The translations under genes were made by a program, and so were the position numbers. The notes beneath the pieces were generated by a model, which was not told where the DNA came from, did not search any database, and saw only the letters and a list, made by a program, of their open reading frames with translations. Positions 1-64,000 of a DNA stretch of 64,000 bases are shown one piece after another. This DNA is from Pseudomonadales bacterium (GTDB lineage: Bacteria > Pseudomonadota > Gammaproteobacteria > Pseudomonadales > Azotimanducaceae): positions 124,001 through 188,000 of the forward strand of contig JAQXDL010000044.1 of the NCBI GenBank assembly GCA_029251375.1, in the 5' to 3' direction. Position 1 is the first letter of the stretch. The number at the start of each line of letters is the position of its first letter.

Positions 1-227
1 TTGTGCGGGTAAGTTTCGATGGATATCTGCGTTCTAAAAAAGATGCTTCTGTGGCGCCGCTTCGATCTGTCAGTCGTCATATTTGGATATTGCGCCGGCA
101 GGTCGATAGCAAATGGTTGATCACCCGTGACATCTGGAATAACCCCAAGACTGCGAGCCAGTCTGATTCCGCTAGCAACGCCACTGCACAAAGAAGCTTC
201 GTCAGTAAACCGCGGCGCGCTAAATAA
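1..227 (+). CDS. C-terminal part of a SnoaL/DUF4440-like (NTF2-fold) protein, 5' truncated by window edge
   Basis: The reading frame is open from the first base and ends with TAA at 225-227, so this is the tail of a gene beginning outside the window. The visible ~74 residues contain the stretch ISRHIWILRR-like 'SRHIWILRR' followed by 'WLITRDIWNN'. A basic beta strand followed by W-x-I-x-x-D-x-W is the usual end of SnoaL/DUF4440 NTF2-like domains, which are small binding or isomerase-like proteins. The last ~25 residues are polar, rich in Ser, Ala and Arg, and look disordered. The gene is convergent with the MFS gene that ends at 259. The family call rests on a short C-terminal signature and is moderately uncertain. 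Confidence 0.5.
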   Translation, partial: VRVSFDGYLRSKKDASVAPLRSVSRHIWILRRQVDSKWLITRDIWNNPKTASQSDSASNATAQRSFVSKPRRAK

Positions 228-258
228 CGCTGTAACTCAGGTTTGGAGTAGCGCGCGA

Positions 259-1509
259 TTAATGGCTGATGTCGGAGCGACCACTTAGATTGACGAGTTC
301 CTTTTGCCCTAAGGCAATTCCCGTAAGAATGCATAAATAGATGGCGACGCCAATAGCGATCGCGGTAGGCACACTTGTCAGTGATGCTAGCAGCCCTGCA
401 AACAAGCCGCCGAGAGGCATCAGACTGTATGTGATGCCATGTAAACCCATGACCCGTCCTCGCAGATCATCCGGCACCTTTAGTTGCATGACCGTCATAG
501 AAGTGATCATAAACATCGAACTGAACATTGACGTAAGGGCCACGGCGATGAGCGCTAAGAGGAAAGCGACCGGCATGATATCTGCGAGTGCAACGATAAG
601 CATGAACACGAGAAGACTTAAAGCGGCGCAGGCGGCGGTAGAAAATATAACGCGACCTAAGTGTTTCGATTCCTGCGCAGAGCCAATAAGCAACGTACCT
701 ATGATTGAGCCAACCCCGGTTGCAGACAATAACCAACCGTAACCTTGCTCGCTTGTGCCCATCAAGTCGGCGAGGGCAGGCATGAGTTGTATATGAGTCA
801 TGCAAAAAAACATGCTCAGATACGAAAGTGAAATAAAAGTCAGGAACAGGCGCTCCGTGACGATGTAATTCAGACCTTCGGCGATTTGTCGCAAAGTAGA
901 ATGGTCAGGCTTTTTGCCAGGTAAACTAATTTTAAGTCCAGCGACGACGAGAAACATCGCGACGTATCCCACTGCACAAAACACAAAGGCGAGCCAAGTA
1001 TCAGTGAATGCCAGCAGAACTCCGCCCAGAGCTGGCATCACCATCCGGCTGCTTTGCCAAATAATAGAATTCAAAGCAACAGCGCTGAGCATGTCTTCAC
1101 GTTCAATGAGTTTAGGGAAGGTCGATTGCCGCGTTGGCCAATCAAAACCCGAGATAAACGAAACAATTGCTGCGATTAAGATGACATGCCATTGCAACAC
1201 CACATTTGTGTAATCTAGAAAAGCAAGCATCATCATCATTAATGCAACTAACATGGACGTGGTCATCAACACATATTTTTTGTTAAAACGATCCGCGACC
1301 GCGCCGCCAAACATGGTCATCAGTATTGCCGGTATAGCTGTTGCAGCGCCAAGGTAGCCCAGCACGACAGCCGATTGGGTTAGTTCATACAGTAGCCATC
1401 CCTGCGCCATTGTCTGTAGTTGTATTGCGCCAACCGACGCAAACGAACCCGTCCAGTATCGAAAGTAATTTGGATGCCTTAAGGCGCTGAGTCTACCTGT
1501 AAACTGAAT
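259..1509 (-). CDS. MFS transporter (EntS/MFS_3-like exporter), possible ATT start codon
   Basis: A 12-helix major facilitator of the EntS/MFS_3 type, expected to export small molecules by proton antiport across the inner membrane. The first ATG in frame (1408-1410) would give 383 aa but cuts into helix 1. Upstream of it the same frame encodes a family-typical N-terminus (ALRHPNYFRYWTGSF, then TMAQGWLLYELT). No ATG, GTG or TTG lies between the upstream stop (1525-1527) and that ATG, but an ATT at 1507-1509 sits 9 nt after a perfect GGAGG. I therefore place the start at 1509 (416 aa, a normal family length). The inter-helix loop AVADRFNKKYV resembles the MFS motif-A region. The gene lies 71 nt downstream of the small gene at 1581-1976 on the same strand, so they may be cotranscribed. 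Alternatives are an ATG-started shorter protein or a sequence error upstream. Confidence 0.85.
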   Translation of the reverse strand: MQFTGRLSALRHPNYFRYWTGSFASVGAIQLQTMAQGWLLYELTQSAVVLGYLGAATAIPAILMTMFGGAVADRFNKKYVLMTTSMLVALMMMMLAFLDYTNVVLQWHVILIAAIVSFISGFDWPTRQSTFPKLIEREDMLSAVALNSIIWQSSRMVMPALGGVLLAFTDTWLAFVFCAVGYVAMFLVVAGLKISLPGKKPDHSTLRQIAEGLNYIVTERLFLTFISLSYLSMFFCMTHIQLMPALADLMGTSEQGYGWLLSATGVGSIIGTLLIGSAQESKHLGRVIFSTAACAALSLLVFMLIVALADIMPVAFLLALIAVALTSMFSSMFMITSMTVMQLKVPDDLRGRVMGLHGITYSLMPLGGLFAGLLASLTSVPTAIAIGVAIYLCILTGIALGQKELVNLSGRSDISH

Positions 1510-1580
1510 AACGGTTCTCCTCCATCAAGCCCGCATAGTACACGGAAAAATTAGGGTGGAAATCGTTAGCGACTGTAGCT

Positions 1581-1976
1581 CTATGTGGAGCTTGCAAGGA
1601 TATCGGTTTTGCGTCTGGCAGTAAGTCGTCGATCAGGAACGATTGCACCGGCTCTAGGGCCGCGACGAAATCGAATCCGCCGCTCACCGCCACTGCGACG
1701 ATTAACAAAGTCGGGGTCTGAGGTTAGGTCATCGGCATCGGGCATTGGCTCGATACTGCATTCGCAGCCTGCTTCAGCGATTTTTATGGCGAAAGACATT
1801 GCGGTTGACTCAGTTATGTTCGATTTTATGATGACTTCGTTGCCGCGGAAAAGGTGCTCGAGTTTCTTCGGTGAAACCTTGAAAACTTTTTGAAACTGTT
1901 GTTTGGTCGTTGACAGATCGAACTCGCCGGTGAGCGTTCCGGTAAAGGTAATTTGAAATAGCGGCCCTTCTGTCAT
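1581..1976 (-). CDS. Small conserved protein with an N-terminal alpha/beta domain and an arginine-rich tail
   Basis: A 131 aa soluble protein. Residues 1-75 match a domain recurrent in gammaproteobacteria: a short beta strand (FQITFTGTL), then F-x-x-x-F-K-V-S-P-x-x-x-E-x-L-F-x-G and I-I-K-S-x, a helix, and G-C-E-C-S-I-E. This module often precedes membrane or PilZ-like domains and its function is unknown to me. Residues ~90-131 are unusual: repeated R-R pairs (NRRSGGERR, RFRRGPRAG, PDRRLTARRK) resembling the RRxxxR segments ahead of PilZ c-di-GMP domains, but with no PilZ beta barrel following. An AAGGAAG ribosome site precedes the ATG. It is upstream of and codirectional with the MFS gene. 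I assign no function. Confidence 0.75.
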   Translation of the reverse strand: MTEGPLFQITFTGTLTGEFDLSTTKQQFQKVFKVSPKKLEHLFRGNEVIIKSNITESTAMSFAIKIAEAGCECSIEPMPDADDLTSDPDFVNRRSGGERRIRFRRGPRAGAIVPDRRLTARRKTDILASST

Positions 1977-2255
1977 TTCTTCAAAACTTCCTTAATAGTC
2001 AGCAAGAAATACAGGTTCCCAGCATTTGGCAACTGCTCTTACTGATGAGAATAATAACGCAGTGATTGCTCAATCCGTGTGTGGGCTTTGTAAGTGAAAT
2101 GTTAGGGCCCATTGAACTGATTTCAACAATTTCGACGGGATTGGCACCGTTTTGCGATGAGTCGAGGCGTTAGTTGGTTGAGGCGCTGATAGTCGGATCG
2201 AATTTGAACTATAATTTGCCTTCTACTTCTTCGGACTTGATCGCAGATCAAACTA

Positions 2256-3389
2256 ATGAATTCGGAATTTACCCCGCCAGCGCTCTCGACGATGGAAAAA
2301 CTTCTCCAGGATCCACGCTATCAATTTTGGTTATTGCAACTCATCGGTTGGACGGGGTGGGTTGGCTTGTATGTCATCCGTGATATGTATTGGGGGCAGC
2401 CGCTGTCGCGTATCTTCTTACTTATTATTGATGCCATTGCCGGCTTTTTGTTAACCACCGGCTTACGTTATTTATATATCGCGGTGTGGGAGAAGTCTGC
2501 GAATATTCGGGTAGTAACCGCGATAATTGGTTCATTGCTAATTAGCTGGATATGGCAGCCTATTAAAAACTACTCCCAGTTTGTTTATTACAATGATTTC
2601 ACTGAGGTTGAAAAATTCGACAAGCTCGATTTTGGCTTTACGCAAATATCCATGGCCTATTTTAGCGGCTGGCAGCAGCTGTCATTTTTCATTTTCCTCG
2701 GCTGGAGTGCCTTATATTTCGGCTTGAAATTCAATCGAATGTGGCAAGAGGAAAGGCGTCGGAGTATTCGCGCGGAATCGATGGCACATCAGGCTCAGCT
2801 GAGAATGCTTAGATACCAGCTTAATCCTCACTTCCTTTTTAATACTCTGAATGCAATCTCGACGTTGATTCTAGAGAAAGAGACGAATGCAGCAAGTCAG
2901 ATGGTAAGTAAGCTGAGTGGTTTCCTGCGATATTCACTAGATAAGGATACGATGCAAGAAGTCGATTTGATTCATGAAATCAATACCATGAAATTGTACC
3001 TTGATATTGAGCAGGTACGGTTCGTTGACCGGCTGAAAGTTAAAATCAATATCAACGATGATGTTAAAGACGCGTTAGTGCCAAGTTTGTTGCTGCAGCC
3101 ATTGGTTGAAAATTCAATTAAGCATGCAATATCAAATCGCTTCGACGGTGGAGCCATCACGATTAACGCAAGCAAGTTTACCGGTGACCTGCTTATTGAA
3201 GTGAGTGACAATGGTCCCGGTATCGAACTTGCACTAGGCCAAGAGCCTGTTTTTAGTGGCGTAGGCTTGCAGAACACGAAAGAGCGATTGAAAGAGCTTT
3301 ACGGCGATAACTACAGTTTGAAGTTCTTACCCGTGCTTCCCCACGGGCTGAATGTCAGTATCAGAATTCCGTTTACCAAGAAAGCATAG
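2256..3389 (+). CDS. LytS/AlgZ-type membrane sensor histidine kinase
   Basis: A 377 aa sensor kinase of the His_kinase/HATPase (LytS, YehU, AlgZ) family. Four hydrophobic segments lie at about residues 24-41, 53-76, 86-103 and 137-158, with almost no extracytoplasmic loop, so it probably senses something in the membrane. A short coiled linker (WQEERRRSIRAESMAHQAQL) leads to the phospho-acceptor box YQLNPHFLFNTLN with His192. The ATPase domain has the N-box VENSIKH (Asn286), DNGPGI (318-323) and GVGLQNT (336-342). No clear ribosome site precedes the ATG at 2256; a second ATG at 2292 is an alternative. The partner regulator follows 134 nt downstream. Family membership is clear; the stimulus is unknown. 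Confidence 0.92.
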   Translation: MNSEFTPPALSTMEKLLQDPRYQFWLLQLIGWTGWVGLYVIRDMYWGQPLSRIFLLIIDAIAGFLLTTGLRYLYIAVWEKSANIRVVTAIIGSLLISWIWQPIKNYSQFVYYNDFTEVEKFDKLDFGFTQISMAYFSGWQQLSFFIFLGWSALYFGLKFNRMWQEERRRSIRAESMAHQAQLRMLRYQLNPHFLFNTLNAISTLILEKETNAASQMVSKLSGFLRYSLDKDTMQEVDLIHEINTMKLYLDIEQVRFVDRLKVKININDDVKDALVPSLLLQPLVENSIKHAISNRFDGGAITINASKFTGDLLIEVSDNGPGIELALGQEPVFSGVGLQNTKERLKELYGDNYSLKFLPVLPHGLNVSIRIPFTKKA

Positions 3390-3523
3390 GCTCGCATAGG
3401 TTAGGCTGATTCAAGGTTATTGCGTATTTAGACGTAAACGACAAAAGCCGTATTTCATTTTGGCGCGTAGGTTGACGTCCGAATGGAATCCGGAATTGAA
3501 AACACGTTTTAAGGAATCAGGGT

Positions 3524-4327
3524 ATGGATCCGCTTAGAGTAATTATTGTTGATGATGAATCGTTGGCGCGGCGGGGTCTTCGTTTGCGACTCGAATCAAT
3601 AGAACATATTGAGATTCTGGCGGAATGTGGCAATGGTTTGGAGGCAATCAATAAAATAGCCGAGCTTGAGCCTGATCTCATATTCCTTGATATTCAGATG
3701 CCGAAAATGAATGGCTTCGATGTCGTGAGTAATCTTCAGCAGGATAACTTGCCTTTGATTATTTTCGTTACCGCCTTTGATGCGTATGCGGTTGAAGCAT
3801 TCGATATACATGCCGTTGACTATCTACTCAAGCCGATTGAACCTGAGCGACTTGAAGCGGCCATTGAACGTGCCCGAAGCCAGCTTATGTCGAAGCGCGC
3901 CGAAACTGAAAAAGAGAGTTTGCTTGAGATCATCATCGGCTTGACGGGCAAATCGGAAACTTCAGTGACGCAACTTCTTAAAGATCACTCGGGTGTTAAG
4001 TCCTATCCAGATAAAATTGCGATTAAAGATGCGGGCGAAACAACATTGGTGTTAACCAAAGAAATTGATTGGGTTGACGCGGCAGGGGACTACATGTGCA
4101 TTCATGCAAATGACATTACTCACGTGATGAGAATTACCATGAAGCAGCTAGAAGATAAGTTGGATCCGACCATCTTCCAGCGGGTTCACCGCAGCACGAT
4201 TGTGAACTTGGACAGAGTTAGCAAAGTTTGCTCGCACATGAATGGCGAGTTTTATCTGCAACTTATTAATGGATCTTCAGTCAAGATGAGTCGCTCATAC
4301 AAAGACAAGGTGAAGCATTTCCTCTAG
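3524..4327 (+). CDS. LytTR-family response regulator
   Basis: A 267 aa two-domain regulator. The receiver domain (~1-120) has the acidic pair Asp10-Asp11, phospho-acceptor Asp56 in LIFLDIQMP, and the conserved T and K region (FVTAFDAYAVEAF, DYLLKPIEP). A variable linker (~120-165) is followed by a LytTR DNA-binding domain (~165-267) with the signature IDWVDAAGDYMCIH and FQRVHRSTIVNLDRV. It is presumably phosphorylated by the LytS-like kinase just upstream and binds direct-repeat promoter sites. AAGGAATC precedes the ATG. No target gene can be named; the antiporter gene immediately downstream is convergent and so not in the same operon. Confidence 0.93.
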   Translation: MDPLRVIIVDDESLARRGLRLRLESIEHIEILAECGNGLEAINKIAELEPDLIFLDIQMPKMNGFDVVSNLQQDNLPLIIFVTAFDAYAVEAFDIHAVDYLLKPIEPERLEAAIERARSQLMSKRAETEKESLLEIIIGLTGKSETSVTQLLKDHSGVKSYPDKIAIKDAGETTLVLTKEIDWVDAAGDYMCIHANDITHVMRITMKQLEDKLDPTIFQRVHRSTIVNLDRVSKVCSHMNGEFYLQLINGSSVKMSRSYKDKVKHFL

Positions 4328-4359
4328 GGTGCGTGCTTGTCTAGTGCCGTATATTCGGT

Positions 4360-5337
4360 TTAAGCAATGACCCTGAAGCCGATGCTGATGTTGTATCCGA
4401 TATAGGCGAGTAAGAGTAAGCCGGCTTCTAGACGATTGATCATCCCGCTGCCCATACCTCTAAATTTATAGCCCATAATAAATAGTGAAGCTGTCAGGGC
4501 AGCCATGACTGGAATGTCATATTTGAGTACTTCGGGGTCAAATGTGGACGGCGCGATGGTCCCAGCAATACCCAGGACGATGGTTGAATTGAACATGTTC
4601 GAGCCAATAACATTACCCAAGGCCAGTTCATCCTCGCCTTTTCTCACCGCCGCAATGGAAGAGGCGAGTTCAGGTAGCGATGTGCCGACAGCGACGATAG
4701 TAAGCCCAATGATTAAGTCGCTAATGCCAAAGGAGTGGGCAATCTCAACCCCACCCCACACCAGCAGGCGCGATGACAGTACTAAAAATACTAAGCCAAC
4801 AAATGTATAGGTTAGCGCAAGTCGCATACTCATAGGTTGGCTGTATTCCCGTTCGACCATGTCCGCCAGGTCATCTATCTCGACGCTTAAGCCCTCGTAG
4901 ATGGACCAAGCAACCAACGCTAGAAAAACGACAATCAGAATTACGCCATCCATACGGTCAAGTTCATCATCCGTATAAAAGAGGATTGCTGATAGTAAGG
5001 TTATGCCTGCTAGGTAGGGGAGTTCGCGAGTTAACACTTTCGAGTCGACGATAATTGGGCTGATGAGAGCGGTTACACCGAGGATGAGCGCGATGTTGGT
5101 GATGTTTGAACCAATCGCATTGCCCACCGCCAAGCCGGGGTTACCCTGATAAGAGGAGATTGCGGATATGACCATTTCTGGCATCGAACTGCCGAAACCA
5201 ATGACCAACATCCCGATAAGTAATGGGGGCAAGCCGAGGCGTTTGGCCGTTGCCGCGGCCCCTTCAACAAATTTGTCAGCACTGATGACCAGTACGATTA
5301 CCCCTGCAATCACTGCGAGAGTCGGCCACAACAACAT
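4360..5337 (-). CDS. CaCA-family Na+/Ca2+ antiporter (YrbG-like)
   Basis: A 325 aa inner-membrane cation/Ca2+ exchanger of the calcium:cation antiporter superfamily, with about ten hydrophobic segments and the two inverted alpha-repeats that bind the ions. Alpha-1 spans residues ~46-87 (GFGSSMPEM, GNAIGSNITNIALILG) and alpha-2 ~215-256 (AVGTSLPEL, GNVIGSNMFNSTIVLG). Both repeats keep the acidic Glu of the G-S/T-S-x-P-E motif and the Asn of GSN. An acidic cytoplasmic loop (~145-165, VEIDDLADMVERE) separates the halves. Expected role is Ca2+ efflux in exchange for Na+ or H+. It is monocistronic by context: convergent with the LytTR regulator on one side and divergent from the DUF2147 gene on the other. 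Confidence 0.9.
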   Translation of the reverse strand: MLLWPTLAVIAGVIVLVISADKFVEGAAATAKRLGLPPLLIGMLVIGFGSSMPEMVISAISSYQGNPGLAVGNAIGSNITNIALILGVTALISPIIVDSKVLTRELPYLAGITLLSAILFYTDDELDRMDGVILIVVFLALVAWSIYEGLSVEIDDLADMVEREYSQPMSMRLALTYTFVGLVFLVLSSRLLVWGGVEIAHSFGISDLIIGLTIVAVGTSLPELASSIAAVRKGEDELALGNVIGSNMFNSTIVLGIAGTIAPSTFDPEVLKYDIPVMAALTASLFIMGYKFRGMGSGMINRLEAGLLLLAYIGYNISIGFRVIA

Positions 5338-5727
5338 CTAGAGAATTCCTGAACCCAAGTAAAGGCGAAGCAGTATAGCAGCCAACTTGATGAGATTCTG
5401 TATCGGTAATGGTTGAATCCTTGTTCAATTGATCCTCATCTTGCCGGCGTTGTCCAAGTCAAGGTTTGAATTGTTTGTTGACTGACTCGATGGCCGTTCA
5501 AATTGACTGGTTATAGTTATGCGTGGATTGTAAAAAGGTGTTGGTGTCGCACTGCCGCGAGGACAAACGATTGACCGCTGATTACATCCCGGTGATCGGC
5601 TTTTTCATTGTTGTTGCCATTGTTGTTGTCTTGTTATTGTTTGGTAGACTGTTTTCGCTCAAGTTGTGCGACCATCGCATTGTTCGAAAAACAAAAATAG
5701 CCGCATATTAATTAAAGGATTGAACTC
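5338..5727 (+). other. Intergenic region between divergent genes; a weak 62-codon ORF inside
   Basis: This 390 bp gap separates the antiporter gene from the DUF2147 gene. It holds a GTG-started frame (5523-5711) encoding a basic peptide with one strongly hydrophobic segment (IPVIGFFIVVAIVVVLLLFG) and a positively charged tail, which could be a single-pass small membrane protein. There is no convincing ribosome site before the GTG and I recognise no family, so I do not call it as a gene. It also must contain the promoters of both flanking genes. Confidence 0.35.
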
Positions 5728-6288
5728 ATGGGTGCATCGAACGTTAGATTCCTCTTTGGTAGATTAAGCTTCAAATCGACGACTATCGTGGCGATCCTGT
5801 TACTTATTGGCTTGGTTAGTTTGAATACCGCGCTGGCATCGAGTCGCGATGATGTTAAAGGTATGTGGGCGTCACCGGGTTCGATCTTTCGAATTACAGA
5901 GGAGGCTGGCGGTCTGCAAGGCGAAATCATTGTGATCAAAGATGATGTATATACAGTCGAAGAAGATGCTGAGCGGGAGGGAATGGTGCGAAGGGATGAC
6001 AATAACCCCGATTCGTCAATGCGGTCACGGACCCTTGTCGGAATCAATATGTTCTCTGATTACGAGTATCAAGGCGGCCAATGGCAGGGCTTGATTTATG
6101 ACCCTGAATCCGGAAATACCTACCAAAGCAAAATGAAATTGAAAAAAGGAAATTTGGAAATTAGGGGTTATATTGGTATGCCAATGTTTGGTCGAACCGC
6201 TGTTTTTAGACCGGTCTCAAGTTGTGAAACATACATCACTGAGTTGCTCGCGCAGATTGATCAGCAAGGGAGTTGCAGTGCAGACTAG
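5728..6288 (+). CDS. DUF2147 family exported protein
   Basis: A 186 aa protein with an N-terminal hydrophobic segment (~residues 15-36, IVAILLLIGLVSLNTALASS) that looks like a signal peptide cleaved after ALA. The mature part matches DUF2147: the opening D-D-V-x-G-x-W, an E-G-x-I-V beta strand, the typical G-x-x-M-x-x-D-Y-E-Y-Q-G-G-Q-W-x-G-x-I-Y-D-P-x-S-G-x-T-Y pattern and the late G-Y-I-G-M-P-M-F-G-R-T strand. The family is a periplasmic beta-rich domain of unknown role. AAAGGA precedes the ATG. The PQQ dehydrogenase gene starts 52 nt downstream on the same strand, so cotranscription is possible. Confidence 0.85.
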   Translation: MGASNVRFLFGRLSFKSTTIVAILLLIGLVSLNTALASSRDDVKGMWASPGSIFRITEEAGGLQGEIIVIKDDVYTVEEDAEREGMVRRDDNNPDSSMRSRTLVGINMFSDYEYQGGQWQGLIYDPESGNTYQSKMKLKKGNLEIRGYIGMPMFGRTAVFRPVSSCETYITELLAQIDQQGSCSAD

Positions 6289-6340
6289 CAGGTAGCAAAT
6301 CCCTATACTGGACCCAGATTATCTATTTAGGGCTCGTATT

Positions 6341-8491
6341 GTGCGTTGGTCGTTTTCTTTTATTCTGTTTGTCATCTCCATCCCCTCCAGCTTCGGTAAC
6401 GAAAACCAACAGCGTCTCATTGATGCCGACGCCGACAAGGCGAACTGGCTTTCACATGGTCGTACCTACTCAGAGGATAGGCAATCTCCCCTCCAACAAA
6501 TTAACCCTGATAATGTTTCGTCACTAGGGCTAGCTTGGTATTTCGATACAGGTACGCACCGCGGTCTGGAAGCTTCGCCGATTGTTATCGATGGCGTGAT
6601 CTACACCACTGGCTCTTGGAGCAAAGTTTTCGCGAACGATGGCGTAACCGGCGAATTGCTCTGGTCCTTTGATCCGCAAGTGCCGAAAGCTTGGGCGGTT
6701 AATGCCTGTTGCGATGTGGTCAATCGCGGTGTTGCCGTCATGGGTGATCGCTTGTTCGTGGGGACCATTGACGGACGTTTGATTGCGCTAGAACGTTTAA
6801 GCGGGCAGGTGATGTGGGATCAGCTGACCATTGATGATACTAAACCTTACACAATTACCGGAGCGCCTCGGGTTGTGAACGACACCGTTATCATAGGCAA
6901 TGGCGGTGCAGAGTACGGCGTGCGTGGTTATGTGTCTGCCTACGATGTGAAAGATGGCAGTATGCGCTGGCGATTTTATACGGTACCAGGCAATCCCGCA
7001 TTACCCCCGGAATCTGCCGCCATGGCGATGGCCGCAAAAACCTGGACAGGTGATGTTTTCTGGCAAGTTGGTGGTGGCGGTACTGTTTGGGATTCGATGG
7101 CATACGATGCCGACCTTGATCTACTCTACATTGGTGTTGGTAATGGTTCGCCCTGGAATCGTTACATTCGTAGTCCCGGTGGCGGCGATAATCTGTTTCT
7201 ATCTTCGATCGTTGCTTTGAACGCAACCACGGGTGAATATGTTTGGCACTACCAAACCACGCCTGCCGATAACTGGGACTATACGGCGACCCAGCACATT
7301 GTTTTAGCTGACATCGAAGTTCGCGGCGAAATGCGAAAGGTTTTGATGCAAGCGCCGAAGAATGGTTTTTTTTATGTCATGGATAGAACGGATGGTGAGC
7401 TGATTTCAGCGCAAAACTACGTGCCGATATCTTGGGCAAGTCATGTTGATATTGAGACAGGTCGACCGGTCGAAACAGAAAATGCAGATTATCGTGGTGA
7501 CCCGCAGATTACTAAACCGGCGCCTTTTGGCGGGCACAATTGGCAACCCATGGCATTCAACGACAGTACGGGATTGATGTATATCCCGGCGATGGAAAAT
7601 TTGTCTGTTTACAACACGCCGCAAGAATTCGAATACTTACCTGGCGGACATTGGAATACGGGGCAGGACGACAAGGCTGCAGGCGATAGTCCTTTTGCGC
7701 AGATGGATGCCAACATGTTAACACCTGTGCTAAAGCATTTGATGCGTGGTCGCGTTATCGCCTGGGACCCTGTTAAGCAGCAGGAGGCCTGGCGCATTGA
7801 ACACGAAACAATGTGGAACGGCGGTTTGCTCACGACCAAGTCGAATCTGTTGTTTCAGGGTAACGGCACTGGCGAGTTCGTCGCTTATGATGCGACAAAT
7901 GGTGAGCGGCTTTGGGATCATTATGTGGGCAACGGCATTATTGCGCCGCCAGTAAGCTACGAGGTTGACGGTGAGCAATATATTGCTGTGATGGCTGGTT
8001 GGGGTGGTGCTGTTGGCTTGGTATTCGCCCAACCGGAAGCAATCGGGGGTGGTCCAGGTAGACTTTTAGTCTATAAACTGAACGGTGATGCAGAATTACC
8101 CGTTACGCCAATTGTTAGAGCTTTTCCACAGCCACCGCCCGTAACAAGTGATGCTGCTGCTGTGGCCAACGGCCAGGTGCTATTCCAGCAGCATTGTATG
8201 CGATGCCATGGTATCGGTGCTGCAACCAACGGTGTTATTGCAGATCTTCGGTATATGTCCCAAGGTAGCCACGATATGTTTGATGAGATTGTTCGAGGCG
8301 GTATCTTTAGCCCTTTAGGCATGGTCAGTTTTGACGATGTGTTAGATGAGCAGCAGGCGCAAGATGTGCATCAGTACATTATCTCTATGGCGAATAGTAA
8401 ATGGGAGCACGATCAATCGCCGGATTGGGTGCGGGATACAAAAGACTGGTTGTTCGACAAGGTCGGTGCTGCCGCAGCGCGCTTTATGTAG
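6341..8491 (+). CDS. PQQ- and haem-containing (quinohaemoprotein) alcohol dehydrogenase
   Basis: A 716 aa periplasmic quinohaemoprotein oxidising alcohols or aldehydes. Residues 1-19 form a signal peptide (GTG start). The eight-bladed PQQ propeller carries the vicinal disulfide Cys123-Cys124 (AVNACCDVV) that packs on PQQ, repeated W-docking motifs (GELLWSF, GEYVWHY, GERLWDHY) and the catalytic-Asp region DNWDYTAT. A C-terminal cytochrome c domain has the haem site CMRCHG (619-624) and an axial Met in GGIFSPLGMVSF (near 661). This architecture is type II alcohol dehydrogenase, which passes electrons through its own haem to a soluble carrier. No PQQ biosynthesis or partner cytochrome gene lies in the window. 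The substrate cannot be told from sequence. Confidence 0.94.
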   Translation: MRWSFSFILFVISIPSSFGNENQQRLIDADADKANWLSHGRTYSEDRQSPLQQINPDNVSSLGLAWYFDTGTHRGLEASPIVIDGVIYTTGSWSKVFANDGVTGELLWSFDPQVPKAWAVNACCDVVNRGVAVMGDRLFVGTIDGRLIALERLSGQVMWDQLTIDDTKPYTITGAPRVVNDTVIIGNGGAEYGVRGYVSAYDVKDGSMRWRFYTVPGNPALPPESAAMAMAAKTWTGDVFWQVGGGGTVWDSMAYDADLDLLYIGVGNGSPWNRYIRSPGGGDNLFLSSIVALNATTGEYVWHYQTTPADNWDYTATQHIVLADIEVRGEMRKVLMQAPKNGFFYVMDRTDGELISAQNYVPISWASHVDIETGRPVETENADYRGDPQITKPAPFGGHNWQPMAFNDSTGLMYIPAMENLSVYNTPQEFEYLPGGHWNTGQDDKAAGDSPFAQMDANMLTPVLKHLMRGRVIAWDPVKQQEAWRIEHETMWNGGLLTTKSNLLFQGNGTGEFVAYDATNGERLWDHYVGNGIIAPPVSYEVDGEQYIAVMAGWGGAVGLVFAQPEAIGGGPGRLLVYKLNGDAELPVTPIVRAFPQPPPVTSDAAAVANGQVLFQQHCMRCHGIGAATNGVIADLRYMSQGSHDMFDEIVRGGIFSPLGMVSFDDVLDEQQAQDVHQYIISMANSKWEHDQSPDWVRDTKDWLFDKVGAAAARFM

Positions 8492-8507
8492 CGATTAATG
8501 CAGAGAT

Positions 8508-8531
8508 CTATAGACAAACCTATAGACAGAC
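8508..8531. repeat. Two-copy 12-bp tandem repeat followed by a short stem-loop
   Basis: Two adjacent copies of CTATAGACARAC (8508-8519, 8520-8531) lie just after the PQQ dehydrogenase stop. About 50 bp downstream, CGCTGAT (8579-8585) and ATCAGCG (8593-8599) form a 7-bp stem with a 7-nt loop but no T-run. The gap to the convergent recQ stop holds nothing else I recognise. Confidence 0.5.
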
Positions 8532-8718
8532 CTATGCATCGATCTGTATCGAGACGAATGTATTAAATTGCAAAACATCGCTGATCTGCTTTATCAGCGG
8601 AGCTCTGCTTAAGAGCCAAAGGCTTTCAAGTCAAATCTTGCAGGTTTGCTCATGAAGACCTGCCTGCAAAGAATGTTTGTAAATAAAGTCGACTAAAATT
8701 CGACGCAACCTAATTCGA

Positions 8719-10533
8719 CTAGCCGTTAATGATCTTAAGAAAAGTATCACCATACTTGTCGCGCTTTCGTTCACCTACACCGGGTAGGCGTGAGAATGCA
8801 GCAAGTGTCGAAGGCATATCTTCAGCCATCGCTTGCAACGTCTTGTCATGAAATATGATGTAAGGTGGCACGCCTTGCTCTTCTGCGAGGATACGGCGGG
8901 TTTCCCTTAGCGCTTCCCATAATGTCACATCAATATCGTCAGACAAAGGTGTCTTGGTCAGCTTCTTAGTGGTGCTCTTTGATGACTTGTCAATGATGTC
9001 ACGGCGAAGGTGAATCGTCTCTTCTCCGCGTAGTAAGCCTCGACATTTTTCTTCCAAAACGAGTGCGCCGAATTTGTCGGCGTCTGCGCGTAAAAAGCCC
9101 CGCGCTAACAGCTGCCGGTAGACTGATTTCCATTCCTCAGAGACGATCTCTTTACCGATGCCGAAAACACCGAGTTTATGGTGATCAAATTGTATGACTC
9201 GGTCGTTTTCAATGCCACGAAGTACATCCGTTAGGTGGTTCACGCCGAATCTTTGTCCGGTGCGGTACACCGCGCTTAATGCCTTTTGTACGCTAAGGCT
9301 GCCATCCCAAGTTTCCGGGGGGTTCATGCAGGTGTCACAGTTACCGCAAGTGGCGGGTGAATCTTCATCGAAGTAAGCGAGCAGCGCGTGCCGCCTGCAG
9401 GTGGTGATTTCACAGAAGCCAAGCATTGCATTTAGTTTAAGACGTTCCAGCTGTTTGAATTCTTCCGAGCCTTCCGACTTATCCATCATCTGACCAAGTT
9501 TGGCGACATCCTGAAGTCCGTAAACCATCCAAGCATCGGCGGGTTCTCCGTCTCTGCCGGCTCGGCCAGTTTCTTGATAATAGGCCTCTAGGGTTTTCGG
9601 TAAATCAAGGTGCACAACGAATCTCACGTCGGGTTTATCAATGCCCATGCCAAAGGCGATGGTTGCAACGATAATGACGCCTTCTTCTTTAAGGAAACGT
9701 GATTGATGCTTCGCTCTGACATCAGAGTCTAAACCCGCGTGATAGGGCAGAGCCTTGAAACCTTTTTGTGTTAACCAGTCTGCCGTCTGCTCTGTCTTTT
9801 TTCTTGATAGACAATAGACAATGCCCGCATGGTTCTCGTGCTCGGCTTGCAAAAACGTCAGTAGCTGATTTTTAGGGGTTTGCTTCAGCGCAATTCTGTA
9901 GCGAATGTTGGGTCGATCAAAGCCAGCAATAAACTGACGTGCATCGCCCAGCTCTAATTTTGAGACAATCTCTGCTTGAGTCCGCGCATCAGCCGTGGCG
10001 GTGAGTGCAACACGGGGTACATCAGGGAACACCTCATGTAAAATGTTGAGCTGAATATAGTCCGGCCTAAAGTCATGTCCCCATTGAGATACGCAATGGG
10101 CTTCATCAATCGCGAACAATCCAATATTCGCGTCCTGCAATAAAGCTAAGGTGCGCGGTTGATTGAGTCGTTCTGGCGCGATGTATAACAGGTCGATTTC
10201 ATCAGCAAGTAACGCGGCCTCAATTTCAGCGACCCGTCTAGCATCAAGGGTTGAGTTCAAAAACTCAGCTCGCACGCCGTTTAGTCGTAGAGCTTCAACT
10301 TGGTTTTGCATCAGTGCAATCAGCGGCGAAATGACAACGCCGCAACCGTTTCGTACCAAGGCTGGAATTTGGTAACACAAAGATTTACCGCCGCCGGTTG
10401 GCATCAATACCAGCGCGTCGCCACCATTGATAAGTACGTCGATAATTTCTTGCTGGGGACCACGAAATGAATCGTACCCGAAGGTGTCTTTTAATGTGTT
10501 TAACGCGGTTGGTGCAACGACTGATTCAGGCAA
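8719..10533 (-). CDS. recQ: ATP-dependent DNA helicase RecQ
   Basis: A superfamily 2 helicase acting in RecF-pathway recombination and fork repair. From the N-terminus it shows the Q-motif-like [11 protein letters not shown], Walker [16 protein letters not shown] box [18 protein letters not shown], motif III ALTATAD, motif [12 protein letters not shown], and the RecQ zinc site (C, then [10 protein letters not shown] and CGNCDTC). A winged-helix RQC domain and a C-terminal HRDC domain (LSRLPGVG-type '[16 protein letters not shown]') follow. The frame is open to 10581, but every candidate start is TTG. I prefer TTG at 10531-10533 (604 aa, close to E. coli RecQ), which overlaps the CoA-transferase stop by 8 nt; TTG at 10581 would add 16 residues and a 56-nt overlap. 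It is probably translationally coupled to the upstream CoA-transferase. Confidence 0.95.
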
Positions 10534-11626
10534 TTGCGCCTGCCCGTGCAAGTTCTTGCAGTTGCGGCATGTCGTAGCCAAGTTCCATAAGAATTTCCAC
10601 TGTATGTTGTCCTAAATCGGCTGAGGGAAGATTTTTGGGGTGTTTTGTTTTACTAAATCGCACGGGTGCTCTTGGCGCAATCATGGGACCTGCTCGTGGA
10701 TGCTCAAATTCCTCTAGAGTCCCTAGAGCCGTAATCTGGGGATCGCTTAAAACATCTTCCCGTCGATTCGCCTTTGATATGGGTATTTCATTCTGCGCGA
10801 ATAAGTCGATTAGCTGCTCAGTTGAGTAGTCTGACGTATCTGCACCTAAACGATGCGAGACAATCGCCCCATCGTTTGCTTGATTAATCTCGTACATATC
10901 TGCCAAGTCACCGGCGTAGTCGACACCGTCACCTTTGAAGGCGTAGTTCCACATAAGGTCGGGCCAATTAAAATAAACCGCAGCGTCTAACATTGCGAGT
11001 TGCAGATGCTGACCGCCTGCGCCACGTTCTCGGGCGAATAGCGCTGCGGTAATGCCCTGTGCTGCGGTAAGTGACGTTACCTTGTCATAGATAATGGTCC
11101 GCACCATCGATAAATCACTGTCTTGGGATGTACTCTGCGACAAAGGATCGGCTTGGGCATCCAGCACACCGCTGATGCCTTGAATAACGTAGTCATACAC
11201 CTTTTGACCAGCATAGGGGCCAACTTCACCCATACCGTTGATCGACGTGTAGATCAGGTCAGGATTGATCGCATGAAGATCATCAAAGCCCAAACCCAGC
11301 TGATCTAGCTTGCCTGGTCGATAGTTCTGTAATAGCACATCGGCCGTTTCTGCTAGTTGTTTGACCAAATCTTGGCCCTTTGGGTGTTTAATATTGATCG
11401 CGATGGACTTTTTATTCCGGTTGATCATGGAGAAAATAGCACTTATGCCGTTCCTGCTGGCACCCAGACCACGCACGCCATCACCCCAGCCCGGCGGCTC
11501 TACCTTGATGACATCTGCGCCCTGGTCCGCGAGCATCACGGCCGCCATCGGGCCCGATACCACCGCAGAGAGGTCAAGTATCTTAACCCCAGACAAAGGG
11601 CCTTGGCTTTTTTGCTCGTTTTCCAT
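10526..11626 (-). CDS. CaiB/BaiF (class III) CoA-transferase
   Basis: A 366 aa member of the family III CoA-transferases, which move CoA between carboxylic acids. It has the family opening [14 protein letters not shown], then [31 protein letters not shown] and the [17 protein letters not shown] block. The expected catalytic Asp lies in [15 protein letters not shown], just before the R-x-x-G-x-G-Q-H substrate segment. The C-terminus ends with the usual [13 protein letters not shown]. At 366 aa it is slightly short for the family (about 390-430). The gene directly precedes and slightly overlaps recQ, an unusual pairing probably without functional meaning. Acyl substrate unknown. Confidence 0.9.
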
Positions 11627-12036
11627 ACTGCTTTTAGGTCACTTTTTAACTGCGCCAAGGGCGGTTTTTAATGAAGGTGTTTTCAGGGCGAGAGCTTAAT
11701 GGTTTGCGAGCTGAAATTGAATTAATTCGGAGCTAAGAAGTACGATAACGTGGGTTTATTTTTTCGACGTTCTATCAATGTAGCGATGTCGGGCTTGGCT
11801 TAGCAGATATGAGCGATAAACGTGTCAGTTTTTCATGAAAATCGATCTATTTTTGTCACTTGCCACCTACACAGGATTCTGTAATTCTACTAGTTGCATT
11901 TACGAGTAACTTTGCAATTCCGACCTAATATGATTAGCCAAGTAATTTAACAAGGATAATCTGCTAGCGATCGATAGCAGAAGGAACAACAGAACAAAAT
12001 ATAAGAACAAACAATAAGAATAAGTAAGGAGTAACA
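11627..12036. other. Divergent promoter region between CoA-transferase and first monooxygenase
   Basis: A 410 bp gap between divergent genes. The last ~60 bp before the monooxygenase start is A-rich and ends in a good ribosome site (AAGGAG, 12026-12031). No ORF, repeat or clear hairpin was seen. A consensus promoter could not be fixed with confidence by eye. Confidence 0.4.
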
Positions 12037-13638
12037 ATGTCGAGTCAAGAGTCTGTAGATGTCGTTGTAGTTGGTGCTGGATTTGGTGGACTGTATCTGG
12101 CGCAGAAGCTAAAAGCCGAAGGTATTGAGTTTAAAGTATTTGAAGCGGGCGATGGTGTTGGTGGCACGTGGTACTGGAATCGATATCCTGGTGCGCGCTG
12201 CGATATCGAAAGCATGGAGTATTCCTACAGTTTTGATGATGAACTACAACAAGAATGGGAATGGTCAGAACGCTACGCAGGCCAGGCGGAGATTTTAAAA
12301 TACGCCAATCACGTTGCTGATCGATACAATCTAAAAGAACACATTCAATTTTCGACGCGGGTTAATTCTGCCATTTATGACGAATCAACCCAGACTTGGG
12401 TTGTGACAACGTCTGATAACAAAGTGACGCGAACACAACACTGTGTTATGGCGACGGGTTGCCTTTCCTCAACAAATACACCGGACTTTGAAGGTATCAA
12501 AGACTTTAAAGGGGATACCTATCATACGGGCCAATGGCCACACGAAGGCGTCGATTTTACCGGTAAAAACGTTGGCATTATTGGTACGGGTTCATCCGCG
12601 ATTCAATCGATTCCAATCCTAGCGGAGCAGGCGTCTCATCTCACCGTCTTTCAGCGCACAGCGAATTATTCCGTGCCTGCCCATAACCATACACTCGATC
12701 CAGAATATGTAACGAGCATCAAAGATACCTACAACGCGTTTCGTGCGCAGAATCGCAGCAATGGTTTTGGTGCCAGCTTTGAGCCAGATGGTGTCAATGC
12801 GATCGAGTCCGCTAAGGAAGTATTGGACGAACGTTACAGCGAAGCTTGGGATAGGGGAGGTCTAGGCTTTCTTGCGTGTTTCAGTGACCTGATGTTGGAC
12901 GATGAGGCCAATAAAAGTGCAAGAGCGTTTATGCATGAAAAAATTAATGCAGTGGTTAATGATCCAGCTAAAGCGAAATTGTTATCGCCGAATCAAACGG
13001 TGGGATGTAAACGGCTATGTGCCGATACAGGCTATTTTGAAACTTATAACCTCGATCATGTCGACCTTGTTGATGTTAGTGAACATCCGATAGAGAAATT
13101 GACAGAATCTGGTTTGATCACCGATGGAAAAGAATATGAATTCGATGCCATTGTTTTTGCGACGGGTTTTGATGCCATGACAGGTGCGCTGCTGAGCATG
13201 GATATTAGGGGTAAGGGCGGCTTAACCCTTGCTGAAAAATGGGCCGAAGGTCCTAAAACCTTTTTAGGTTTAGGTACCTCAGGTTTCCCAAATCTATTCA
13301 CCGTCAGTGGTCCGGGTTCTCCCTCAGTACTGACCAACATGATGGTGTCGATCGAACAGCATGTAGAATGGATCACGGAATGCATTACATATATGCGCGA
13401 TAAAAACCTCGGTGCCATTGAGGCGACGCCTGTTGCGGAAGAGAACTGGGTTGGCCATGTCAATGAAGTGGCAGATCAGACCCTCTACCCAGGCTGCAAC
13501 TCTTGGTACCTCGGTGCAAATGTCCCTGGTAAGCCAAGGGTGTTTATGCCTTATTTCGGTTTCCCACCTTATGTTGAGAAATGTAATGAAGTGGCCGCAA
13601 ATGGCTATGAAGGCTTTGCATTGAGTAATCAGCGTTAA
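12037..13638 (+). CDS. Flavin-containing Baeyer-Villiger-type monooxygenase (first of tandem pair)
   Basis: A 533 aa class B flavoprotein monooxygenase that would use NADPH and O2 to insert oxygen next to a ketone. The FAD-binding VVGAGFGGLY lies at residues 11-20, the second conserved block GGTWYWNRYPGARCD at 42-56, the Baeyer-Villiger fingerprint FKGDTYHTGQWP at 157-168 (F-x-G-x-x-x-H-x-x-x-W-P, fully conserved), and the NADPH-binding GTGSSAIQ at 183-190. A late ATGFDAMTG motif is also present. Start supported by AAGGAGTAACA before the ATG. A stem-loop and a second monooxygenase follow on the same strand. Substrate class (linear, cyclic or aryl ketone) cannot be assigned. Confidence 0.93.
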   Translation: MSSQESVDVVVVGAGFGGLYLAQKLKAEGIEFKVFEAGDGVGGTWYWNRYPGARCDIESMEYSYSFDDELQQEWEWSERYAGQAEILKYANHVADRYNLKEHIQFSTRVNSAIYDESTQTWVVTTSDNKVTRTQHCVMATGCLSSTNTPDFEGIKDFKGDTYHTGQWPHEGVDFTGKNVGIIGTGSSAIQSIPILAEQASHLTVFQRTANYSVPAHNHTLDPEYVTSIKDTYNAFRAQNRSNGFGASFEPDGVNAIESAKEVLDERYSEAWDRGGLGFLACFSDLMLDDEANKSARAFMHEKINAVVNDPAKAKLLSPNQTVGCKRLCADTGYFETYNLDHVDLVDVSEHPIEKLTESGLITDGKEYEFDAIVFATGFDAMTGALLSMDIRGKGGLTLAEKWAEGPKTFLGLGTSGFPNLFTVSGPGSPSVLTNMMVSIEQHVEWITECITYMRDKNLGAIEATPVAEENWVGHVNEVADQTLYPGCNSWYLGANVPGKPRVFMPYFGFPPYVEKCNEVAANGYEGFALSNQR

Positions 13639-13715
13639 TGGCTCCGTTGGTGTAGGTACGCACGTAAGCTGAATCTAACGAATTCGGCTAGCACACTCGT
13701 TATTTCTCATAATTC

Positions 13716-13745
13716 GCAGCAATGATGCCTCTGGCATGTTGCTGC
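13716..13745 (+). other. Stem-loop between the two tandem monooxygenase genes
   Basis: GCAGCAA (13716-13722) pairs with TTGCTGC (13739-13745), and inside it ATGCC (13725-13729) pairs with GGCAT (13733-13737), leaving a TCT loop. That makes a 7+5 bp hairpin with a small internal bulge. No T-run follows, so it is not a classical terminator. It may stabilise the upstream mRNA 3' end or tune expression of the downstream gene. Confidence 0.6.
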
Positions 13746-13830
13746 TTGCCTGCGTTTAATAGATCTCAAGTTAATTTGTAAAGCTTTCGGGCTCGGGCGA
13801 CAGACATATTTTCGTAATGGGAGAAAACAA

Positions 13831-15633
13831 ATGGCAAGCAATGCTGTGAACGACCTAGGCTTCGATCCAAACGAGCTACGTGAAAAATATCGAACAGAGC
13901 GAGACAAGCGCCTTCGTAGCGATGCGAATGAGCAATATCAAGAAGTTGTTGGTGACTTTTCTCATTACGTCGATGACCCGTATATTGAATCAAAGATCGA
14001 GCGCGAACCGCTGGAAGATGAAGTCGATGTCATTGTCGTCGGCGGTGGCTTTGGTGGATTACTTGTTGGTGCACGACTGCGCGAAGCGGGTGTTGATAAG
14101 ATCCGCATGATTGAGAAGGGTGGTGACTTTGGTGGTACCTGGTATTGGAATCGGTATCCCGGTGCAGCATGTGATGTCGAATCTTATGTTTATCTGCCGT
14201 TATGTGAAGAACTGAATTTTGTCCCGAAAGAGAAATACACACACGCGCCAGAGATTCTTGCTCATAGTCGTGCTATCGGTGAGAAGTTTCAATTGTATCG
14301 AGATGCCTGCTTTCAAACCGAAGTGAGCGGTGCGCAGTGGGACGAGAGCATCAATCGTTGGGTTGTTACAACTAATAGAAACGACCGCATGCTAGCGAAG
14401 TATGTCGTGATGTCGAATGGTCCCTTGAATCGACCTAAATTGCCGGGTATTGAAGGTATTGAAACCTTTAAGGGCCACACGTTCCATACTAGCCGTTGGG
14501 ATTACAATTACACCGGTGGCGGACCTGAAGGCAACCTCACTGGTTTAAAGGGTAAGAAGGTCGGTGTTATCGGAACAGGTGCGACGGCTATTCAGTGTGT
14601 CCCACACCTAGGACGTAGTGCAGACGAATTGTTTGTTTTCCAACGTACGCCCTCATCAGTCGATGTTCGTGCAAATCACCCAACCGACCCTGAATGGGCA
14701 AAGAGTCTCAAGCCTGGCTGGCAAAAAGAGCGAATGGATAATTTTAATACGCTTGTATCCGGTGGTTATGCGGAAGTCGATTTAGTCAACGATGGCTGGA
14801 CCGAAATTATTCGTAACTTAGCATCGATGGTTAATTTTAAATCTGACACGCCTCTGACGATGGAGGAGATTGCTGAGAAAATGGAACTTGCTGATTTTCA
14901 AAAAATGGAGCAGGTCCGCGCCCGAGCACAGGTGATGGTTGATGATCCTGAAACAGCTGAATCATTGAAGCCCTACTATCGGCAATTCTGTAAACGACCC
15001 TGTTTCAACGATGAGTATTTGCAAACCTTTAATCTGCCAGGCGTCAGTTTGATTGATACCCAAGGTAAAGGCATAGACCGCATCACTGAGAAAGGCATTG
15101 TTGCCAATGGCGTTGAGTACGAATTAGATTGCATCGTGTTTGCGACAGGTTTTGAAGTGGGTACAGAGTACACGCGGCGATCGGGTTACGATGTGATGGG
15201 GCGAGACGGTCAAAGCTTGAAAGATAAGTGGCAAGACGGGGTGCGTAGTTTGCATGGGATACATACAAATGGTTTTCCAAACTGTTTCATTATTCATACG
15301 TCACAGGCAGGCTTTACTGTTAACTTCCCGCATGCAATGAATGAGCAGGCCAAGCAAATCGCTTATATACTCGACTATTGCAAGCAATCAAATGTTGAAG
15401 TTGTCGAAGCGACCAAAGAAGCGGAGGATGAATGGGTTGAGAAGATTATTGGTCTTTCCCGTTTCAGCGAAAGCTTCCTGGAGTCTTGCACACCGGGTTA
15501 TTACAACAACGAAGGTAAGCCTAATCCGAAGAGCGTTCAAAACGGTGCCTATGGTGCCGGTCCGGTGAAATTCTTCGAAGAAATGGATGCTTGGCGAGAA
15601 GAAGGCAGTCTGGCGGGTATGAAACTTAGCTAG
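13831..15633 (+). CDS. Baeyer-Villiger monooxygenase, long (600 aa) form
   Basis: A 600 aa class B flavin monooxygenase. An N-terminal extension (~1-64) precedes the FAD motif VVGGGFGGLL (69-78). GGTWYWNRYPGAACD is at 101-115 and the fingerprint FKGHTFHTSRWD at 213-224 is intact; the NADPH-binding GTGATAIQ is at 248-255. The length, N-terminal extension and late YTRRSGYD segment resemble the cyclododecanone, cyclopentadecanone or steroid monooxygenase branch, though this subgroup assignment is inference. TAATGGGAGAAAACA precedes the ATG. It lies 192 nt after the first monooxygenase with a stem-loop between; a strong terminator closes the pair at 15697-15737. Confidence 0.94.
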   Translation: MASNAVNDLGFDPNELREKYRTERDKRLRSDANEQYQEVVGDFSHYVDDPYIESKIEREPLEDEVDVIVVGGGFGGLLVGARLREAGVDKIRMIEKGGDFGGTWYWNRYPGAACDVESYVYLPLCEELNFVPKEKYTHAPEILAHSRAIGEKFQLYRDACFQTEVSGAQWDESINRWVVTTNRNDRMLAKYVVMSNGPLNRPKLPGIEGIETFKGHTFHTSRWDYNYTGGGPEGNLTGLKGKKVGVIGTGATAIQCVPHLGRSADELFVFQRTPSSVDVRANHPTDPEWAKSLKPGWQKERMDNFNTLVSGGYAEVDLVNDGWTEIIRNLASMVNFKSDTPLTMEEIAEKMELADFQKMEQVRARAQVMVDDPETAESLKPYYRQFCKRPCFNDEYLQTFNLPGVSLIDTQGKGIDRITEKGIVANGVEYELDCIVFATGFEVGTEYTRRSGYDVMGRDGQSLKDKWQDGVRSLHGIHTNGFPNCFIIHTSQAGFTVNFPHAMNEQAKQIAYILDYCKQSNVEVVEATKEAEDEWVEKIIGLSRFSESFLESCTPGYYNNEGKPNPKSVQNGAYGAGPVKFFEEMDAWREEGSLAGMKLS

Positions 15634-15696
15634 CTTACGATGTGAATGTCGTTAGCAAGACTCTCAAGAAGAAAAAAAATGTCCTGCCGGGGAGAA

Positions 15697-15737
15697 GAAT
15701 CAGTCCAGCGATTAGCTGGACTAATTCGATTTTTTTG
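15697..15737 (+). terminator. Rho-independent terminator after the monooxygenase pair
   Basis: GAAT-C-AGTCCAGC (15697-15709) pairs with GCTGGACT-A-ATTC (15715-15727), giving a 12-bp stem with one mismatch and a 5-nt loop, followed by G-A and a run of seven or more T. It lies between the + strand monooxygenase and the - strand MATE gene. An A-run at about 15672-15679 could let a related structure serve the opposite strand. Confidence 0.85.
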
Positions 15738-15759
15738 TACTTTGCAGTACAAGATTTGG

Positions 15760-17148
15760 CTATTGAGCCAACCTGATCTTTATTCCATCTTCTATTGTTC
15801 GTCCGACCCAAACCCTACTAAGTATGGCCATCAATACCATGGTAAATGCCCATGCGATAAATATGCCCTTGTAGCCTAATAGGTAGTTGCCCAATATCGC
15901 TAAGGGGATATTTAGCACGAGGGATTGTAGGATGCTTATCACTAAAGAAGGCAGGGGTTTGCCGAGGGCATTGAAGGCCGAAGTTGAATTTGACACAACG
16001 CCCATGAAACCCATCACGAGAGGGCTGATGAGCAGATAGGTGGTTGCTGCGACAACGACTTTGGGATCATCGTTAATAAGTGCCACAAGGAACGCCGCCG
16101 AGAAAAACAGAAATACATAGGCGATAGCCCCCCAAGACATCGCAAAAATATTGGCAAACCTAAGAGACTGCTTGACGCGTAAAAATAAGCCCGCACCCCA
16201 GTTCTGGCCAATAAAAGGGGCGATACTCATGGCCTGAGCAAATAGCACCATGGCGATCATTGATTCGACCCGGGAAGCAACGCCAAAACCGGCAACAACC
16301 GCTGCGCCATGCCCGGCCAACAATCTCGTGATGACACTCATGGATATGGGGCTAATCAAGTTGCTGGCAATCGCAGGTAAGCCGACGTGCATTATTTCTT
16401 TACACGAGTTTACGAAACCGGACATATCAGGGTTGATGAGTTTGTCCCTGATAACGATGACGTAGGTATACATCAGCAAGCTCACGAAGCGAGCCAGAAC
16501 GAATGCGATAGCTGCGCCATGCAGTCCCATTTCCTGTATGCCAAAGAGGCCAAATATAAATACGGGGGCAATCAGTACTTGTAGCACTGAACCAATGGTC
16601 ATCAGGTAGCCTGGTGTCACCGCGTCGCCGGCAGCGCGCATCAAGGTGGAGCCAACCATGGCAACAGTAAAGAAGGGCAGGCCGAATATCCATGTCTGCA
16701 TGTAATCGATGGTTAACAGCAGTATCTCGCCTTGTGCACCTAACAGTACGAATACGTATTCGATGTAAAAGTAGGCGAGTATGCAGATAATAAAGGTCAG
16801 TAGCATCACTAAAACAAAGCTGTGGGTGATGAGCTGTTTGGCTTTGTCTAGATCACCTAGACCCATGGTACGAGCGACAACCGAGGATGCGCCAATCCCT
16901 AAACCCATCGCAATGCCTTGAAACACCATGACGAGGGGGAATGTGAAACTCAAAGCAGCCAACGCTTCGGTGCTTACCCTCGCGATATAGATCGCCTCAA
17001 TCAGGTTGGCGCCCATGACGGAAATGAGTCCCAACACCATATAACCCGTTAGGCGGGTTAGATGGCTTGAGACCTGACCTTGAGTAAAGTCTTTCGGGTT
17101 TGCCGCCGCTATCTCACTATCTTCTTGCATTGAGGATGATTCTGGCAA
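15760..17148 (-). CDS. MATE-family multidrug/Na+ efflux transporter
   Basis: A 462 aa MATE transporter with twelve hydrophobic helices in two pseudo-symmetric halves, exporting cationic compounds in exchange for Na+ or H+. Characteristic features are the early ISVMGANLIEAIYIARVSTEALAALSF-type helix 1-2 region (quoted in part), the loop GLGIGASSVVARTMGLGD and, in the second half, GAAVVAGFGVASRVESM and GQNWGAG. The start at 17148 is a TTG that directly abuts the TAG of the upstream metY gene; an ATG at 17130 is the alternative. The abutting arrangement indicates translation coupled to MetY. No functional link between the two is known to me. Confidence 0.9.
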   Translation of the reverse strand: MPESSSMQEDSEIAAANPKDFTQGQVSSHLTRLTGYMVLGLISVMGANLIEAIYIARVSTEALAALSFTFPLVMVFQGIAMGLGIGASSVVARTMGLGDLDKAKQLITHSFVLVMLLTFIICILAYFYIEYVFVLLGAQGEILLLTIDYMQTWIFGLPFFTVAMVGSTLMRAAGDAVTPGYLMTIGSVLQVLIAPVFIFGLFGIQEMGLHGAAIAFVLARFVSLLMYTYVIVIRDKLINPDMSGFVNSCKEIMHVGLPAIASNLISPISMSVITRLLAGHGAAVVAGFGVASRVESMIAMVLFAQAMSIAPFIGQNWGAGLFLRVKQSLRFANIFAMSWGAIAYVFLFFSAAFLVALINDDPKVVVAATTYLLISPLVMGFMGVVSNSTSAFNALGKPLPSLVISILQSLVLNIPLAILGNYLLGYKGIFIAWAFTMVLMAILSRVWVGRTIEDGIKIRLAQ

Positions 17149-18423
17149 CTAGTTGGCAGCCTGCAGTGATTGTTCAAGGTCAGCGATGATATCGTCAATA
17201 TGCTCGATACCCACACACAACCTAACCATGCCTTCTGTAACACCAGCATTCGCTTGTTCTTCCGACGACATCTGTCGATGTGTGGTTGAAGCTGGATGAC
17301 AAGCCAATGATTTGGCGTCGCCAATATTAACCAGACGTTTAAACAGGGCCAACTCATCGTAGAATTTCACTGCCGCATCAAAGCCACCTTTGACCTCAAA
17401 TGTCAGCAAGGATGCAGGGGTGCCATTACAGTACTTTTGCGCTAGGCCATGGTACTTATCAGACTCAAGTCCCGCGTAGCTGACTTTGCTGACCAGATCA
17501 TGACCTTCAAGATACTTCGCTACTGCAACGGCGTTCGAACAGTGTCTTTCCATTCGCAGCGCTAGTGTTTCAAGACCTTGTAGGATCAAAAAGGCATTGA
17601 AGGGTGAGATAGCCGCACCTGAATTCCGCAGTGGTACCGTTCTGGCTCGACCAATATATGCAGCAGGCCCCATGGCTTCGGTGTAAACCACGCCATGGTA
17701 CGAGGGTTCTGGTGTTGTCATCATGCTGAACTTTTCAGGGTGATCAGCCCAAGGGAAGTTGCCTGAATCAACGATGATGCCGCCGAGAGAATTGCCGTGG
17801 CCGCCCATGTATTTTGTTAGAGAGTGGACGACTATGTCGGCGCCATATTCAAAGGGTTTGATGAGCATGGGTGTGGCGACGGTGTTGTCGACAATCAATG
17901 GTACGCCTTTTTCATGGGCAACCTTTGCGATAGCCTCAATATCGACAATGTTTCCTGCTGGGTTACCAATCGTTTCACAGAATACTGCGCGGGTGTTTTC
18001 ATCGATCAGCTTGGCAATACTTTCAGCAGAATCGTCCTCAGCAAATTTCACATCAACACCTTGTTTTGGCAGCATGTGAGCGAATAGCGTATAAGTGCCG
18101 CCGTAGAGCTGTGGTGTTGCGACGATGTTGGTACCTACTTCAGTGATATTCTGAATGGCATATGTAATCGCGGCACTACCTGCACTGAGTGCCAGTGCGC
18201 CTACACCACCTTCTAGGTCCGCAACCCGTTGCTCAAGCACATCTGTGGTTGGGTTCATGATGCGAGTATAAATATTGCCCGGAACCGCCAGGTTAAACAG
18301 ATCGGCACCGTGTTGCGCATTATCAAATTCATAAGCGACAGTTTGATAAATGGGCGTTGCGACCGCATGTGTGGTCGGATCCGTTTTATATCCTGAATGG
18401 ACTAGTTTTGTTTCGTCTTTCAT
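17149..18423 (-). CDS. metY: O-acetylhomoserine sulfhydrylase (MetY-type Cys/Met metabolism PLP enzyme)
   Basis: A 424 aa cytosolic PLP enzyme of the Cys/Met metabolism family, most like O-acetylhomoserine (thiol)-lyase that makes homocysteine from O-acetylhomoserine and sulfide. The N-terminus KLVHSGYKTDPTTHAVATPIYQT, cofactor segment LYGGTYTLF, the Y-x-R substrate motif IYTRIMNPT, DNTVATP, and PLP Lys204 in SLTKYMGGHG all fit MetY rather than MetB/MetC. The frame is open to 18450, but the ATG at 18421-18423 follows GGGAGATTGCC and fits family N-termini, so I start there. It is cotranscribed with the MATE gene. No MetJ box or SAM riboswitch was recognised upstream. Confidence 0.92.
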   Translation of the reverse strand: MKDETKLVHSGYKTDPTTHAVATPIYQTVAYEFDNAQHGADLFNLAVPGNIYTRIMNPTTDVLEQRVADLEGGVGALALSAGSAAITYAIQNITEVGTNIVATPQLYGGTYTLFAHMLPKQGVDVKFAEDDSAESIAKLIDENTRAVFCETIGNPAGNIVDIEAIAKVAHEKGVPLIVDNTVATPMLIKPFEYGADIVVHSLTKYMGGHGNSLGGIIVDSGNFPWADHPEKFSMMTTPEPSYHGVVYTEAMGPAAYIGRARTVPLRNSGAAISPFNAFLILQGLETLALRMERHCSNAVAVAKYLEGHDLVSKVSYAGLESDKYHGLAQKYCNGTPASLLTFEVKGGFDAAVKFYDELALFKRLVNIGDAKSLACHPASTTHRQMSSEEQANAGVTEGMVRLCVGIEHIDDIIADLEQSLQAAN

Positions 18424-18619
18424 ATGGCAATCTCCCTGATATATGCGCAAATTTGCATCTTGTACGGTTTTAAACAGTCGTTGTCTTAAAGCTGTGATTG
18501 TTTGCTTTCAAGATAAGGTGAGGCAGTATAGAGAAATTCTATGATTTGGGCGAGCCAGCAGCGTTTGCTCGAAATCTGCATAGCACAGGTAGGAATAGCA
18601 CAGATAGGAATAGTGCCAA

Positions 18620-18898
18620 ATGATAAAAAGCGATGCCAACAAACTACTGAAAAAGAACCAGCAACTAAATCATCTCGAAGACAAGAAAGTTGTGTCCCAT
18701 AAACAGCGCGAGTCAGGCGAATGGTTCATTAACGCACTGATGCTTGATGGCTATGACGTGCCGTTTAAATACAAACGTCGCAAACAATATAAAAGCCTTG
18801 TCGGTGCTCGCGTTAACCTCACTTATTATCCTGTCACTGAAAAAGTCGCTGGTCTACCATTTGAGACGATGAAGGTGGTCAGAGTCAGGGTCGCCTAG
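18620..18898 (+). CDS. Conserved small hypothetical protein (92 aa)
   Basis: A 92 aa basic soluble protein with no signal peptide or membrane segment. The central region (EWFINALMLDGYDVPFKYKRRKQYKSL) and GARVNLTYYP are recognisable as a conserved gammaproteobacterial family without known function; the many aromatic and Lys/Arg residues would suit nucleic-acid or ribosome binding, but that is speculation. It starts with ATG after TGCCAA and lacks a strong ribosome site. It is divergent from metY and followed by a 219 bp gap before the amidase. Confidence 0.75.
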   Translation: MIKSDANKLLKKNQQLNHLEDKKVVSHKQRESGEWFINALMLDGYDVPFKYKRRKQYKSLVGARVNLTYYPVTEKVAGLPFETMKVVRVRVA

Positions 18899-19117
18899 TA
18901 GCCGATTAACTTAATAGATGTTGATTTTGACTCTTTTGGGTGTCGCTAAGTTTCGCTATGTAGCCTCTATCAATTGTAATTTCCCCATTCCTATAATTTG
19001 CCTTATTGCGTCTTTGTCTACCTAAATCGATCAGTCGCTAGCTTGTTCATATTGGCATTTGCCGACAATTTTCTATAGCTTGGTTGGTGGCTAGATATTC
19101 TTTGAAGGCGGACGAAA

Positions 19118-20554
19118 ATGACTAACACTCCTATTGGTAACTATCGAGACTATGATGCAGTGGGTTTGGCTGAACTGGTATCCAGCGGTGAGGCATCCGC
19201 CAGCGAGGTGGTTGATACTGCGATATCAATTGCTGAGGAACATAATCCAACCCTAAATGCGATTGTCACCGATATGTACGATGCCGCCAGAGAAAAGGCA
19301 TTGAAGCCTGTCGCCGGTCCGCTGTCTGGCGTTCCTTTTCTAATAAAAGATTTGAATATGGTGAAGGATGTACCCAGTAGTATGGGAAGTCGCTTATGGG
19401 ATGGATTTGTTCCCGATCACGACGGCGAGATCGTCAGCCGTTATCGTAAAGCGGGTTTAATAATAATGGGTAAGACGAATACGCCTGAGGTTGGTTTGGC
19501 GGCGACAACCGAATCTGTAAAACTCGGTGCTTGCCGTAATCCCTGGGATCTTGAGCGAACCACCGGTGGTTCAAGTGGCGGCGCAGCAGCATCTGTCGCG
19601 GCGGGCATTTTACCTGCAGCACATGCCACTGATGGTGGTGGCTCGATTCGTATTCCAGCATCTTGTTGCGGTCTTGTTGGGCTAAAACCAACAAGAGGAA
19701 GAACGCCGGCTGGACCTGATGTTGGTGAAGGTTGGGGTAGCATGGCCAGCAACAATGTGGTTTCTCGCTCGATACGCGACACAGCGCTACTGTTGGATAT
19801 CACGCACGGTCCAGCGCCTGGTGATCCTTATCATGCACCAGCCTTCAATGGTTCTTATTTTGACGAACATACTAAACAACCAAGAAAACTACGAATTGGC
19901 GTTGACCTAAAGCCAGCGTCAGGTGCGACGGAGATTCATGAAGAATGTTTGCTTGGTGTGCAAAACACAGTCAAATTGTTGGAGTCCTTAGGTCACGAGG
20001 TTGTCGATATTGATTTGGAGTTTGATCGGGAAATGTTTTCGACGTCAACTTATCTGTTGGTGGTCGCCAATGTTGCCAATACCGTTCAGGCCAGAGCCGA
20101 TTATTTGGGTTTGAATGACGTTGGTCTTGAGCATATCGAGTCGGTCACTCTCGGTGCCAAAGCGTTGGGTGAAACCTTTAAAGCGTCTGACTATGCCAAG
20201 GCAACGGCAATCATTCATCAAACTAGTCGTTATATTGAATCGCGGTTTCTTGAATTCGACTTGATCTTAAGCCCTACCTTACTTCAACCGCCTGTGCCGT
20301 TAGGGTACATGAACACCCATGATGGTGATCAGGAAACCTATACGGCGCACATACAAAGTTTTTGGGGCTTTACGCATTTGTACAATGGTACGGGTAACCC
20401 GGCAATTTCACTGCCGCTGTGTGAATCCAAAGACGGATTGCCGGTAGGCATGCAGTTAGCCGCCTCTTTTGGAAATGAGTTACTGTTGTTGCAGATCGGT
20501 GCGCAGCTTGAGCAAGCGGCGCCTTGGTTTAATCGTGTGCCGTCGATGGGTTGA
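19118..20554 (+). CDS. Amidase (amidase-signature family)
   Basis: A 478 aa amidase-signature hydrolase cleaving a carboxamide. The Ser-cisSer-Lys triad is visible: Lys77 in FLIKDLN, Ser152 in the TTGGSSGG motif (148-155) and nucleophile Ser176 in DGGGSIRIPAS. The 24-residue spacing between the two serines is the family norm. The C-terminal region with FWGFTHLYNGTGNPAISLPL and GLPVGMQL is also typical. AAGGCGGACGAAA precedes the ATG. No GatB or GatC genes are nearby, so it is not the tRNA amidotransferase subunit. It is single-gene, followed by a 15-bp tandem repeat. Substrate unknown. Confidence 0.93.
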   Translation: MTNTPIGNYRDYDAVGLAELVSSGEASASEVVDTAISIAEEHNPTLNAIVTDMYDAAREKALKPVAGPLSGVPFLIKDLNMVKDVPSSMGSRLWDGFVPDHDGEIVSRYRKAGLIIMGKTNTPEVGLAATTESVKLGACRNPWDLERTTGGSSGGAAASVAAGILPAAHATDGGGSIRIPASCCGLVGLKPTRGRTPAGPDVGEGWGSMASNNVVSRSIRDTALLLDITHGPAPGDPYHAPAFNGSYFDEHTKQPRKLRIGVDLKPASGATEIHEECLLGVQNTVKLLESLGHEVVDIDLEFDREMFSTSTYLLVVANVANTVQARADYLGLNDVGLEHIESVTLGAKALGETFKASDYAKATAIIHQTSRYIESRFLEFDLILSPTLLQPPVPLGYMNTHDGDQETYTAHIQSFWGFTHLYNGTGNPAISLPLCESKDGLPVGMQLAASFGNELLLLQIGAQLEQAAPWFNRVPSMG

Positions 20555-20569
20555 GTTAGGTAGGCCGAG

Positions 20570-20659
20570 CTTTAAATCTAGAAGCTCTAATTTATGAAGC
20601 TTTAAATCATGAAGCTCTTAATTTAGAAGATCTAAATCATTAAGCGCTAGCCTAGATAG
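20570..20659. repeat. 15-bp tandem repeat array, six degenerate units
   Basis: Six successive 15-nt blocks: CTTTAAATCTAGAAG, CTCTAATTTATGAAG, CTTTAAATCATGAAG, CTCTTAATTTAGAAG, ATCTAAATCATTAAG and a divergent CGCTAGCCTAGATAG. The first five share the frame (C/A)T-rich...TAAAT...(A/T)AG. The array sits between the amidase stop and the convergent CoA-transferase stop, with the last unit overlapping the latter's terminal codons. The repeats are AT-rich and partly self-complementary (AGCTT, AGATCT). Confidence 0.8.
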
Positions 20660-21848
20660 CTCCTGATCGTTTCAATGCTTCGATGTCCGATGTGGTCAGG
20701 CCCAGCTCCATCAATATCTCTGTCGTATGTTGTCCTAATAGAGGTGGCGGTGTTCGAAGGGTGGGGCCGTCAGCATTCATCATAAAGCCCGCCTTGACGA
20801 CTTGCGTCGGGGTGCTGTTGTCAGCCGGCGACGGGAAGTTGGCAAACACATCACGGACTTTCAATTGTTCGTCATCGACGACTTCGGGTAACTCTCTGAT
20901 CTCTGCGACGGGTATACCTTTAGTTGACAGCGTTGCCATCCAGTGCGCGGTCGTCTGTGTTGCAAACAACGGTGCGATCACATTATGGACGTTTTGGTTA
21001 TCGAGTCTCGCATCGGGGCTCGCATACTGTTTTTCATCTAACAGGTGACTCAAATTTAAAATGTCGAACAGGCTTTCGACCTGGAGTTGACTCAGCGCAG
21101 TCACTTGAACATGTCCATCATAGCTTTTAAACACATTGGCGGTTGGTTGATGGGTGGGTGATGCATTGCCTTGCAAACCTATCAACGTGCCCTGATTCAG
21201 ATAGTTGCTGTATTGGGCTGCCTGCATCACCAGAGCTGTATCGAGCATGGCAACATCAATTCGCTGACCTTCGCCGGTTGCCAGTTTTCGATACAGTGCG
21301 GTTGAGATAGAGAACGCCGTGTTTAAGGCCGTACCCATATCCACCGGCATAAAACCTGTTCTTGTCGGGCCTGTTTCCGGGTGACCGGTCTGTGACATCA
21401 TGCCCGAGGATGCTTGAATCGCGCCGTCATAGGCCGCTTCGCCAGCCTTAGGTCCGTTTTGGCCATAACCCGTAACGGAGCAGTAGATAAGATCTGGTTT
21501 TATTTTTTTTAAGTCTTCATAGCCAAGCCCGAGTCGATCCATGGTACCTGACTTAAAGTTCTCCACCATCACATCAGTATCAGCAATAAGCTCTTTGACG
21601 ATGTCGATCGCAGCCGCTGATTTCAGATTCAAAGTCAGGCTGCGCTTGTTAAGATTCATGCCCATGAACGAAGGCGACAGCCCAATATTCTCGCCGACAT
21701 TCATCAAACCGCGGGTTTGATCGCCTGTCGTCGGTTGTTCCACCTTGATGACGTCAGCGCCAAGTAATGCAAGCTGCATCACAGAAAATGGACCCGCTAA
21801 TACCTGAGTAAAATCGAGAATTTTTATGCCGTCAAATGCCTGAGTCAT
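20652..21848 (-). CDS. CaiB/BaiF (class III) CoA-transferase
   Basis: A ~398 aa family III CoA-transferase with the full motif set: FDGIKILDFTQVLAGP at the N-terminus, [42 protein letters not shown], and the catalytic-Asp segment GFMPVDMGTALN followed by TGEGQRIDVAMLD. It ends with PLLGQHTTEILMELGL. The frame extends to an ATG at 21902 (416 aa), but the ATG at 21846-21848 begins exactly where homologous N-termini usually begin. It is divergent from the MaoC-like gene at 22042, with ~190 bp between, so the two may share regulation: CoA activation by this enzyme and hot-dog chemistry by the other. Confidence 0.92.
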   Translation of the reverse strand: MTQAFDGIKILDFTQVLAGPFSVMQLALLGADVIKVEQPTTGDQTRGLMNVGENIGLSPSFMGMNLNKRSLTLNLKSAAAIDIVKELIADTDVMVENFKSGTMDRLGLGYEDLKKIKPDLIYCSVTGYGQNGPKAGEAAYDGAIQASSGMMSQTGHPETGPTRTGFMPVDMGTALNTAFSISTALYRKLATGEGQRIDVAMLDTALVMQAAQYSNYLNQGTLIGLQGNASPTHQPTANVFKSYDGHVQVTALSQLQVESLFDILNLSHLLDEKQYASPDARLDNQNVHNVIAPLFATQTTAHWMATLSTKGIPVAEIRELPEVVDDEQLKVRDVFANFPSPADNSTPTQVVKAGFMMNADGPTLRTPPPLLGQHTTEILMELGLTTSDIEALKRSGAI

Positions 21849-22041
21849 GCTGTCTGCTCTCGAGGTTTCGGGTGTGCGATTGGTGATGAATGCCGACTTC
21901 ATTTATTGAGCTGTTGAATGAGCCTAACAAATCCTCATCAATTGAGAAATAAATAGCGTCAGTGAAGCTTGAAGCCAAATCAGTTGCGGCTTAAGGTCTG
22001 CTCACTTACATAAATTCTATTCGTAAAAGAAGGACTTGATC

Positions 22042-22989
22042 GTGACGGCATTTGATACAAAACGGGTAATCTGCGGTGACTGGCGACATCCACGACAAAT
22101 GCTGGGAGATCAAACCTATGACGGTCATATGTCGATTCATGATGACAAGATGGCCGAAGATTTGGGATTCTCCGGCGCGCCGATTGAAGGTCCAACCCAT
22201 TTTAGCCAGTTCGCGCCGTTGCTTGAGGAAATTTGGGGCCAGGTTTGGTTCGAGCAAGGCTGTATTAGCTCACATTACCTGAACATGGTTGTAGAAGGTG
22301 AAGAAGTGCGCGCTTTCGCTGAAGTGCCTGGGCCGGGTTCACGTATCACGAATATATGGGCTGAGAAACGCGATGGCACACCCGTACTGCAAGGTACCGC
22401 TAGTATCGGGCCGGAGCATCCGGACACAGAGTTAGATCGTCGCCGTGCAAAACTTCGTGCGGCGGATCAGTTGGTTATCTTGTCCGATCTATCGGTGGGT
22501 ATGAAAGGCGCCGCACCCGAACAAGTCATTATGGATTTCGATCAAAACATGGGCGATCTTTACCCATTTAGTCTGAACAATAAGCTTGCGGGTATTACCG
22601 AACTGTCGCCTTGGTATACGCGAGAAGGTGCTGCTAGCTCTCCTTGGGGACGAGCTATCATTCCAATGGAAATGCTTAGTGTGCTGACGAATTACAGTAA
22701 TCGAGGGGCAAAGTTTCCTGTTAAAGGTCCAGCCGTTGGCTTGTATGCCGATCAGGAAATCAAACTGATTGATGGTCCGTTGTTTGTCAATGAACCGTAT
22801 CGATTAGAGCGAGAGATTGTTCATTTGAGTGAAAGTCGACGGGTAGAGTCTAATTGGGTGATGACATCCGTTTTTGAAGAAGCATCCGGTAAGCTGGTTG
22901 CTGAATGCCTGTTGAATTCTGCCACTTTGAAAGCCTCTTATGCCAAATACGAAGAGGAGGCGAAGTTGCTGGGTAAACCCCTCGACTAG
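22042..22989 (+). CDS. MaoC-like hot-dog domain protein
   Basis: A ~315 aa protein that looks like a double hot-dog. The N-terminal half contains the family-like helix and strand GAPIEGPTHFSQFAPLLEEIWGQVW followed by SHYLNMVVEGEEVRAFAEV, which resembles the G-x-P-I-A-H-G helix and the V-x-x-G-D-x-V strand of MaoC/FAS1-type dehydratases; the usual catalytic Asp-His pair is not obvious, so activity is uncertain. The second half repeats a similar size without clear motifs. I start at GTG 22042 because AAGGA lies 7 nt upstream; a TTG at 22036 is the alternative. Divergent from a CoA-transferase, suggesting CoA-ester chemistry. Confidence 0.65.
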   Translation: MTAFDTKRVICGDWRHPRQMLGDQTYDGHMSIHDDKMAEDLGFSGAPIEGPTHFSQFAPLLEEIWGQVWFEQGCISSHYLNMVVEGEEVRAFAEVPGPGSRITNIWAEKRDGTPVLQGTASIGPEHPDTELDRRRAKLRAADQLVILSDLSVGMKGAAPEQVIMDFDQNMGDLYPFSLNNKLAGITELSPWYTREGAASSPWGRAIIPMEMLSVLTNYSNRGAKFPVKGPAVGLYADQEIKLIDGPLFVNEPYRLEREIVHLSESRRVESNWVMTSVFEEASGKLVAECLLNSATLKASYAKYEEEAKLLGKPLD

Positions 22990-23032
22990 ATTTCACTCAC
23001 GTAGGCTTCTGTTGCTTGTTAGGCATTGAACA

Positions 23033-23635
23033 TTACCAACCCTGACTGCCTGGGCCGCCTTTGATGGGGCCCGTCAGGGTATCGGTAACCCATCCGCCAT
23101 AGTAACCACCCGGTTGCGGCTCGACCTTTTTGTCATCGATATAACAATCGACCATTGATGGGTAAAAAGCAGGCCAAAGGTATAATGTCGAAAACGCTTT
23201 GAACATTCTGACGTAACGCCAACCGACTTCCTCATCGTTGATCAGCAGTGGCTGGGAATAACCTTTCCATTCACACAGACTGCCTTGGTCACCAAGTGCG
23301 AACTTGGCGGTTTTAACGTCTTCGGGCGGGAAGTAGTAGGTGGGTGCGCCGGCGGTTTCAATGACTCGAACGGCGCGGTTCGTTTTCGCTAACAGGACAT
23401 CGCCCCGCATAACCTTTAATTCTGATTGCACCCGTTGAATGATTGGTGGACGAGGAAAGTCCCAGACAGATTCCTGACCTTGGTCTGGCTCGACAGCAAA
23501 ATCGGGTCGCGACTTACCTGTATGCTGCCATTTGAGTCGAATCTCCTTGATCTGGCTAGTATCCGGCAAGCTCGGCACTTCATCGGTAGCGCCATTTTTT
23601 TTACCCTTTTTTGTCGCCTTTTTGTTCTGTGCCAT
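23033..23635 (-). CDS. DUF427 family protein
   Basis: A 200 aa protein. The first ~25 residues are Lys/Ala-rich and probably disordered. Residues ~75-170 match DUF427: RVIETAGAPTYYFPPEDV, then CEWKGYSQPL and a Y-P-x-x-D-C-Y-I-D-D-K-K-V segment (PSMVDCYIDDKKV) typical of the C-terminal strand. The C-terminus is Gly-rich (PGGYYGGW, GGPGSQGW). DUF427 is a small beta-rich fold with no established activity, often found near redox and metabolic genes. It is convergent with the MaoC-like gene and divergent from the DUF899 gene. Confidence 0.85.
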   Translation of the reverse strand: MAQNKKATKKGKKNGATDEVPSLPDTSQIKEIRLKWQHTGKSRPDFAVEPDQGQESVWDFPRPPIIQRVQSELKVMRGDVLLAKTNRAVRVIETAGAPTYYFPPEDVKTAKFALGDQGSLCEWKGYSQPLLINDEEVGWRYVRMFKAFSTLYLWPAFYPSMVDCYIDDKKVEPQPGGYYGGWVTDTLTGPIKGGPGSQGW

Positions 23636-23775
23636 AGTGCTAAAGGTCTCGTCTACTCTGCGATGCGCAGTAGTGGTTTGCTATTGTGAATAGAGCATAG
23701 TTGACAAAGACTAGACCATAATCATTGTCAGCTCGCAATCACTCATCGTATGCTGTGGCGAAATATCGCAATGGA

Positions 23776-24429
23776 ATGATGAAAGCCATGCAGAACAATG
23801 TTGTTGATCGCGAAGAATGGGTTCGCCATCGGGCTGAGTTACTCATGCTAGAAAAAGCCCACACCAAAGAAAGGGATCGGTTGAGCCAGTTGAGGCGTCA
23901 ATTACCCTGGGTAAAGGTTGATAAGAACTACAGCTTCGAATTGGACGAGGCTGAAGTAAGTCTGGTGAGCTTATTTGGCAACAATAGTCAGCTCATCGTC
24001 TATAACCTGATGTTTGGTGAAGAATGGGATAGGCCTTGTTTAGGTTGCACGAAATGGGCAGAGGCCCTGAACGGTACGGTGTCTCAATACAAAAATGCCG
24101 ATGCGACGGTTCTGGCGATATCGAGTGCGAGCCAGAGTCGAGTCAAAATGGAACAAGCAAAACGCGGTTGGACCTTCCCATGGGTATCTGCGGTAAACAC
24201 CGATTTTAGTCATGATTATTATGGTTCGGCGGACAAAGGCACGAAGACAAAATCGACCGGTACTGAAGATGTGTATTTTGACCGTGGTGAGAATCATGGC
24301 ATTAGTGTTTTCTACAAAAACGAGGCTGGTGAGGTATTTCACACGTACAGTTGCTATAACCGTGGTGTAGAGTCAATGAATGGTACGATGGCCTACCTTG
24401 ATATTTTGCCAAAAGGCCGCACTTGGTAA
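23776..24429 (+). CDS. DUF899 thioredoxin-like family protein
   Basis: A ~217 aa protein of the DUF899 family, a thioredoxin-fold relative. Diagnostic stretches are REEWVRHRAELL, LRRQLPWVKVDKNYSF, YNLMFGEEWDRPCLGCTKWAEAL with a C-x-x-C pair, and GISVFYKNEAGEVFHTYSCYNRGVE near the end. The CLGC pair sits where thioredoxin-like proteins carry their active cysteines. The frame runs back to TTG 23725, but homologues begin at the MQ(N/H)NxVxREEW position; I give the ATG at 23776, with ATG 23791 also possible. The MsrB gene follows 81 nt downstream, so a shared thiol-redox role is plausible but unproven. Confidence 0.85.
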   Translation: MMKAMQNNVVDREEWVRHRAELLMLEKAHTKERDRLSQLRRQLPWVKVDKNYSFELDEAEVSLVSLFGNNSQLIVYNLMFGEEWDRPCLGCTKWAEALNGTVSQYKNADATVLAISSASQSRVKMEQAKRGWTFPWVSAVNTDFSHDYYGSADKGTKTKSTGTEDVYFDRGENHGISVFYKNEAGEVFHTYSCYNRGVESMNGTMAYLDILPKGRTW

Positions 24430-24510
24430 CCAGCGGTTGCGTGGTTTGCAACTCAACAGTTTCTTCAATGATTTAATAAAAACGTCTTTTTAAACATTAT
24501 TGGTAACCCG

Positions 24511-24879
24511 ATGACAAAACACTACAACGAACTAACAATCGAAGAACAACAAGTCATTCTTCACAAGGGTACAGAGCGTCCCTTTACAGGTAAGTACGAC
24601 GATTTTTTTGAAAATGGTGTCTATGTCTGCAGACAATGTGACGCGCCCCTGTATCGATCAGAGGATAAGTTTCAGGCACATTGCGGTTGGCCAGCTTTCG
24701 ATGATGAGATTGCTGGTGCCGTCCGCAGAGAGACGGACGCTGATGGTCAACGGGTGGAAATACTTTGTGTGAATTGTGATGGCCACTTAGGGCATGTATT
24801 CGAAGGCGAAGGTATTACACCGAAAAGCACAAGGCATTGTGTGAATTCAGTGTCGATGAAGTTTGTCGCGTCCGAATAG
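24511..24879 (+). CDS. msrB: Peptide-methionine (R)-S-oxide reductase MsrB
   Basis: A 122 aa cytosolic enzyme repairing methionine-R-sulfoxide in proteins using thioredoxin. The zinc site is complete: Cys40 and Cys43 (YVCRQC), Cys86 and Cys89 (LCVNCD). The catalytic Cys110 is in [10 protein letters not shown], and Cys58 in AHCGWPAF occupies the position of a potential resolving cysteine. Length matches the family. ATG start without a strong ribosome site. It follows the DUF899 thioredoxin-like gene on the same strand. Note RHCVNS in place of the commoner RYCVNS. Confidence 0.95.
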
Positions 24880-24894
24880 AAGGCAGCTGAATAA

Positions 24895-24990
24895 GAAGCA
24901 TCCGAGCAACGTTACCTGCACTAGCCGTCCGATGCTTCGGCCAATTTTAATAGAGATTAGATCGGTCACACGCGGTGTATAAAGCGTGTG
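24895..24990. terminator. Two stem-loops between convergent msrB and the DsbA-like gene
   Basis: GAAGCATC (24895-24902) pairs with GATGCTTC (24931-24938) across a 28-nt loop; CACACGC (24967-24973) pairs with GCGTGTG (24984-24990) across a 10-nt loop. Neither has a good T-run. They lie between two converging genes and could serve as weak terminators for both. Confidence 0.35.
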
Positions 24991-24991
24991 G

Positions 24992-25594
24992 CTAATCCGC
25001 TTGCAAATGTGTTTCGATAAAGTCCATCCGATCCTTACCCCAATAAATCTCTCCATCGACGACCATGGTTGGTGCGCCGAAAACGCCGGCCTGTTGTGCG
25101 TCAGCAGTGGAGTCGATGAGTGCCTGTCGTGTCTCGGCTAATTCACACCGTTCAATGAATTCCGTTGGCCTAACGCCAAGATCCAGTGCAATGCCCGCTA
25201 ACGTATCGTATTCGCCAATCGAACCTTCATTGTTTTCCCAATAGGCTGCAAAGATGGCGTTGATGTATTCAGGCTCCAATCCCCAGTGCCGCATGGCGAT
25301 CGCACCCTTTAACGCGCGACTGGTCTTGATGGGGAAGTTGTCTGGCATAGCAAATGGCAATTTATAGCGATCTCGCCAACGATTTAGATCTGCTAAACGG
25401 TTACGCATTTTTGCCTTCGGCTCATCCATCAAAACATAATTGTTGGATTGGAAAACATGCCCTAGGTTAAAGGGATGATAATCAATTTTAGCATCGTACT
25501 TTTCGGTCAGAGGCACGAGTAGTCGCAACGCGAAATACGAATTAGTGCTACCAATATCCCAATAAAATTTAACCGTCTTGGTGGATTGTGTCAT
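24992..25594 (-). CDS. DsbA-like 2-hydroxychromene-2-carboxylate isomerase family protein
   Basis: A 200 aa cytosolic protein with a thioredoxin/GST-kappa fold and an inserted helical domain. The N-terminus KFYWDIGSTNSYFALRLL places a Ser/Asn pair where glutathione binds in HCCA isomerases, in place of the C-x-x-C of DsbA. IDYHPFNLGHVF, an R-W-R-D-R-Y segment and the late GVFGAPTMVVDGEIYWGKDRMDFIE (cis-Pro region GAPT) support the family. These glutathione-dependent isomerases act in aromatic-ring degradation, but many homologues have other roles. Only 3 nt separate it from the enoyl-CoA hydratase upstream, so they form an operon. Confidence 0.88.
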   Translation of the reverse strand: MTQSTKTVKFYWDIGSTNSYFALRLLVPLTEKYDAKIDYHPFNLGHVFQSNNYVLMDEPKAKMRNRLADLNRWRDRYKLPFAMPDNFPIKTSRALKGAIAMRHWGLEPEYINAIFAAYWENNEGSIGEYDTLAGIALDLGVRPTEFIERCELAETRQALIDSTADAQQAGVFGAPTMVVDGEIYWGKDRMDFIETHLQAD

Positions 25595-25597
25595 TTT

Positions 25598-26359
25598 TTA
25601 TTCCTTACCAGAGAAGTCAGGATCGCGTTTTTCAAGAAATGCCGTAATTGCTTCTTGGTTGGCCGGGCTGCCAGTGAGTTCAGCAAGCCCTTCGTTTTCC
25701 TTGACGATATGTGCTTTAAGTTGCTCTTTGTGCGGTCCCATCATCAGAGATTTTGTTTTCATGACGGAAGAGGAGGGTAGTGCGGCCAACTTTGCGGCCT
25801 GTTCATTGACCCTGATGAGTAGCTCATCCTGGGGTAGCATCTCAAGCGCAAGGCCGCTCTCAACGCATTCTGCTGCTGTCATCCACTCGGCGGCAAGAAG
25901 AAACCAATTGGCTCGTTGTCTGCCCATAAGCTGAGGAAAACTGTGAGTGCTACCGGCCTCAGCGGTTAGGCCTAAAGCTGAAAAAGGGCATCGCAGTCTT
26001 GCCCCCTTGGCAATGTAGGTAAAGTCAGCAAGACCACATAGTGTTGCCCCAATGCCAACACCGATACCATTGACAGCAAGTAAGAATGGCTTCGGGAAAT
26101 CAACGATAGCGTCGAGCATACCGGCCAGCCCATGTTTGGGTGGATCTGACGGGCGACCCATCGCTGCCAGATCGGCGCCGGCTGAAAATGCGCGTCCTTC
26201 TCCAGTCAAAATTAGCACCTTGACTTGATTGTTGGTGGCCGCATCTAGAAAGGCGTCAGTAAGGTCATCCATTAGTTGTGGGTTAAATGCATTAAGTGAA
26301 TCAGGACGATTTAACGTCACCGTCAGGATCGAACTTTCTAAGTGTGTTTTTACTGTCAT
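25598..26359 (-). CDS. Enoyl-CoA hydratase/isomerase family protein
   Basis: A 253 aa crotonase-fold enzyme. The oxyanion-hole motifs are GEGRAFSAGADLAAMG (CoA-binding loop) and AVNGIGVGIGATLCGLADFTYIA; the catalytic-Glu position lies in FSALGLTAEAGSTHSFPQLMG. The expected reaction is hydration or isomerisation of an enoyl-CoA. It is the first gene of a two-gene operon with the isomerase-like protein, and divergent from the 104 aa protein and dioxygenase genes. Specific substrate unknown. Confidence 0.92.
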   Translation of the reverse strand: MTVKTHLESSILTVTLNRPDSLNAFNPQLMDDLTDAFLDAATNNQVKVLILTGEGRAFSAGADLAAMGRPSDPPKHGLAGMLDAIVDFPKPFLLAVNGIGVGIGATLCGLADFTYIAKGARLRCPFSALGLTAEAGSTHSFPQLMGRQRANWFLLAAEWMTAAECVESGLALEMLPQDELLIRVNEQAAKLAALPSSSVMKTKSLMMGPHKEQLKAHIVKENEGLAELTGSPANQEAITAFLEKRDPDFSGKE

Positions 26360-26466
26360 AGCAATGCTCGGTCTGTTTTATCGACATGGATATTCGTATT
26401 TGCGGTCAAGAATAGCACAACAAAAATGCGATATGATGGCAGTCGAAGGTGCTATTGGTAAGATGT

Positions 26467-26781
26467 ATGACAGCTAAATTGAATGGTTTATCGACTCGTC
26501 AGCAGGTGATGGTGCTCTACACGGCTAACTCGGCATTAGATACAGGGGTTATAGCTTGGTCATTCTATGATGGTACCGGTAAGACGGTGCATATGGCGGG
26601 TGACCAAAATGATCCCCCTTACAGCACGGGCTTGGATGCGCTGCTTGACGGTTGGCGATTGATTCAAGCCAGTCCGCTTATCAGTCATGTGTCAGGTGAT
26701 GAGTTTAGGACGGATTATCTCAAGTACGAATTCTTCTTTGAGAAGATGGTTGAACAGATTAATGAAACGGAGGGTAAGTAA
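26467..26781 (+). CDS. Conserved hypothetical protein coupled to a PhyH-type dioxygenase
   Basis: A 104 aa soluble protein starting at ATG 26467. It contains VMVLYTANSALDTGVIAWSFYDG, a conserved DGWRLIQASPLI and a C-terminal EYKFFFEKM-like 'KYEFFFEKMVE' helix. I do not recognise a named domain, but the DGWRLIQASPL and FFFEKM pattern looks like a conserved core. Its stop (TAA 26779-26781) is separated by one base from the dioxygenase ATG, and the dioxygenase ribosome site AGGG lies inside its last codons, so the two are translationally coupled. This suggests an accessory or regulatory role for the dioxygenase. Confidence 0.7.
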   Translation: MTAKLNGLSTRQQVMVLYTANSALDTGVIAWSFYDGTGKTVHMAGDQNDPPYSTGLDALLDGWRLIQASPLISHVSGDEFRTDYLKYEFFFEKMVEQINETEGK

Positions 26782-26782
26782 T

Positions 26783-27715
26783 ATGGCCAAGCCCGTGTTA
26801 CTCAGTTCAGAAAAAATGGCGCAGTTTGCGTCCCGCGGTTTTCTGATGATGGAGGGCGTGGTACCTAAACGAATTAACGATCAGTTTCTGAATGATATTG
26901 GTAAGGTGCCGGAATCTGAGATCAGTGACCCAATGAGCTACTACGGTAAAGTCATGGGGACAAGCGCCATTCCAGTAGTGAACGCAGGTTTGCCTTTGTC
27001 TGACGCTTACCCGAATGATAACGCCTTGTCGAAAATGCTGGCACTGCCTAAGGTTGCAGGTGCAGTGAAGAGTTTAGTGGGTGATGCGCCCAATTTTGAT
27101 CATCATTTTCTACATATGACATTTCCACCGAGCTTCTACGAAGACAGTAGCCGGCCTCAAGCCTCGCAGCATTGGCATCAAGATTCTACCATTGATCCGC
27201 GGCAAGCCTTTGATGTTCAAATAATGTATTTCCCCCATGCGGTCACGGCAAAAATGGGCGGTACGCGTTATCTGCCGGGCAGCCATTTACGAATTGTCAG
27301 CGAAGCTGCCATTGGTCGCTATCAAAATATAAAGGGGCAGGAGTTTGTGACCTGCAAGGCCGGCACGCTTTTGTTCATGCACATGGGCATATGGCATGGC
27401 GGTGGACTGAACTTGTCGAACAAGGTGCGTTACATGTTCAAAATTCGCATGTGTCCCACGCAGAGACAAGAGCGTCTCTGGGATACTTCAGATCTGGGTA
27501 ATGATCACTATGAACAACGGCCCATTTTCTGGACCGGTTTGAAGGGGAAAACAAATCCGATTCACGCAACCCTTACGACATCCGAGCCTTGGTTTGAATA
27601 TGACACGGGTCGACTTGAATACATCAATCGCGTGCTTTTCTGGCGTTATCTACTCGGCGATGACAGCTTTGATGCAGATTATTGGTTGACGCGGGTTGAG
27701 AACGAATATGCCTAA
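26783..27715 (+). CDS. Phytanoyl-CoA dioxygenase (PhyH) family Fe(II)/2-oxoglutarate oxygenase
   Basis: A 310 aa non-haem iron oxygenase. The iron facial triad is visible: His132 and Asp134 in HWHQDSTIDP and His205 in GIWHGGGLN, with Arg216 in NKVRYMFKIR as the likely 2-oxoglutarate carboxylate ligand. GGTRYLPGSHLR is the classic PhyH loop. The frame is open 32 codons upstream, but the ATG at 26783 has AGGG overlapping the preceding stop and begins the homologous region. Expected chemistry is hydroxylation of an unactivated carbon. It is coupled to the 104 aa protein; a Baeyer-Villiger monooxygenase follows 234 bp downstream, suggesting consecutive oxidations. Confidence 0.92.
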   Translation: MAKPVLLSSEKMAQFASRGFLMMEGVVPKRINDQFLNDIGKVPESEISDPMSYYGKVMGTSAIPVVNAGLPLSDAYPNDNALSKMLALPKVAGAVKSLVGDAPNFDHHFLHMTFPPSFYEDSSRPQASQHWHQDSTIDPRQAFDVQIMYFPHAVTAKMGGTRYLPGSHLRIVSEAAIGRYQNIKGQEFVTCKAGTLLFMHMGIWHGGGLNLSNKVRYMFKIRMCPTQRQERLWDTSDLGNDHYEQRPIFWTGLKGKTNPIHATLTTSEPWFEYDTGRLEYINRVLFWRYLLGDDSFDADYWLTRVENEYA

Positions 27716-27949
27716 AGTCATGTCGATAAGTTTTTGATTTTAATGTGTTAATTCCGATTTTTTTTGCCTTGCGTCGCGATCCTGTGCAGTCTAATTATCA
27801 ATGCCAGCTATAGGGCAAGAGAACCATCAGTGAGAGTCAAGATTTTCAATTAGCATAAGGGTTAGTATCCAACCTAGTAAACACATAGACACAACGTGTT
27901 TGGTTAGACGACACACGAAAAACAAAATATATACGTAAAGGAAAGCTAC

Positions 27950-29533
27950 ATGTCTGTACAACCCATTAATAAAGATACCCCTCATGTTGAAGTTGCCATA
28001 GTTGGTAGTGGCTTTTCCGGCTTGCTATGTACGAGTTATTTGAAAGACGCGGGTATTGAAGACTTTTGTGTTTTTGAGATGACACCTTCAGTAGGAGGTG
28101 TTTGGAGTAACGGTGGCGTTGGTTCTTATCCTGGCGCAGCATGTGATGTGCCTGCCTATACCTATCTGCCTTTTCTAGATAAGACAGGTTTCATACCATC
28201 AAAGAAATATGTCAGTCAGACGGAAATTGCGGGCTATGCTGAAATGCTTACTGACTTTATTGGCGTCAGAGACAATATCAAGTTTAACCGTAAGGTCACT
28301 GAGCTTCGGTATATCGGTGACGGAGAAAAAGCTTGGACGGTAACGACCATTGATACAGCCTCGGGCGGCGATGAGCAGGTTGTTACAGCGCAGCATGTTG
28401 TGTCTGCAAACGGACCGCTCTCAAGTCCCCGTATGCCTGAAATTTCAGGCATGGAGACGTTCAAGGGCGAGAGCTTCCATACGGCCCAATGGGACAAAAG
28501 CGCCTCTTTGAAAGGCAAGAGAGTTGGTGTGGTTGGCACGGGTGCTTCGGCCGCGCAGGTGATCACTGCAATTGTCGATGATGTGGAACATCTTACTGTG
28601 TTCCAACGCACACCTACCTGGTGCCTACCTCGTGATGACGAGCCAACCCCCGATGATATTACTGAAAAATTCAAAGCCGGTGGTTACAGCGAAGAACTTC
28701 GTCGGGTCGCTTGGCGAGAGGGTGAGTCTACTGAAGATACAGGTTTCACGTTCGAGGCATTACACGATGTAGCTCAGAATGATGCGATTTGTGATGAGCT
28801 GCGCGCGGCTATCAAGCGTGACGTTAAGGATCCCGAATTATTAAAATTGTTGACACCTGATTACCCGTTCTTCTGTAAACGCGCACTATTTATCGACGAT
28901 TACTACACAACCTACAATAAGCCGAATGTGACGCTGGTGCATGATAATGGCGGTGTCGTTGGGGTTAATGAAACGGGACTCGAAACAGCTAGTGGCGATA
29001 CCTACGATTTTGACGTCATTATTTATGCCACAGGTTTTGACAGCAACTTTATTCCTTTTCCAATATATGGTCGCGAAGGGGTTAGCCTTGCGGACAAATT
29101 TGGTGCTAACGAAGCCAATAAATTTCAAATGGTTAAGCCACATTCGCTTTGGGGTATACACGTTGACGAAATGCCGAACTTTTACATGATGATCGGTCCG
29201 CAAAGCTTAAACCCGGTCACCAATGTCACTTTGTTGTGCGAAGAGCAGTCAAAATACATTGCTGACTTAGTGTCTGGTATGAAGGCCAAAGGTAACATTG
29301 CAGTTGAACCCACAACCGCAGCTGTCGAGAATTGGACAGACATGTGTGAAGCGTCTTCCGAGGGTAAGGTTTGGTTGCGTTGTAATAATTGGTATATGAA
29401 GACAACCAAAACAGACGTTGCTGAAAATCGTGAGCGAGCATCTGGTATGTGGATGGAATCCTATGCGGAGTATCTGCAGCATGTGCTGGGTGAGAAGGGT
29501 GGCAGCCGGGATGAACTCTTAAGCTATAGCTAA
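27950..29533 (+). CDS. Baeyer-Villiger-type flavin monooxygenase with a variant FAD-side motif
   Basis: A 527 aa class B flavin monooxygenase. FAD motif AIVGSGFSGLL is at residues 16-26, fingerprint FKGESFHTAQWD at 171-182 (intact), NADPH-binding GTGASAAQ at 197-204 and a late YATGFDSNF. The usual GGTWYWNRYPG block is replaced by GGVWSNGGVGSYPGAACD, three residues longer and lacking the W-Y-W-N-R signature, so its substrate or gating may differ from the two enzymes at 12-15.6 kb. AAAGGAAAGCTAC precedes the ATG. A strong terminator follows at 29577. It is probably a separate transcript from the PhyH pair. Confidence 0.93.
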   Translation: MSVQPINKDTPHVEVAIVGSGFSGLLCTSYLKDAGIEDFCVFEMTPSVGGVWSNGGVGSYPGAACDVPAYTYLPFLDKTGFIPSKKYVSQTEIAGYAEMLTDFIGVRDNIKFNRKVTELRYIGDGEKAWTVTTIDTASGGDEQVVTAQHVVSANGPLSSPRMPEISGMETFKGESFHTAQWDKSASLKGKRVGVVGTGASAAQVITAIVDDVEHLTVFQRTPTWCLPRDDEPTPDDITEKFKAGGYSEELRRVAWREGESTEDTGFTFEALHDVAQNDAICDELRAAIKRDVKDPELLKLLTPDYPFFCKRALFIDDYYTTYNKPNVTLVHDNGGVVGVNETGLETASGDTYDFDVIIYATGFDSNFIPFPIYGREGVSLADKFGANEANKFQMVKPHSLWGIHVDEMPNFYMMIGPQSLNPVTNVTLLCEEQSKYIADLVSGMKAKGNIAVEPTTAAVENWTDMCEASSEGKVWLRCNNWYMKTTKTDVAENRERASGMWMESYAEYLQHVLGEKGGSRDELLSYS

Positions 29534-29576
29534 ATTTAGTGTTGTCAGCGACGGATTCTATCGTCGCTATAAGGAA

Positions 29577-29607
29577 AACGAACCGGAACAATGGTTCGTT
29601 TTTTTTT
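29577..29607 (+). terminator. Rho-independent terminator after the third monooxygenase
   Basis: AACGAACC (29577-29584) pairs with GGTTCGTT (29593-29600) across an 8-nt loop and is followed by a run of T to 29607. A second small hairpin (AGCGACG at 29547-29553 with CGTCGCT at 29562-29568) lies just before it. Confidence 0.9.
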
Positions 29608-29736
29608 GCTTGAATTTTGTCCCTATACCGATTTTTTGATTCTTATATTGTCAATAATTCATGCGACATTAGTAATAGTGGGTCGAGCGACATTAGGTTG
29701 CAGTTTGCCTACTCGTTCATAATCAGGATATATCGC

Positions 29737-30108
29737 ATGCTGAAATCTGCCCAAGTCATCTTGTTTTTAGCGATAACAGATGCTGACCGAAGTCGGTGCT
29801 TCTACGAAGATGTTTTGGGTTTAACGTTTGTTAGCGATGATCCCTTTGCTTTAATCTTCGAAATTGACGATAGAGTATTGCGCTTGGCAAGAGTTGAGTC
29901 GATGACGCCGGCACCCTATACAGTTCTAGGTTGGCAAGTTGCCGACATTTACTTAACCGTAGAAAACCTTGTTGCGAAGGACGTCGAATTTCAGATTTTT
30001 GCCGGTATGGATCATGACCATCGTGCTGTCTGGAATTCTCCGTCGGGTGCAAAGGTTGCTTGGTTTCATGATCCTGACGGCAATGGTCTATCACTGACCC
30101 AAGAATAA
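29737..30108 (+). CDS. VOC (glyoxalase/bleomycin-resistance fold) family protein
   Basis: A 123 aa single-domain VOC protein. The pattern VILFLAITDADRSRCFYEDVLGLTFV, then FEIDDRVLRLARV and the closing VAWFHDPDGNGLSLTQ is the standard beta-alpha-beta-beta-beta module pair. The frame is open to 29617, but ATG 29737 with AGGA 9 nt upstream starts exactly at the domain. VOC proteins bind a divalent metal and act as isomerases, dioxygenases or binding proteins, and the function here is unknown. It lies downstream of a terminator, so it has its own promoter. Confidence 0.88.
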   Translation: MLKSAQVILFLAITDADRSRCFYEDVLGLTFVSDDPFALIFEIDDRVLRLARVESMTPAPYTVLGWQVADIYLTVENLVAKDVEFQIFAGMDHDHRAVWNSPSGAKVAWFHDPDGNGLSLTQE

Positions 30109-30208
30109 AGCCCGATGACAGATGTGCCGGTCTTTGCATTACGCGGTAGGCAATGTAATCACAGTGTCTTACCGCTTTTAAGGCAAATTTTAGGAGGCGA
30201 CAGAAGGA

Positions 30209-30558
30209 TTGATTACGAACGGATTTTGATTAGTACTGGCGGCTATTATTTCGGTGATCATGGTCTATGCGGGAATCGTCATAGTGGCACATGGGTTCGG
30301 TCTATTTGATGTGTTTTTTAAGATTTGGTTTTGCTCGCGTGGCCCGCCAGTTCAACTTGGACCGTATGTGTATGCTTCTTCTTTCTAGTTTTTTGGTTAG
30401 CTTGGCGAAACAATTTTAGCGCCAGTGGGGTGATTTTAGGATTGTGCGGCGTTGTTGGCGGTGCCCCCTTGCTGGCTACTGACCTTTTGTATATCAGCTT
30501 TGTTACCGAAGGTGATGCTAAACGAATGTTGCTGGGTGAAGTAAGAGCGGCGCTGTAA
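30209..30558 (+). pseudogene. Decayed small membrane-protein gene (nonsense plus frameshift)
   Basis: After a strong AGGAGG (30192-30197) a TTG-started frame reads a few codons, hits TGA at 30227-30229, then continues as a hydrophobic helix (LVLAAIISVIMVYAGIVIVA) and a soluble stretch to TAG at 30386-30388. From about 30370 the -1 frame takes over with another hydrophobic stretch (FFFLVFWLAW, ILGLCGVVGGAPLLATDLLY) ending at 30558 in TAA. Read together, with one lost base near the TTCTTCTTTC run, the two frames make a plausible ~115 aa two-to-three-helix protein. Neither fragment looks viable alone. I do not recognise the family. Confidence 0.6.
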
Positions 30559-30562
30559 ACTG

Positions 30563-30587
30563 TCGCCGAGACGTCAGGTCTCGGCGA
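30563..30587. terminator. Perfect 10-bp stem-loop, terminator-like
   Basis: TCGCCGAGAC (30563-30572) and GTCTCGGCGA (30578-30587) form a GC-rich 10-bp stem with a 5-nt loop just after the stop of the decayed gene and 26 bp before the convergent amidohydrolase stop. The following T-run is poor (TCTTT further on), so it may be a Rho-independent terminator of low quality or an mRNA-stabilising hairpin. Confidence 0.55.
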
Positions 30588-30612
30588 ATAGGTATGTCTT
30601 TAACCAAACGGG

Positions 30613-32016
30613 CTAGCGAGGCACTACTTTTCCCTTCGAGATAACCGTATCAATCTTTCGAGTATTTCGAATATCCTCTAAAGGATTCTTCGCAAGCAAG
30701 ACGAGGTCCGCGCGTTTTCCAACTTCAATTGTGCCCATTTGATCTTGTATACTCAGAAACTCAGCCGGTCGAATTGTCGAAGCTTCTAGTGCCTGTAGCG
30801 GCGTCAGACCTGCTCGAACCAACATTTCAAGTTCACGATGTAGGCTATAGCCGGGTATTGCCAATCCAATCGGCGTATCGGTCCCTGCGCCAATAGGGAC
30901 GCCGGCATCTAACATGCGTTGAACCATCTTCAAGGAGTAGTGAGAAAATCGTAAGTCACGTTTTTCGTAATCCTTGGGAATAAATTGGTTCGGCATATTC
31001 CACTCTTTTTGAACCGCCGGCAACATTGCGCTGATCGCATCATCCCAATCAGTCTGCTCGTAAGGTGGTGCAAGCGGTATAGCGTTAAGCCTGAGGGTTG
31101 GCACTTGAATAGTCTCGGTTAGACTTGCTAGCACCATCGCACAGCGTTCTTCATCTAGAGCAGCAATGGCGTCTAAACGTTGCAGTTGGTGTAGTGAGGA
31201 TCGCAGAGCATGTCCAGATTCAATATTTTCAGCAGTGAGTTTTTGCTGCCGGATAACGAGCAATGCCTCTGCGTTTGATGCGCAATCTAATTCAATGTTT
31301 CGTAGGTGTTCCATCGTGCCGACTTGATTGCCGACTGTTGACGCTAATAGATGCAAGGGCACGTGAGAGGCGATGGGCATTGAGAGTTTGCCTGCTTCAT
31401 CGACAAGTGCTGCAAAAACTTCAGGGCTAACCAACTCATAAATTTTGATAAAATCAGCACCGCCGGCTTTAAGCCGTCGAACATTCTCTCTCGCCTGTTC
31501 GGCGTCGGAATTTTGCGTGCCAATCAAAGGCCGTGCATCACCGTCATAAACGACCTGCTGACCATCGAGCAGTGGACCGCTAAAAAAGACCCGCGGTGCA
31601 GTCGCGCCGGGTGTGCGCATGCGCGCGATGACAGGGGTCAGATCTTGCATCATGCCACCGGTGTCACGCACGCTGGTGACGCCCCAGGACAAAAATGATT
31701 GCGGCATCAGATCAGTAAAACGGTCGTCGTAGGTGAGATGAACATGCATGTCCCACAAACCTGGAATCAAATATTTACCGGTCCCATCGATAACGTTGTC
31801 TGCAGTTGTTTTTGTCGTATCGGTATCGGAGGACACGCTAACGATTTCATCGTCTCGTATAACAACAGTGACATTTTCGATCAGACCCTGTTTGGCGTCT
31901 ATCAACGTGACATTGGCGATCGCAATATCATTGTTAATATTTTCAGATTGCCCTGTTGTGCAAGAAGCAAGTAGGGCGCATGCGATAAGTGTGGCGAGCA
32001 AAGTGAGTCTTTTCAT
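30613..32016 (-). CDS. Amidohydrolase-superfamily lipoprotein
   Basis: A 467 aa exported metallo-hydrolase. The N-terminus MKRLTLLATLIACALLASC has a lipobox (LASC), so it is anchored to a membrane. The amidohydrolase core starts with GLWDMHVHLTYDD (the His-x-His metal pair after strand 1), then KAGGADFIKIYELVSPE (candidate bridging Lys), a His in IASHVPLHLLAST, HLR in GTMEHLRNIELD, and the terminal catalytic Asp in GAGTDTPIG. The late RAGLTPLQALEAST, IRPAEFL and KRADLVLL are the family's C-terminal signature. Substrates for the prolidase/imidazolonepropionase-like group are peptide or cyclic amide bonds; the exact one is unknown. It is upstream of no obvious partner. Confidence 0.92.
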   Translation of the reverse strand: MKRLTLLATLIACALLASCTTGQSENINNDIAIANVTLIDAKQGLIENVTVVIRDDEIVSVSSDTDTTKTTADNVIDGTGKYLIPGLWDMHVHLTYDDRFTDLMPQSFLSWGVTSVRDTGGMMQDLTPVIARMRTPGATAPRVFFSGPLLDGQQVVYDGDARPLIGTQNSDAEQARENVRRLKAGGADFIKIYELVSPEVFAALVDEAGKLSMPIASHVPLHLLASTVGNQVGTMEHLRNIELDCASNAEALLVIRQQKLTAENIESGHALRSSLHQLQRLDAIAALDEERCAMVLASLTETIQVPTLRLNAIPLAPPYEQTDWDDAISAMLPAVQKEWNMPNQFIPKDYEKRDLRFSHYSLKMVQRMLDAGVPIGAGTDTPIGLAIPGYSLHRELEMLVRAGLTPLQALEASTIRPAEFLSIQDQMGTIEVGKRADLVLLAKNPLEDIRNTRKIDTVISKGKVVPR

Positions 32017-32104
32017 ATCAACCAGTTTAGTGTTTTTGTGTTTATATTATTTTTTCGAGCTACGTATTTGATTTTTTAAGCATGCCGCGGAAAGTTTGCT
32101 AGCG

Positions 32105-32953
32105 CTAGCCAATGCCAAAGGGGTTAGCATTGCGTCGACCAAAATCAGGTAATGCATCTGGGTCAACATCAACCCAATTTGCAGTTCGCTTCTCAAAGAA
32201 TGCTGCATTGCCTTCGGCGGCGTCAGGACCTTTGATTGCCCAGCCAATGGCATCATCATCTTCATAGATGGCCCGATAAAATTCACCCTCGTCCATCATG
32301 CGACCCCAGGTCATGCGCTTCACAATTGAGACGGCTGTGGGAGACGAGCCAGTGGCTATGTCGCTGGCAAGCTTTCTGGCCTCATCCATGAGTGACGCTT
32401 TGGGTACGGAACGTAATACCAAGCCCATTTCTGCGGCCTCTTTGCCAGACACCTTACGGCCAGTTAAAAGTAGGTCAGCGGTTTTCTCAAGCCCAATCAG
32501 TTTCGGCAAAATCCACGTTGTACCCATTTCTGGAATCAATCCCCATTTGACGAACGAAAAAGCTATTTTGGCATCATCCGCCGCAAGGCGAATATCACAG
32601 GTCAATGGGTAAGCCGCGCCAAACCCGCCGGCCGCGCCATTGATTGCACAGATAACGGGCTTGGAAATTTGGAAAGGGTAAGTTCGCAGCACACGTTGGG
32701 TCGGATGCCCGTCGGTATTGACGGGTGTTGAATCTTCACCCCGTTCGCGAACATCATTGAGGTCGAGACCGACGCAAAAAGCATCGCCTGCGCCGGTGAT
32801 GATGACAACTCTGACATCGGGGTCTTTGTCACATTGACGCAGGTATTCGGTGAGCTTAATAGCCATCTCAGGGCTGTAAGCATTGCGCTTTTCAGGTTGA
32901 TTAAAGGTGAGTGTGGCGATGTGATCACTTATCTCAAACAACAGGTGGCTCAT
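32105..32953 (-). CDS. Enoyl-CoA hydratase/isomerase family protein
   Basis: A 282 aa crotonase-fold enzyme. The CoA-binding and oxyanion loop is GDAFCVGLDLNDV, the second is AINGAAGGFGAAYPLTCDIRLAA, and the catalytic-Glu region is FVKWGLIPEMGTTWILPKLIG. The C-terminus (ANWVDVDPDALPDFGRR) is longer than in the hydratase at 25.6 kb. It lies 88 nt upstream of the amidohydrolase on the same strand; whether they share a transcript is unclear. Substrate unknown. Confidence 0.91.
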   Translation of the reverse strand: MSHLLFEISDHIATLTFNQPEKRNAYSPEMAIKLTEYLRQCDKDPDVRVVIITGAGDAFCVGLDLNDVRERGEDSTPVNTDGHPTQRVLRTYPFQISKPVICAINGAAGGFGAAYPLTCDIRLAADDAKIAFSFVKWGLIPEMGTTWILPKLIGLEKTADLLLTGRKVSGKEAAEMGLVLRSVPKASLMDEARKLASDIATGSSPTAVSIVKRMTWGRMMDEGEFYRAIYEDDDAIGWAIKGPDAAEGNAAFFEKRTANWVDVDPDALPDFGRRNANPFGIG

Positions 32954-33373
32954 GAGTCTCTTCCTAGATTGCGTAGTTACATTATTTATTAAAACACAAT
33001 ATCAAAATCCGCTGGGTAAAACCGCATCGACTTAATGGTTAACTGGGTGTCTTTTTAAACTAGTTTATTGCTTGTTGCACCGCCACTGTGACGAGTAGAT
33101 TGCATTAGCTTAGATAATCCAGCGTCTGCTGTTACGTCGATTGCTTGTGGTGCTCTATGCCTAAGTTGCTCTGTTTTAGCTGCAAGTTGTGTTTGTGTCA
33201 AAGCGCCGATTGAAGACTCAGCACTCTGCCGCTAACTTATCGAAATTGACTGTTTTGATGATGTTGTTGCCACCAAAACCGGTATGGTCAGCGTAATGTT
33301 GATCAGTGACGGTCAGCAGAATCTATCGCTGTTTGGGACCGCCGTGCTCGTCACTCATGTGCGTAAAGCGAGG
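32954..33373. other. Intergenic region without a clear gene
   Basis: A 420 bp stretch between the hydratase and the PPOX-family gene. A + strand frame from 33284 runs across and antisense to the PPOX gene; its first part (TKTGMVSVMLISDGQQNLSLFG) has a protein-like look but no start with a ribosome site and no family match. I see no repeats or terminator here. Confidence 0.4.
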
Positions 33374-33787
33374 TTATTCATTCATAAGTATTTTGGTTGG
33401 GATAATGCGAAAAATCGTCCGTTGTTCCTCATCCATCATTTTGATGAATTTCGCGTCACCTTTAAAGTTTGGGTCGTCGGTCAAAATTTGAAACACACGT
33501 TCCGTTAATTCAACCCGCTGCGGATCTTGATCGATACATTGTGCCTCACCGTAAACAACGAGTTGCTTGCGGCCATCGTGGATTAACAGGGCGACTTTGG
33601 GCTGACGCAAAGCATTTTTCCATTTTGCCGTATAGCTTTTAACGGAAATAGCGAAGTCTTTACCATTCCAGGCGTACCCGATTTGTGAAAGTTGAGGTGA
33701 GCCATCTGTTCTTCCCGTTGCGAGCACTGCCCATTTGTGATTGTTGAGATAATCCTGCTGTGCTTCGGTGATCGTTACGGGGTCCAT
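33374..33787 (-). CDS. Pyridoxamine 5'-phosphate oxidase-like (PPOX class) flavin/F420-binding protein
   Basis: A 137 aa split-barrel protein. The pattern LNNHKWAVLATGRTDGSPQLSQIGYAWNGKDFAIS, then KNALRQPKVALLIHDGRKQLVVYGEAQ is the PPOX-class fold common to small flavin- or F420-dependent reductases. Probably a homodimer binding FMN or F420; no F420 synthesis genes are visible here, so FMN is more likely. ATG start at 33787, just downstream of a TTTG-repeat stretch. Function unknown. Confidence 0.88.
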   Translation of the reverse strand: MDPVTITEAQQDYLNNHKWAVLATGRTDGSPQLSQIGYAWNGKDFAISVKSYTAKWKNALRQPKVALLIHDGRKQLVVYGEAQCIDQDPQRVELTERVFQILTDDPNFKGDAKFIKMMDEEQRTIFRIIPTKILMNE

Positions 33788-33905
33788 CGATACTCTCTGT
33801 TTGTTTGTTTGTTTGGATTTTGGCGTGTTTTTAGCCTAAGCAATCAGGGCTTGAGTCAATCTATTTATGCAGTTCTCAGACACTTCTAGTGCAACGCTAG
33901 GTTTG

Positions 33906-34565
33906 TTAAAGCTTGTATGTCGTTTCGCTAACTAGTAACCGACGTGGTGATTTTTTGGTGTCTGCCATGTGCGCGATGTCTTTGCCGATTGCTCGCTTAG
34001 CTTCATCTGAATCGAAGAAACGTTCGCGTAGGTCCGGCAGCGTGTCAAAACCACAAAGTGCGATGCCATCCCATGCAGGTCCGTTAAAACAATGCACCAC
34101 GCTCAACTGACGATAGTGGCTCATGGCCGTATGGGACTTTAATGCCAATGGTGCATGCACATCTCGCCAATGAGCATCGCTTTTAACGTGGCCTAAGGCT
34201 GGGTGTGAAACCATTGGAAACAAACCAATCACGCCTTCCAAAATTTGTGACGTGTCGTTATTTTCGTGGCGAGTATGGGGGTGAATTTTATGACGATTCG
34301 ATCGTGCTTTGATGTTTCGTTCGCAAACTAAGTAAAGACCAACATCGGCCAACCCTTTTAAGGATTCAAAATTATCCGTTACTGTTTTTAAAAGGATTTG
34401 GCAGGGCAGCTTTTCCATGACGCTAGGGTCTGTTCGCGTTTCCTCGAACACCGTTCCACCCATATTCTTTGCGGCATCGTAAATGCGCGCACGGTTGTTG
34501 CTAGCGACGACAAAAAACATCGCATTCGAAGAAACAGAACTTGAAGAAACAGAGTTTGAAGACAT
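33906..34565 (-). CDS. EthD-domain protein
   Basis: A 219 aa protein. The C-terminal ~100 residues (DAHWRDVHAPLALKSHTAMSHYRQLSV, WDGIALCGFDTLPDLRERFFDSDEA, ending DTKKSPRRLLVSET) match the EthD fold, a ferredoxin-like dimeric domain with the conserved W-R-x-x-H-A-P-L-A helix. The N-terminal half may be a degenerate second copy. Residues 1-15 (MSSNSVSSSSVSSNA) come from a 15-bp DNA repeat and are low-complexity; ATG at residue 16 (34520, MFFVVAS) is the likely original start. EthD proteins occur with P450 or monooxygenase degradation genes, and their role is unclear. Confidence 0.8.
   Translation of the reverse strand: MSSNSVSSSSVSSNAMFFVVASNNRARIYDAAKNMGGTVFEETRTDPSVMEKLPCQILLKTVTDNFESLKGLADVGLYLVCERNIKARSNRHKIHPHTRHENNDTSQILEGVIGLFPMVSHPALGHVKSDAHWRDVHAPLALKSHTAMSHYRQLSVVHCFNGPAWDGIALCGFDTLPDLRERFFDSDEAKRAIGKDIAHMADTKKSPRRLLVSETTYKL
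34528..34557. repeat. Two-unit 15-bp tandem repeat in the 5' end of the EthD gene
   Basis: GAAGAAACAGAACTT (34528-34542) and GAAGAAACAGAGTTT (34543-34557) are adjacent near-identical copies, encoding the Ser-Val-Ser-Ser-rich N-terminus of the EthD protein on the minus strand. The unit is in frame (5 codons). Confidence 0.75.
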
Positions 34566-35042
34566 GATTCACCTTAACAAATTCAAAATCGTTTTATCTA
34601 TTGCAAATAGATCGTTGATCATTCATAACAAGACGTTGAGAACTATGCAATAGGAGGCGCAAGGATGACGCATTGTTGTATCACCCACCTTGTCGGAATA
34701 AAGCCAGATAGCCTCGAGCAAGGACAAAAGCAACTTGCAGACTATAAGCTTTAGCGATAGGCGAGGTGAAGCCGCTGTAAGCCCATCAAGCCCTTAGAGT
34801 GATCGTCACAATCGGCCTTAATCGAGTTCTATTCGGTGGTAGCTCTATGGCTATGTCGGGTTGCACAATAAATGAAGCGTCATCGTCAGAAGCAGTTTTG
34901 CCGATTGCCAAGGCGTGTCCACTTATTGATGCGGGTGGTTCACTTGAGATGGCAGAATTGAGCCAAATGTAGAGACAGTTTTCAGGGTATTTCAGTTAAT
35001 AAACATACTGCGTCTGGTAAAGAAATAGCAAGGTAAGTAACT
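34566..35042. other. Intergenic region, mostly without recognisable genes
   Basis: A 477 bp stretch between the EthD gene and the alpha/beta hydrolase. It holds a 29-codon ORF with a strong ribosome site (listed separately) and a second small frame (34847-34972, starting MAMSGCTINEASSSEA) without an obvious ribosome site. I see no repeat, tRNA or terminator. Confidence 0.4.
34665..34754 (+). CDS. Candidate small protein (29 aa) with strong ribosome site
   Basis: ATG at 34665 follows AGGAGG (34652-34657) at the ideal 7-nt spacing. The frame (MTHCCITHLVGIKPDSLEQG then QKQLADYKL, TAG 34752-34754) encodes 29 residues with two adjacent Cys. There is no known family. It could be a real small protein, a leader peptide, or a remnant of a lost gene. 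Confidence 0.3.
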   Translation: MTHCCITHLVGIKPDSLEQGQKQLADYKL

Positions 35043-35924
35043 ATGACTGATCACAAAATTAAATCCGAAGATGGCCGATGCTTAAGTTTTGCTGATTTTG
35101 GTAAGCCAGATGATATCGCCGTATTGTGTTGCCATGGTGGCCCTGGTTCAAGACTTGGATTGCAGTCTATTGCTGGGCAGGCCATTGAGAAGGGTTTTCG
35201 GCTTATTGGGATCGATCGACCTGGTTACGGTGAATCATCGGTTAACCCTGGCCGAAGTATTTGTGATTGGACCGAGGACGCCCTGGCGATTGCTGATCAT
35301 TTAGGTGTGCACAAGTTTTTAACAGTGGGTCTATCAACCGGCGGCAGTTACGCGCTGGCGACAGCGGCTGTTGCGTCAACGCGGGTAATGGGTGTGCTGG
35401 TTGGCTGTGGCATGTCTGATATGCGTTGGGCGAGTAACGTTGAAGAAGCCAGAATGAAGGGTGCTGAAGCCATTTGGCAGGCGGCGGATCGAGATGAAGC
35501 CATTGCGATTGCGTTAGAGCAATTTGGCGAACAGGGCGAGAAGATGCTTGAGGTCGATCCGGATGCGGAGCCGGTGCTTAGTCCTGCTGATTTGGCCTTT
35601 GTAATGGAACCTAACTATGGTGCGAATGATCCAAATAATGAACCTTTCCGTCAGGGTGTCGTGGGTTACGCGGATGATAGGATCGCAGACGGTCCAAAAA
35701 ATGGCTGGTCTAGTTTTGATATCAATGCAGTTGTCTGTCCAGTGTCTGTTATTCATGGAGAGCAGGATTGGATTGTACCGATAGCACATGCCCACCACAC
35801 AGCGAGTTTACTCGGGCAAGTGCAATTGAAAACCTTTCCTCAACACGGCCATTTGAGCTTAGTTGTAGAGTTAGTTGATGCATTGACAGGATTGATCGAT
35901 CGCGTCGAACCTACAGCTATTTAA
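35043..35924 (+). CDS. Alpha/beta hydrolase
   Basis: A 293 aa hydrolase-fold protein. The oxyanion-hole loop is CCHGGPGSRLG (30-38), the nucleophile Ser98 lies in VGLSTGGSYAL, the acid is probably Asp in GEQDWIVP, and the His in TFPQHGHLSLV (~268-270). HGGPGS-type loops occur in proline iminopeptidases and ester hydrolases. A GTAAGTAACT precedes the ATG. It sits 46 bp before a VOC gene on the same strand. With three monooxygenases in the window, it could cleave their ester or lactone products, but that is inference. Confidence 0.92.
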   Translation: MTDHKIKSEDGRCLSFADFGKPDDIAVLCCHGGPGSRLGLQSIAGQAIEKGFRLIGIDRPGYGESSVNPGRSICDWTEDALAIADHLGVHKFLTVGLSTGGSYALATAAVASTRVMGVLVGCGMSDMRWASNVEEARMKGAEAIWQAADRDEAIAIALEQFGEQGEKMLEVDPDAEPVLSPADLAFVMEPNYGANDPNNEPFRQGVVGYADDRIADGPKNGWSSFDINAVVCPVSVIHGEQDWIVPIAHAHHTASLLGQVQLKTFPQHGHLSLVVELVDALTGLIDRVEPTAI

Positions 35925-35970
35925 TTGTTGTCCGCTTAGTCGCTTCGGAGGAGATGAAACAATACAAGAC

Positions 35971-36342
35971 GTGCGCAATGGCTTCAGCGCTGTTAGGCCT
36001 TATGTTTATGGTCCCCATAGCATTCTAGCGTTTGTCACAAATGCTCTAGTTGGCAAAGTGCTGGTCGAACACGAGCTGGGCGGCAATGCCAATCATATTG
36101 AGGTGAAGCTTAGTGACTCCGTGATCGTGTTGGAGTTGTGCGATCCGCCGCATGCATCATGTTTGTCGGGCTCTATCTATGTCTACGTACCGAATGTTGA
36201 TGCTGTCGTAAGTCGCGCCGTGGATTGTGATGTTGAGGTATTTTCTGCCGCCGAAGACAAACCCTATGAAGAGCGTCAGGTAGGTGTCAAGGACGCTTAT
36301 GGCAACGTCTGTTGGGTTGCGACCTATCAACCCAACAGCTGA
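35971..36342 (+). CDS. VOC family protein (PhnB-like)
   Basis: A ~123 aa VOC-fold protein. The sequence FSAVRPYVYGPHSILAFVTNALVGKV, then HIEVKLSDSVIVLELCDPP resembles the PhnB-type group. The GTG at 35971 is the first standard start in frame, but the strong GGAGGAG (35947-35953) sits 17 nt upstream of it, too far; an ATA at 35962 would be at the ideal distance. It is 46 bp after the hydrolase and convergent with the next VOC gene. Function unknown. Confidence 0.72.
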   Translation: MRNGFSAVRPYVYGPHSILAFVTNALVGKVLVEHELGGNANHIEVKLSDSVIVLELCDPPHASCLSGSIYVYVPNVDAVVSRAVDCDVEVFSAAEDKPYEERQVGVKDAYGNVCWVATYQPNS

Positions 36343-36354
36343 TTTCCGCCTACG

Positions 36355-36867
36355 CTATTCCAAACGGGGCCACTTCTCTAGGTGTACCTGTAGTAACTCG
36401 ATCAGCGTGCCGTCGGGGTCGATGCAGGTGGCGATTTCTGCTAGACCATCTTTTGCGATCTGCGGTGGGCTGATAAATTCAACACCTTGTTTAACAAGTT
36501 GCTCGTAATCTGTATTGAGATTTGCTGAAGCTAGACAAATTCTAACCAAGCCAAGATCTGCGTTGTTTAAGGGTTTCGCTTGAAATCTTTGCGAGATGTC
36601 AGAAAACTCCGTTAGGTCTATTTTCGGAAAGCCATTGTCTAGTTGCATGATGCAGGCTCTTGCGGTTGATTCATTGGGCAAGCCTAGCGCAGTATTGCTG
36701 GCAGTATCGATGGGCTTTGGATCGACTTCAGCAGTTATGCCTAGATAAGGTATCGCTGGAATAAACGACTCGAAGCCCAGCTTTCTGTAGAACTCGATAG
36801 AATTCTCGAGGTTGCTTACGTTGATATTGATATGGCCCCACCTTAGTTTCATCGCTTGATCGGTCAT
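36355..36867 (-). CDS. VOC (glyoxalase fold) family protein
   Basis: A 170 aa protein with N-terminal LRWGHININVSNLENSIEFYRKLGF, the classic VOC first beta-alpha-beta unit, and a closing PPQIAKDGLAEIATCIDPDGTLIELLQ. The middle is longer than in simple VOC proteins (insert around residues 50-100), so it may be a two-module member with a divergent first module. Convergent with the VOC gene at 35971, separated by 12 bp. Function unknown. Confidence 0.87.
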   Translation of the reverse strand: MTDQAMKLRWGHININVSNLENSIEFYRKLGFESFIPAIPYLGITAEVDPKPIDTASNTALGLPNESTARACIMQLDNGFPKIDLTEFSDISQRFQAKPLNNADLGLVRICLASANLNTDYEQLVKQGVEFISPPQIAKDGLAEIATCIDPDGTLIELLQVHLEKWPRLE

Positions 36868-36960
36868 TGTCTGTCTCTATTCGGTTGAGGGTTTAAGGAA
36901 GTAGATGATCGTTTAGGGCGTGATTGTGCAACTTATGTTGTGTGTATCTAATGCAACAAC

Positions 36961-36986
36961 GATGCACAACAACGATGCACAACAAC
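36961..36986. repeat. Two-copy 13-bp tandem repeat
   Basis: GATGCACAACAAC occurs twice in a row (36961-36973, 36974-36986), with a degenerate copy just upstream (AATGCAACAAC at 36950-36960). The 253 bp gap between the VOC gene and the dehydrogenase shows nothing else. Confidence 0.6.
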
Positions 36987-37120
36987 AATTTCGGCAGCAA
37001 TGCCCAGCAGCAAAAATGGTGAGCGCCGATATCATTGATTAAATGTATCGGCACCTAGTTGGCTATTTTGCGTAAGAGGCGGTGCAGAGTTGGTGCAAAG
37101 TATAGTGGTCAAAATCTGTC

Positions 37121-38311
37121 CTAGTTATGTAGGCTCTGATAGGCGCTATCTCCTATTTTCCCCGCAACCTTTGAACCTAGATCATGGGCAGCGATGACAC
37201 CTCTCAGCGCAACAGACTTCGTAATTTCCATAGGCATGTTCGCAACGGTTGCATACTCAGATGTCTCTTTTGCTAACAGGTTGAGAGATGCTGTGTCTGA
37301 TACCTCGATGGACAATTGTCCAAGATGAATAGGTAATCCGACTTTGGCAAAAAATTCTGCCGCCTTGTTAGCTTCGTCAACATCGCCTTCGATCATCAAT
37401 TGAGTCAGAACACCCATGGCAACCATCTCGCCGTGCAGATAATTGGCATGAACGATGGGTAGGTTTGTGTAACTCTGGGCGATTGCATGGGCGACCGCCA
37501 GGCCACCGCTTTCGAATCCTAAACCGCTAAGTAGTGTATTGGCTTCAACCACTTTTTCGAGCGCTTCATCAACCCGATTGGCTTTAACAGATTCCACAGC
37601 CGCCTCACCAACGGCATACAGGGTCTCAGCACAAATAGTACTAATTGCGTTCGCTGCAAGCGTGGGGCGCGTTCCCATAATCGTGGTTGCATTCGGATTA
37701 TTTAGACAAACTCGCGCTTCGTACCATGTTGCCATTGCGTCTCCAATACCAGCGACAAGGTAGCGGGTTGATGCGTTTGCGACAACTTGGGTATCGACAA
37801 TGACAATTGCCGGATTCTGTGGAAAGAACTCAGCACCGCTTGAAACTCCGTCCGGGGTGTATAACACTGAAACCGCGGACGTCGGCGCATCATTGGATGC
37901 GAGTGTGGGAACGATTACAACATCAATGCCAAGTCGGTAAGCAATGCACTTGCCTGCATCGACGCATTTGCCGCCACCAACGGCAATTAAACAATCGACA
38001 AACTTGTCTGAAAACGCTTCAACCTGCTTGTCGATTTCTGCTAGGGAACACTCGCCATCAAACGCGGATGTATGTACCTCAAGCCCCTTCGCTTCAATAC
38101 TATTAATAACCGTCTTAGCATCGGCTTTTAAACCGCGCGATGAGGCCAGAATGCCAACTCGCTTTGCGCCGAGTAGCTGCAGGTACTTGCCTGTGTTGGC
38201 TAATACGCCTTGACCTTGGATATAGCGCTGCGGTGCAAGCAGGACGCGGGGCGCAGGTCCTTTTCTATTGGCATAAATTGTCTGGGGAAAAAATAATGGC
38301 GCGTCTCTCAT
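37121..38311 (-). CDS. Glycerol dehydrogenase-like (GldA) iron-containing alcohol dehydrogenase
   Basis: A 396 aa NAD-dependent, metal-dependent dehydrogenase of the GldA branch. The NAD-binding GGGKCVDAGK, PTLASNDAPTSAVSV, the metal Asp in GIGDAMATWYEA and the two metal His in GLAVAHAIAQSYTNL and NYLHGEMVAMGVL are all present. The N-terminus RVLLAPQRYIQGQGVLA is typical of GldA. Expected to oxidise glycerol, propanediol or related diols. It is divergent from the DUF3604 gene. Substrate not assignable from sequence. Confidence 0.92.
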   Translation of the reverse strand: MRDAPLFFPQTIYANRKGPAPRVLLAPQRYIQGQGVLANTGKYLQLLGAKRVGILASSRGLKADAKTVINSIEAKGLEVHTSAFDGECSLAEIDKQVEAFSDKFVDCLIAVGGGKCVDAGKCIAYRLGIDVVIVPTLASNDAPTSAVSVLYTPDGVSSGAEFFPQNPAIVIVDTQVVANASTRYLVAGIGDAMATWYEARVCLNNPNATTIMGTRPTLAANAISTICAETLYAVGEAAVESVKANRVDEALEKVVEANTLLSGLGFESGGLAVAHAIAQSYTNLPIVHANYLHGEMVAMGVLTQLMIEGDVDEANKAAEFFAKVGLPIHLGQLSIEVSDTASLNLLAKETSEYATVANMPMEITKSVALRGVIAAHDLGSKVAGKIGDSAYQSLHN

Positions 38312-38607
38312 GGATTAGTCCTATGGAATGCTCTTGACAATAAAGTTGCGATGGAACTGAGTCTATATAAGTGGCTTGATGTCAGCTAGTGGCTTGGTGG
38401 CGATATGCAGCAAGCCCTGCGAGGCCAAACAAACCGATTAGAGCTGCCTGATGCTTTCCTGACCTAGGTCAAGTCTTCATGGGTTGGTATTGATGTAAAG
38501 ATCTTGCTTACATATACTGATTTGAGACTAACATTTTCAGGTTTCAGATGAGCACCGTTGTGCCGATATAACAGACAACTCACATTCTGTAATGTATAGA
38601 TAACCAC

Positions 38608-40521
38608 ATGATTATAAAACGAACCCTGCTTAATATCGCAATACTGTCAGCCGCCGCCTCTGGAGCGATAGCATCTACCGGTAGTGATGACGATGCAGTC
38701 AAAAAATATTCGCCGATGGCCAACACGAGTCATGCAACCAACGTATATTGGGGTGATTCTCATTTGCACACCGGATTGTCTTTAGATGCTGGACTGTTTG
38801 GCAATACGCTCGGACCAGACGATGCTTATCGTCTTGCTCGTGGAGGCAAAGTGATGGCGTCAAGCGGCACGCCCGTTCAACTCGCGCGCCCACTAGATTG
38901 GCTTGTCGTGGCAGATCATACTGATTTAATGGGTATCGCTGCAGACATAAAAAATGGTTCGCCGAATATACTAGCGGATGACATGAGCAGAGGTTGGCAT
39001 GAGGGTTTCGTTGAAGGTGGACAAGCTGCGGCCGAAGCAGCTTTTGATCTTATTGGTAAGTTTTCGCAAATGACTTTGCCAGAACAAATCGTCAGTGATT
39101 ATAGCCCAGGCTCTGAAGTCTTCGGCGGGGTTTGGGAAGACATCGTTAACTCAGCTGAAAAGCATAATGAACCCGGCTTATTCACGGCATTCATTGGTTT
39201 TGAATGGACTTCTGTGCCAAAAGGCTTCAATTTGCATCGTAACGTTATTTTGCGTGAGGGTGCGGAGACAGCACTTAAGATTCAGCCACCGACAACGCAA
39301 CCGCCCTTAGGTAGTACAAATCCAAAGGAATTGTATAAGTGGCTGGAGATGTATGAAGGTGAAATTGGTGGTCAGGCGTTCGCCTTTGCCCACAATGGTA
39401 ATTTGTCAAATGGTTGGATGTTTCCCACGGAAGGCACTTACCATGGTGGCGTCGTTGATAATGAATATGTGACGCAAAGAGCAAAGTGGGAACCGCACTA
39501 CGAAATCACTCAAATAAAAGGTGATGGCGAAGCCCACCCCTATTTGTCACCGGATGATGAATTCGCTGATTATGAAAATTGGGAAGTCGGTAATCTTGAC
39601 ATTAGCCAGTTGAAAACACCGGACATGTACAAGGGTGAGTACGCTCGTGAAGCTCTTAAGCAAGGTCTGGTATTGGAAGCTAAATTTGGTATCAACCCTT
39701 ATAAGTTTGGGGTAGGCGGCGCGACGGACAGTCATACGGCATTAGCGACCGCTGATGAGAATAATTATTTTGGTAAATCTACCAGTGTCGAGCCTTCCAA
39801 AGATCGGGTGACTCATCCGTTTGCAAGTTCCGAGCTTGGTATTTTTGAGGGTTATGCGCTCGTCGCCTCTGGCTATACAGGTATCTGGGCGCATGAAAAT
39901 ACACGGGCGGCACTATTTGACGCAATGGAGCGTAAAGAAACCTACGCGACAACGGGACCTCGTATGGAGGTTCGATTCTTCGGTGGTTGGGATTTCAATA
40001 ATAGCGATGTTTACGAAAACAATGCTGTTGACATAGGTTACGAGAAGGGCGTGCCGATGGGAGGTGATCTTACAGCGCAAGATAATGCAAAGAGAGCGCC
40101 AAGCTTTATGGTTTCTGCATTAAGAGACCCGCTCAGTGGTAATCTGGATCGTGTTCAGATCATTAAAGGCTGGCTGGATAGTGAAGGTGAAGTCCACGAG
40201 AGAGTTTACGATGTTGCGGTCTCTGATGGGCGAAGAATTAATAGGAACGGTAGAGCGAAAAAGACAGTTGGCAACACAGTAGATCTTGATACAGCAACTT
40301 GGAGTAACAGCATCGGTGATCCGCAATTGTCAGCGGTCTGGACAGACCCTGATTTCAACGCGGCTGAGTCGTCTTTTTACTATGTGCGTGTACTTGAAAT
40401 ACCAACGCCAAGATGGGTTGTCTATGACAAGATTAGATTAGGTGCTGAAATTCCTGAAGAGGCGGAATTGATTGGACAGGAACGTGCGTATACATCACCT
40501 ATTTGGTATTCGCCGAAATAG
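38608..40521 (+). CDS. DUF3604 exported protein
   Basis: A 637 aa exported protein. Residues 1-23 ([16 protein letters not shown]) form a signal peptide. The opening [19 protein letters not shown] has the Asp-x-His-x-His pattern of metal-binding PHP-like phosphoesterases, followed by [12 protein letters not shown] and later [31 protein letters not shown] and [14 protein letters not shown], each supplying further His and Asp candidates. The C-terminal beta region ([42 protein letters not shown]) is family-typical. The role is unknown; the metal pattern suggests a periplasmic hydrolase. It is followed by a terminator and then by the PpiC-like/HupE-like pair. Confidence 0.93.
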
Positions 40522-40571
40522 TTTTCAGGTCGATAGCTGGCTTTTTTAATTTAGCCTTAAACGTTTGAATG

Positions 40572-40600
40572 AAAAATCCGCTCTCTAGGCGGATTTTTTT
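40572..40600 (+). terminator. Rho-independent terminator after the DUF3604 gene
   Basis: AAAAATCCGC (40572-40581) pairs with GCGGATTTTT (40589-40598) across a 7-nt loop, with the 3' arm running straight into the T-run. It separates the DUF3604 transcript from the PpiC-like gene that starts at 40676. Confidence 0.9.
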
Positions 40601-40675
40601 ATCCGGCTACCAGTTTGTTTAAACGCAATTTTCATATGGACCTTTTTGTTTAGGTTGAAGGAAGCGAATAAGAAA

Positions 40676-41590
40676 ATGTTAAAGAAAATTTTCTCAGAGC
40701 CACTGTTACACTTTATTTTTCTGTCGCTAGTTATATTCGTTGCCTATGGCTTTCTAAACCCTCGCCAGGATAATCAACAGGTGATTGTTGTCAGCGAAGG
40801 GCGCGTCGCTCAGATTAGTAACAGCTTTCGTGAGCGTTGGAAACGAGACCCATTTCCTAAAGAGCTGGACGGGGCCATACAGGCCTATGCGGTAAATGAA
40901 ATGTTCATTCGAGAGGCGAAGGCACTAAGTCTTGATGCGGACGACCAGGTTATTGATCAACGACTAAGAAAGAAAATGAATTACCTGTTGGAGGATCTTG
41001 CTGATGCTAATCGGCCGACGGAAAACGCGCTAAAGCAGTTTTATGATAACAATGCTGAGAAGTATCGTTTGCCTGCGAGATACAGTTTCCAACAGGTGCT
41101 ACTTTCTGCTGATAGAGAAGAGCCGGCGTTATCCAAAATGGTATTGATTCAAAAAAAGCGAATCGAACAGGGGTTCGATCCGCAGGGTGATACCAGCATG
41201 TTGCCTCGCGACTTAACACGCGTTTCAACCGATCAGCTGGCTCGTCGATTTGGCGGGGTGTTCGTAGACGCTTTAGCTGACATCGTTACACAGCAGTGGT
41301 CGGGACCGGTTGCATCGGCATTTGGTCAACACTTTGTTTTTATCATCGAAAAAGAATCTTCAGAAATACAAAAATTTGAAGCGGTTAAAACTGCCGTGCT
41401 AAGTGATTGGCAATACGACAATAACAAAAATTTCCAGAAAGATTATGAGGCACGCCTGCTGCAGCGTTACACAATTGTTGTGCAAGGCGCTGATTCGGTT
41501 TCGAGTGATGAAGATAGCAACGCGGACAAGGAAACTGCGAAAAAGCCCGATACAGTGCCCACGGCCATGACCGAGAATATATCTCCATGA
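40676..41590 (+). CDS. Membrane-anchored PpiC-like peptidyl-prolyl isomerase
   Basis: A 304 aa protein. An N-terminal helix (LLHFIFLSLVIFVAYGFL, ~10-27) anchors it in the inner membrane facing the periplasm. A SurA/PpiC-like N-domain with many Arg/Lys precedes the rotamase region (~105-220), which carries RYSFQQVLLSAD and the late RRFGGVFVDAL, FGQHFVFIIEK. The C-terminus is acidic and Lys-rich. The first ATG at 40676 starts at the membrane segment; a TTG at 40646 would add ten residues. It overlaps the HupE/UreJ-like gene by 4 nt (ATGA), so they are translationally coupled. The 'EPLLHFIFL' opening is typical of this gene pair. Confidence 0.86.
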   Translation: MLKKIFSEPLLHFIFLSLVIFVAYGFLNPRQDNQQVIVVSEGRVAQISNSFRERWKRDPFPKELDGAIQAYAVNEMFIREAKALSLDADDQVIDQRLRKKMNYLLEDLADANRPTENALKQFYDNNAEKYRLPARYSFQQVLLSADREEPALSKMVLIQKKRIEQGFDPQGDTSMLPRDLTRVSTDQLARRFGGVFVDALADIVTQQWSGPVASAFGQHFVFIIEKESSEIQKFEAVKTAVLSDWQYDNNKNFQKDYEARLLQRYTIVVQGADSVSSDEDSNADKETAKKPDTVPTAMTENISP

Positions 41591-42576
41591 AGTTAGGCAT
41601 GTTTCTCTTGGGTATGATTTTCAGTGCGTGTTTGTGGGCTGATGATTTAAGACCCGCTTCGCTAACAATCCAACAGGTGCAACCGTTTGCGTTTGATATC
41701 AGCTGGACAGTACCTTTGAAAAATGGTGTGCGACCTGATTTTTCTGTGAAGTTTTCGGGAGATTTTCGACAAACCAGTCCTAAAATTGCTCGACGATTAA
41801 ACAACACCAGCCGAGAAAACTGGAGGATTGAAAGTAACGATGCGGCAGCAGGTCTTGCGGGAGAAACAATAACGATTGTCGGACTGCGAGGCTCTACCTA
41901 TGAAGTGTTGCTGAGGTTGGTTGACGAAAACAGTCAAACAATCACGGCGGTTCTCAATACCGACAAACCAGATTATGTTGTGCCCGCAATAGATTCGGTT
42001 GAGGGCGAGAATAGTATTATTGCCTATATCGGTTTGGGGATAGAACATATTCTCATTGGTCTTGATCACTTATTGTTTGTCGCCTGTCTGGTTTATATTT
42101 CGGGTACGCGAAGAAAGCTTTTGCTAACGATTACTGGATTCACGATCGCGCATTCTGTCACGCTGATTCTTGCCGCGACCGAAGTTTTAGTTATCCCGAT
42201 TCCACCGGTCGAAGCAGTGATCGCATTAAGTATTGTGTTTCTTGCTTGGGAGATCGCAAAAAATCGCGAGGCCAGTTTGAGCTTGAAATATCCTATTTTG
42301 GTCTCGTCATCGTTCGGACTGTTACATGGCTTTGGTTTTGCATCGGTGTTAGCTGATATCGGTTTGCCTGAGGGTGAAAAGTTATCAGCACTATTGTGTT
42401 TCAATATCGGTGTTGAGATAGGCCAACTGCTTTTTGTTACATCACTATTTTTAGTATTCTGGAGTTTGAAGAAACTATATCAGCCCTTATCAATGCAAAT
42501 GTTGCGCTTCCCAACAAGCTATTCCTGTGGTGTGCTCGCAACGTTTTGGATGTTCGAGCGGCTAGCGTCTTTTTAA
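41587..42576 (+). CDS. HupE/UreJ_2 family membrane protein
   Basis: A 329 aa protein with a signal peptide (1-19), a ~130-residue periplasmic beta-rich domain, and about six C-terminal membrane helices. The membrane part has IGLGIEHILIGLDHLLFVACLVY, TITGFTIAHSVTLIL and SSFGLLHGFGFASVLADIGLP, matching HupE/UreJ_2, whose relatives are proposed metal (Ni) transporters; the His residues in GIEHIL, GLDHLL, TIAHSVT and LHGFGF could bind metal. Gene context with DUF3604 and PpiC is unexplained. No hydrogenase or urease genes lie in the window. Confidence 0.9.
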   Translation: MKLGMFLLGMIFSACLWADDLRPASLTIQQVQPFAFDISWTVPLKNGVRPDFSVKFSGDFRQTSPKIARRLNNTSRENWRIESNDAAAGLAGETITIVGLRGSTYEVLLRLVDENSQTITAVLNTDKPDYVVPAIDSVEGENSIIAYIGLGIEHILIGLDHLLFVACLVYISGTRRKLLLTITGFTIAHSVTLILAATEVLVIPIPPVEAVIALSIVFLAWEIAKNREASLSLKYPILVSSSFGLLHGFGFASVLADIGLPEGEKLSALLCFNIGVEIGQLLFVTSLFLVFWSLKKLYQPLSMQMLRFPTSYSCGVLATFWMFERLASF

Positions 42577-42647
42577 CTTTCCGGTCAATATTACTCTGCG
42601 CTAGAGCTTAACTCAGCTCGCGATATTCAGCTTCTGCACAGGATTAT

Positions 42648-44462
42648 TTAAACCTGTGGTTTAATAAATTCTGCCAATCCAGTGAGTCGATGGTTACGTC
42701 TTTCGATCGCTGTGGCGAGGGATTTTTTGGTTGAGAAGAGAGTGACAAAAGATTTAGCGCGGGTGATGGCCGTGTAGATCAGTTCACGACTGAGGAGTTC
42801 TTCCCGTTGACGTTGATCACTTGGCGGAATCACTACACCGACATGATTGAATTCTGAGCCCTGTGACTTATGAACAGTCATCGCGTAACAGGCTTCATGG
42901 GCTGGCAGTCGCGAAGCAAGGTAGGTTTTGACGTTGTCTCCCTCATCTTTGAAGATCACGACATAGTTGTCATCATCGCTTTTCAGGCAGATACCGACAT
43001 CACCATTAAACAGTTTTAGGTTGTAATCATTGCGACTGATGATGATAGGTTTGCCATGGTAGAACAGGCTGCCGCTCGGATTTAGCTTGTCCATGATGAG
43101 TTGATTTAACGCATGAACGCTGAAGTCGCCTTCTCGCATGGGAGTCAGCATTTGATAACGATCAAAAGCGGTAAGTATTTGCTGATGGTTTGAGCTATCT
43201 GTTAAACAACTCAGGTAAGAGGCATAACCATCCAACATAGAAGTTATAATCGTTGCTTCTGAAAATGCGGTCACGAAGTGAATCTGATCATTGCTCTGTT
43301 GGTCTGGTATTTCACCCAGGCGGACTGACTTTGCAAGAGCGCCAATGCCTTCGATATCACTAAAACGATAGCTGCGTTTCAACTCACAATAAGCATTGCT
43401 CAGTTCGTTTGGTTTGTTCACTGGCGTGATGTTTGTCGCCAGTGCTTTGTTTATGCGGCTGGATTCGTCTTGGCTGTAACCTGTTTGTATCGCACATAAA
43501 TCTGACAACACCGAACCATTGTCGACTGAAGGTAGCTGTTTGGGGTCACCTAACAAAATCAGGCTGGCGTGGGGCGGCAATGCCTGTAAAACGTTGTTAA
43601 ACATGACAACGTCGATCATTGAGACTTCATCAAGGATCAACAGATCGACATTTAGCGGATTACCACGATGGTGACGATTCGGTCGGCCATCACCCCTGGT
43701 TCCAATGAGTCGATGTAGTGTGCTGACATCTGTCGGGATGCCTGCTCGAAGGCTTTCAGGTAATTGATTTATCGCCCCTTCGATTGATTGTGCCAGACGT
43801 GAAGCTGCTTTACCGGTTGGTGCCGCTAAGCGAATCTTTGGTTGCTTGGTGTCGTTTACGTTATTGCTGTTTTGTTTCGCATTTTCTTCATTCGAGTGGC
43901 TCAGATAGGCCGCAAGGATTTTCACCACGGTACTAGTTTTGCCTGTGCCTGGGCCGCCGGTAATGATGGTTAACTGCCGTGTCAGAGCCTGAAATGCAGC
44001 AACTTTTTGCCAGTCAGTTGTAGTCTCGATGTCGGCTTCAACGGATGCTGTAAATAACTCATCGAGCATGGGTAGAAAGGCCGTGCTGGTCCCAGTCTTT
44101 AGATTACGCGCCGCCAGTTGCCGAACTATTTCAGCTTCATATTGATAGTAGCGTTGTAGATACAGTAGAACCAAGTCATCGCTGGCCTTGACTAAGACGA
44201 GAGGGGTGTTTGCTATGCTTCGCTCACTAGCGATAACGGTTGTCACCGTTTCGAGTGATGCCAACTTGGCAATGAGGTCTGTTCGGGACGACATATCAAG
44301 ACAAGAGTGTTGCTGACTTTGCGCATGTGCGAGGTTAGCCAGGACGTTAACTAATTGGGCATCATCAGTGGCCGACAGTTCCGCCATAAATTCAGCGAAG
44401 TACACATCGAGATGAGTTAGATCTCCTTGGTCGAGTCTCTGTTTAAGAAATCCATACTTCAT
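42648..44462 (-). CDS. recD: Exodeoxyribonuclease V subunit RecD
   Basis: A 604 aa SF1B helicase, the 5'-3' motor of RecBCD. The Walker A GGPGTGKTST is at residues 169-178, Walker B in VDLLILDEVSMIDV, motif with LLGDPKQLPSVDNGSVLSDL, and the late AMTVHKSQGSEFNHV and ELIYTAITRAK blocks typical of the family. Its ATG overlaps the recB stop by 4 nt (44459-44462), so the last gene of a recC-recB-recD operon is translationally coupled. Length is close to E. coli RecD. A small hairpin (CACAGG/CCTGTG) straddles its stop codon. Confidence 0.95.
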   Translation of the reverse strand: MKYGFLKQRLDQGDLTHLDVYFAEFMAELSATDDAQLVNVLANLAHAQSQQHSCLDMSSRTDLIAKLASLETVTTVIASERSIANTPLVLVKASDDLVLLYLQRYYQYEAEIVRQLAARNLKTGTSTAFLPMLDELFTASVEADIETTTDWQKVAAFQALTRQLTIITGGPGTGKTSTVVKILAAYLSHSNEENAKQNSNNVNDTKQPKIRLAAPTGKAASRLAQSIEGAINQLPESLRAGIPTDVSTLHRLIGTRGDGRPNRHHRGNPLNVDLLILDEVSMIDVVMFNNVLQALPPHASLILLGDPKQLPSVDNGSVLSDLCAIQTGYSQDESSRINKALATNITPVNKPNELSNAYCELKRSYRFSDIEGIGALAKSVRLGEIPDQQSNDQIHFVTAFSEATIITSMLDGYASYLSCLTDSSNHQQILTAFDRYQMLTPMREGDFSVHALNQLIMDKLNPSGSLFYHGKPIIISRNDYNLKLFNGDVGICLKSDDDNYVVIFKDEGDNVKTYLASRLPAHEACYAMTVHKSQGSEFNHVGVVIPPSDQRQREELLSRELIYTAITRAKSFVTLFSTKKSLATAIERRNHRLTGLAEFIKPQV

Positions 44463-47400
44463 TTGACTAGCTCATCTAGCTCTTCGATAAGCGCCCGAGG
44501 TGGCATGTCATAAAACACGCCGGAACCGTTGCTGCGATTCATACCACGCAGGAATAAATAGCAGACACCACCAAAGTGTTGATCGTAGTCATAGTTTTCC
44601 ATTGATTGTGCCAGATATCGGTTCAAGGCCACGGTATAAATCAGATACTGTAGGTCGTATTGGTGGTGCAGCATCGCTGCGTTTAGTTGTTCGTCTTCAT
44701 ATAAAGACTGTTCTGATCCTAGATCGTTAGATTTGTAGTCGATTAAGTAGAATTTGCCATCAACCTGGACAATCAAGTCGATGAAGCCTGTCATCATACC
44801 TTCAACCTTCGCAATCGATAGACTGCGATGCTGCTCAAGATACCCGGCAGCTTGAATAGTGCTGATGAATTCTTGGGTTAGTGCGGCGGGAAAGTGGAAC
44901 TCTAACTCGTTGAGTCGATGCTTCGATTGAATATCAGCAAGACAAAAGTCGACGTCTTGCGACATGCTGGTCTCAAGAATATCAACCAACCAGCCCTCTA
45001 AAACCGTCGACCACTCATCTTGATTGTCCAGCAGACCGAAGCGTGGCAAATATTCTCGGGCAACGGCGGTTATTTCGGCAGCGGTTGCATGAAAAGCCAA
45101 GTGCTCCATCAAGTCATGTAGAGCAATACCAATTCTGGCGCCCCTTGGGAACGTGAAGCGAGAGAACTCCGCTGTCGGGCTTGCAACCTTGGTTGTCTCA
45201 GGTTCATCGTCACCGAAGCCTGCAACAATATCCTTTGGATGGTCGATATCTGCCTCTGGACTGTTTCGGCTTAAGTTACGTGTCAGTCCCGTATAACTGT
45301 GCACGCGCCATGAGTTATCAATACTTGGCAAAGCCGCAGGCGCAACGAGTGCGTCAGGTACTGTTTGATCGAGGTAGCTTGTTCTGGTGATCTTTAGTTC
45401 TACCTGCGTAAACAACGCCGCCGGTAGTTTCGTTAAGCTCTCATGCCAGGGGCAGGACTCATCTCCCAGACCAAGCAGTTTGGCAATGGCATACTTATGC
45501 AGATCGTTGTAATTAGGTAGACCAAGATAGCATTTGTATTTTGCTCGGGTGAACGCCACGTAGAGTAATCGCATATCTTCATCGAAGGCTTCTTTTGCCG
45601 CCAGCTGTTCGTGATCCCCCGACTTGATATGTAGCACCGGCGCGAAGGCGTTAGCCTCGGTTTGCTCATGAACAAGCCAGGTTTTCGGTTTTCTGGCACT
45701 TACTCCAAACCCTGATACGGGAATCATGACAATGTCATATTCCAACCCCTTAGCGGCATGCATGGTGACAATCTGAACGAGATGTTGATCGCTTTCAAGC
45801 CGAAGCTGGCTGTCTTCGTTTGAGAATTCTTGCGCCAGACTAAGTTCTCTTGAAAACCAATTGACCAGTTGATGCTGGCCGGGGTGGCTCACACTTCGAG
45901 TTTGAAGCAGTTCCGCTAGATGACGTAAGTTGGTGATTTGTCGCTCCCCGTCTACTTGCGATAACCATTTCTCGCTGAGCTTACGATGGCGGATGAGATG
46001 ATTAATTGCCGCGGCTATATCGATACTCGACCAGAGCCGGTGGTATTCCTGAAACTCACTTAATACCGACTGTTGTAGATATACATCGTGATCAAGTGCA
46101 GCGATATGAGAAATTTGATTTTGCATCAGTTGCGTTGCAAGAGCCGCTTTGATTGCACCTTCGTTGTTAGGCTCGATAACCGCCAATAAAAATTGTCTGA
46201 TGTCTTTGGCTGTGTCGGTGTTGAAGATACTGTCCTGAGTCAGGTAAACACTGCGAATACCGCGCGCGCTGAGTGACTGGCGCGCCATTCTTGCATGTTT
46301 TTTTGTTCTTACGAGGAACGCGATTTGGCCCGCTTGCAAGGGTTTACCGTTTACCAAGGCACCGTCCCGTTGAGCTAAGCTGAGTAATTCTGCAGTGGTC
46401 TCTGCTGCATCCTCCATCGCTGCTTGAGTAATATCGTCTGTTTTTCCATCGGCGGGGTTAGCGACAGTAATCGAAAAGGGCGTTTGATGTTCACCGCCTA
46501 TAGTAAAAGATTTTGCAAGATTCGGGGCGGCAGCGTCTGCTAGTTCGAACGGTATATCTGCGTCGTTACCAAATACGTCTGTCGCGCCGAATAGATGATT
46601 CACTGCTTGCACCATGGCTGGAGTTGAGCGCCAGTTGGTCGATAGGGATTGAATGGTGCTGTCAGTCGTTGTGGTTACTTGGCGTTTGGCATTGATGTAC
46701 GTATAAATATCGGCGCCGCGAAATTGATAAATTGCTTGTTTGGGATCGCCGATAAAAAACAATCCGATGTCGTTAGAATTCGGATAAATGGCGGAGAAGA
46801 TACCGTATTGAAGATCGTCGGTATCCTGAAACTCATCGATCATTGCAACGGGCCAAGTGCCGCTTAGTCGGGTTGCCAGTGGGGACCCATTTTCACCTTG
46901 TAACACCTCATGCACGCTCGCAAGCAAGTCATCAAGGGTGAGTTGGCTAAGCTGTCGCTTGTACAGTGCCAGGTTGTCGCGCATGGCATTGAATAACGTA
47001 TGCCACAGGTTGTACTCGATTTGTTCTACAACATAGGCGCGCTGATAGATGCTTTCAATGAGTTGAAAGATTTCATGCTCAAGTGGTGTCGTTGCTTTTG
47101 CTACCGCTGATTGAAAGTTGTCTTTAGACCAATGTATCCACGCAGATGGATCGAGACGCTCGGAATGACAGTAGTCGCGGATATCAGCAAAACGTTTTTT
47201 TGACATTTTTGTCTTGTTGTAGCCGCAGTCGATAATGCGTTGTTCAATATCATCTGCGAGCCACATTTCCTTTGCACGCGTATCATCCTGAGTAAGTGCA
47301 GGTAACAATTCTGAAACGTCTAGAAAACTTGGTTTAATTGTCAGGTTATGTCTTGCAAGGTAGGGCCTCATCTCCTGCAATACAGCTGTAGGGTTTCTCC

Positions 47401-47962
47401 AGCGACCAAGGGCTATATTTCTATCGGTTGCGGGCAGAGTCAATATCCGGCTGCGAAAACAATCCTCTGCTGCCATCTGCATAAGCCGGTCTTTGTCACC
47501 CTCAAGGTCCTGATCAAACAAGGTGCCTGTCTCGAAAGAGTGTTCTGTCAGTACCCGTGAGCAAAAACTATGGATGGTGAAGATCGATGCTTCATCCATC
47601 ATCTGTAGTGCGGCTGTCAGTAGTTTTCGGTCCCGGGGTTTATCAGCGGAGGACGAATACAAATGGGTTAAGAACTCATCGTCTTCTTTTGTAACCACAG
47701 CTTCCCCTGAAAACACCTCGCGTGCTAGCACAAGGCGCTGCCGCACCCTATGACGTAGTTCGTCAGTAGCAGCAATCGTGAAGGTCAGAACGAGTATTTG
47801 ATTCGGTGCCAGTGGCGATCGCCTCAATTGAGCGTCATCATCGTGACCAAGGATCAAGCGCAGGTACAGGTTAGTAATGGTATAGGTTTTTCCGGTACCC
47901 GCGCTGGCTTCAATGAGTTGATGGCCTGTGAGGGGGAATAAACCGGTGATGAGTTGTGTCAC
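44459..47962 (-). CDS. recB: Exodeoxyribonuclease V subunit RecB
   Basis: A 1167 aa helicase-nuclease, the 3'-5' motor and nuclease of RecBCD. The Walker A ASAGTGKTYT is at residues 19-28, followed by ILVLTFTIAATDELR, Walker B region MIDEFQDTDDLQ, and GLFFIGDPKQAIYQFRGADI. The C-terminal nuclease domain has GIALHDLMEH (His matching E. coli H956), GFIDLIVQ (Asp1062) and LIDYKSN (Asp1075, Lys1077), with the 13-residue spacing of E. coli Asp1067/Asp1080. It overlaps recC by 4 nt and recD by 4 nt. Likely cotranscribed as one operon in the order recC-recB-recD. Confidence 0.96.
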   Translation of the reverse strand: MTQLITGLFPLTGHQLIEASAGTGKTYTITNLYLRLILGHDDDAQLRRSPLAPNQILVLTFTIAATDELRHRVRQRLVLAREVFSGEAVVTKEDDEFLTHLYSSSADKPRDRKLLTAALQMMDEASIFTIHSFCSRVLTEHSFETGTLFDQDLEGDKDRLMQMAAEDCFRSRILTLPATDRNIALGRWRNPTAVLQEMRPYLARHNLTIKPSFLDVSELLPALTQDDTRAKEMWLADDIEQRIIDCGYNKTKMSKKRFADIRDYCHSERLDPSAWIHWSKDNFQSAVAKATTPLEHEIFQLIESIYQRAYVVEQIEYNLWHTLFNAMRDNLALYKRQLSQLTLDDLLASVHEVLQGENGSPLATRLSGTWPVAMIDEFQDTDDLQYGIFSAIYPNSNDIGLFFIGDPKQAIYQFRGADIYTYINAKRQVTTTTDSTIQSLSTNWRSTPAMVQAVNHLFGATDVFGNDADIPFELADAAAPNLAKSFTIGGEHQTPFSITVANPADGKTDDITQAAMEDAAETTAELLSLAQRDGALVNGKPLQAGQIAFLVRTKKHARMARQSLSARGIRSVYLTQDSIFNTDTAKDIRQFLLAVIEPNNEGAIKAALATQLMQNQISHIAALDHDVYLQQSVLSEFQEYHRLWSSIDIAAAINHLIRHRKLSEKWLSQVDGERQITNLRHLAELLQTRSVSHPGQHQLVNWFSRELSLAQEFSNEDSQLRLESDQHLVQIVTMHAAKGLEYDIVMIPVSGFGVSARKPKTWLVHEQTEANAFAPVLHIKSGDHEQLAAKEAFDEDMRLLYVAFTRAKYKCYLGLPNYNDLHKYAIAKLLGLGDESCPWHESLTKLPAALFTQVELKITRTSYLDQTVPDALVAPAALPSIDNSWRVHSYTGLTRNLSRNSPEADIDHPKDIVAGFGDDEPETTKVASPTAEFSRFTFPRGARIGIALHDLMEHLAFHATAAEITAVAREYLPRFGLLDNQDEWSTVLEGWLVDILETSMSQDVDFCLADIQSKHRLNELEFHFPAALTQEFISTIQAAGYLEQHRSLSIAKVEGMMTGFIDLIVQVDGKFYLIDYKSNDLGSEQSLYEDEQLNAAMLHHQYDLQYLIYTVALNRYLAQSMENYDYDQHFGGVCYLFLRGMNRSNGSGVFYDMPPRALIEELDELVK

Positions 47963-50900
47963 TTCAACACCTCTCGATGGGACTCGATTGGTCCAAAAAT
48001 TGTTCGGGCGACAGTAACAAATCGCTCGGTAAGATCATTTGGAATGCTGTAGAGCCTTTGATAGTAGCGGTCTGCAGCTTCTGTGTTGGTGTTAAATTGG
48101 TGGCCGTTGTAACTGCTGATCGCCGCGGCTAGTGCTTCGCTATGACTTTTATCTTTAGCGATCTTCTCAAAATAGGCGCCGCTAGTTTCAGGGATAAACA
48201 CCAAAGGTTTACTTAAACCTTCGCGATATAGGTCGGTTAACTCACAGAGATATTTTTGCGCATCGATTTTTGAGACGGGCGACAATTGCTCAACGACAAC
48301 TTTTTTTTGATTGAGGGAAACGAATGTACTGCTATTGGTCATGCCAGAGGCACACAGGAATAGATGTTTTATCCAACAACCTACCAATTGCCGTTTATGA
48401 AGTTTGCTGGTTCGACCTTCTATAAGGCATTCACCTAATAGATTGATTGATCCAGTGATCGAGCCATTTTGATAATCAAGTTGGTTCGAAAATATTGTTG
48501 TAGACTGATTCGGCAACTCACTCAGGCTGGTTTGGAGTCTTTCGTAAACTGATTCTGCTCTGTCCTGCTGCGCGCGAAGTTGATCTGCGCCAATTGATCC
48601 TGTCATCAACAGTCCGGATGCGCGTTGTCGGGCTTCCCATAGCTGAATGTCGTCACCTGCGATTAATGTTTTTAAGCCACTATCTGCCAATTGGTATTTG
48701 TCTAGCCCATCTAACTCAAAGGGTTCGACTTCGTCCAGAGAGCTGTCTTCATCTTCGGTAAAATAAATGCCAATGTGGTTTAAGTAGGCTTTCGCGGGAT
48801 GTCTGTAAAACGCCGTGAGTTCATCGACGGTGATAATTAGATGTTCATCAGAAGCCGCAAACACTTCATCAATAAATGTGATGGGTGCTTGTTGTTTCGT
48901 CAGTGCATTGAACCACTGGGTTTGATAGCTCACTAGTTGGTTTGTACTCGAGCTTGATTCGCTGGCGAAATAGCGTGCATTGAACGGCTGCAGTGGTTGT
49001 TCAATGATTGGGTCTTCATCATAGATGCGCGTTAAGTAGTCTCGTAGTTCAGCTACTAGTACAGAAGGTGGTTTCTCTTTATTGTCTTTTACACTGCGGC
49101 CAACATAGCTCACATATAAGGTCTGCTCCGCCGACAACATCGCTTCTAGAAATAAATAGCGGTCATCGTGGCGTTTCGATCGGTCGCCTTTGCGATAATC
49201 TGTTGTCATTAGATCAAAGCTTGGAGATTTGTCATTCCGCGGATAGGCGCCGTCATTCATACCGATTAAACAAACCACTTTAAAAGGAATGCTGCGCATC
49301 GGTACCAAGGTCGCAAAGGTTACGCCACCCGAAACGAAACCGCGTGACTGGTTTGATCCGGACAGTTGTTCATTGAGCCAGAACTGAATCAATCGCCTAG
49401 TAATCGGTACATCAAGGCCTGTTTGCAGGGTTTGCTTTAGCAAGTTCGAAAGCGTGTCCGATATCAAATCCAGGGTCAGTTCATCCTCAAGATCGACGGC
49501 AAAAAAATCTTCCAGCATGTGGCTTAATAAAAGTTGCCATTTTTCGGCAGTTGCATCAACTGCCAAGGATTGGCGATAGTCCGCTAACAAATCGATGATG
49601 TTGCACAGGGTGCCAAGTAATTCGCTATCGCCCGGTGTTATGTTCGTCGGCGCAATATTATTAAAGACCGTAGTGTCATCAGAAACCATTGCGAAGCCGA
49701 GCAGCAGACGCTTTAAACCGAACCACCAGGTGTTGGAGTCTGAGTCTGGTAGACCCCACTGTTTTGCTTTTTCCTGCCCGTCGATTTCCCAACGTATTCC
49801 CGCTTGTTTGATCCAATCGATGATTTTGGTCAAATCTTGCTGTTCCAGTTTGAATTTTGCAGCGATGGCGGGGACTTCAAGAAAGTCGATGACCTCTGTC
49901 GTGGTCAATCGCATGTTGGGTAGTGACAGAAGTCGATCAAATGCAGCGAGCAAGGTCGACTCTAGATTTGCTGGCTGATCGGTAATCGCATAGCGAATCG
50001 TTTTTTGGAATACGCTGTGGATGTAAGGGGTGTATTCACTGATGTTAGGCGCCATGACAATAATATCGGCGGGTCTGATCGTCTTACCGCGCTGCGCGGC
50101 GACGTCGATCATATTCAAGAGCTGATCGTGCAGTACCTCGATTTCTCGCATGGGGCTGTGGCAAGCGTGAATCTGGATGCTTTTATCATCAGGCTGTCGG
50201 GTTAACTTGCCCGGCAGTGTTTCAGTTGACTGCAGAAATACGCCGCCCATTTCTAGGTTGAGTATGTCGTTCTTCATTTGACCTAATTGCGATCCGGACT
50301 TATCAAGCACAAACGCTTCCTGCGTCGCCAGTCCATTAGTTTCCAACAATAACTCAAAGAATTCGCGTCCCTGCTTGCCCATCGAGGCGAGCAGGGGGTT
50401 GCCGATTTCAAGATAGTCATCATCAACGAGGCTCGCGTCATCAGCCTTTGTGTTGCCAGCGTTCGAGTTAGAAGATTGCACCATTTTGCGTATTGAATGT
50501 TTTGCTTCTTCCTTTTCCGAGACGATATCACCCCAATAGTGTTCTGATGGGTTTAGGAAATAGATATTTACATCCAGAAAGCTTGAAACCGCTTGCAAGG
50601 TCTGCATGTGAATCGCCGGTAAGGATGACAAACCAAACACGTGGATAGTTTCCGGCAGCGCAGCGGGGAGTCTATCGATTGCTTGGGTCGCTGATATAAA
50701 TGTCTGGTGTAGATAAGCGCGGTGTTGCTGAGAATTTGCGCCGGTTTCGCCAATCAACTTGCGCCACAAAGAGCTCTGCCAGGGTGAGTCTGGTGAATCT
50801 TTACCGGCTTCCCAGTCGTTGATCCAATCAGGCCTATAGATGAGATACTGATCGAGTAGGCCAGAGATGGCGTCGCTTAATTGATACAGTCTTAGTTGTG

Positions 50901-51258
50901 AATCATCGCCGTCTAGATAGCGTTGTACTTGTGCGAATTGTTCCCCAGTGGCGCTCGGCAGCAATTTCATCACCTGCCAGGTCATCAAATGTCGAGCGAA
51001 TGGCGATTCGTTAGGTAGTTTCTCGGCTGGAATCAGAGATTGATAAAAGCGCCAAATCAATTCGGCCGGCAGGATGCATTCAACATTGGCAGAGATACCC
51101 GATTGTTCAGCGAGCCTTACCTTGAGCCATTGGCCTATGCCAAAGCTCTGTACGACTACCGTTGTCGGTTTGAACGGGTCGTGACGCTGCTGTCGTTGCC
51201 TATCGCAGAAAGCATCGACGAGTTTAGCCATGTTGTTTGATTGCAGGAGTTGTAGCAA
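47959..51258 (-). CDS. recC: Exodeoxyribonuclease V subunit RecC
   Basis: A 1099 aa protein that, as RecC, recognises Chi and splits the DNA strands for RecB and RecD. The N-terminus LLQSNNMAKLV and TTVVVQSFGIGQWLKVRLAEQSGISANVE match E. coli RecC's early region; GVTFATLVPMRSIPFKVVCLIGMNDGAYPR is the typical family block in the second half. The start is a TTG at 51256-51258, since no ATG or GTG fits; an ATT at 51262-51264 is an alternative. It is the first gene of the recC-recB-recD operon and overlaps recB by 4 nt. Confidence 0.94.
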   Translation of the reverse strand: MLQLLQSNNMAKLVDAFCDRQRQQRHDPFKPTTVVVQSFGIGQWLKVRLAEQSGISANVECILPAELIWRFYQSLIPAEKLPNESPFARHLMTWQVMKLLPSATGEQFAQVQRYLDGDDSQLRLYQLSDAISGLLDQYLIYRPDWINDWEAGKDSPDSPWQSSLWRKLIGETGANSQQHRAYLHQTFISATQAIDRLPAALPETIHVFGLSSLPAIHMQTLQAVSSFLDVNIYFLNPSEHYWGDIVSEKEEAKHSIRKMVQSSNSNAGNTKADDASLVDDDYLEIGNPLLASMGKQGREFFELLLETNGLATQEAFVLDKSGSQLGQMKNDILNLEMGGVFLQSTETLPGKLTRQPDDKSIQIHACHSPMREIEVLHDQLLNMIDVAAQRGKTIRPADIIVMAPNISEYTPYIHSVFQKTIRYAITDQPANLESTLLAAFDRLLSLPNMRLTTTEVIDFLEVPAIAAKFKLEQQDLTKIIDWIKQAGIRWEIDGQEKAKQWGLPDSDSNTWWFGLKRLLLGFAMVSDDTTVFNNIAPTNITPGDSELLGTLCNIIDLLADYRQSLAVDATAEKWQLLLSHMLEDFFAVDLEDELTLDLISDTLSNLLKQTLQTGLDVPITRRLIQFWLNEQLSGSNQSRGFVSGGVTFATLVPMRSIPFKVVCLIGMNDGAYPRNDKSPSFDLMTTDYRKGDRSKRHDDRYLFLEAMLSAEQTLYVSYVGRSVKDNKEKPPSVLVAELRDYLTRIYDEDPIIEQPLQPFNARYFASESSSSTNQLVSYQTQWFNALTKQQAPITFIDEVFAASDEHLIITVDELTAFYRHPAKAYLNHIGIYFTEDEDSSLDEVEPFELDGLDKYQLADSGLKTLIAGDDIQLWEARQRASGLLMTGSIGADQLRAQQDRAESVYERLQTSLSELPNQSTTIFSNQLDYQNGSITGSINLLGECLIEGRTSKLHKRQLVGCWIKHLFLCASGMTNSSTFVSLNQKKVVVEQLSPVSKIDAQKYLCELTDLYREGLSKPLVFIPETSGAYFEKIAKDKSHSEALAAAISSYNGHQFNTNTEAADRYYQRLYSIPNDLTERFVTVARTIFGPIESHREVLK

Positions 51259-51296
51259 CGAAATCGCTTTTTTAGTTGGAGGTTACAATGATTGTA

Positions 51297-52283
51297 TCAA
51301 TCTGCTAACAGCAATTCCCTGATTTTTGTGACCGCGTCGATACCTTCTTCTTCAGATTCGGCACAGGGCTTTATATTGAACATTGAGCAGCCTGCTTCTT
51401 TATATTGCCGTAGGAATGCTGCAATCTTTTCTGGCGACCCATAGGGGCTGTATTTTTCAAATGCATCAAAGGGCATTTGATAAAATTCCCTCATTTCTTT
51501 GGCGATAATTTCCCGAGCTCGTGCTTCGTCCTTATTTATACCCACCCAAACTTGTAAACCATGTTGCCAGTTTATCTGACCTCTATTGGCTTGCTCCGCG
51601 TGTGCTTCAACCTGTTGGGTTGCATTTGCGAAGCGTTGCGGTGAACACCAAACACTTAACCAGCCTTCACTGTATAGGCCTGCCCGTCGAATCGCGGCAT
51701 CTACACGACCGCCGACGACTATGGGTATGGCAGGCTTTACAGAGGGCTTTATGAGTGCATTTTCGAACTGAAAAAACTCGCCTTGGTGCGAGTAAGGCTC
51801 TCCCGTCATCAAGGCGCGGATGATTTCTAGGCATTCATTCGTTTGCCTGCCTCGCGTTTTGGGATTGACACCACAAATCTCCATCTCATGCCTATCTTCG
51901 CCGCCAATACCTACGCCGAGAATAATTCGCCCAGGTGCTGACTGAGACAAGGTCGCTAGCTGTCGAGCAACCGGCACCGGATGACGCAGGGCTAGCAGGT
52001 AAACACCAAGGCAGACCTTTAGAGTCGGATGAGTGGCGGCGATGGTGGCAGCGTTAATCATGCCATCCATACCCATGCCCGTATGAAAGCTGACGTGATC
52101 CGCCATAAAAACGTGATCAATACCCTGATTACCAATACGGCTGATGAGATCCTGACGCCTGCTTAGATCCCCCGCAAGCATGGCTGGCGTGGCAACCGTG
52201 CCGACTTGGATTGACGGAGTTGGAATCTTTGTTGTTGAGTCAGTCAAGATAACCTCATGGCATTCGCTATTGTCAGTGATCAT
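51297..52283 (-). CDS. LLM (luciferase-like) class flavin-dependent oxidoreductase
   Basis: A 328 aa TIM-barrel oxidoreductase of the bacterial-luciferase class, using FMN or F420. The signature regions are VFMADHVSFHTGMG, the GVYLLALRHPVPVARQLATLSQSAPGRIILGVGIGGEDRHEMEICGV run (quoted in part), FFQFENALIKPSVKPAIPIVVGGR, and the late LQVWVGINKDEARAR and FNIKPCA. Expected to oxidise or reduce small organics, sometimes sulfonates. It lies downstream of and convergent to nothing obvious; recC starts 39 nt below it on the same strand. Cofactor and substrate unknown. Confidence 0.9.
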   Translation of the reverse strand: MITDNSECHEVILTDSTTKIPTPSIQVGTVATPAMLAGDLSRRQDLISRIGNQGIDHVFMADHVSFHTGMGMDGMINAATIAATHPTLKVCLGVYLLALRHPVPVARQLATLSQSAPGRIILGVGIGGEDRHEMEICGVNPKTRGRQTNECLEIIRALMTGEPYSHQGEFFQFENALIKPSVKPAIPIVVGGRVDAAIRRAGLYSEGWLSVWCSPQRFANATQQVEAHAEQANRGQINWQHGLQVWVGINKDEARAREIIAKEMREFYQMPFDAFEKYSPYGSPEKIAAFLRQYKEAGCSMFNIKPCAESEEEGIDAVTKIRELLLAD

Positions 52284-52424
52284 ACAATACGGATTCGAAC
52301 AAGTTTGTGCCAGTCGTGCGAGTTAATGGAATTTTGACAAAAATGGGTATGATATTTTGTCTGATCACGGCATAGTTTACGGACCGCTTTTGGTCAAAAA
52401 ATAAAAAACAAGGGATGGTAGTCA

Positions 52425-53963
52425 GTGTCTGAAGTTAAAGATGAAACACAGAATCAACCCAAGGCAGGATTAAGTGCTTGGGTACTTGGCTCCTACGGTG
52501 CCCCAGCCACACCGTTAGCGATGGTTGCCTTGCCTATGGCAGTTTACCTGCCAGCGGTATATGCAGATTCTGATGGCTTCGGTTTGGGTCTGGCTTTTGT
52601 TGGGTTGGTTTTAGTACTGGCAAGGATATTCGACGGTTTTACCGATCCTATTATTGGTTTTATCTCGGATCGATCTAGGACTCGATGGGGGCGACGTAAA
52701 CCTTTTGTCTTGTTGGGTACGCCGATATACATTTTCGGCATATGCATGCTGTTTATCCCTCCGATTGAGTTCTCGGACATCACTGTGTTTGGTTACACAA
52801 TGAATTCTGGTTATCCCTGGATGTTGGCCATGTTGGTAGTCACCTATGTCGGTTCAACTATCAAAGACGTACCCTATAGTGCCTGGGGTGCGGAGCTGTC
52901 CAGAAATTATCATGAACGCACATTGATCACGAGTTGGCGAGAGGGCTTCTCTGTTATCGGTTCACTGATAGGTGCTTTTACGCCGGCAATTATTTTCTTT
53001 TTTGGTTACGACAAACCAACGGACGCTGTGTACTTCTTATCATTGGCTATTGCTATTGTCATGCCGGTGTTGGTGATCAATATGCTGTTCTCGGTGCCGG
53101 AGTACCATGTGGAGGAGCGCAAGGCTGGTCCAATACCTCTGTTAGAGAGTTTTAAGTATGTTTGGCAGAACGATCCCTATAGACGTTTGATTATTGTCTT
53201 TCTATTTTCGACCATTGGTGCCGCAATGACCAATACACTTAGTTTCTTTTTTGTTAAGCATGTGTTGCTGGCAGGCGCGCTTTTTGGCTTCTACCTTGCG
53301 CCGTATTTTGTTTCACAATTGGTCGCGATTCCTCTTTGGTTTAAATTATCGAGAAGAATTGGTAAGCATCGTGCAACGATGGTTGCCATTGGTTGGTATG
53401 CCCTTTGGTCCTGTTGTATCCCGTTAATCGCGATGGCGCCGATGGAGTGGTTCGATGCGTTTCAAATTCAAAACCTTCTCGTGCTTTTCCCGGATGAAAC
53501 TCAGGCGGCTGCATTAGCGTATTTTGAAGGTAAGCCAACCGGAAAATTTCTTTTCTTTATTATTGTCATGTGTTTAAAGGGTTCCTCAATCGGCGCATTA
53601 TCCGCGTTGCCTTATGCCATGGCGGCGGATGTCATTGACCTAGATTCAGCGCAAACAGGAAAGCGCCAAGGTGGTGCTTATTTCTCGATTTGGTCAATGA
53701 CGAGAAAACTTGCCTACGCGTTGGGGCTCTTTGGTGGCACAAGCCTTGTTGTATTCTGGGGCTTTGATTCCTTGGCTGATCCGATGAATACAACTAATAC
53801 GCAGTTTTCTTTGTTGATGTTGGCTATTACTTATTCAGTAATCCCGGCTCTGTTTAAATTTGTCGCGATGCCTTTGCTTTGGAACTATCCTTTAACAGAA
53901 AAAAAGCTTGCTGAGGTTCAAGCAGAAATCGAATTTAATAATAGTCAATCTGACGGGGCATAG
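52425..53963 (+). CDS. MFS transporter of the GPH (MelB-like) family
   Basis: A 512 aa glycoside-pentoside-hexuronide type symporter. The loop 2-3 signature DGFTDPIIGFISDRSRTRWGRRKPFVLLGTPIYIFG (quoted in part) with its Asp/Arg pattern is diagnostic for the GPH family, which moves sugars or related polar molecules with Na+ or H+. Later helices include AWGAELSRNYHERTLITSWREGF and ALPYAMAADVIDLDSAQTGKRQGGAYFSIWSMTRKLAYALG (quoted in part). GTG start after a weak GGGATGG. Substrate cannot be told; no sugar-catabolic gene is adjacent. Confidence 0.92.
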   Translation: MSEVKDETQNQPKAGLSAWVLGSYGAPATPLAMVALPMAVYLPAVYADSDGFGLGLAFVGLVLVLARIFDGFTDPIIGFISDRSRTRWGRRKPFVLLGTPIYIFGICMLFIPPIEFSDITVFGYTMNSGYPWMLAMLVVTYVGSTIKDVPYSAWGAELSRNYHERTLITSWREGFSVIGSLIGAFTPAIIFFFGYDKPTDAVYFLSLAIAIVMPVLVINMLFSVPEYHVEERKAGPIPLLESFKYVWQNDPYRRLIIVFLFSTIGAAMTNTLSFFFVKHVLLAGALFGFYLAPYFVSQLVAIPLWFKLSRRIGKHRATMVAIGWYALWSCCIPLIAMAPMEWFDAFQIQNLLVLFPDETQAAALAYFEGKPTGKFLFFIIVMCLKGSSIGALSALPYAMAADVIDLDSAQTGKRQGGAYFSIWSMTRKLAYALGLFGGTSLVVFWGFDSLADPMNTTNTQFSLLMLAITYSVIPALFKFVAMPLLWNYPLTEKKLAEVQAEIEFNNSQSDGA

Positions 53964-54340
53964 GGACAGCTTAGTTGATGACCTATCGCCGCTTGCTGCG
54001 ATGGGCTATTTGTGGCCCAGTCTTGCCGAGTAGAAGATTGTTGATTGAACCTGAATCTTTCAGATTGGTTCGTTTCAACATCGGTACAAGAGGTCTTATC
54101 ACAGGCTAGTTCTGCAGGCCTGTAATGCATAGCCTTTTTCAAGTGACATCATCACGAAGTTAGCAAATGTTAGGCTTATTGGTGGGTATTTGTCCCGAAA
54201 AACGCAATGTACTCTTTCGTATATAACATTTTACGCAAGCTAAGCTTTGCTCTAAAGTACGCTCCTTAAATTTCGATACCTGTATACAACCCAGACAGTA
54301 TCTATATCTAACCACTAAACAATCTAAACGGAACACGAAA
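53964..54340. other. Intergenic region upstream of ilvC
   Basis: A 377 bp gap between the GPH transporter gene and ilvC. A small hairpin (TGGGC at 54002-54006 with GCCCA at 54015-54019) lies after the transporter gene, but has no T-run. An AT-rich stretch around 54210-54240 could be the ilvC promoter. No leader peptide or attenuator was recognised. Confidence 0.4.
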
Positions 54341-55813
54341 ATGTCTAATTATTTCAATACCTTATCTCTGAGAGATCAACTAGCGCAGTTGGGACAATGT
54401 GAGTTCATGCACGCGTCCGAGTTTGCTGATGGCGTCAATGCATTGAAGGGAAAAAAGTTGGTTGTTGTCGGATGTGGTTCGCAGGGGCTCAATCAGGGTT
54501 TGAATTTAAGAGATAGTGGCTTGGATGTATCCTATACGCTGCGTGACGCCGCGATACAGGAGCAGCGACAGAGCTGGAAGAATGCTACTGACAATGGTTT
54601 TACGGTCGGTACTTACAAGGAATTGATTCCAACTGCGGACCTCGTACTCAACTTAACACCGGATAAACAACATAGCGCAGTCGTTGGCGAAATTGTGCCG
54701 TTAATGAAGAAAGATTCTTGCCTAGCTTACTCACATGGTTTCAATATCGTCGAAGAGGGTATGCAGGTGCGAGAAGACATTACTGTCATCATGGTGGCCC
54801 CAAAGTGTCCTGGGACTGAAGTGCGCGAAGAGTACAAGCGTGGTTTCTGCGTGCCGACATTGATCGCCGTTCATAAAGACAACGATCCTCGTGGTGAAGG
54901 TTTGGCATTGGCGAAAGCCTATGCGGTTGGTACTGGTGGCGATAGAGCGGGTGTTTTGATGTCTTCTTTCATCGCTGAAGTTAAGTCTGACTTGATGGGT
55001 GAACAGACAATTCTATGTGGCATGCTGCAGACTGGTTCATTGTTGTGTTTCGACAAGATGATCGAAAAGGGCATGGATGCTGGCTACGCGTCAAAACTGA
55101 TCCAGTACGGCTGGGAAACCGTGACCGAAGCGCTAAAGTATGGCGGCGTGACAAACATGATGGATCGCCTGTCGAATCCAGCCAAACTAAAAGCCTTTGA
55201 TCTATCTGAAGAGTTGAAAGTCATTATGCGTCCTCTGTACAACAAGCACATGGATGACATCATGAGCGGCGCATTCTCTGCCGGTATGATGGAAGACTGG
55301 AACAATGATGATAAAAACTTGCTTGGCTGGCGAAAAGAAACTGGCGAGAGTGCCTTTGAGAATGCTCAGAATACTGAGCAGGAAATCTCAGAACAAGAAT
55401 ACTTTGATCACGGAATTTTGATGGTAGCGATGGTTCGCGCGGGTGTTGAACTTGCTTATGAAACGATGGTTGCCGCGGGTATTAAAGAAGAATCAGCCTA
55501 CTATGAGTCTTTGCATGAAACACCTTTGATCGCCAATACAATTGCACGTAAGAAATTGTGGGATATGAACAACACGATTTCTGATACAGCGGAGTATGGC
55601 TGTTATCTTTATAACCACGCTTGTCTGCCATTGCTGTCAGACTTCATGACCAATATCGATACGGATGTGATCGGTCGTGGCATGGGTCTCAATGATGACA
55701 GTGTCGATAACCAGCGTCTTATCGACGTTAACGCTCAGTTACGTCAACATAGCGTTGAAAAAATCGGCCAGACATTACGTGGTTATATGGGTGCCATGAA
55801 AAAAATCGTTTAG
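54341..55813 (+). CDS. ilvC: Ketol-acid reductoisomerase (class II, long form)
   Basis: A 490 aa NADPH-dependent, Mg2+-dependent enzyme of valine/isoleucine/leucine synthesis. GCGSQG is at residues 44-49; Arg68, Arg76 and Ser78 match the E. coli NADPH-phosphate residues exactly, as do His132, Lys155, Asp217 and Glu221 of the active site. Its length is the enterobacterial class II type with duplicated C-terminal domain. The G-F-G-V-P segment is G-F-C-V-P here (Cys170). ACGGAACACGAAA precedes the ATG. No other ilv genes lie in the window. Confidence 0.96.
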
Positions 55814-55927
55814 TATCGTTCCGGCATTGAACGTAACGCGATATCAAGCACGTAACGTAACAATGATAGTAACGGTAGGATCATCCGGTCCCGCCGTTGC
55901 CATCGTTTATCACCTTCAAGTTTTAAT

Positions 55928-57373
55928 ATGAATTCTATCGCCATTCAAAATTGCTCGGTGTCATTTTCCGACAGCTTTTTACTGCGTGACATTAGCTTCA
56001 CTTTAGAACTCGATCAACATTGGGTGATTCTTGGCCCCAATGGCTCGGGCAAGTCTGCAATTGCAGCGCTGCTGGCAGGGTTTGGCGAACTAAAAGCGGG
56101 TAGCATCCAAGGCTTGCCTTCGCGGGTCAGTTTGGTTTCCTTTGAATCGCAACGGCAATTGATCGAGCGAGAACTCGATCGTGACGAAAGCGATATTACC
56201 GACGAAATTTTTGAAGGTACCCAGGTTCAGGAGATTCTTCTTGAAGACTGCGTTGATTCGCAGCGACTTGAGCGTTTGATTGATCTGTTCGAGTTTAGGA
56301 CGAAGTTAGACCGCGGTTTTCGAAATCTGTCGACTGGCGAAACACGAAAAGTGTTGTTAATGAAGGCACTTTGTAGCAATCCAAGTTTGTTGGTGCTGGA
56401 CGAACCCTTTGATGGTTTAGATGTCGCATCAACAAAAATACTGAAATCAATTTTAGAAGAATTCAAACGCAAACACCCGATTGTGTTGGTGCTGAATCGC
56501 TTTGATGAGGTGCCCGATTGGGTGACTCACTTTGTTTACACTAAGAGTGTTAGCGAAGGCATTGTAACCTACGGAGGCATCGCCCATGTGATTGCCCGAG
56601 ACAATAAGCTGGCAATGGAATCGTTAAATCAGTTGGTGCAGCTGACTAAAACAGACGTGTTTTTTCCTGAGGCCGATAGCTCAGACGCGGTGCCTGAATT
56701 AAACCCTGTTGACCCGTTGGTGCGCATGAAAGACGTTAGCATCGCCTACGGTGACAAGGTCATTTTTGAGCATTTGAATTGGCAAGTTGACCCAGGGCAA
56801 CATTGGCAGGTCGTCGGTCCTAACGGCAGTGGCAAGACTTGTTTACTTAATTTGATTACTGGCGATCATCCGCAATGTTACGCCAACGATATTTTTGTAT
56901 TAGGATTTCAACGCGGTCAGGGCGAAAGCATTTGGGAAATTAAACAACACATCGGTTATGTTTCAAGTGCTTTACAATGGGACTACCGCGTCAGTATCAA
57001 CTTAATGAATGTCATTCTGTCTGGTTTCTTTGACAGTATTGGTATGTATCAAAAGGCGACGGATCAGCAGACGAAGATTGCAACGCAATGGCTTAAACTT
57101 TTAGCTATGGATGCGCGCTGGGATCAACCTTTTAGTCAGTTAAGTTATGGTGATCAGCGATTGATATTGATCGCTCGAGCGATGGTCAAACACCCTCACA
57201 TGTTGATACTAGATGAACCCTGTCTGGGTTTGGATGATCTCAATCGACAATTGGTACTCGCGCTTATTGATAGAATTTGCCGAGGCTCGGAAACGACTGT
57301 GCTGTATGTGAATCATCACCAGGAAGACGCCATTGACGGTATCGAGCAAATACTGACGCTGGGGCGCGGTTGA
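55928..57373 (+). CDS. ABC protein with two ATPase domains (ModF/YheS-like)
   Basis: A 481 aa soluble protein with two ABC ATPase domains. Domain 1: Walker A GPNGSGKS (36-43), signature LSTGETRKVLLMKAL, Walker B LLVLDEPFDGLD. Domain 2: Walker A GPNGSGKTCLL, signature LSYGDQRLILIARAM, Walker B MLILDEPCLGLD. There are no membrane helices. The second domain has a ~60-residue spacer, shorter than in translational ABC-F factors and without the Y-helix pattern typical of them, so I favour the ModF type over ABC-F. The partner membrane protein is not in the window. ATG start after a weak ribosome site, 114 bp after ilvC. Confidence 0.9.
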   Translation: MNSIAIQNCSVSFSDSFLLRDISFTLELDQHWVILGPNGSGKSAIAALLAGFGELKAGSIQGLPSRVSLVSFESQRQLIERELDRDESDITDEIFEGTQVQEILLEDCVDSQRLERLIDLFEFRTKLDRGFRNLSTGETRKVLLMKALCSNPSLLVLDEPFDGLDVASTKILKSILEEFKRKHPIVLVLNRFDEVPDWVTHFVYTKSVSEGIVTYGGIAHVIARDNKLAMESLNQLVQLTKTDVFFPEADSSDAVPELNPVDPLVRMKDVSIAYGDKVIFEHLNWQVDPGQHWQVVGPNGSGKTCLLNLITGDHPQCYANDIFVLGFQRGQGESIWEIKQHIGYVSSALQWDYRVSINLMNVILSGFFDSIGMYQKATDQQTKIATQWLKLLAMDARWDQPFSQLSYGDQRLILIARAMVKHPHMLILDEPCLGLDDLNRQLVLALIDRICRGSETTVLYVNHHQEDAIDGIEQILTLGRG

Positions 57374-57454
57374 ACAATGATTTTCAGTACAGTACGCATA
57401 CTCAGCATTTAAGCCCTGCAGCACAGATATCACGGTACCAGCCGTTTGCGGCCG

Positions 57455-59077
57455 CTAGTTTGAGTTGAGTTGATTGAGCGCTGAGTGTGCAGCAGAGAAG
57501 CTTGGGTCAGCTTTCAGTGCAGCACGAAACGCTTTAGTCGCCTCTGTGTTAGCGTTCAGTTTCATTAATACTAAACCTCGGTCATAGTGACTATTTGGCA
57601 TATGCGGACCCAGCTGAACGGCTACGTCAAGGTGTGCAATCGCTTCTAAGTAATTTCCCTGTTCTGCAAACCCTTTGCCTAAGCAGTAATAGCTAGTCCA
57701 CAAACCCGGCTGAATATTCAACTCGCCGGTATAGCGCTTGTCAGAAAAAATTGCGTAGTTAGGGTCGGTGGCTTTCAGCGCTTGCTGGAATACCGTGACG
57801 CTACTCTTCCAGTGTGCGACATTGGTATAGCTAGCAACACTTAGAGCTATTGCGAAAAGGGATGCCAATGTCATGGTTGTCATTGTCGCGTTGATTTTCA
57901 AGCCGTTGATTTTAAATCGTCTGTTAAGACGTTCAACTAAATTGAAAAGCCAACTGTCAACTAGCGGTACGACGGCAAGAAACAAACCGATATAGGGGAC
58001 ATAGGCGAAGCGATCACCCATCGCTTGGCTGCCAATTTGAACGATACCAACAACCGGCACCAGTGTGCCAGCAAACCAAAACCAACCCAGCAAGACATAG
58101 GGATGCGTGCGGTAATATCGAAGCGCCAAGCTACTCAATGTCAGTAATAGCACCAGCGAAGGTAGCCATTTTAACAGGGGTGTATGACCCGGATGTGGAT
58201 AGTGTATGGCGAGGTCAATGGGTAAAAATGCTTTTAAAAGATACTGACCGTAACCAGCAAAGGCATTACCAAACTTCTCCACTAGCGCTAGGTGTCCGCC
58301 GGCGTCCATTGCATTGGCTTGCTGTTGAGAGGTAAGTGCGATGAAGATCATGGCGAGGGTCAGGGCAAATAATGGTAGTTTTTCTCTCACTAAAGGCCAC
58401 AGTTGTCGAGGCAGTTGGAGTAAGAACTCTCTAGGCGACGCCTGCTTGGGGATGCGATTGAGGGGGTAATAATCGAGTAGTAGCAAGACGAATGGAAGCG
58501 TCACGGGCATTGGTTTTGTCATCAAGCCAAGCGCCATCATCAGTGCTGTCCATATCATCTTCGACGTTTTGCCTGTTTGCGTGTAGCGGGTGTAGCTGAT
58601 GAGTGCCAATAGTATAAAAGTGGTACTTAACAAGTTTTTTCGTTCAGCAATCCATGCAACAGATTCAACGTGCATTGGGTGTACCGCGAACAAGGTAGCC
58701 ATAATCGCGCAGAGGTGGAATTTAAAGCCGAGTATTCGAAAGAAGAACAAGATCAACCAGACATTGACGATATGCAGTAACAAATTCGTCAGATGGTGTC
58801 CCGTCGGATTAAGTCCAAATAAAGTTACATCCAGCATGTGACTGAACCAGGTGATGGGGTACCAGTTACCTAGGTGAAAATGGCTAAATGCGTATATCAG
58901 GTTGTCCCTCGTTAACCCGGTATTAACGAAGGGATTTATCACAATATAGGGCACGTCGTCGTAGTTTAAAAAATCAAAACCAAGTACTCGGTAGTAGAGC
59001 AGGCTGACGACAAATGTCAATGCGATGCCAAACAACATAAAAAGTCGATGCTGAGTGTGATCTGAATTGACTGCCAA
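57455..59077 (-). CDS. TMTC-like integral membrane protein with C-terminal TPR repeats
   Basis: A 540 aa multispanning protein resembling the eukaryotic TMTC and bacterial O-mannosyl/GlcNAc-transferase-like group. The TMTC pattern is visible: FLNYDDVPYIVIN with conserved Asp-Asp, NWYPITWFSHMLDVTLFGLNPTGHHLTNLLLHIVN and FAVHPMHVESVAWIAERKNLLS. About nine to eleven helices are followed by ~110 C-terminal residues with tetratricopeptide-like repeats (YLEAIAHLDVAVQLGPHMPNSHYDRGLVLMKLNANTEATKAFRAALKADPS). Such proteins may glycosylate exported proteins. Monocistronic by position; the remnant MFS gene lies divergent upstream. Confidence 0.88.
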   Translation of the reverse strand: MAVNSDHTQHRLFMLFGIALTFVVSLLYYRVLGFDFLNYDDVPYIVINPFVNTGLTRDNLIYAFSHFHLGNWYPITWFSHMLDVTLFGLNPTGHHLTNLLLHIVNVWLILFFFRILGFKFHLCAIMATLFAVHPMHVESVAWIAERKNLLSTTFILLALISYTRYTQTGKTSKMIWTALMMALGLMTKPMPVTLPFVLLLLDYYPLNRIPKQASPREFLLQLPRQLWPLVREKLPLFALTLAMIFIALTSQQQANAMDAGGHLALVEKFGNAFAGYGQYLLKAFLPIDLAIHYPHPGHTPLLKWLPSLVLLLTLSSLALRYYRTHPYVLLGWFWFAGTLVPVVGIVQIGSQAMGDRFAYVPYIGLFLAVVPLVDSWLFNLVERLNRRFKINGLKINATMTTMTLASLFAIALSVASYTNVAHWKSSVTVFQQALKATDPNYAIFSDKRYTGELNIQPGLWTSYYCLGKGFAEQGNYLEAIAHLDVAVQLGPHMPNSHYDRGLVLMKLNANTEATKAFRAALKADPSFSAAHSALNQLNSN

Positions 59078-59164
59078 TGGTGTGTTGATGATGTATATTC
59101 CGAGACATAAAAATTAAAAGGTACCATAGCATGGCGCTTCAACAAGTGTCTTATTGGTGTAAGC

Positions 59165-59592
59165 ATGGTTGATGCCGCCGATAACAAATCAGGTTCTGCT
59201 TTCTTTCGGCCCTTAACAATTCTCAACTTTCTCCCGATGTGGATGGATCCTGCGTTATCGATGCTGGGTGGACAATTGACGATACTTACGTGCTCGTCAT
59301 TATTATTTTCTTTCTGCAGATACGCATACCTCAGCAAATGTTTGGTCGAGTAATGTTTGCCATCATGATTTTCAATATGGGGTTATTACCTCTTTCTGCT
59401 GCAGTTTCAGGTGCTTCGATTCGATTATCTTAGGAAGGTGTATTGTTAGGGGCTGGGTGTATTTTAATTGGTCTTGCTTTGGTAAGTTCACTAGTGCTCC
59501 AAATCAGAACGCGGGGGCTGGGTAAGCCGATTGACAAGGATAGTGCTAATAACGACTCGGTTGATGGTGACCCGGATATTGAAAAAGCATGA
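59165..59592 (+). pseudogene. Remnant of an MFS transporter (C-terminal helices) with frameshift and in-frame stop
   Basis: In the second frame, a segment reads QIRIPQQMFGRVMFAIMIFNMGLLPLSAAVSGASIRLS, then TAG at 59431-59433, then EGVLLGAGCILIGLALVSSLVLQIRTRGLG and an acidic tail to TGA at 59590-59592. RIPQQMFGRVM followed by MGLLPLSAAVSG is the last loop and helix pair of EntS/MFS_3 exporters. The upstream part (PALSMLGGQLTILTCSSLLFSF) continues in a different frame. No intact start or N-terminal helices are visible, so this is a decayed fragment. It resembles the intact MFS gene at 259-1509 in type, but not clearly in sequence. Confidence 0.7.
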
Positions 59593-59647
59593 AAAGCATA
59601 AAACGAAGAGTAGTTAGAAATGAGTCATTGCAAATGAGTAGTCAAAA

Positions 59648-60895
59648 ATGAGTGCGGATAAGGTCTTCTCGGGATTGAAAGTGCTGGACGTCGGTACTTG
59701 GATAGCCGGTCCGGTCGCCGGTACCATATTGGCTGACTACGGTGCTGATGTTATTAAGATTGAGCGGCCTGTGGAGGGCGACCAATATCGTATTCTATCA
59801 AGCCTACCCACGTCCCCAAACGGTGTGACTGATTACATGTGGCAAATGGATGGGCGTAACAAACGTAGCATTGCGCTGAATATAAAAACCGATGAAGGTA
59901 TTAAGGTGTTGCGACAGCTCATTGCTGAATGTGATGTTTATATCACCAACCAGCCCTACTCGCTGCGTCGGCAATTAGGCTTAGAGTTTGATGATGTAAA
60001 AGCCATTAAAGAAAACGTGATCTATGCATCCCTGACGGCATACGGTGAAGAGGGTCCCGACCGGGAGCGAGAAGGTTTCGATTTGGTTGCGTACTGGGCA
60101 AGGTCAGGTTTAATGGATTTGGTGCGTGATCCAGAGGGGAAACCCGCTATGGCGCTCCCGGGGATGGGCGATCATCCGACTGCAGTTTCACTCTATGCAT
60201 CGATCGTGACGGCTTTATTACATCGTGAACGAACTGGCGAGGGCTCGATGGTGCACACCTCATTACTCGCCAATGGTATTTGGTCCGCAAGCTGCATTGC
60301 GCAGGCGGGTTTTTCTGGTGACCCAAATGCGCTTAATGAAGAGGGCGGTAAGCTCGTCAGTTACGAAACTTACCGCTTGCTCAAGTCGAAAAGAAACTTT
60401 GCGGCGACGGTTTACGAGACAAAAGATAAGCGTTGGTTTGGCGTAACGATGATCCGAACACCGGAAGAGATTGAAGCGTTTTTCAATATTTTAGGCTTCC
60501 CAAATTTACTCACGGATGAACGATTTGATTCGCCAGAGACGCGCTTTGAACACAGTGAGCTGTTGTCGTCTATGGCGACTAAATCGATCCAAACACGTGA
60601 TGCACAACAATGGTTGGCAGATTTTTCAGCGGCTGGACTCAATATTGTGCTTCTCTCTAAAGTCGAAGAACTGATTGATGACCCGATGGTGAAGTGTAAT
60701 AACATGATTGTGCCGCCGACAGATGCCGCCTCACCGATGAGCTATGTCATTAATCATCCTGTTAATGTCACGGGTCTTGAAAGAGTAGGGCCAACTCGTG
60801 CGCCGGATGTCGGTGAACATAGCGAACAAGTATTGCGCGGACTGGGTTATACAGATGCTCAGATACAAGAGCTAAGAGCACACGACATTATTTAG
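59648..60895 (+). CDS. CaiB/BaiF (class III) CoA-transferase
   Basis: A 415 aa family III CoA-transferase, the third in the window. The N-terminus GLKVLDVGTWIAGPVAGTILADYGADVIKIERP is the typical opening (quoted in part), RSIALNIKT and TNQPYSLRRQLGLEF follow, and the catalytic Asp lies in LPGMGDHPTAVSLYASIVTAL before RTGEGSMVHTSLL. The closing VGEHSEQVLRGLGYTD is also family-typical. ATG start; it is codirectional with the alpha/beta hydrolase 100 nt downstream. Probably activates an organic acid; substrate unknown. Confidence 0.92.
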   Translation: MSADKVFSGLKVLDVGTWIAGPVAGTILADYGADVIKIERPVEGDQYRILSSLPTSPNGVTDYMWQMDGRNKRSIALNIKTDEGIKVLRQLIAECDVYITNQPYSLRRQLGLEFDDVKAIKENVIYASLTAYGEEGPDREREGFDLVAYWARSGLMDLVRDPEGKPAMALPGMGDHPTAVSLYASIVTALLHRERTGEGSMVHTSLLANGIWSASCIAQAGFSGDPNALNEEGGKLVSYETYRLLKSKRNFAATVYETKDKRWFGVTMIRTPEEIEAFFNILGFPNLLTDERFDSPETRFEHSELLSSMATKSIQTRDAQQWLADFSAAGLNIVLLSKVEELIDDPMVKCNNMIVPPTDAASPMSYVINHPVNVTGLERVGPTRAPDVGEHSEQVLRGLGYTDAQIQELRAHDII

Positions 60896-60995
60896 CGAAG
60901 GATGTGCAAGCAACCAGATGTCTTGCAACGTCATTGAAAGAGCTGCAGAGAGTTATAAACCGATGGCAATAGCCAGCAGTAGTTGGGATTTTTAA

Positions 60996-61874
60996 GTGAC
61001 TGAAGTATCAAATCAATTCATCGATATCATCGATGCCTTAGATGCGCGCGCTGAAAAGGTTGAAGCCAACTGTGGCGTTGGCAGTATGCCCTTTCGAATT
61101 TGGCGACCGCAAGATAGCAAGCCTAACGCCGCTGAAGTGATGGTCCTACTGCACGGCGGTTCAGGTTCCTGGACTCATTGGATTAAAAATATTGAAGCCT
61201 TGTCAGCGAGATATGAAGTGATCGTGCCTGATCTGCCTGGTCTCGGTGATGCCTCGAGTCTAGCTGAAGGTTACGCGCCGCAGGATGCGGCTGATTGTGT
61301 TGCAGATGGACTCAAGCAGATACTCGGCGACCGTCGCTATCATCTGATCGCTTTCTCCTGGGGCAGTGTTGTTGGTGCTTTGGTAGCGGGCAGTCATGCT
61401 GAACAGGTGAAATCATTGATGTTAGTGGGCCCTGCGTCGATGGGGCAAATGCCTCAAAGACCGTCAATGCAGCGATTGATCCCTCGCACTGCAGATATGA
61501 CGACGGATGAAGTGCAGGCAGCAAATCGTGAAAACCTCGCAAGGCTAATGCTGCACGATCGCGCAAACGTTGACGATTTTGCAGTCTATCTGCAAGTGAC
61601 CAATACTCAGCGTGCCAGATTCAAGAGTCCACAGTTCGCAACCGGCGAATATGTACTTGACGGCATCAAAGCTGCAACGGCGCCGTTACTGATCCTCTAC
61701 GGTGAGCAGGACGCATCAGCAGCTCCTAATATTGCTGTACGAGAAAAAAATGGTCGCAGCGTGCGACCTGATCTGACCTTTGAGATCCATCCCCAAGCGG
61801 GGCATTGGCTTCAGTATGAGTCGCCCGACTTTTTTAATGAGAGATGTCTCGCTTGGATTGAACAACACGCGTAA
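60996..61874 (+). CDS. Alpha/beta hydrolase
   Basis: A 292 aa alpha/beta hydrolase. The oxyanion loop is LLHGGSGSWTHW (51-62), the nucleophile Ser121 in IAFSWGSVVGALV is in the S-x-G elbow, the acid is probably Asp in YGEQDASAAP, and the His lies in PQAGHWLQYE. It starts with GTG after TTTTTAA. It follows a CoA-transferase on the same strand (100 nt gap), suggesting a short catabolic operon. It is convergent with the ABC exporter gene, 8 nt apart. Confidence 0.92.
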   Translation: MTEVSNQFIDIIDALDARAEKVEANCGVGSMPFRIWRPQDSKPNAAEVMVLLHGGSGSWTHWIKNIEALSARYEVIVPDLPGLGDASSLAEGYAPQDAADCVADGLKQILGDRRYHLIAFSWGSVVGALVAGSHAEQVKSLMLVGPASMGQMPQRPSMQRLIPRTADMTTDEVQAANRENLARLMLHDRANVDDFAVYLQVTNTQRARFKSPQFATGEYVLDGIKAATAPLLILYGEQDASAAPNIAVREKNGRSVRPDLTFEIHPQAGHWLQYESPDFFNERCLAWIEQHA

Positions 61875-61882
61875 GCCTGGAT

Positions 61883-63730
61883 CTAAAAATCGCTGGTTTC
61901 AAGCTCGCTTTCTTGCTCGGGTTCGCTGAACAAGTGTTCTTGCTGCACGTCCCACAAATTTTTATATACGCCGTTTTTGTTAATCAGCGCTTCATGATTA
62001 CCGGTTTCAACAATTTGACCATTTTCAATCACAAAAATGTGATCTGCAGCCGCAATGGTCGACAGTCGGTGGGCGATTAATATCGTTGTGTGTCCGGTCG
62101 AAACGTTATCGATTGCATTCATAATGCTACGCTCAGAAACAGAGTCGAGAGATGAGGTTGCCTCGTCGAAAACTAAAAAGGTGGGGTTCTTGAGGATGGT
62201 TCTCGCAATAGCAACTCGCTGTTTCTCTCCGCCGGAGAGTTTCAAGCCACGTTCACCTACAACGGTTTCGAGCCCCTCTGGTAATCGTTCCAATAGGTCC
62301 CCTAGGTTGGCGAGCTTGGCCGCTGCGATAACTTGTTCGGTCGTTGAGTTGAGATCACCGTATTGAATGTTGTCGAATAGGGATGAGTTAAACAACGTGG
62401 CGTCCTGGGGCACAATGCCTAGCGCGGATCGAAGTTGATCGAGTTTTATCTGTTTGATGCTGTGACCATCAATCAAAATGTCGCCGGCGTCCACGTTATA
62501 CATGCGAAACAGTAGGCGCGCTATCGTCGATTTGCCACCTCCGCTTGGACCAACAAAGGCGACCCTTTGACCAGGTTTGATAGTAAAGCTCATGTCTCGC
62601 AGTATGTCTCGTTGCTTATCGTAGCTAAAGCCGACCTGTTTGAACTCGATTTCGCCCCTGTTCAATTCGACGTCCACGGCGGTGTTGCTGTCTACAATTT
62701 GAGACTGTGTATTCAAAATTTCGAACATGCGTTCAACATCTGTAAAACATCGTTTTAGTTCTCGGTAGATCCCACCCAGTTGGTTTAGCGGCACAAATAC
62801 CTGTACGGCAAAGGCATTGATCGCGACCAGATCACCGATTGTTAGCTCGCCATCAAGTACCTGCATTGCAGCCAAGAGCATCATGCCGAACATGCCTGCA
62901 TGGACAAAAAACGACTGTCCAGCATTTAAGCCTGCCAGCGAATATCGATTGCGACGTCGGGCGGACTCCCAAATCTCTAGATCTTCGTCGTACCGCAACG
63001 CTTCATTTTCCTCGTTGCCAAAATATTTAACTGTTTCATAGTTGATAAGACTATCCACCGCGCGGGTGCCGGCTCTTGAATTTGCGTCGTTTGACTCGCG
63101 GATAAAAGGTGTTCGCCAGGTGGTTACTTTAACGGTGTAGGTTGCGTAGAAAATCACGGCGATTAAGATAATAGCCGCATAGGACCAGTGGTAAGTGGTC
63201 AATAGGACGATAGTGACTCCGCCCACACCGAGGAACATATTCAAAATTTGGAAGGTGAGTATGCGTAGCAATGCGGCAATCGCGCTGACGCCTCGATCCA
63301 TATCACGGGTAATACCACCGGTGCGTCGGGTGAGGTGATACTCTAAATCCAACTGATGTAAATGTTTGATGAGTTTCAACGAAACACGGCGCATTGCGCG
63401 TACTGTCACAGTTCCGTAGATCGCGAGGGTTAATTCTCTTAGTGCAACACTGGCGAATCGTATGAAGGCGTAGGCAGCAACCAAGGCAAGGGGCAGTGCC
63501 ACAATCTGAGCCTGGTCGCCAGAAAGTCCATCAACAAGGGCTTTGAGAATAAACGGTAGTGTCAATGTCGCTGCAGTTACAGCCACCAAAATCGATAGCG
63601 CGCCGAGAATACGATAACGATATTCCGAGAAGAAGGGCATGAGTAAGGCCAACGTTGTCCAATCTTTCTCAGCAAGAAAGACGTTGGCAAAAACGCTCGT
63701 TTTAAAAATTGATTTTGATGGCTGCTTCAA
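61883..63730 (-). CDS. Atm1-like (ABCB7/HMT1-type) ABC exporter
   Basis: A 615 aa fused ABC half-transporter. Six membrane helices in the first ~310 residues (LPFILKALVDGLSG, VALRELTLAIYGTVTVRAMRR with a coupling-helix-like segment, LRRTGGITRDMDRG) resemble the Atm1/HMT group, and TVKVTTWRTPFIRESNDANSRAGTRAVDSLINYETVKYFGNE is that group's diagnostic stretch (quoted in part). The ATPase has Walker A GPSGGGKST, signature LSGGEKQRVAIARTIL, Walker B FLVFDEATSSLD and the H-loop IAHRLST. It probably exports glutathione-linked or heavy-metal thiol compounds. The E/D-rich C-terminus is short. Dimeric. Confidence 0.93.
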   Translation of the reverse strand: MKQPSKSIFKTSVFANVFLAEKDWTTLALLMPFFSEYRYRILGALSILVAVTAATLTLPFILKALVDGLSGDQAQIVALPLALVAAYAFIRFASVALRELTLAIYGTVTVRAMRRVSLKLIKHLHQLDLEYHLTRRTGGITRDMDRGVSAIAALLRILTFQILNMFLGVGGVTIVLLTTYHWSYAAIILIAVIFYATYTVKVTTWRTPFIRESNDANSRAGTRAVDSLINYETVKYFGNEENEALRYDEDLEIWESARRRNRYSLAGLNAGQSFFVHAGMFGMMLLAAMQVLDGELTIGDLVAINAFAVQVFVPLNQLGGIYRELKRCFTDVERMFEILNTQSQIVDSNTAVDVELNRGEIEFKQVGFSYDKQRDILRDMSFTIKPGQRVAFVGPSGGGKSTIARLLFRMYNVDAGDILIDGHSIKQIKLDQLRSALGIVPQDATLFNSSLFDNIQYGDLNSTTEQVIAAAKLANLGDLLERLPEGLETVVGERGLKLSGGEKQRVAIARTILKNPTFLVFDEATSSLDSVSERSIMNAIDNVSTGHTTILIAHRLSTIAAADHIFVIENGQIVETGNHEALINKNGVYKNLWDVQQEHLFSEPEQESELETSDF

Positions 63731-64000
63731 AATAGGAATATCCAGTTGTGGAAGGCGCGCTTATGGGCATTGAGCATTAACTTAAAGCGCGCTACGGGTG
63801 AGGTCAAATACATCGTTCGGCAATCCGTAAACCAACTAGGCACAGTTATAAGGGTTTACTTTGCATCCGGCCAATCAACTCTTCACATCAGTTGTACGTG
63901 CTACCAGATTGGCTGGTTCAATGACAGGTGAACATCTCGTTAGGATTTGCTTTAATTCGTCGCGAATAAAATTTTCGCTCGATCAGTTTTGACTGCTCGG
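63731..64000. other. Window edge region with one inverted repeat
   Basis: No gene is called in the last 270 bp. An inverted repeat GCGCGCTT (63755-63762) with AAGCGCGC (63785-63792) across a 22-nt loop lies just upstream of the exporter gene's start and could act as an operator. A gene to the right, beyond the window, cannot be judged. Confidence 0.35.

Follow-up and report, generated by a model that had tools for sequence, protein, structure and literature searches.

A parvulin and a HupE/UreJ-2 protein linked to exported DUF3604 enzymes: a candidate folding and metallation module

Described systems and the locus

In the accessible text of PMC10550928, metal acquisition by exported enzymes is called less clear than that by cytosolic ones, and TerC proteins are reported to co-precipitate with SecDF and PrsA. 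There, metallation of exported enzymes in Bacillus subtilis is proposed to involve a membrane metal protein (the TerC proteins MeeF/MeeY) together with a parvulin-type chaperone (PrsA) and Sec components. Here, we analysed a 64,000-nucleotide stretch of DNA (the window) from a Pseudomonadales bacterium of the Azotimanducaceae (GCA_029251375.1, JAQXDL010000044.1, positions 124,001-188,000, forward strand), in which a DUF3604 gene (D), a parvulin PpiC gene (P) and a HupE/UreJ-2 gene (H) lie together. The P-H pair is like the MeeF/MeeY-PrsA system in its combination of proteins, but it differs in several features. First, H is of the HupE_UreJ_2 family, its Pfam matches at E ≤ 0.001 being HupE_UreJ_2 and HupE_UreJ only, with none to TerC (PF03741), and the hosts are Gram-negative. 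Second, P-H is encoded and co-occurs with one putative client family, and the metal is probably Zn, not Mn. Homology of HupE and TerC is not established, because the families that the accessible text of PMC4608589 assigns to the LysE superfamily do not include HupE.

The anglerases Ang-1 and Ang-2 (PMC12537917) resemble H in having a signal peptide, a periplasmic beta-sandwich and a HupE_UreJ_2 membrane part, and the closest fold common to Ang-1 and H is ZrgA (8F1B for Ang-1). Other HupE/UreJ-2 proteins are proposed to take up metal and to bind Cu and Ni, and zinc slightly destabilised Ang-1 (PMC12537917). In contrast to the anglerases, H has a periplasmic domain of about 120 rather than about 175 aa, and histidine straight after signal cleavage, an anglerase trait, is Asp in the H of the window (His in 19 and Asp in 5 of 24 aligned sequences; cleavage site judged by eye). 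In the accessible main text of that paper, DUF4198, indigoidine A-like, PfkB, metallophosphatase and DUF916 proteins are named as anglerase neighbours, with unnamed proteins of unknown function as the commonest ones, and neither DUF3604 nor "prolyl" appears. The periplasmic domain fold of H is also that of ZrgABC and PA4063-PA4066 (PMC9820375, PMC11481552), and in two loci (L009 and L026) a separate ATPase and a MacB-type permease are ZrgABC/PA4063-PA4066-like as well. These systems differ from the locus in that a parvulin, a HupE part and a PHP enzyme are all missing from their descriptions in the accessible parts of both papers; PA4063-PA4066, whose function is disputed, is proposed there to export pyochelin-cobalt without direct zinc handling (PMC11481552). 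PHP-family phosphoesterases (2anu, 3e38, 3o0f, PsfC 7rty and RNase AM) share the fold and the HxH, DH, H and DxH motifs with D, whereas D is exported, has about 600 aa and carries a C-terminal Ig-like domain.

The three genes and their products

All three genes are on the + strand, in the order that the sequence-only reading had given, namely D (38608..40521), a terminator, and a coupled pair of P (40676..41590) and H (41587..42576), in which the stop of P and the start of H overlap in the four bases ATGA (41587-41590). The intrinsic-terminator-like hairpin between D and P, seen by direct reading and folding (40571..40599, + strand), has 12 bp with a U tract and a fold z of -2.3, and equally good folding was obtained in 7 of 200 shuffles; it is absent from the list of a consensus terminator scan.

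The 637-aa product of D matches PF12228 almost over the full length (795.3 bits with a cut-off of 20.4; profile 3-591 of 591). The N-terminus has a Sec-type signal peptide with no twin arginine (judged by eye), and some relatives are lipoprotein-like. A PHP domain (about residues 44-452) is followed by a C-terminal Ig-like sandwich (about 452-637). When the AlphaFold model (pLDDT 93.2, pTM 0.91) was compared with known folds, Z scores of 16.0 with 3e38_B (229 residues) and 15.9 with 2anu_A (214 residues) were obtained, and 2anu_B was the sole Foldseek match at E ≤ 0.001. By sequence, a PDB search at E ≤ 1 found no PHP chain and no useful relative, its one match being 30 residues of a lectin, and a search of a phage collection at E ≤ 1e-5 found no match. 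D contains DSHLHT, VVADHTD and ATDSHTALA, whose ligand-type residues (H52, H54, H104, D374 and H376) do not vary across the 59 aligned sequences, that of the window included, and neither do D97, which lies just ahead of the second motif, E199, H210 and H262. It carries the PHP motif set (HxH, D/E-H, E, H, DxH). The earlier description of an exported protein with several metal-type His/Asp motifs is thus borne out, and the predicted model supports D as an exported PHP-type metallohydrolase with a predicted need for metal, probably a phosphoesterase.

P, a membrane-anchored protein of the parvulin PPIase type (304 aa, counted from the ATG that aligns with homologues), matches Rotamase_2 above the cut-off (42.2 bits versus 27). 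Of 23 aligned sequences, 16 have Gln and 7 have His in the column of the first active-site His of parvulins (a by-eye count), so that P may be more of a chaperone than of an isomerase.

H (329 aa) matches HupE_UreJ_2 (PF13795; 146.7 bits, cut-off 24.5) and consists of a signal peptide (by eye), a ZrgA-like periplasmic beta domain (about residues 20-137) and a membrane part, the protein being predicted to have many membrane helices. The periplasmic domain aligned with zinc-binding ZrgA (Z 10.6) and PA4063 (Z 9.9), a likeness seen only in a second-look structural alignment that barely probed the membrane part; Foldseek found nothing for H at E ≤ 0.001, and the Ang-1 structure 9GCE was not among the matches of a PDB search with the H profile up to E = 1. 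In the membrane part, H154, D160, H161, H189 and H247 are the same in all 24 aligned sequences, and S190 and G248 are kept as well, so that the motifs HX5DH, AHS and LHG are preserved; the HX5DH-type motif is presumably that of nickel permeases. The sequence-only reading was right in giving H its own periplasmic domain and wrong in calling the protein His-rich, as it has 4 His in 329 residues, all four of them invariant.

Linkage across genomes and clues to the metal

The three genes occur together far more widely than in the window. Among 143 sampled genomes from the class of the window, where every listed genome has a family code of its own, 9 have D (at least 100 bits). The specific P (E ≤ 1e-25) and full-length H were found in 7 genomes, the same ones for both and all with D. 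The specific P was present in 0 of the 134 genomes without strong D (Fisher p 1.7e-10), and whereas generic HupE_UreJ_2 proteins occur in 41 of the 143, the P-linked H subfamily was found there only with D. P-H lies within 1.5 kb of D on the same strand at 32 of 80 D loci (28 downstream, 4 upstream), and H is cut by the contig end at two loci (L030 and L042). In 24 genomes examined because their D locus lacked adjacent P-H, P is nevertheless present in all 24 and H in 22. Clustering of the neighbours at 85 loci placed P in 35 and H in 32, with any other cluster in 8 or fewer. The gene order varies (D-P-H, P-H-D or divergent), but the linkage stays. Among the plasmid matches listed (69 of 78 D records and 69 of 77 P records), 57 plasmids were common to both, and on all 57, D and P share a strand and their starts lie no more than 4,516 bases from each other; these plasmids are not independent, because they come mostly from related Rhizobium and Sinorhizobium strains. 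The D-P-H linkage is not chance, and random gene order in most genomes, which had been named as evidence against an association, is refuted by strong linkage or co-occurrence in several phyla. The clustering is not restricted to the marine proteobacteria in which the sequence-only reading placed it, as the cluster also occurs in Bacteroidota, on rhizobial plasmids and in records labelled Planctomycetota, Gemmatimonadota and Acidobacteriota. No description of this linkage was found in the literature searched, which is mostly open-access; among its 5.39 million papers, the word DUF3604 occurs in a single one, PMC11925237.

Other neighbours were also recorded. The clusters ranking next after D, P and H at the 85 loci were an ABC ATPase (8 loci) and a sulfatase representative (7 loci), and a sulfatase match occurs in 11 of the 120 loci longer than 8 kb, a set that includes some loci without D; we take a link between D and sulfatases as no more than a side observation.

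Several neighbours bear on the metal. P and D are separated by MacB-type ABC genes and a ZnuA-family protein in two Bacteroidota loci, and together with the ZrgA-like domain of H these neighbours favour zinc. CobW-type GTPase and DUF1826 genes are near P-H on two Rhodobacteraceae plasmids; the COG0523/DUF1826 pairing is of the zinc-regulon type, and it was present in only 2 of the 120 loci longer than 8 kb (loci without D included). A CbiX-domain (cobalt-chelatase type) gene stands just before P in one locus (L278), and a neighbour in another (L287) is annotated as a dipeptide/oligopeptide/nickel ABC ATPase. Among the neighbours annotated by Pfam or read as annotation, these two alone have a cobalt or nickel flavour, and none is named as a hydrogenase or urease gene. 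Nickel, the metal that hydrogenase HupE would suggest, and cobalt are therefore less favoured. We consider zinc the most likely metal handled by H for D. Against zinc delivery stand the CbiX-domain gene, the Cu- and Ni-binding uptake role proposed for other HupE/UreJ-2 proteins (PMC12537917), and PA4063, which is among the nearest folds of H and belongs, in the accessible text of PMC11481552, to a proposed pyochelin-cobalt exporter.

A folding and metallation module and its alternatives

By analogy with TerC and PrsA, we propose, with a probability of about 0.55, that P-H is a module dedicated to folding and metallating D, in part in trans. D would leave the cell interior through the Sec translocon and be held unfolded by the membrane-anchored, parvulin-like P, while H would bind a transition metal through its ZrgA-like domain in the periplasm and the His/Asp site in its membrane part and hand the metal, most likely zinc, to the PHP active site of D. 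Metal would thereby flow through H towards the periplasm, and one P-H pair would serve several D genes or paralogues in trans. We infer, with good motivation, that P and H act on D in its folding and metallation. More tentatively, and at somewhat less than even odds, P and H may be needed, in many cases in trans, for DUF3604 enzymes to become active as they emerge from the Sec translocon; in a Bacteroidota variant of the module, the metal site of HupE would be degraded or lost, and the MacB-type ABC transporter and the ZnuA-family protein would take over.

The assembly of a periplasmic metallo-hydrolase, as first suggested from the sequence, gains from the linkage, the co-occurrence and the PHP-fold model of D, and it is weakened by four D-bearing genomes (G011, G093, G175 and G220) that lack the specific P, where a permissive search gave 37.5 bits at best. 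Also against a maturation module, D-P and H in one genome (G138) and D and P-H in another (G005) are on separate contigs, the hairpin splits D from P-H in the window, and the first mature residue of H there is not His.

Alternatively, H could be a metal importer as in the anglerase model, its periplasmic domain catching metal for the cytoplasm, with P folding both D and H and with D as a nutrient-scavenging hydrolase used in metal shortage. An uptake function has been proposed for HupE/UreJ-2 proteins that carry an N-terminal metal-binding domain (PMC12537917), Vibrio cholerae needs ZrgA to import zinc according to the accessible text of PMC9820375, and the CobW-type GTPase and DUF1826 genes of the two Rhodobacteraceae plasmids point the same way. 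However, a general uptake role leaves unexplained that P and H follow D even where the genes lie apart (P in all 24 genomes examined), and the restriction of the P-linked subfamily to genomes with D, set against the 41 of 143 with generic HupE_UreJ_2, makes this importer unlikely. It is improbable that H moves the substrate or product of D with P as a foldase of D or H: a membrane protein of many predicted helices encoded with an exported hydrolase would suit such transport, but the invariant membrane-part residues of H are of metal type, its periplasmic domain is like zinc-binding proteins, and a ZnuA-family protein adjoins D in two loci. Finally, D, P and H could be mere fellow passengers of a mobile catabolic or envelope island, with no effect on each other. 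The many plasmids and a spread over phyla resembling horizontal transfer would point to this reading, but it is very improbable given how far P and H outnumber every other neighbour cluster, the linkage despite variable gene order, and the keeping of P-H in the genome when unlinked from D.

With the folding and metallation module as the preferred reading, an enzyme family is matched with the candidate factors for its metallation, and the metallation question is directly testable, since D, P and H occur in Ruegeria, Sinorhizobium and Rhizobium strains, often side by side. If true, P-H would be to Gram-negative bacteria what TerC-PrsA is to Bacillus, but in the service of a single widespread family of exported enzymes. 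It would also offer a first way into the study of DUF3604, and one HupE/UreJ-2 subfamily would gain a function through its partners.

Gene organization and the exported DUF3604 protein

In the window, open reading frames and Pfam searches place three genes on the plus strand, encoding the exported DUF3604 protein (D; 38608-40521), a PpiC-type protein (P; 40676-41590) and a HupE_UreJ_2 membrane protein (H; 41587-42576). P and H share a four-base overlap (ATGA), and folding gave a hairpin with a U tract between D and P (40571-40599), which the consensus scan did not list; the arrangement of D, a terminator and a coupled P-H pair proposed in the sequence-only reading was thereby recovered. In the ORF list, P begins with a TTG (40646); the ATG at 40676 was used since this N-terminus aligns with homologues. 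Upstream of D (35043-38311) are genes for an alpha/beta hydrolase (+), a glyoxalase-family protein (-) and a GldA-like iron-type dehydrogenase (-), which is transcribed divergently from D. The nearest relative locus shows 72% identity (L071, record titled Alteromonadaceae).

The model of D (pLDDT 93.2, pTM 0.91), made with a 59-row alignment of the window protein and 58 of 64 non-redundant homologues, combines a PHP-fold domain with a C-terminal Ig-like sandwich. In structural comparison it matches PHP proteins best (3e38, Z 16.0; 2anu, 15.9; PsfC 7rty, 12.7; 3o0f, 11.0; RNase AM, 9.5 and 9.1), and no row below these and the polymerases (PolC, Pol III) exceeds 7.0. Residues H52, H54, D97, H104, E199, H210, H262, D374 and H376 are invariant in 59/59 sequences, as is D60; the nine are putative metal ligands, because their order matches the PHP motif order. 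The N-terminus of D resembles a Sec signal, and a rough pattern test of the 59 N-termini, some with misassigned starts, found 2 twin-arginine-like and 12 lipobox-like. Therefore, D probably crosses the membrane unfolded and is metallated outside the cytoplasm.

Linkage and co-occurrence of D with P-H

A single D query led to 143 genome loci encoding a relative, of which 80 were retained. P-H lies within 1.5 kb of D on the same strand in 32 of the 80 (28 downstream, 4 upstream), counting two in which a contig end cuts H (L030 and L042), so that neighbourhood analysis supports the gene cluster claimed earlier over random gene order. P was farther off or on the opposite strand within the fetched flanks in 5 loci and absent despite at least 2.5 kb on both sides in 22, and 21 loci were too short to judge. 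By record label, the linked loci belong to Pseudomonadota (21), Bacteroidota (4), Myxococcota (2, titled Deltaproteobacteria), and Planctomycetota, Gemmatimonadota, Acidobacteriota and Thermodesulfobacteriota (1 each), with one unassigned; several are MAGs, in which binning errors are possible. When proteins were clustered across 85 loci, P occurred in 35 and H in 32, and every next cluster in at most 8, the representatives of two of these being a sulfatase and an ABC ATPase.

Other arrangements were also seen. In several lineages, DUF3604 has sulfatase genes nearby (raw count, 11/120 loci over 8 kb), and in L151 one directly adjoins P. A distant 750-780 aa DUF3604-like family is divergent from its own P-H pair in L144 (5212-9411) and L145 (5521-9901), where P scores under the threshold of the co-occurrence counts. 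At G012:C2:46141-46476, an N-terminal DUF3604 match abuts a match to the C-terminal half of HupE; both rows give an open frame of 333 aa, as would result from deletion of the middle of a D-P-H operon.

The P-H pair was also found away from D. The genomes of the 22 loci without P and of the Bacteroidota loci L009 and L026 (P about 5 kb from D) were searched as a whole, leaving out the 21 short loci, L022, L043 and L053. P was found in 24/24 (weakest best E 2.6e-35) and H in 22/24, adjoining P in 20 of those 22; therefore, P-H forms a unit that accompanies D even where the two lie apart. In five genomes (G152, G153, G154, G159 and G164), the pair has D within 1.5 kb at another place. Of eleven P-H places inspected, ten (L271-L280) showed no D in the stretch. 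Around seven of these ten, ten neighbours were annotated; most are unrelated (e.g. galactokinase, nitroreductase), but they include a metallo-beta-lactamase-fold protein (L271).

Co-occurrence was counted by identical searches for D, H and P in 143 genomes of the window's class, taken as Gammaproteobacteria on the basis of the nearest relative, L071. D was found at E<=0.001 in 15 and with at least 100 bits in 9; P (E<=1e-25) and full-length H occurred in the same 7, all with strong D, and P at this threshold in 0/134 genomes without strong D (Fisher p 1.7e-10). Four more genomes match H over the membrane half only. By contrast, the whole PF13795 family occurs in 41/143. In the class of G166 (record titled Robiginitalea; 149 genomes), D reaches at least 600 bits in 4, P (E<=1e-20) occurs in 2 genomes, each of which has D (Fisher p 5e-4), and H over its full length in 1. 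The specific P was not found in the D-bearing G011, G093, G175 and G220, of which G011 and G093 are draft assemblies (about 190 and 430 contigs); G093 has a 100-aa H fragment.

Among 72,556 plasmids, D was found on 78 and P on 77; among the matches listed (69 D, 69 P), 57 records were shared, all with D and P on the same strand and starts at most 4,516 bases apart. These cases are not independent, because most are from Rhizobium and Sinorhizobium. Annotated plasmids of Rhizobium, Ruegeria, Sinorhizobium and Pseudoalteromonas show DUF3604, peptidylprolyl isomerase and HupE/UreJ genes in succession, and one plasmid has P-H without D inside the 15 kb shown. In two Rhodobacteraceae plasmids (L287, L289), genes for a CobW-type GTPase and DUF1826, presumably of zinc-regulon type, lie near P-H, and L289 also has short DUF3604 and HupE pieces.

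The window's own genome has six DUF3604 genes and three P-H pairs, each pair next to a D. One DUF3604 copy (G000:C16:20145-21866, L160) has two in-frame TAA stops and is probably a pseudogene. On contig C11 (L158:3354-10802), the order is DUF3604, metallo-beta-lactamase-fold protein, DUF3604, P, H; this P-H cluster contains a metallohydrolase of a second type. A protein of this kind also occurs in L150 and L151.

The HupE/UreJ protein and its candidate metal

H begins with a signal peptide, as read by eye; a beta domain in the periplasm and a membrane part follow (model pLDDT 86.2). For the periplasmic domain, the best alignment is with zinc-binding ZrgA (Z 10.6, rmsd 2.5, 102 residues), then with PA4063 (Z 9.9), the remaining rows scoring at most 7.6. 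Anglerases, other HupE/UreJ-2 proteins with a related fold, are described in PMC12537917 as having an N-terminal His and binding Cu and Ni, with a proposed uptake role; their most frequent neighbours are proteins of unknown function, unnamed in the text, and DUF3604 could be among them. The first residue past the AxA-type cleavage site of H is His in 19/24 sequences and Asp in 5/24; unlike the anglerases, the window protein has Asp.

A different HupE_UreJ_2 class of about 390 aa has a 5'-nucleotidase-type metallophosphoesterase as neighbour in 5 (L106, L109, L114, L119, L179) of about 20 loci inspected, divergent in 4 and co-directional in 1, with a weak Tat-signal match, under the cut-off, in both scanned. 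It lies beside a TPR protein in 8 loci (L104, L105, L112, L113, L115, L117, L171, L182), four of which also have DUF4331. Links to exported metalloenzymes may exist for other HupE/UreJ-2 types as well.

L009 (Carboxylicivirga) and L026 (Robiginitalea MAG) show what looks like a natural exchange of parts: between P and D they encode, in order from P, a membrane protein of 755 or 717 aa, an ABC ATPase, a MacB-like permease and a ZnuA-family protein that has a His-containing loop. The L009 protein belongs to the ZnuA family by Pfam (110.7 bits), and the L026 one shares 37% identity with it. In the 717-aa protein, the periplasmic domain of H is preserved (63.8 bits) but the HupE metal motif is absent by eye, and the 755-aa protein retains a weak HupE match (37.8 bits, cut-off 24.5). 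That a ZnuA-family protein adjoins D where the HupE metal site degenerates is, from two loci, the best hint of metal supply by H, and of zinc as the metal. Counting against this, PMC11481552 proposes that PA4063-PA4066 export pyochelin-cobalt. Like the permease of L009 and L026, ZrgB and PA4064-PA4065 are described as MacB-like (PMC9820375, PMC11481552). Directly ahead of P-H in L278 (4336-5262) is a gene for a CbiX-domain (cobalt-chelatase type) protein, a hint favouring cobalt or nickel over zinc.

A putative folding and metallation system

PrsA of Bacillus subtilis is a parvulin. According to PMC10550928, the TerC proteins of this bacterium are Mn exporters that co-precipitate with SecDF and PrsA, with a proposed role in metallating enzymes while these are translocated. 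P and H match these two roles in outline, as a membrane-anchored parvulin and a membrane metal protein; because the same two roles recur, we propose that P and H would act in co- or post-translocational folding and metallation of D. That the co-occurrence reflects such a function is inferred. No description of the D-P-H linkage was found in the literature searched, which covers few subscription papers. This kind of process is already known from TerC and PrsA; what appears new on those searches is the families involved, their dedication to a single client and the variant with ABC and ZnuA-family proteins.
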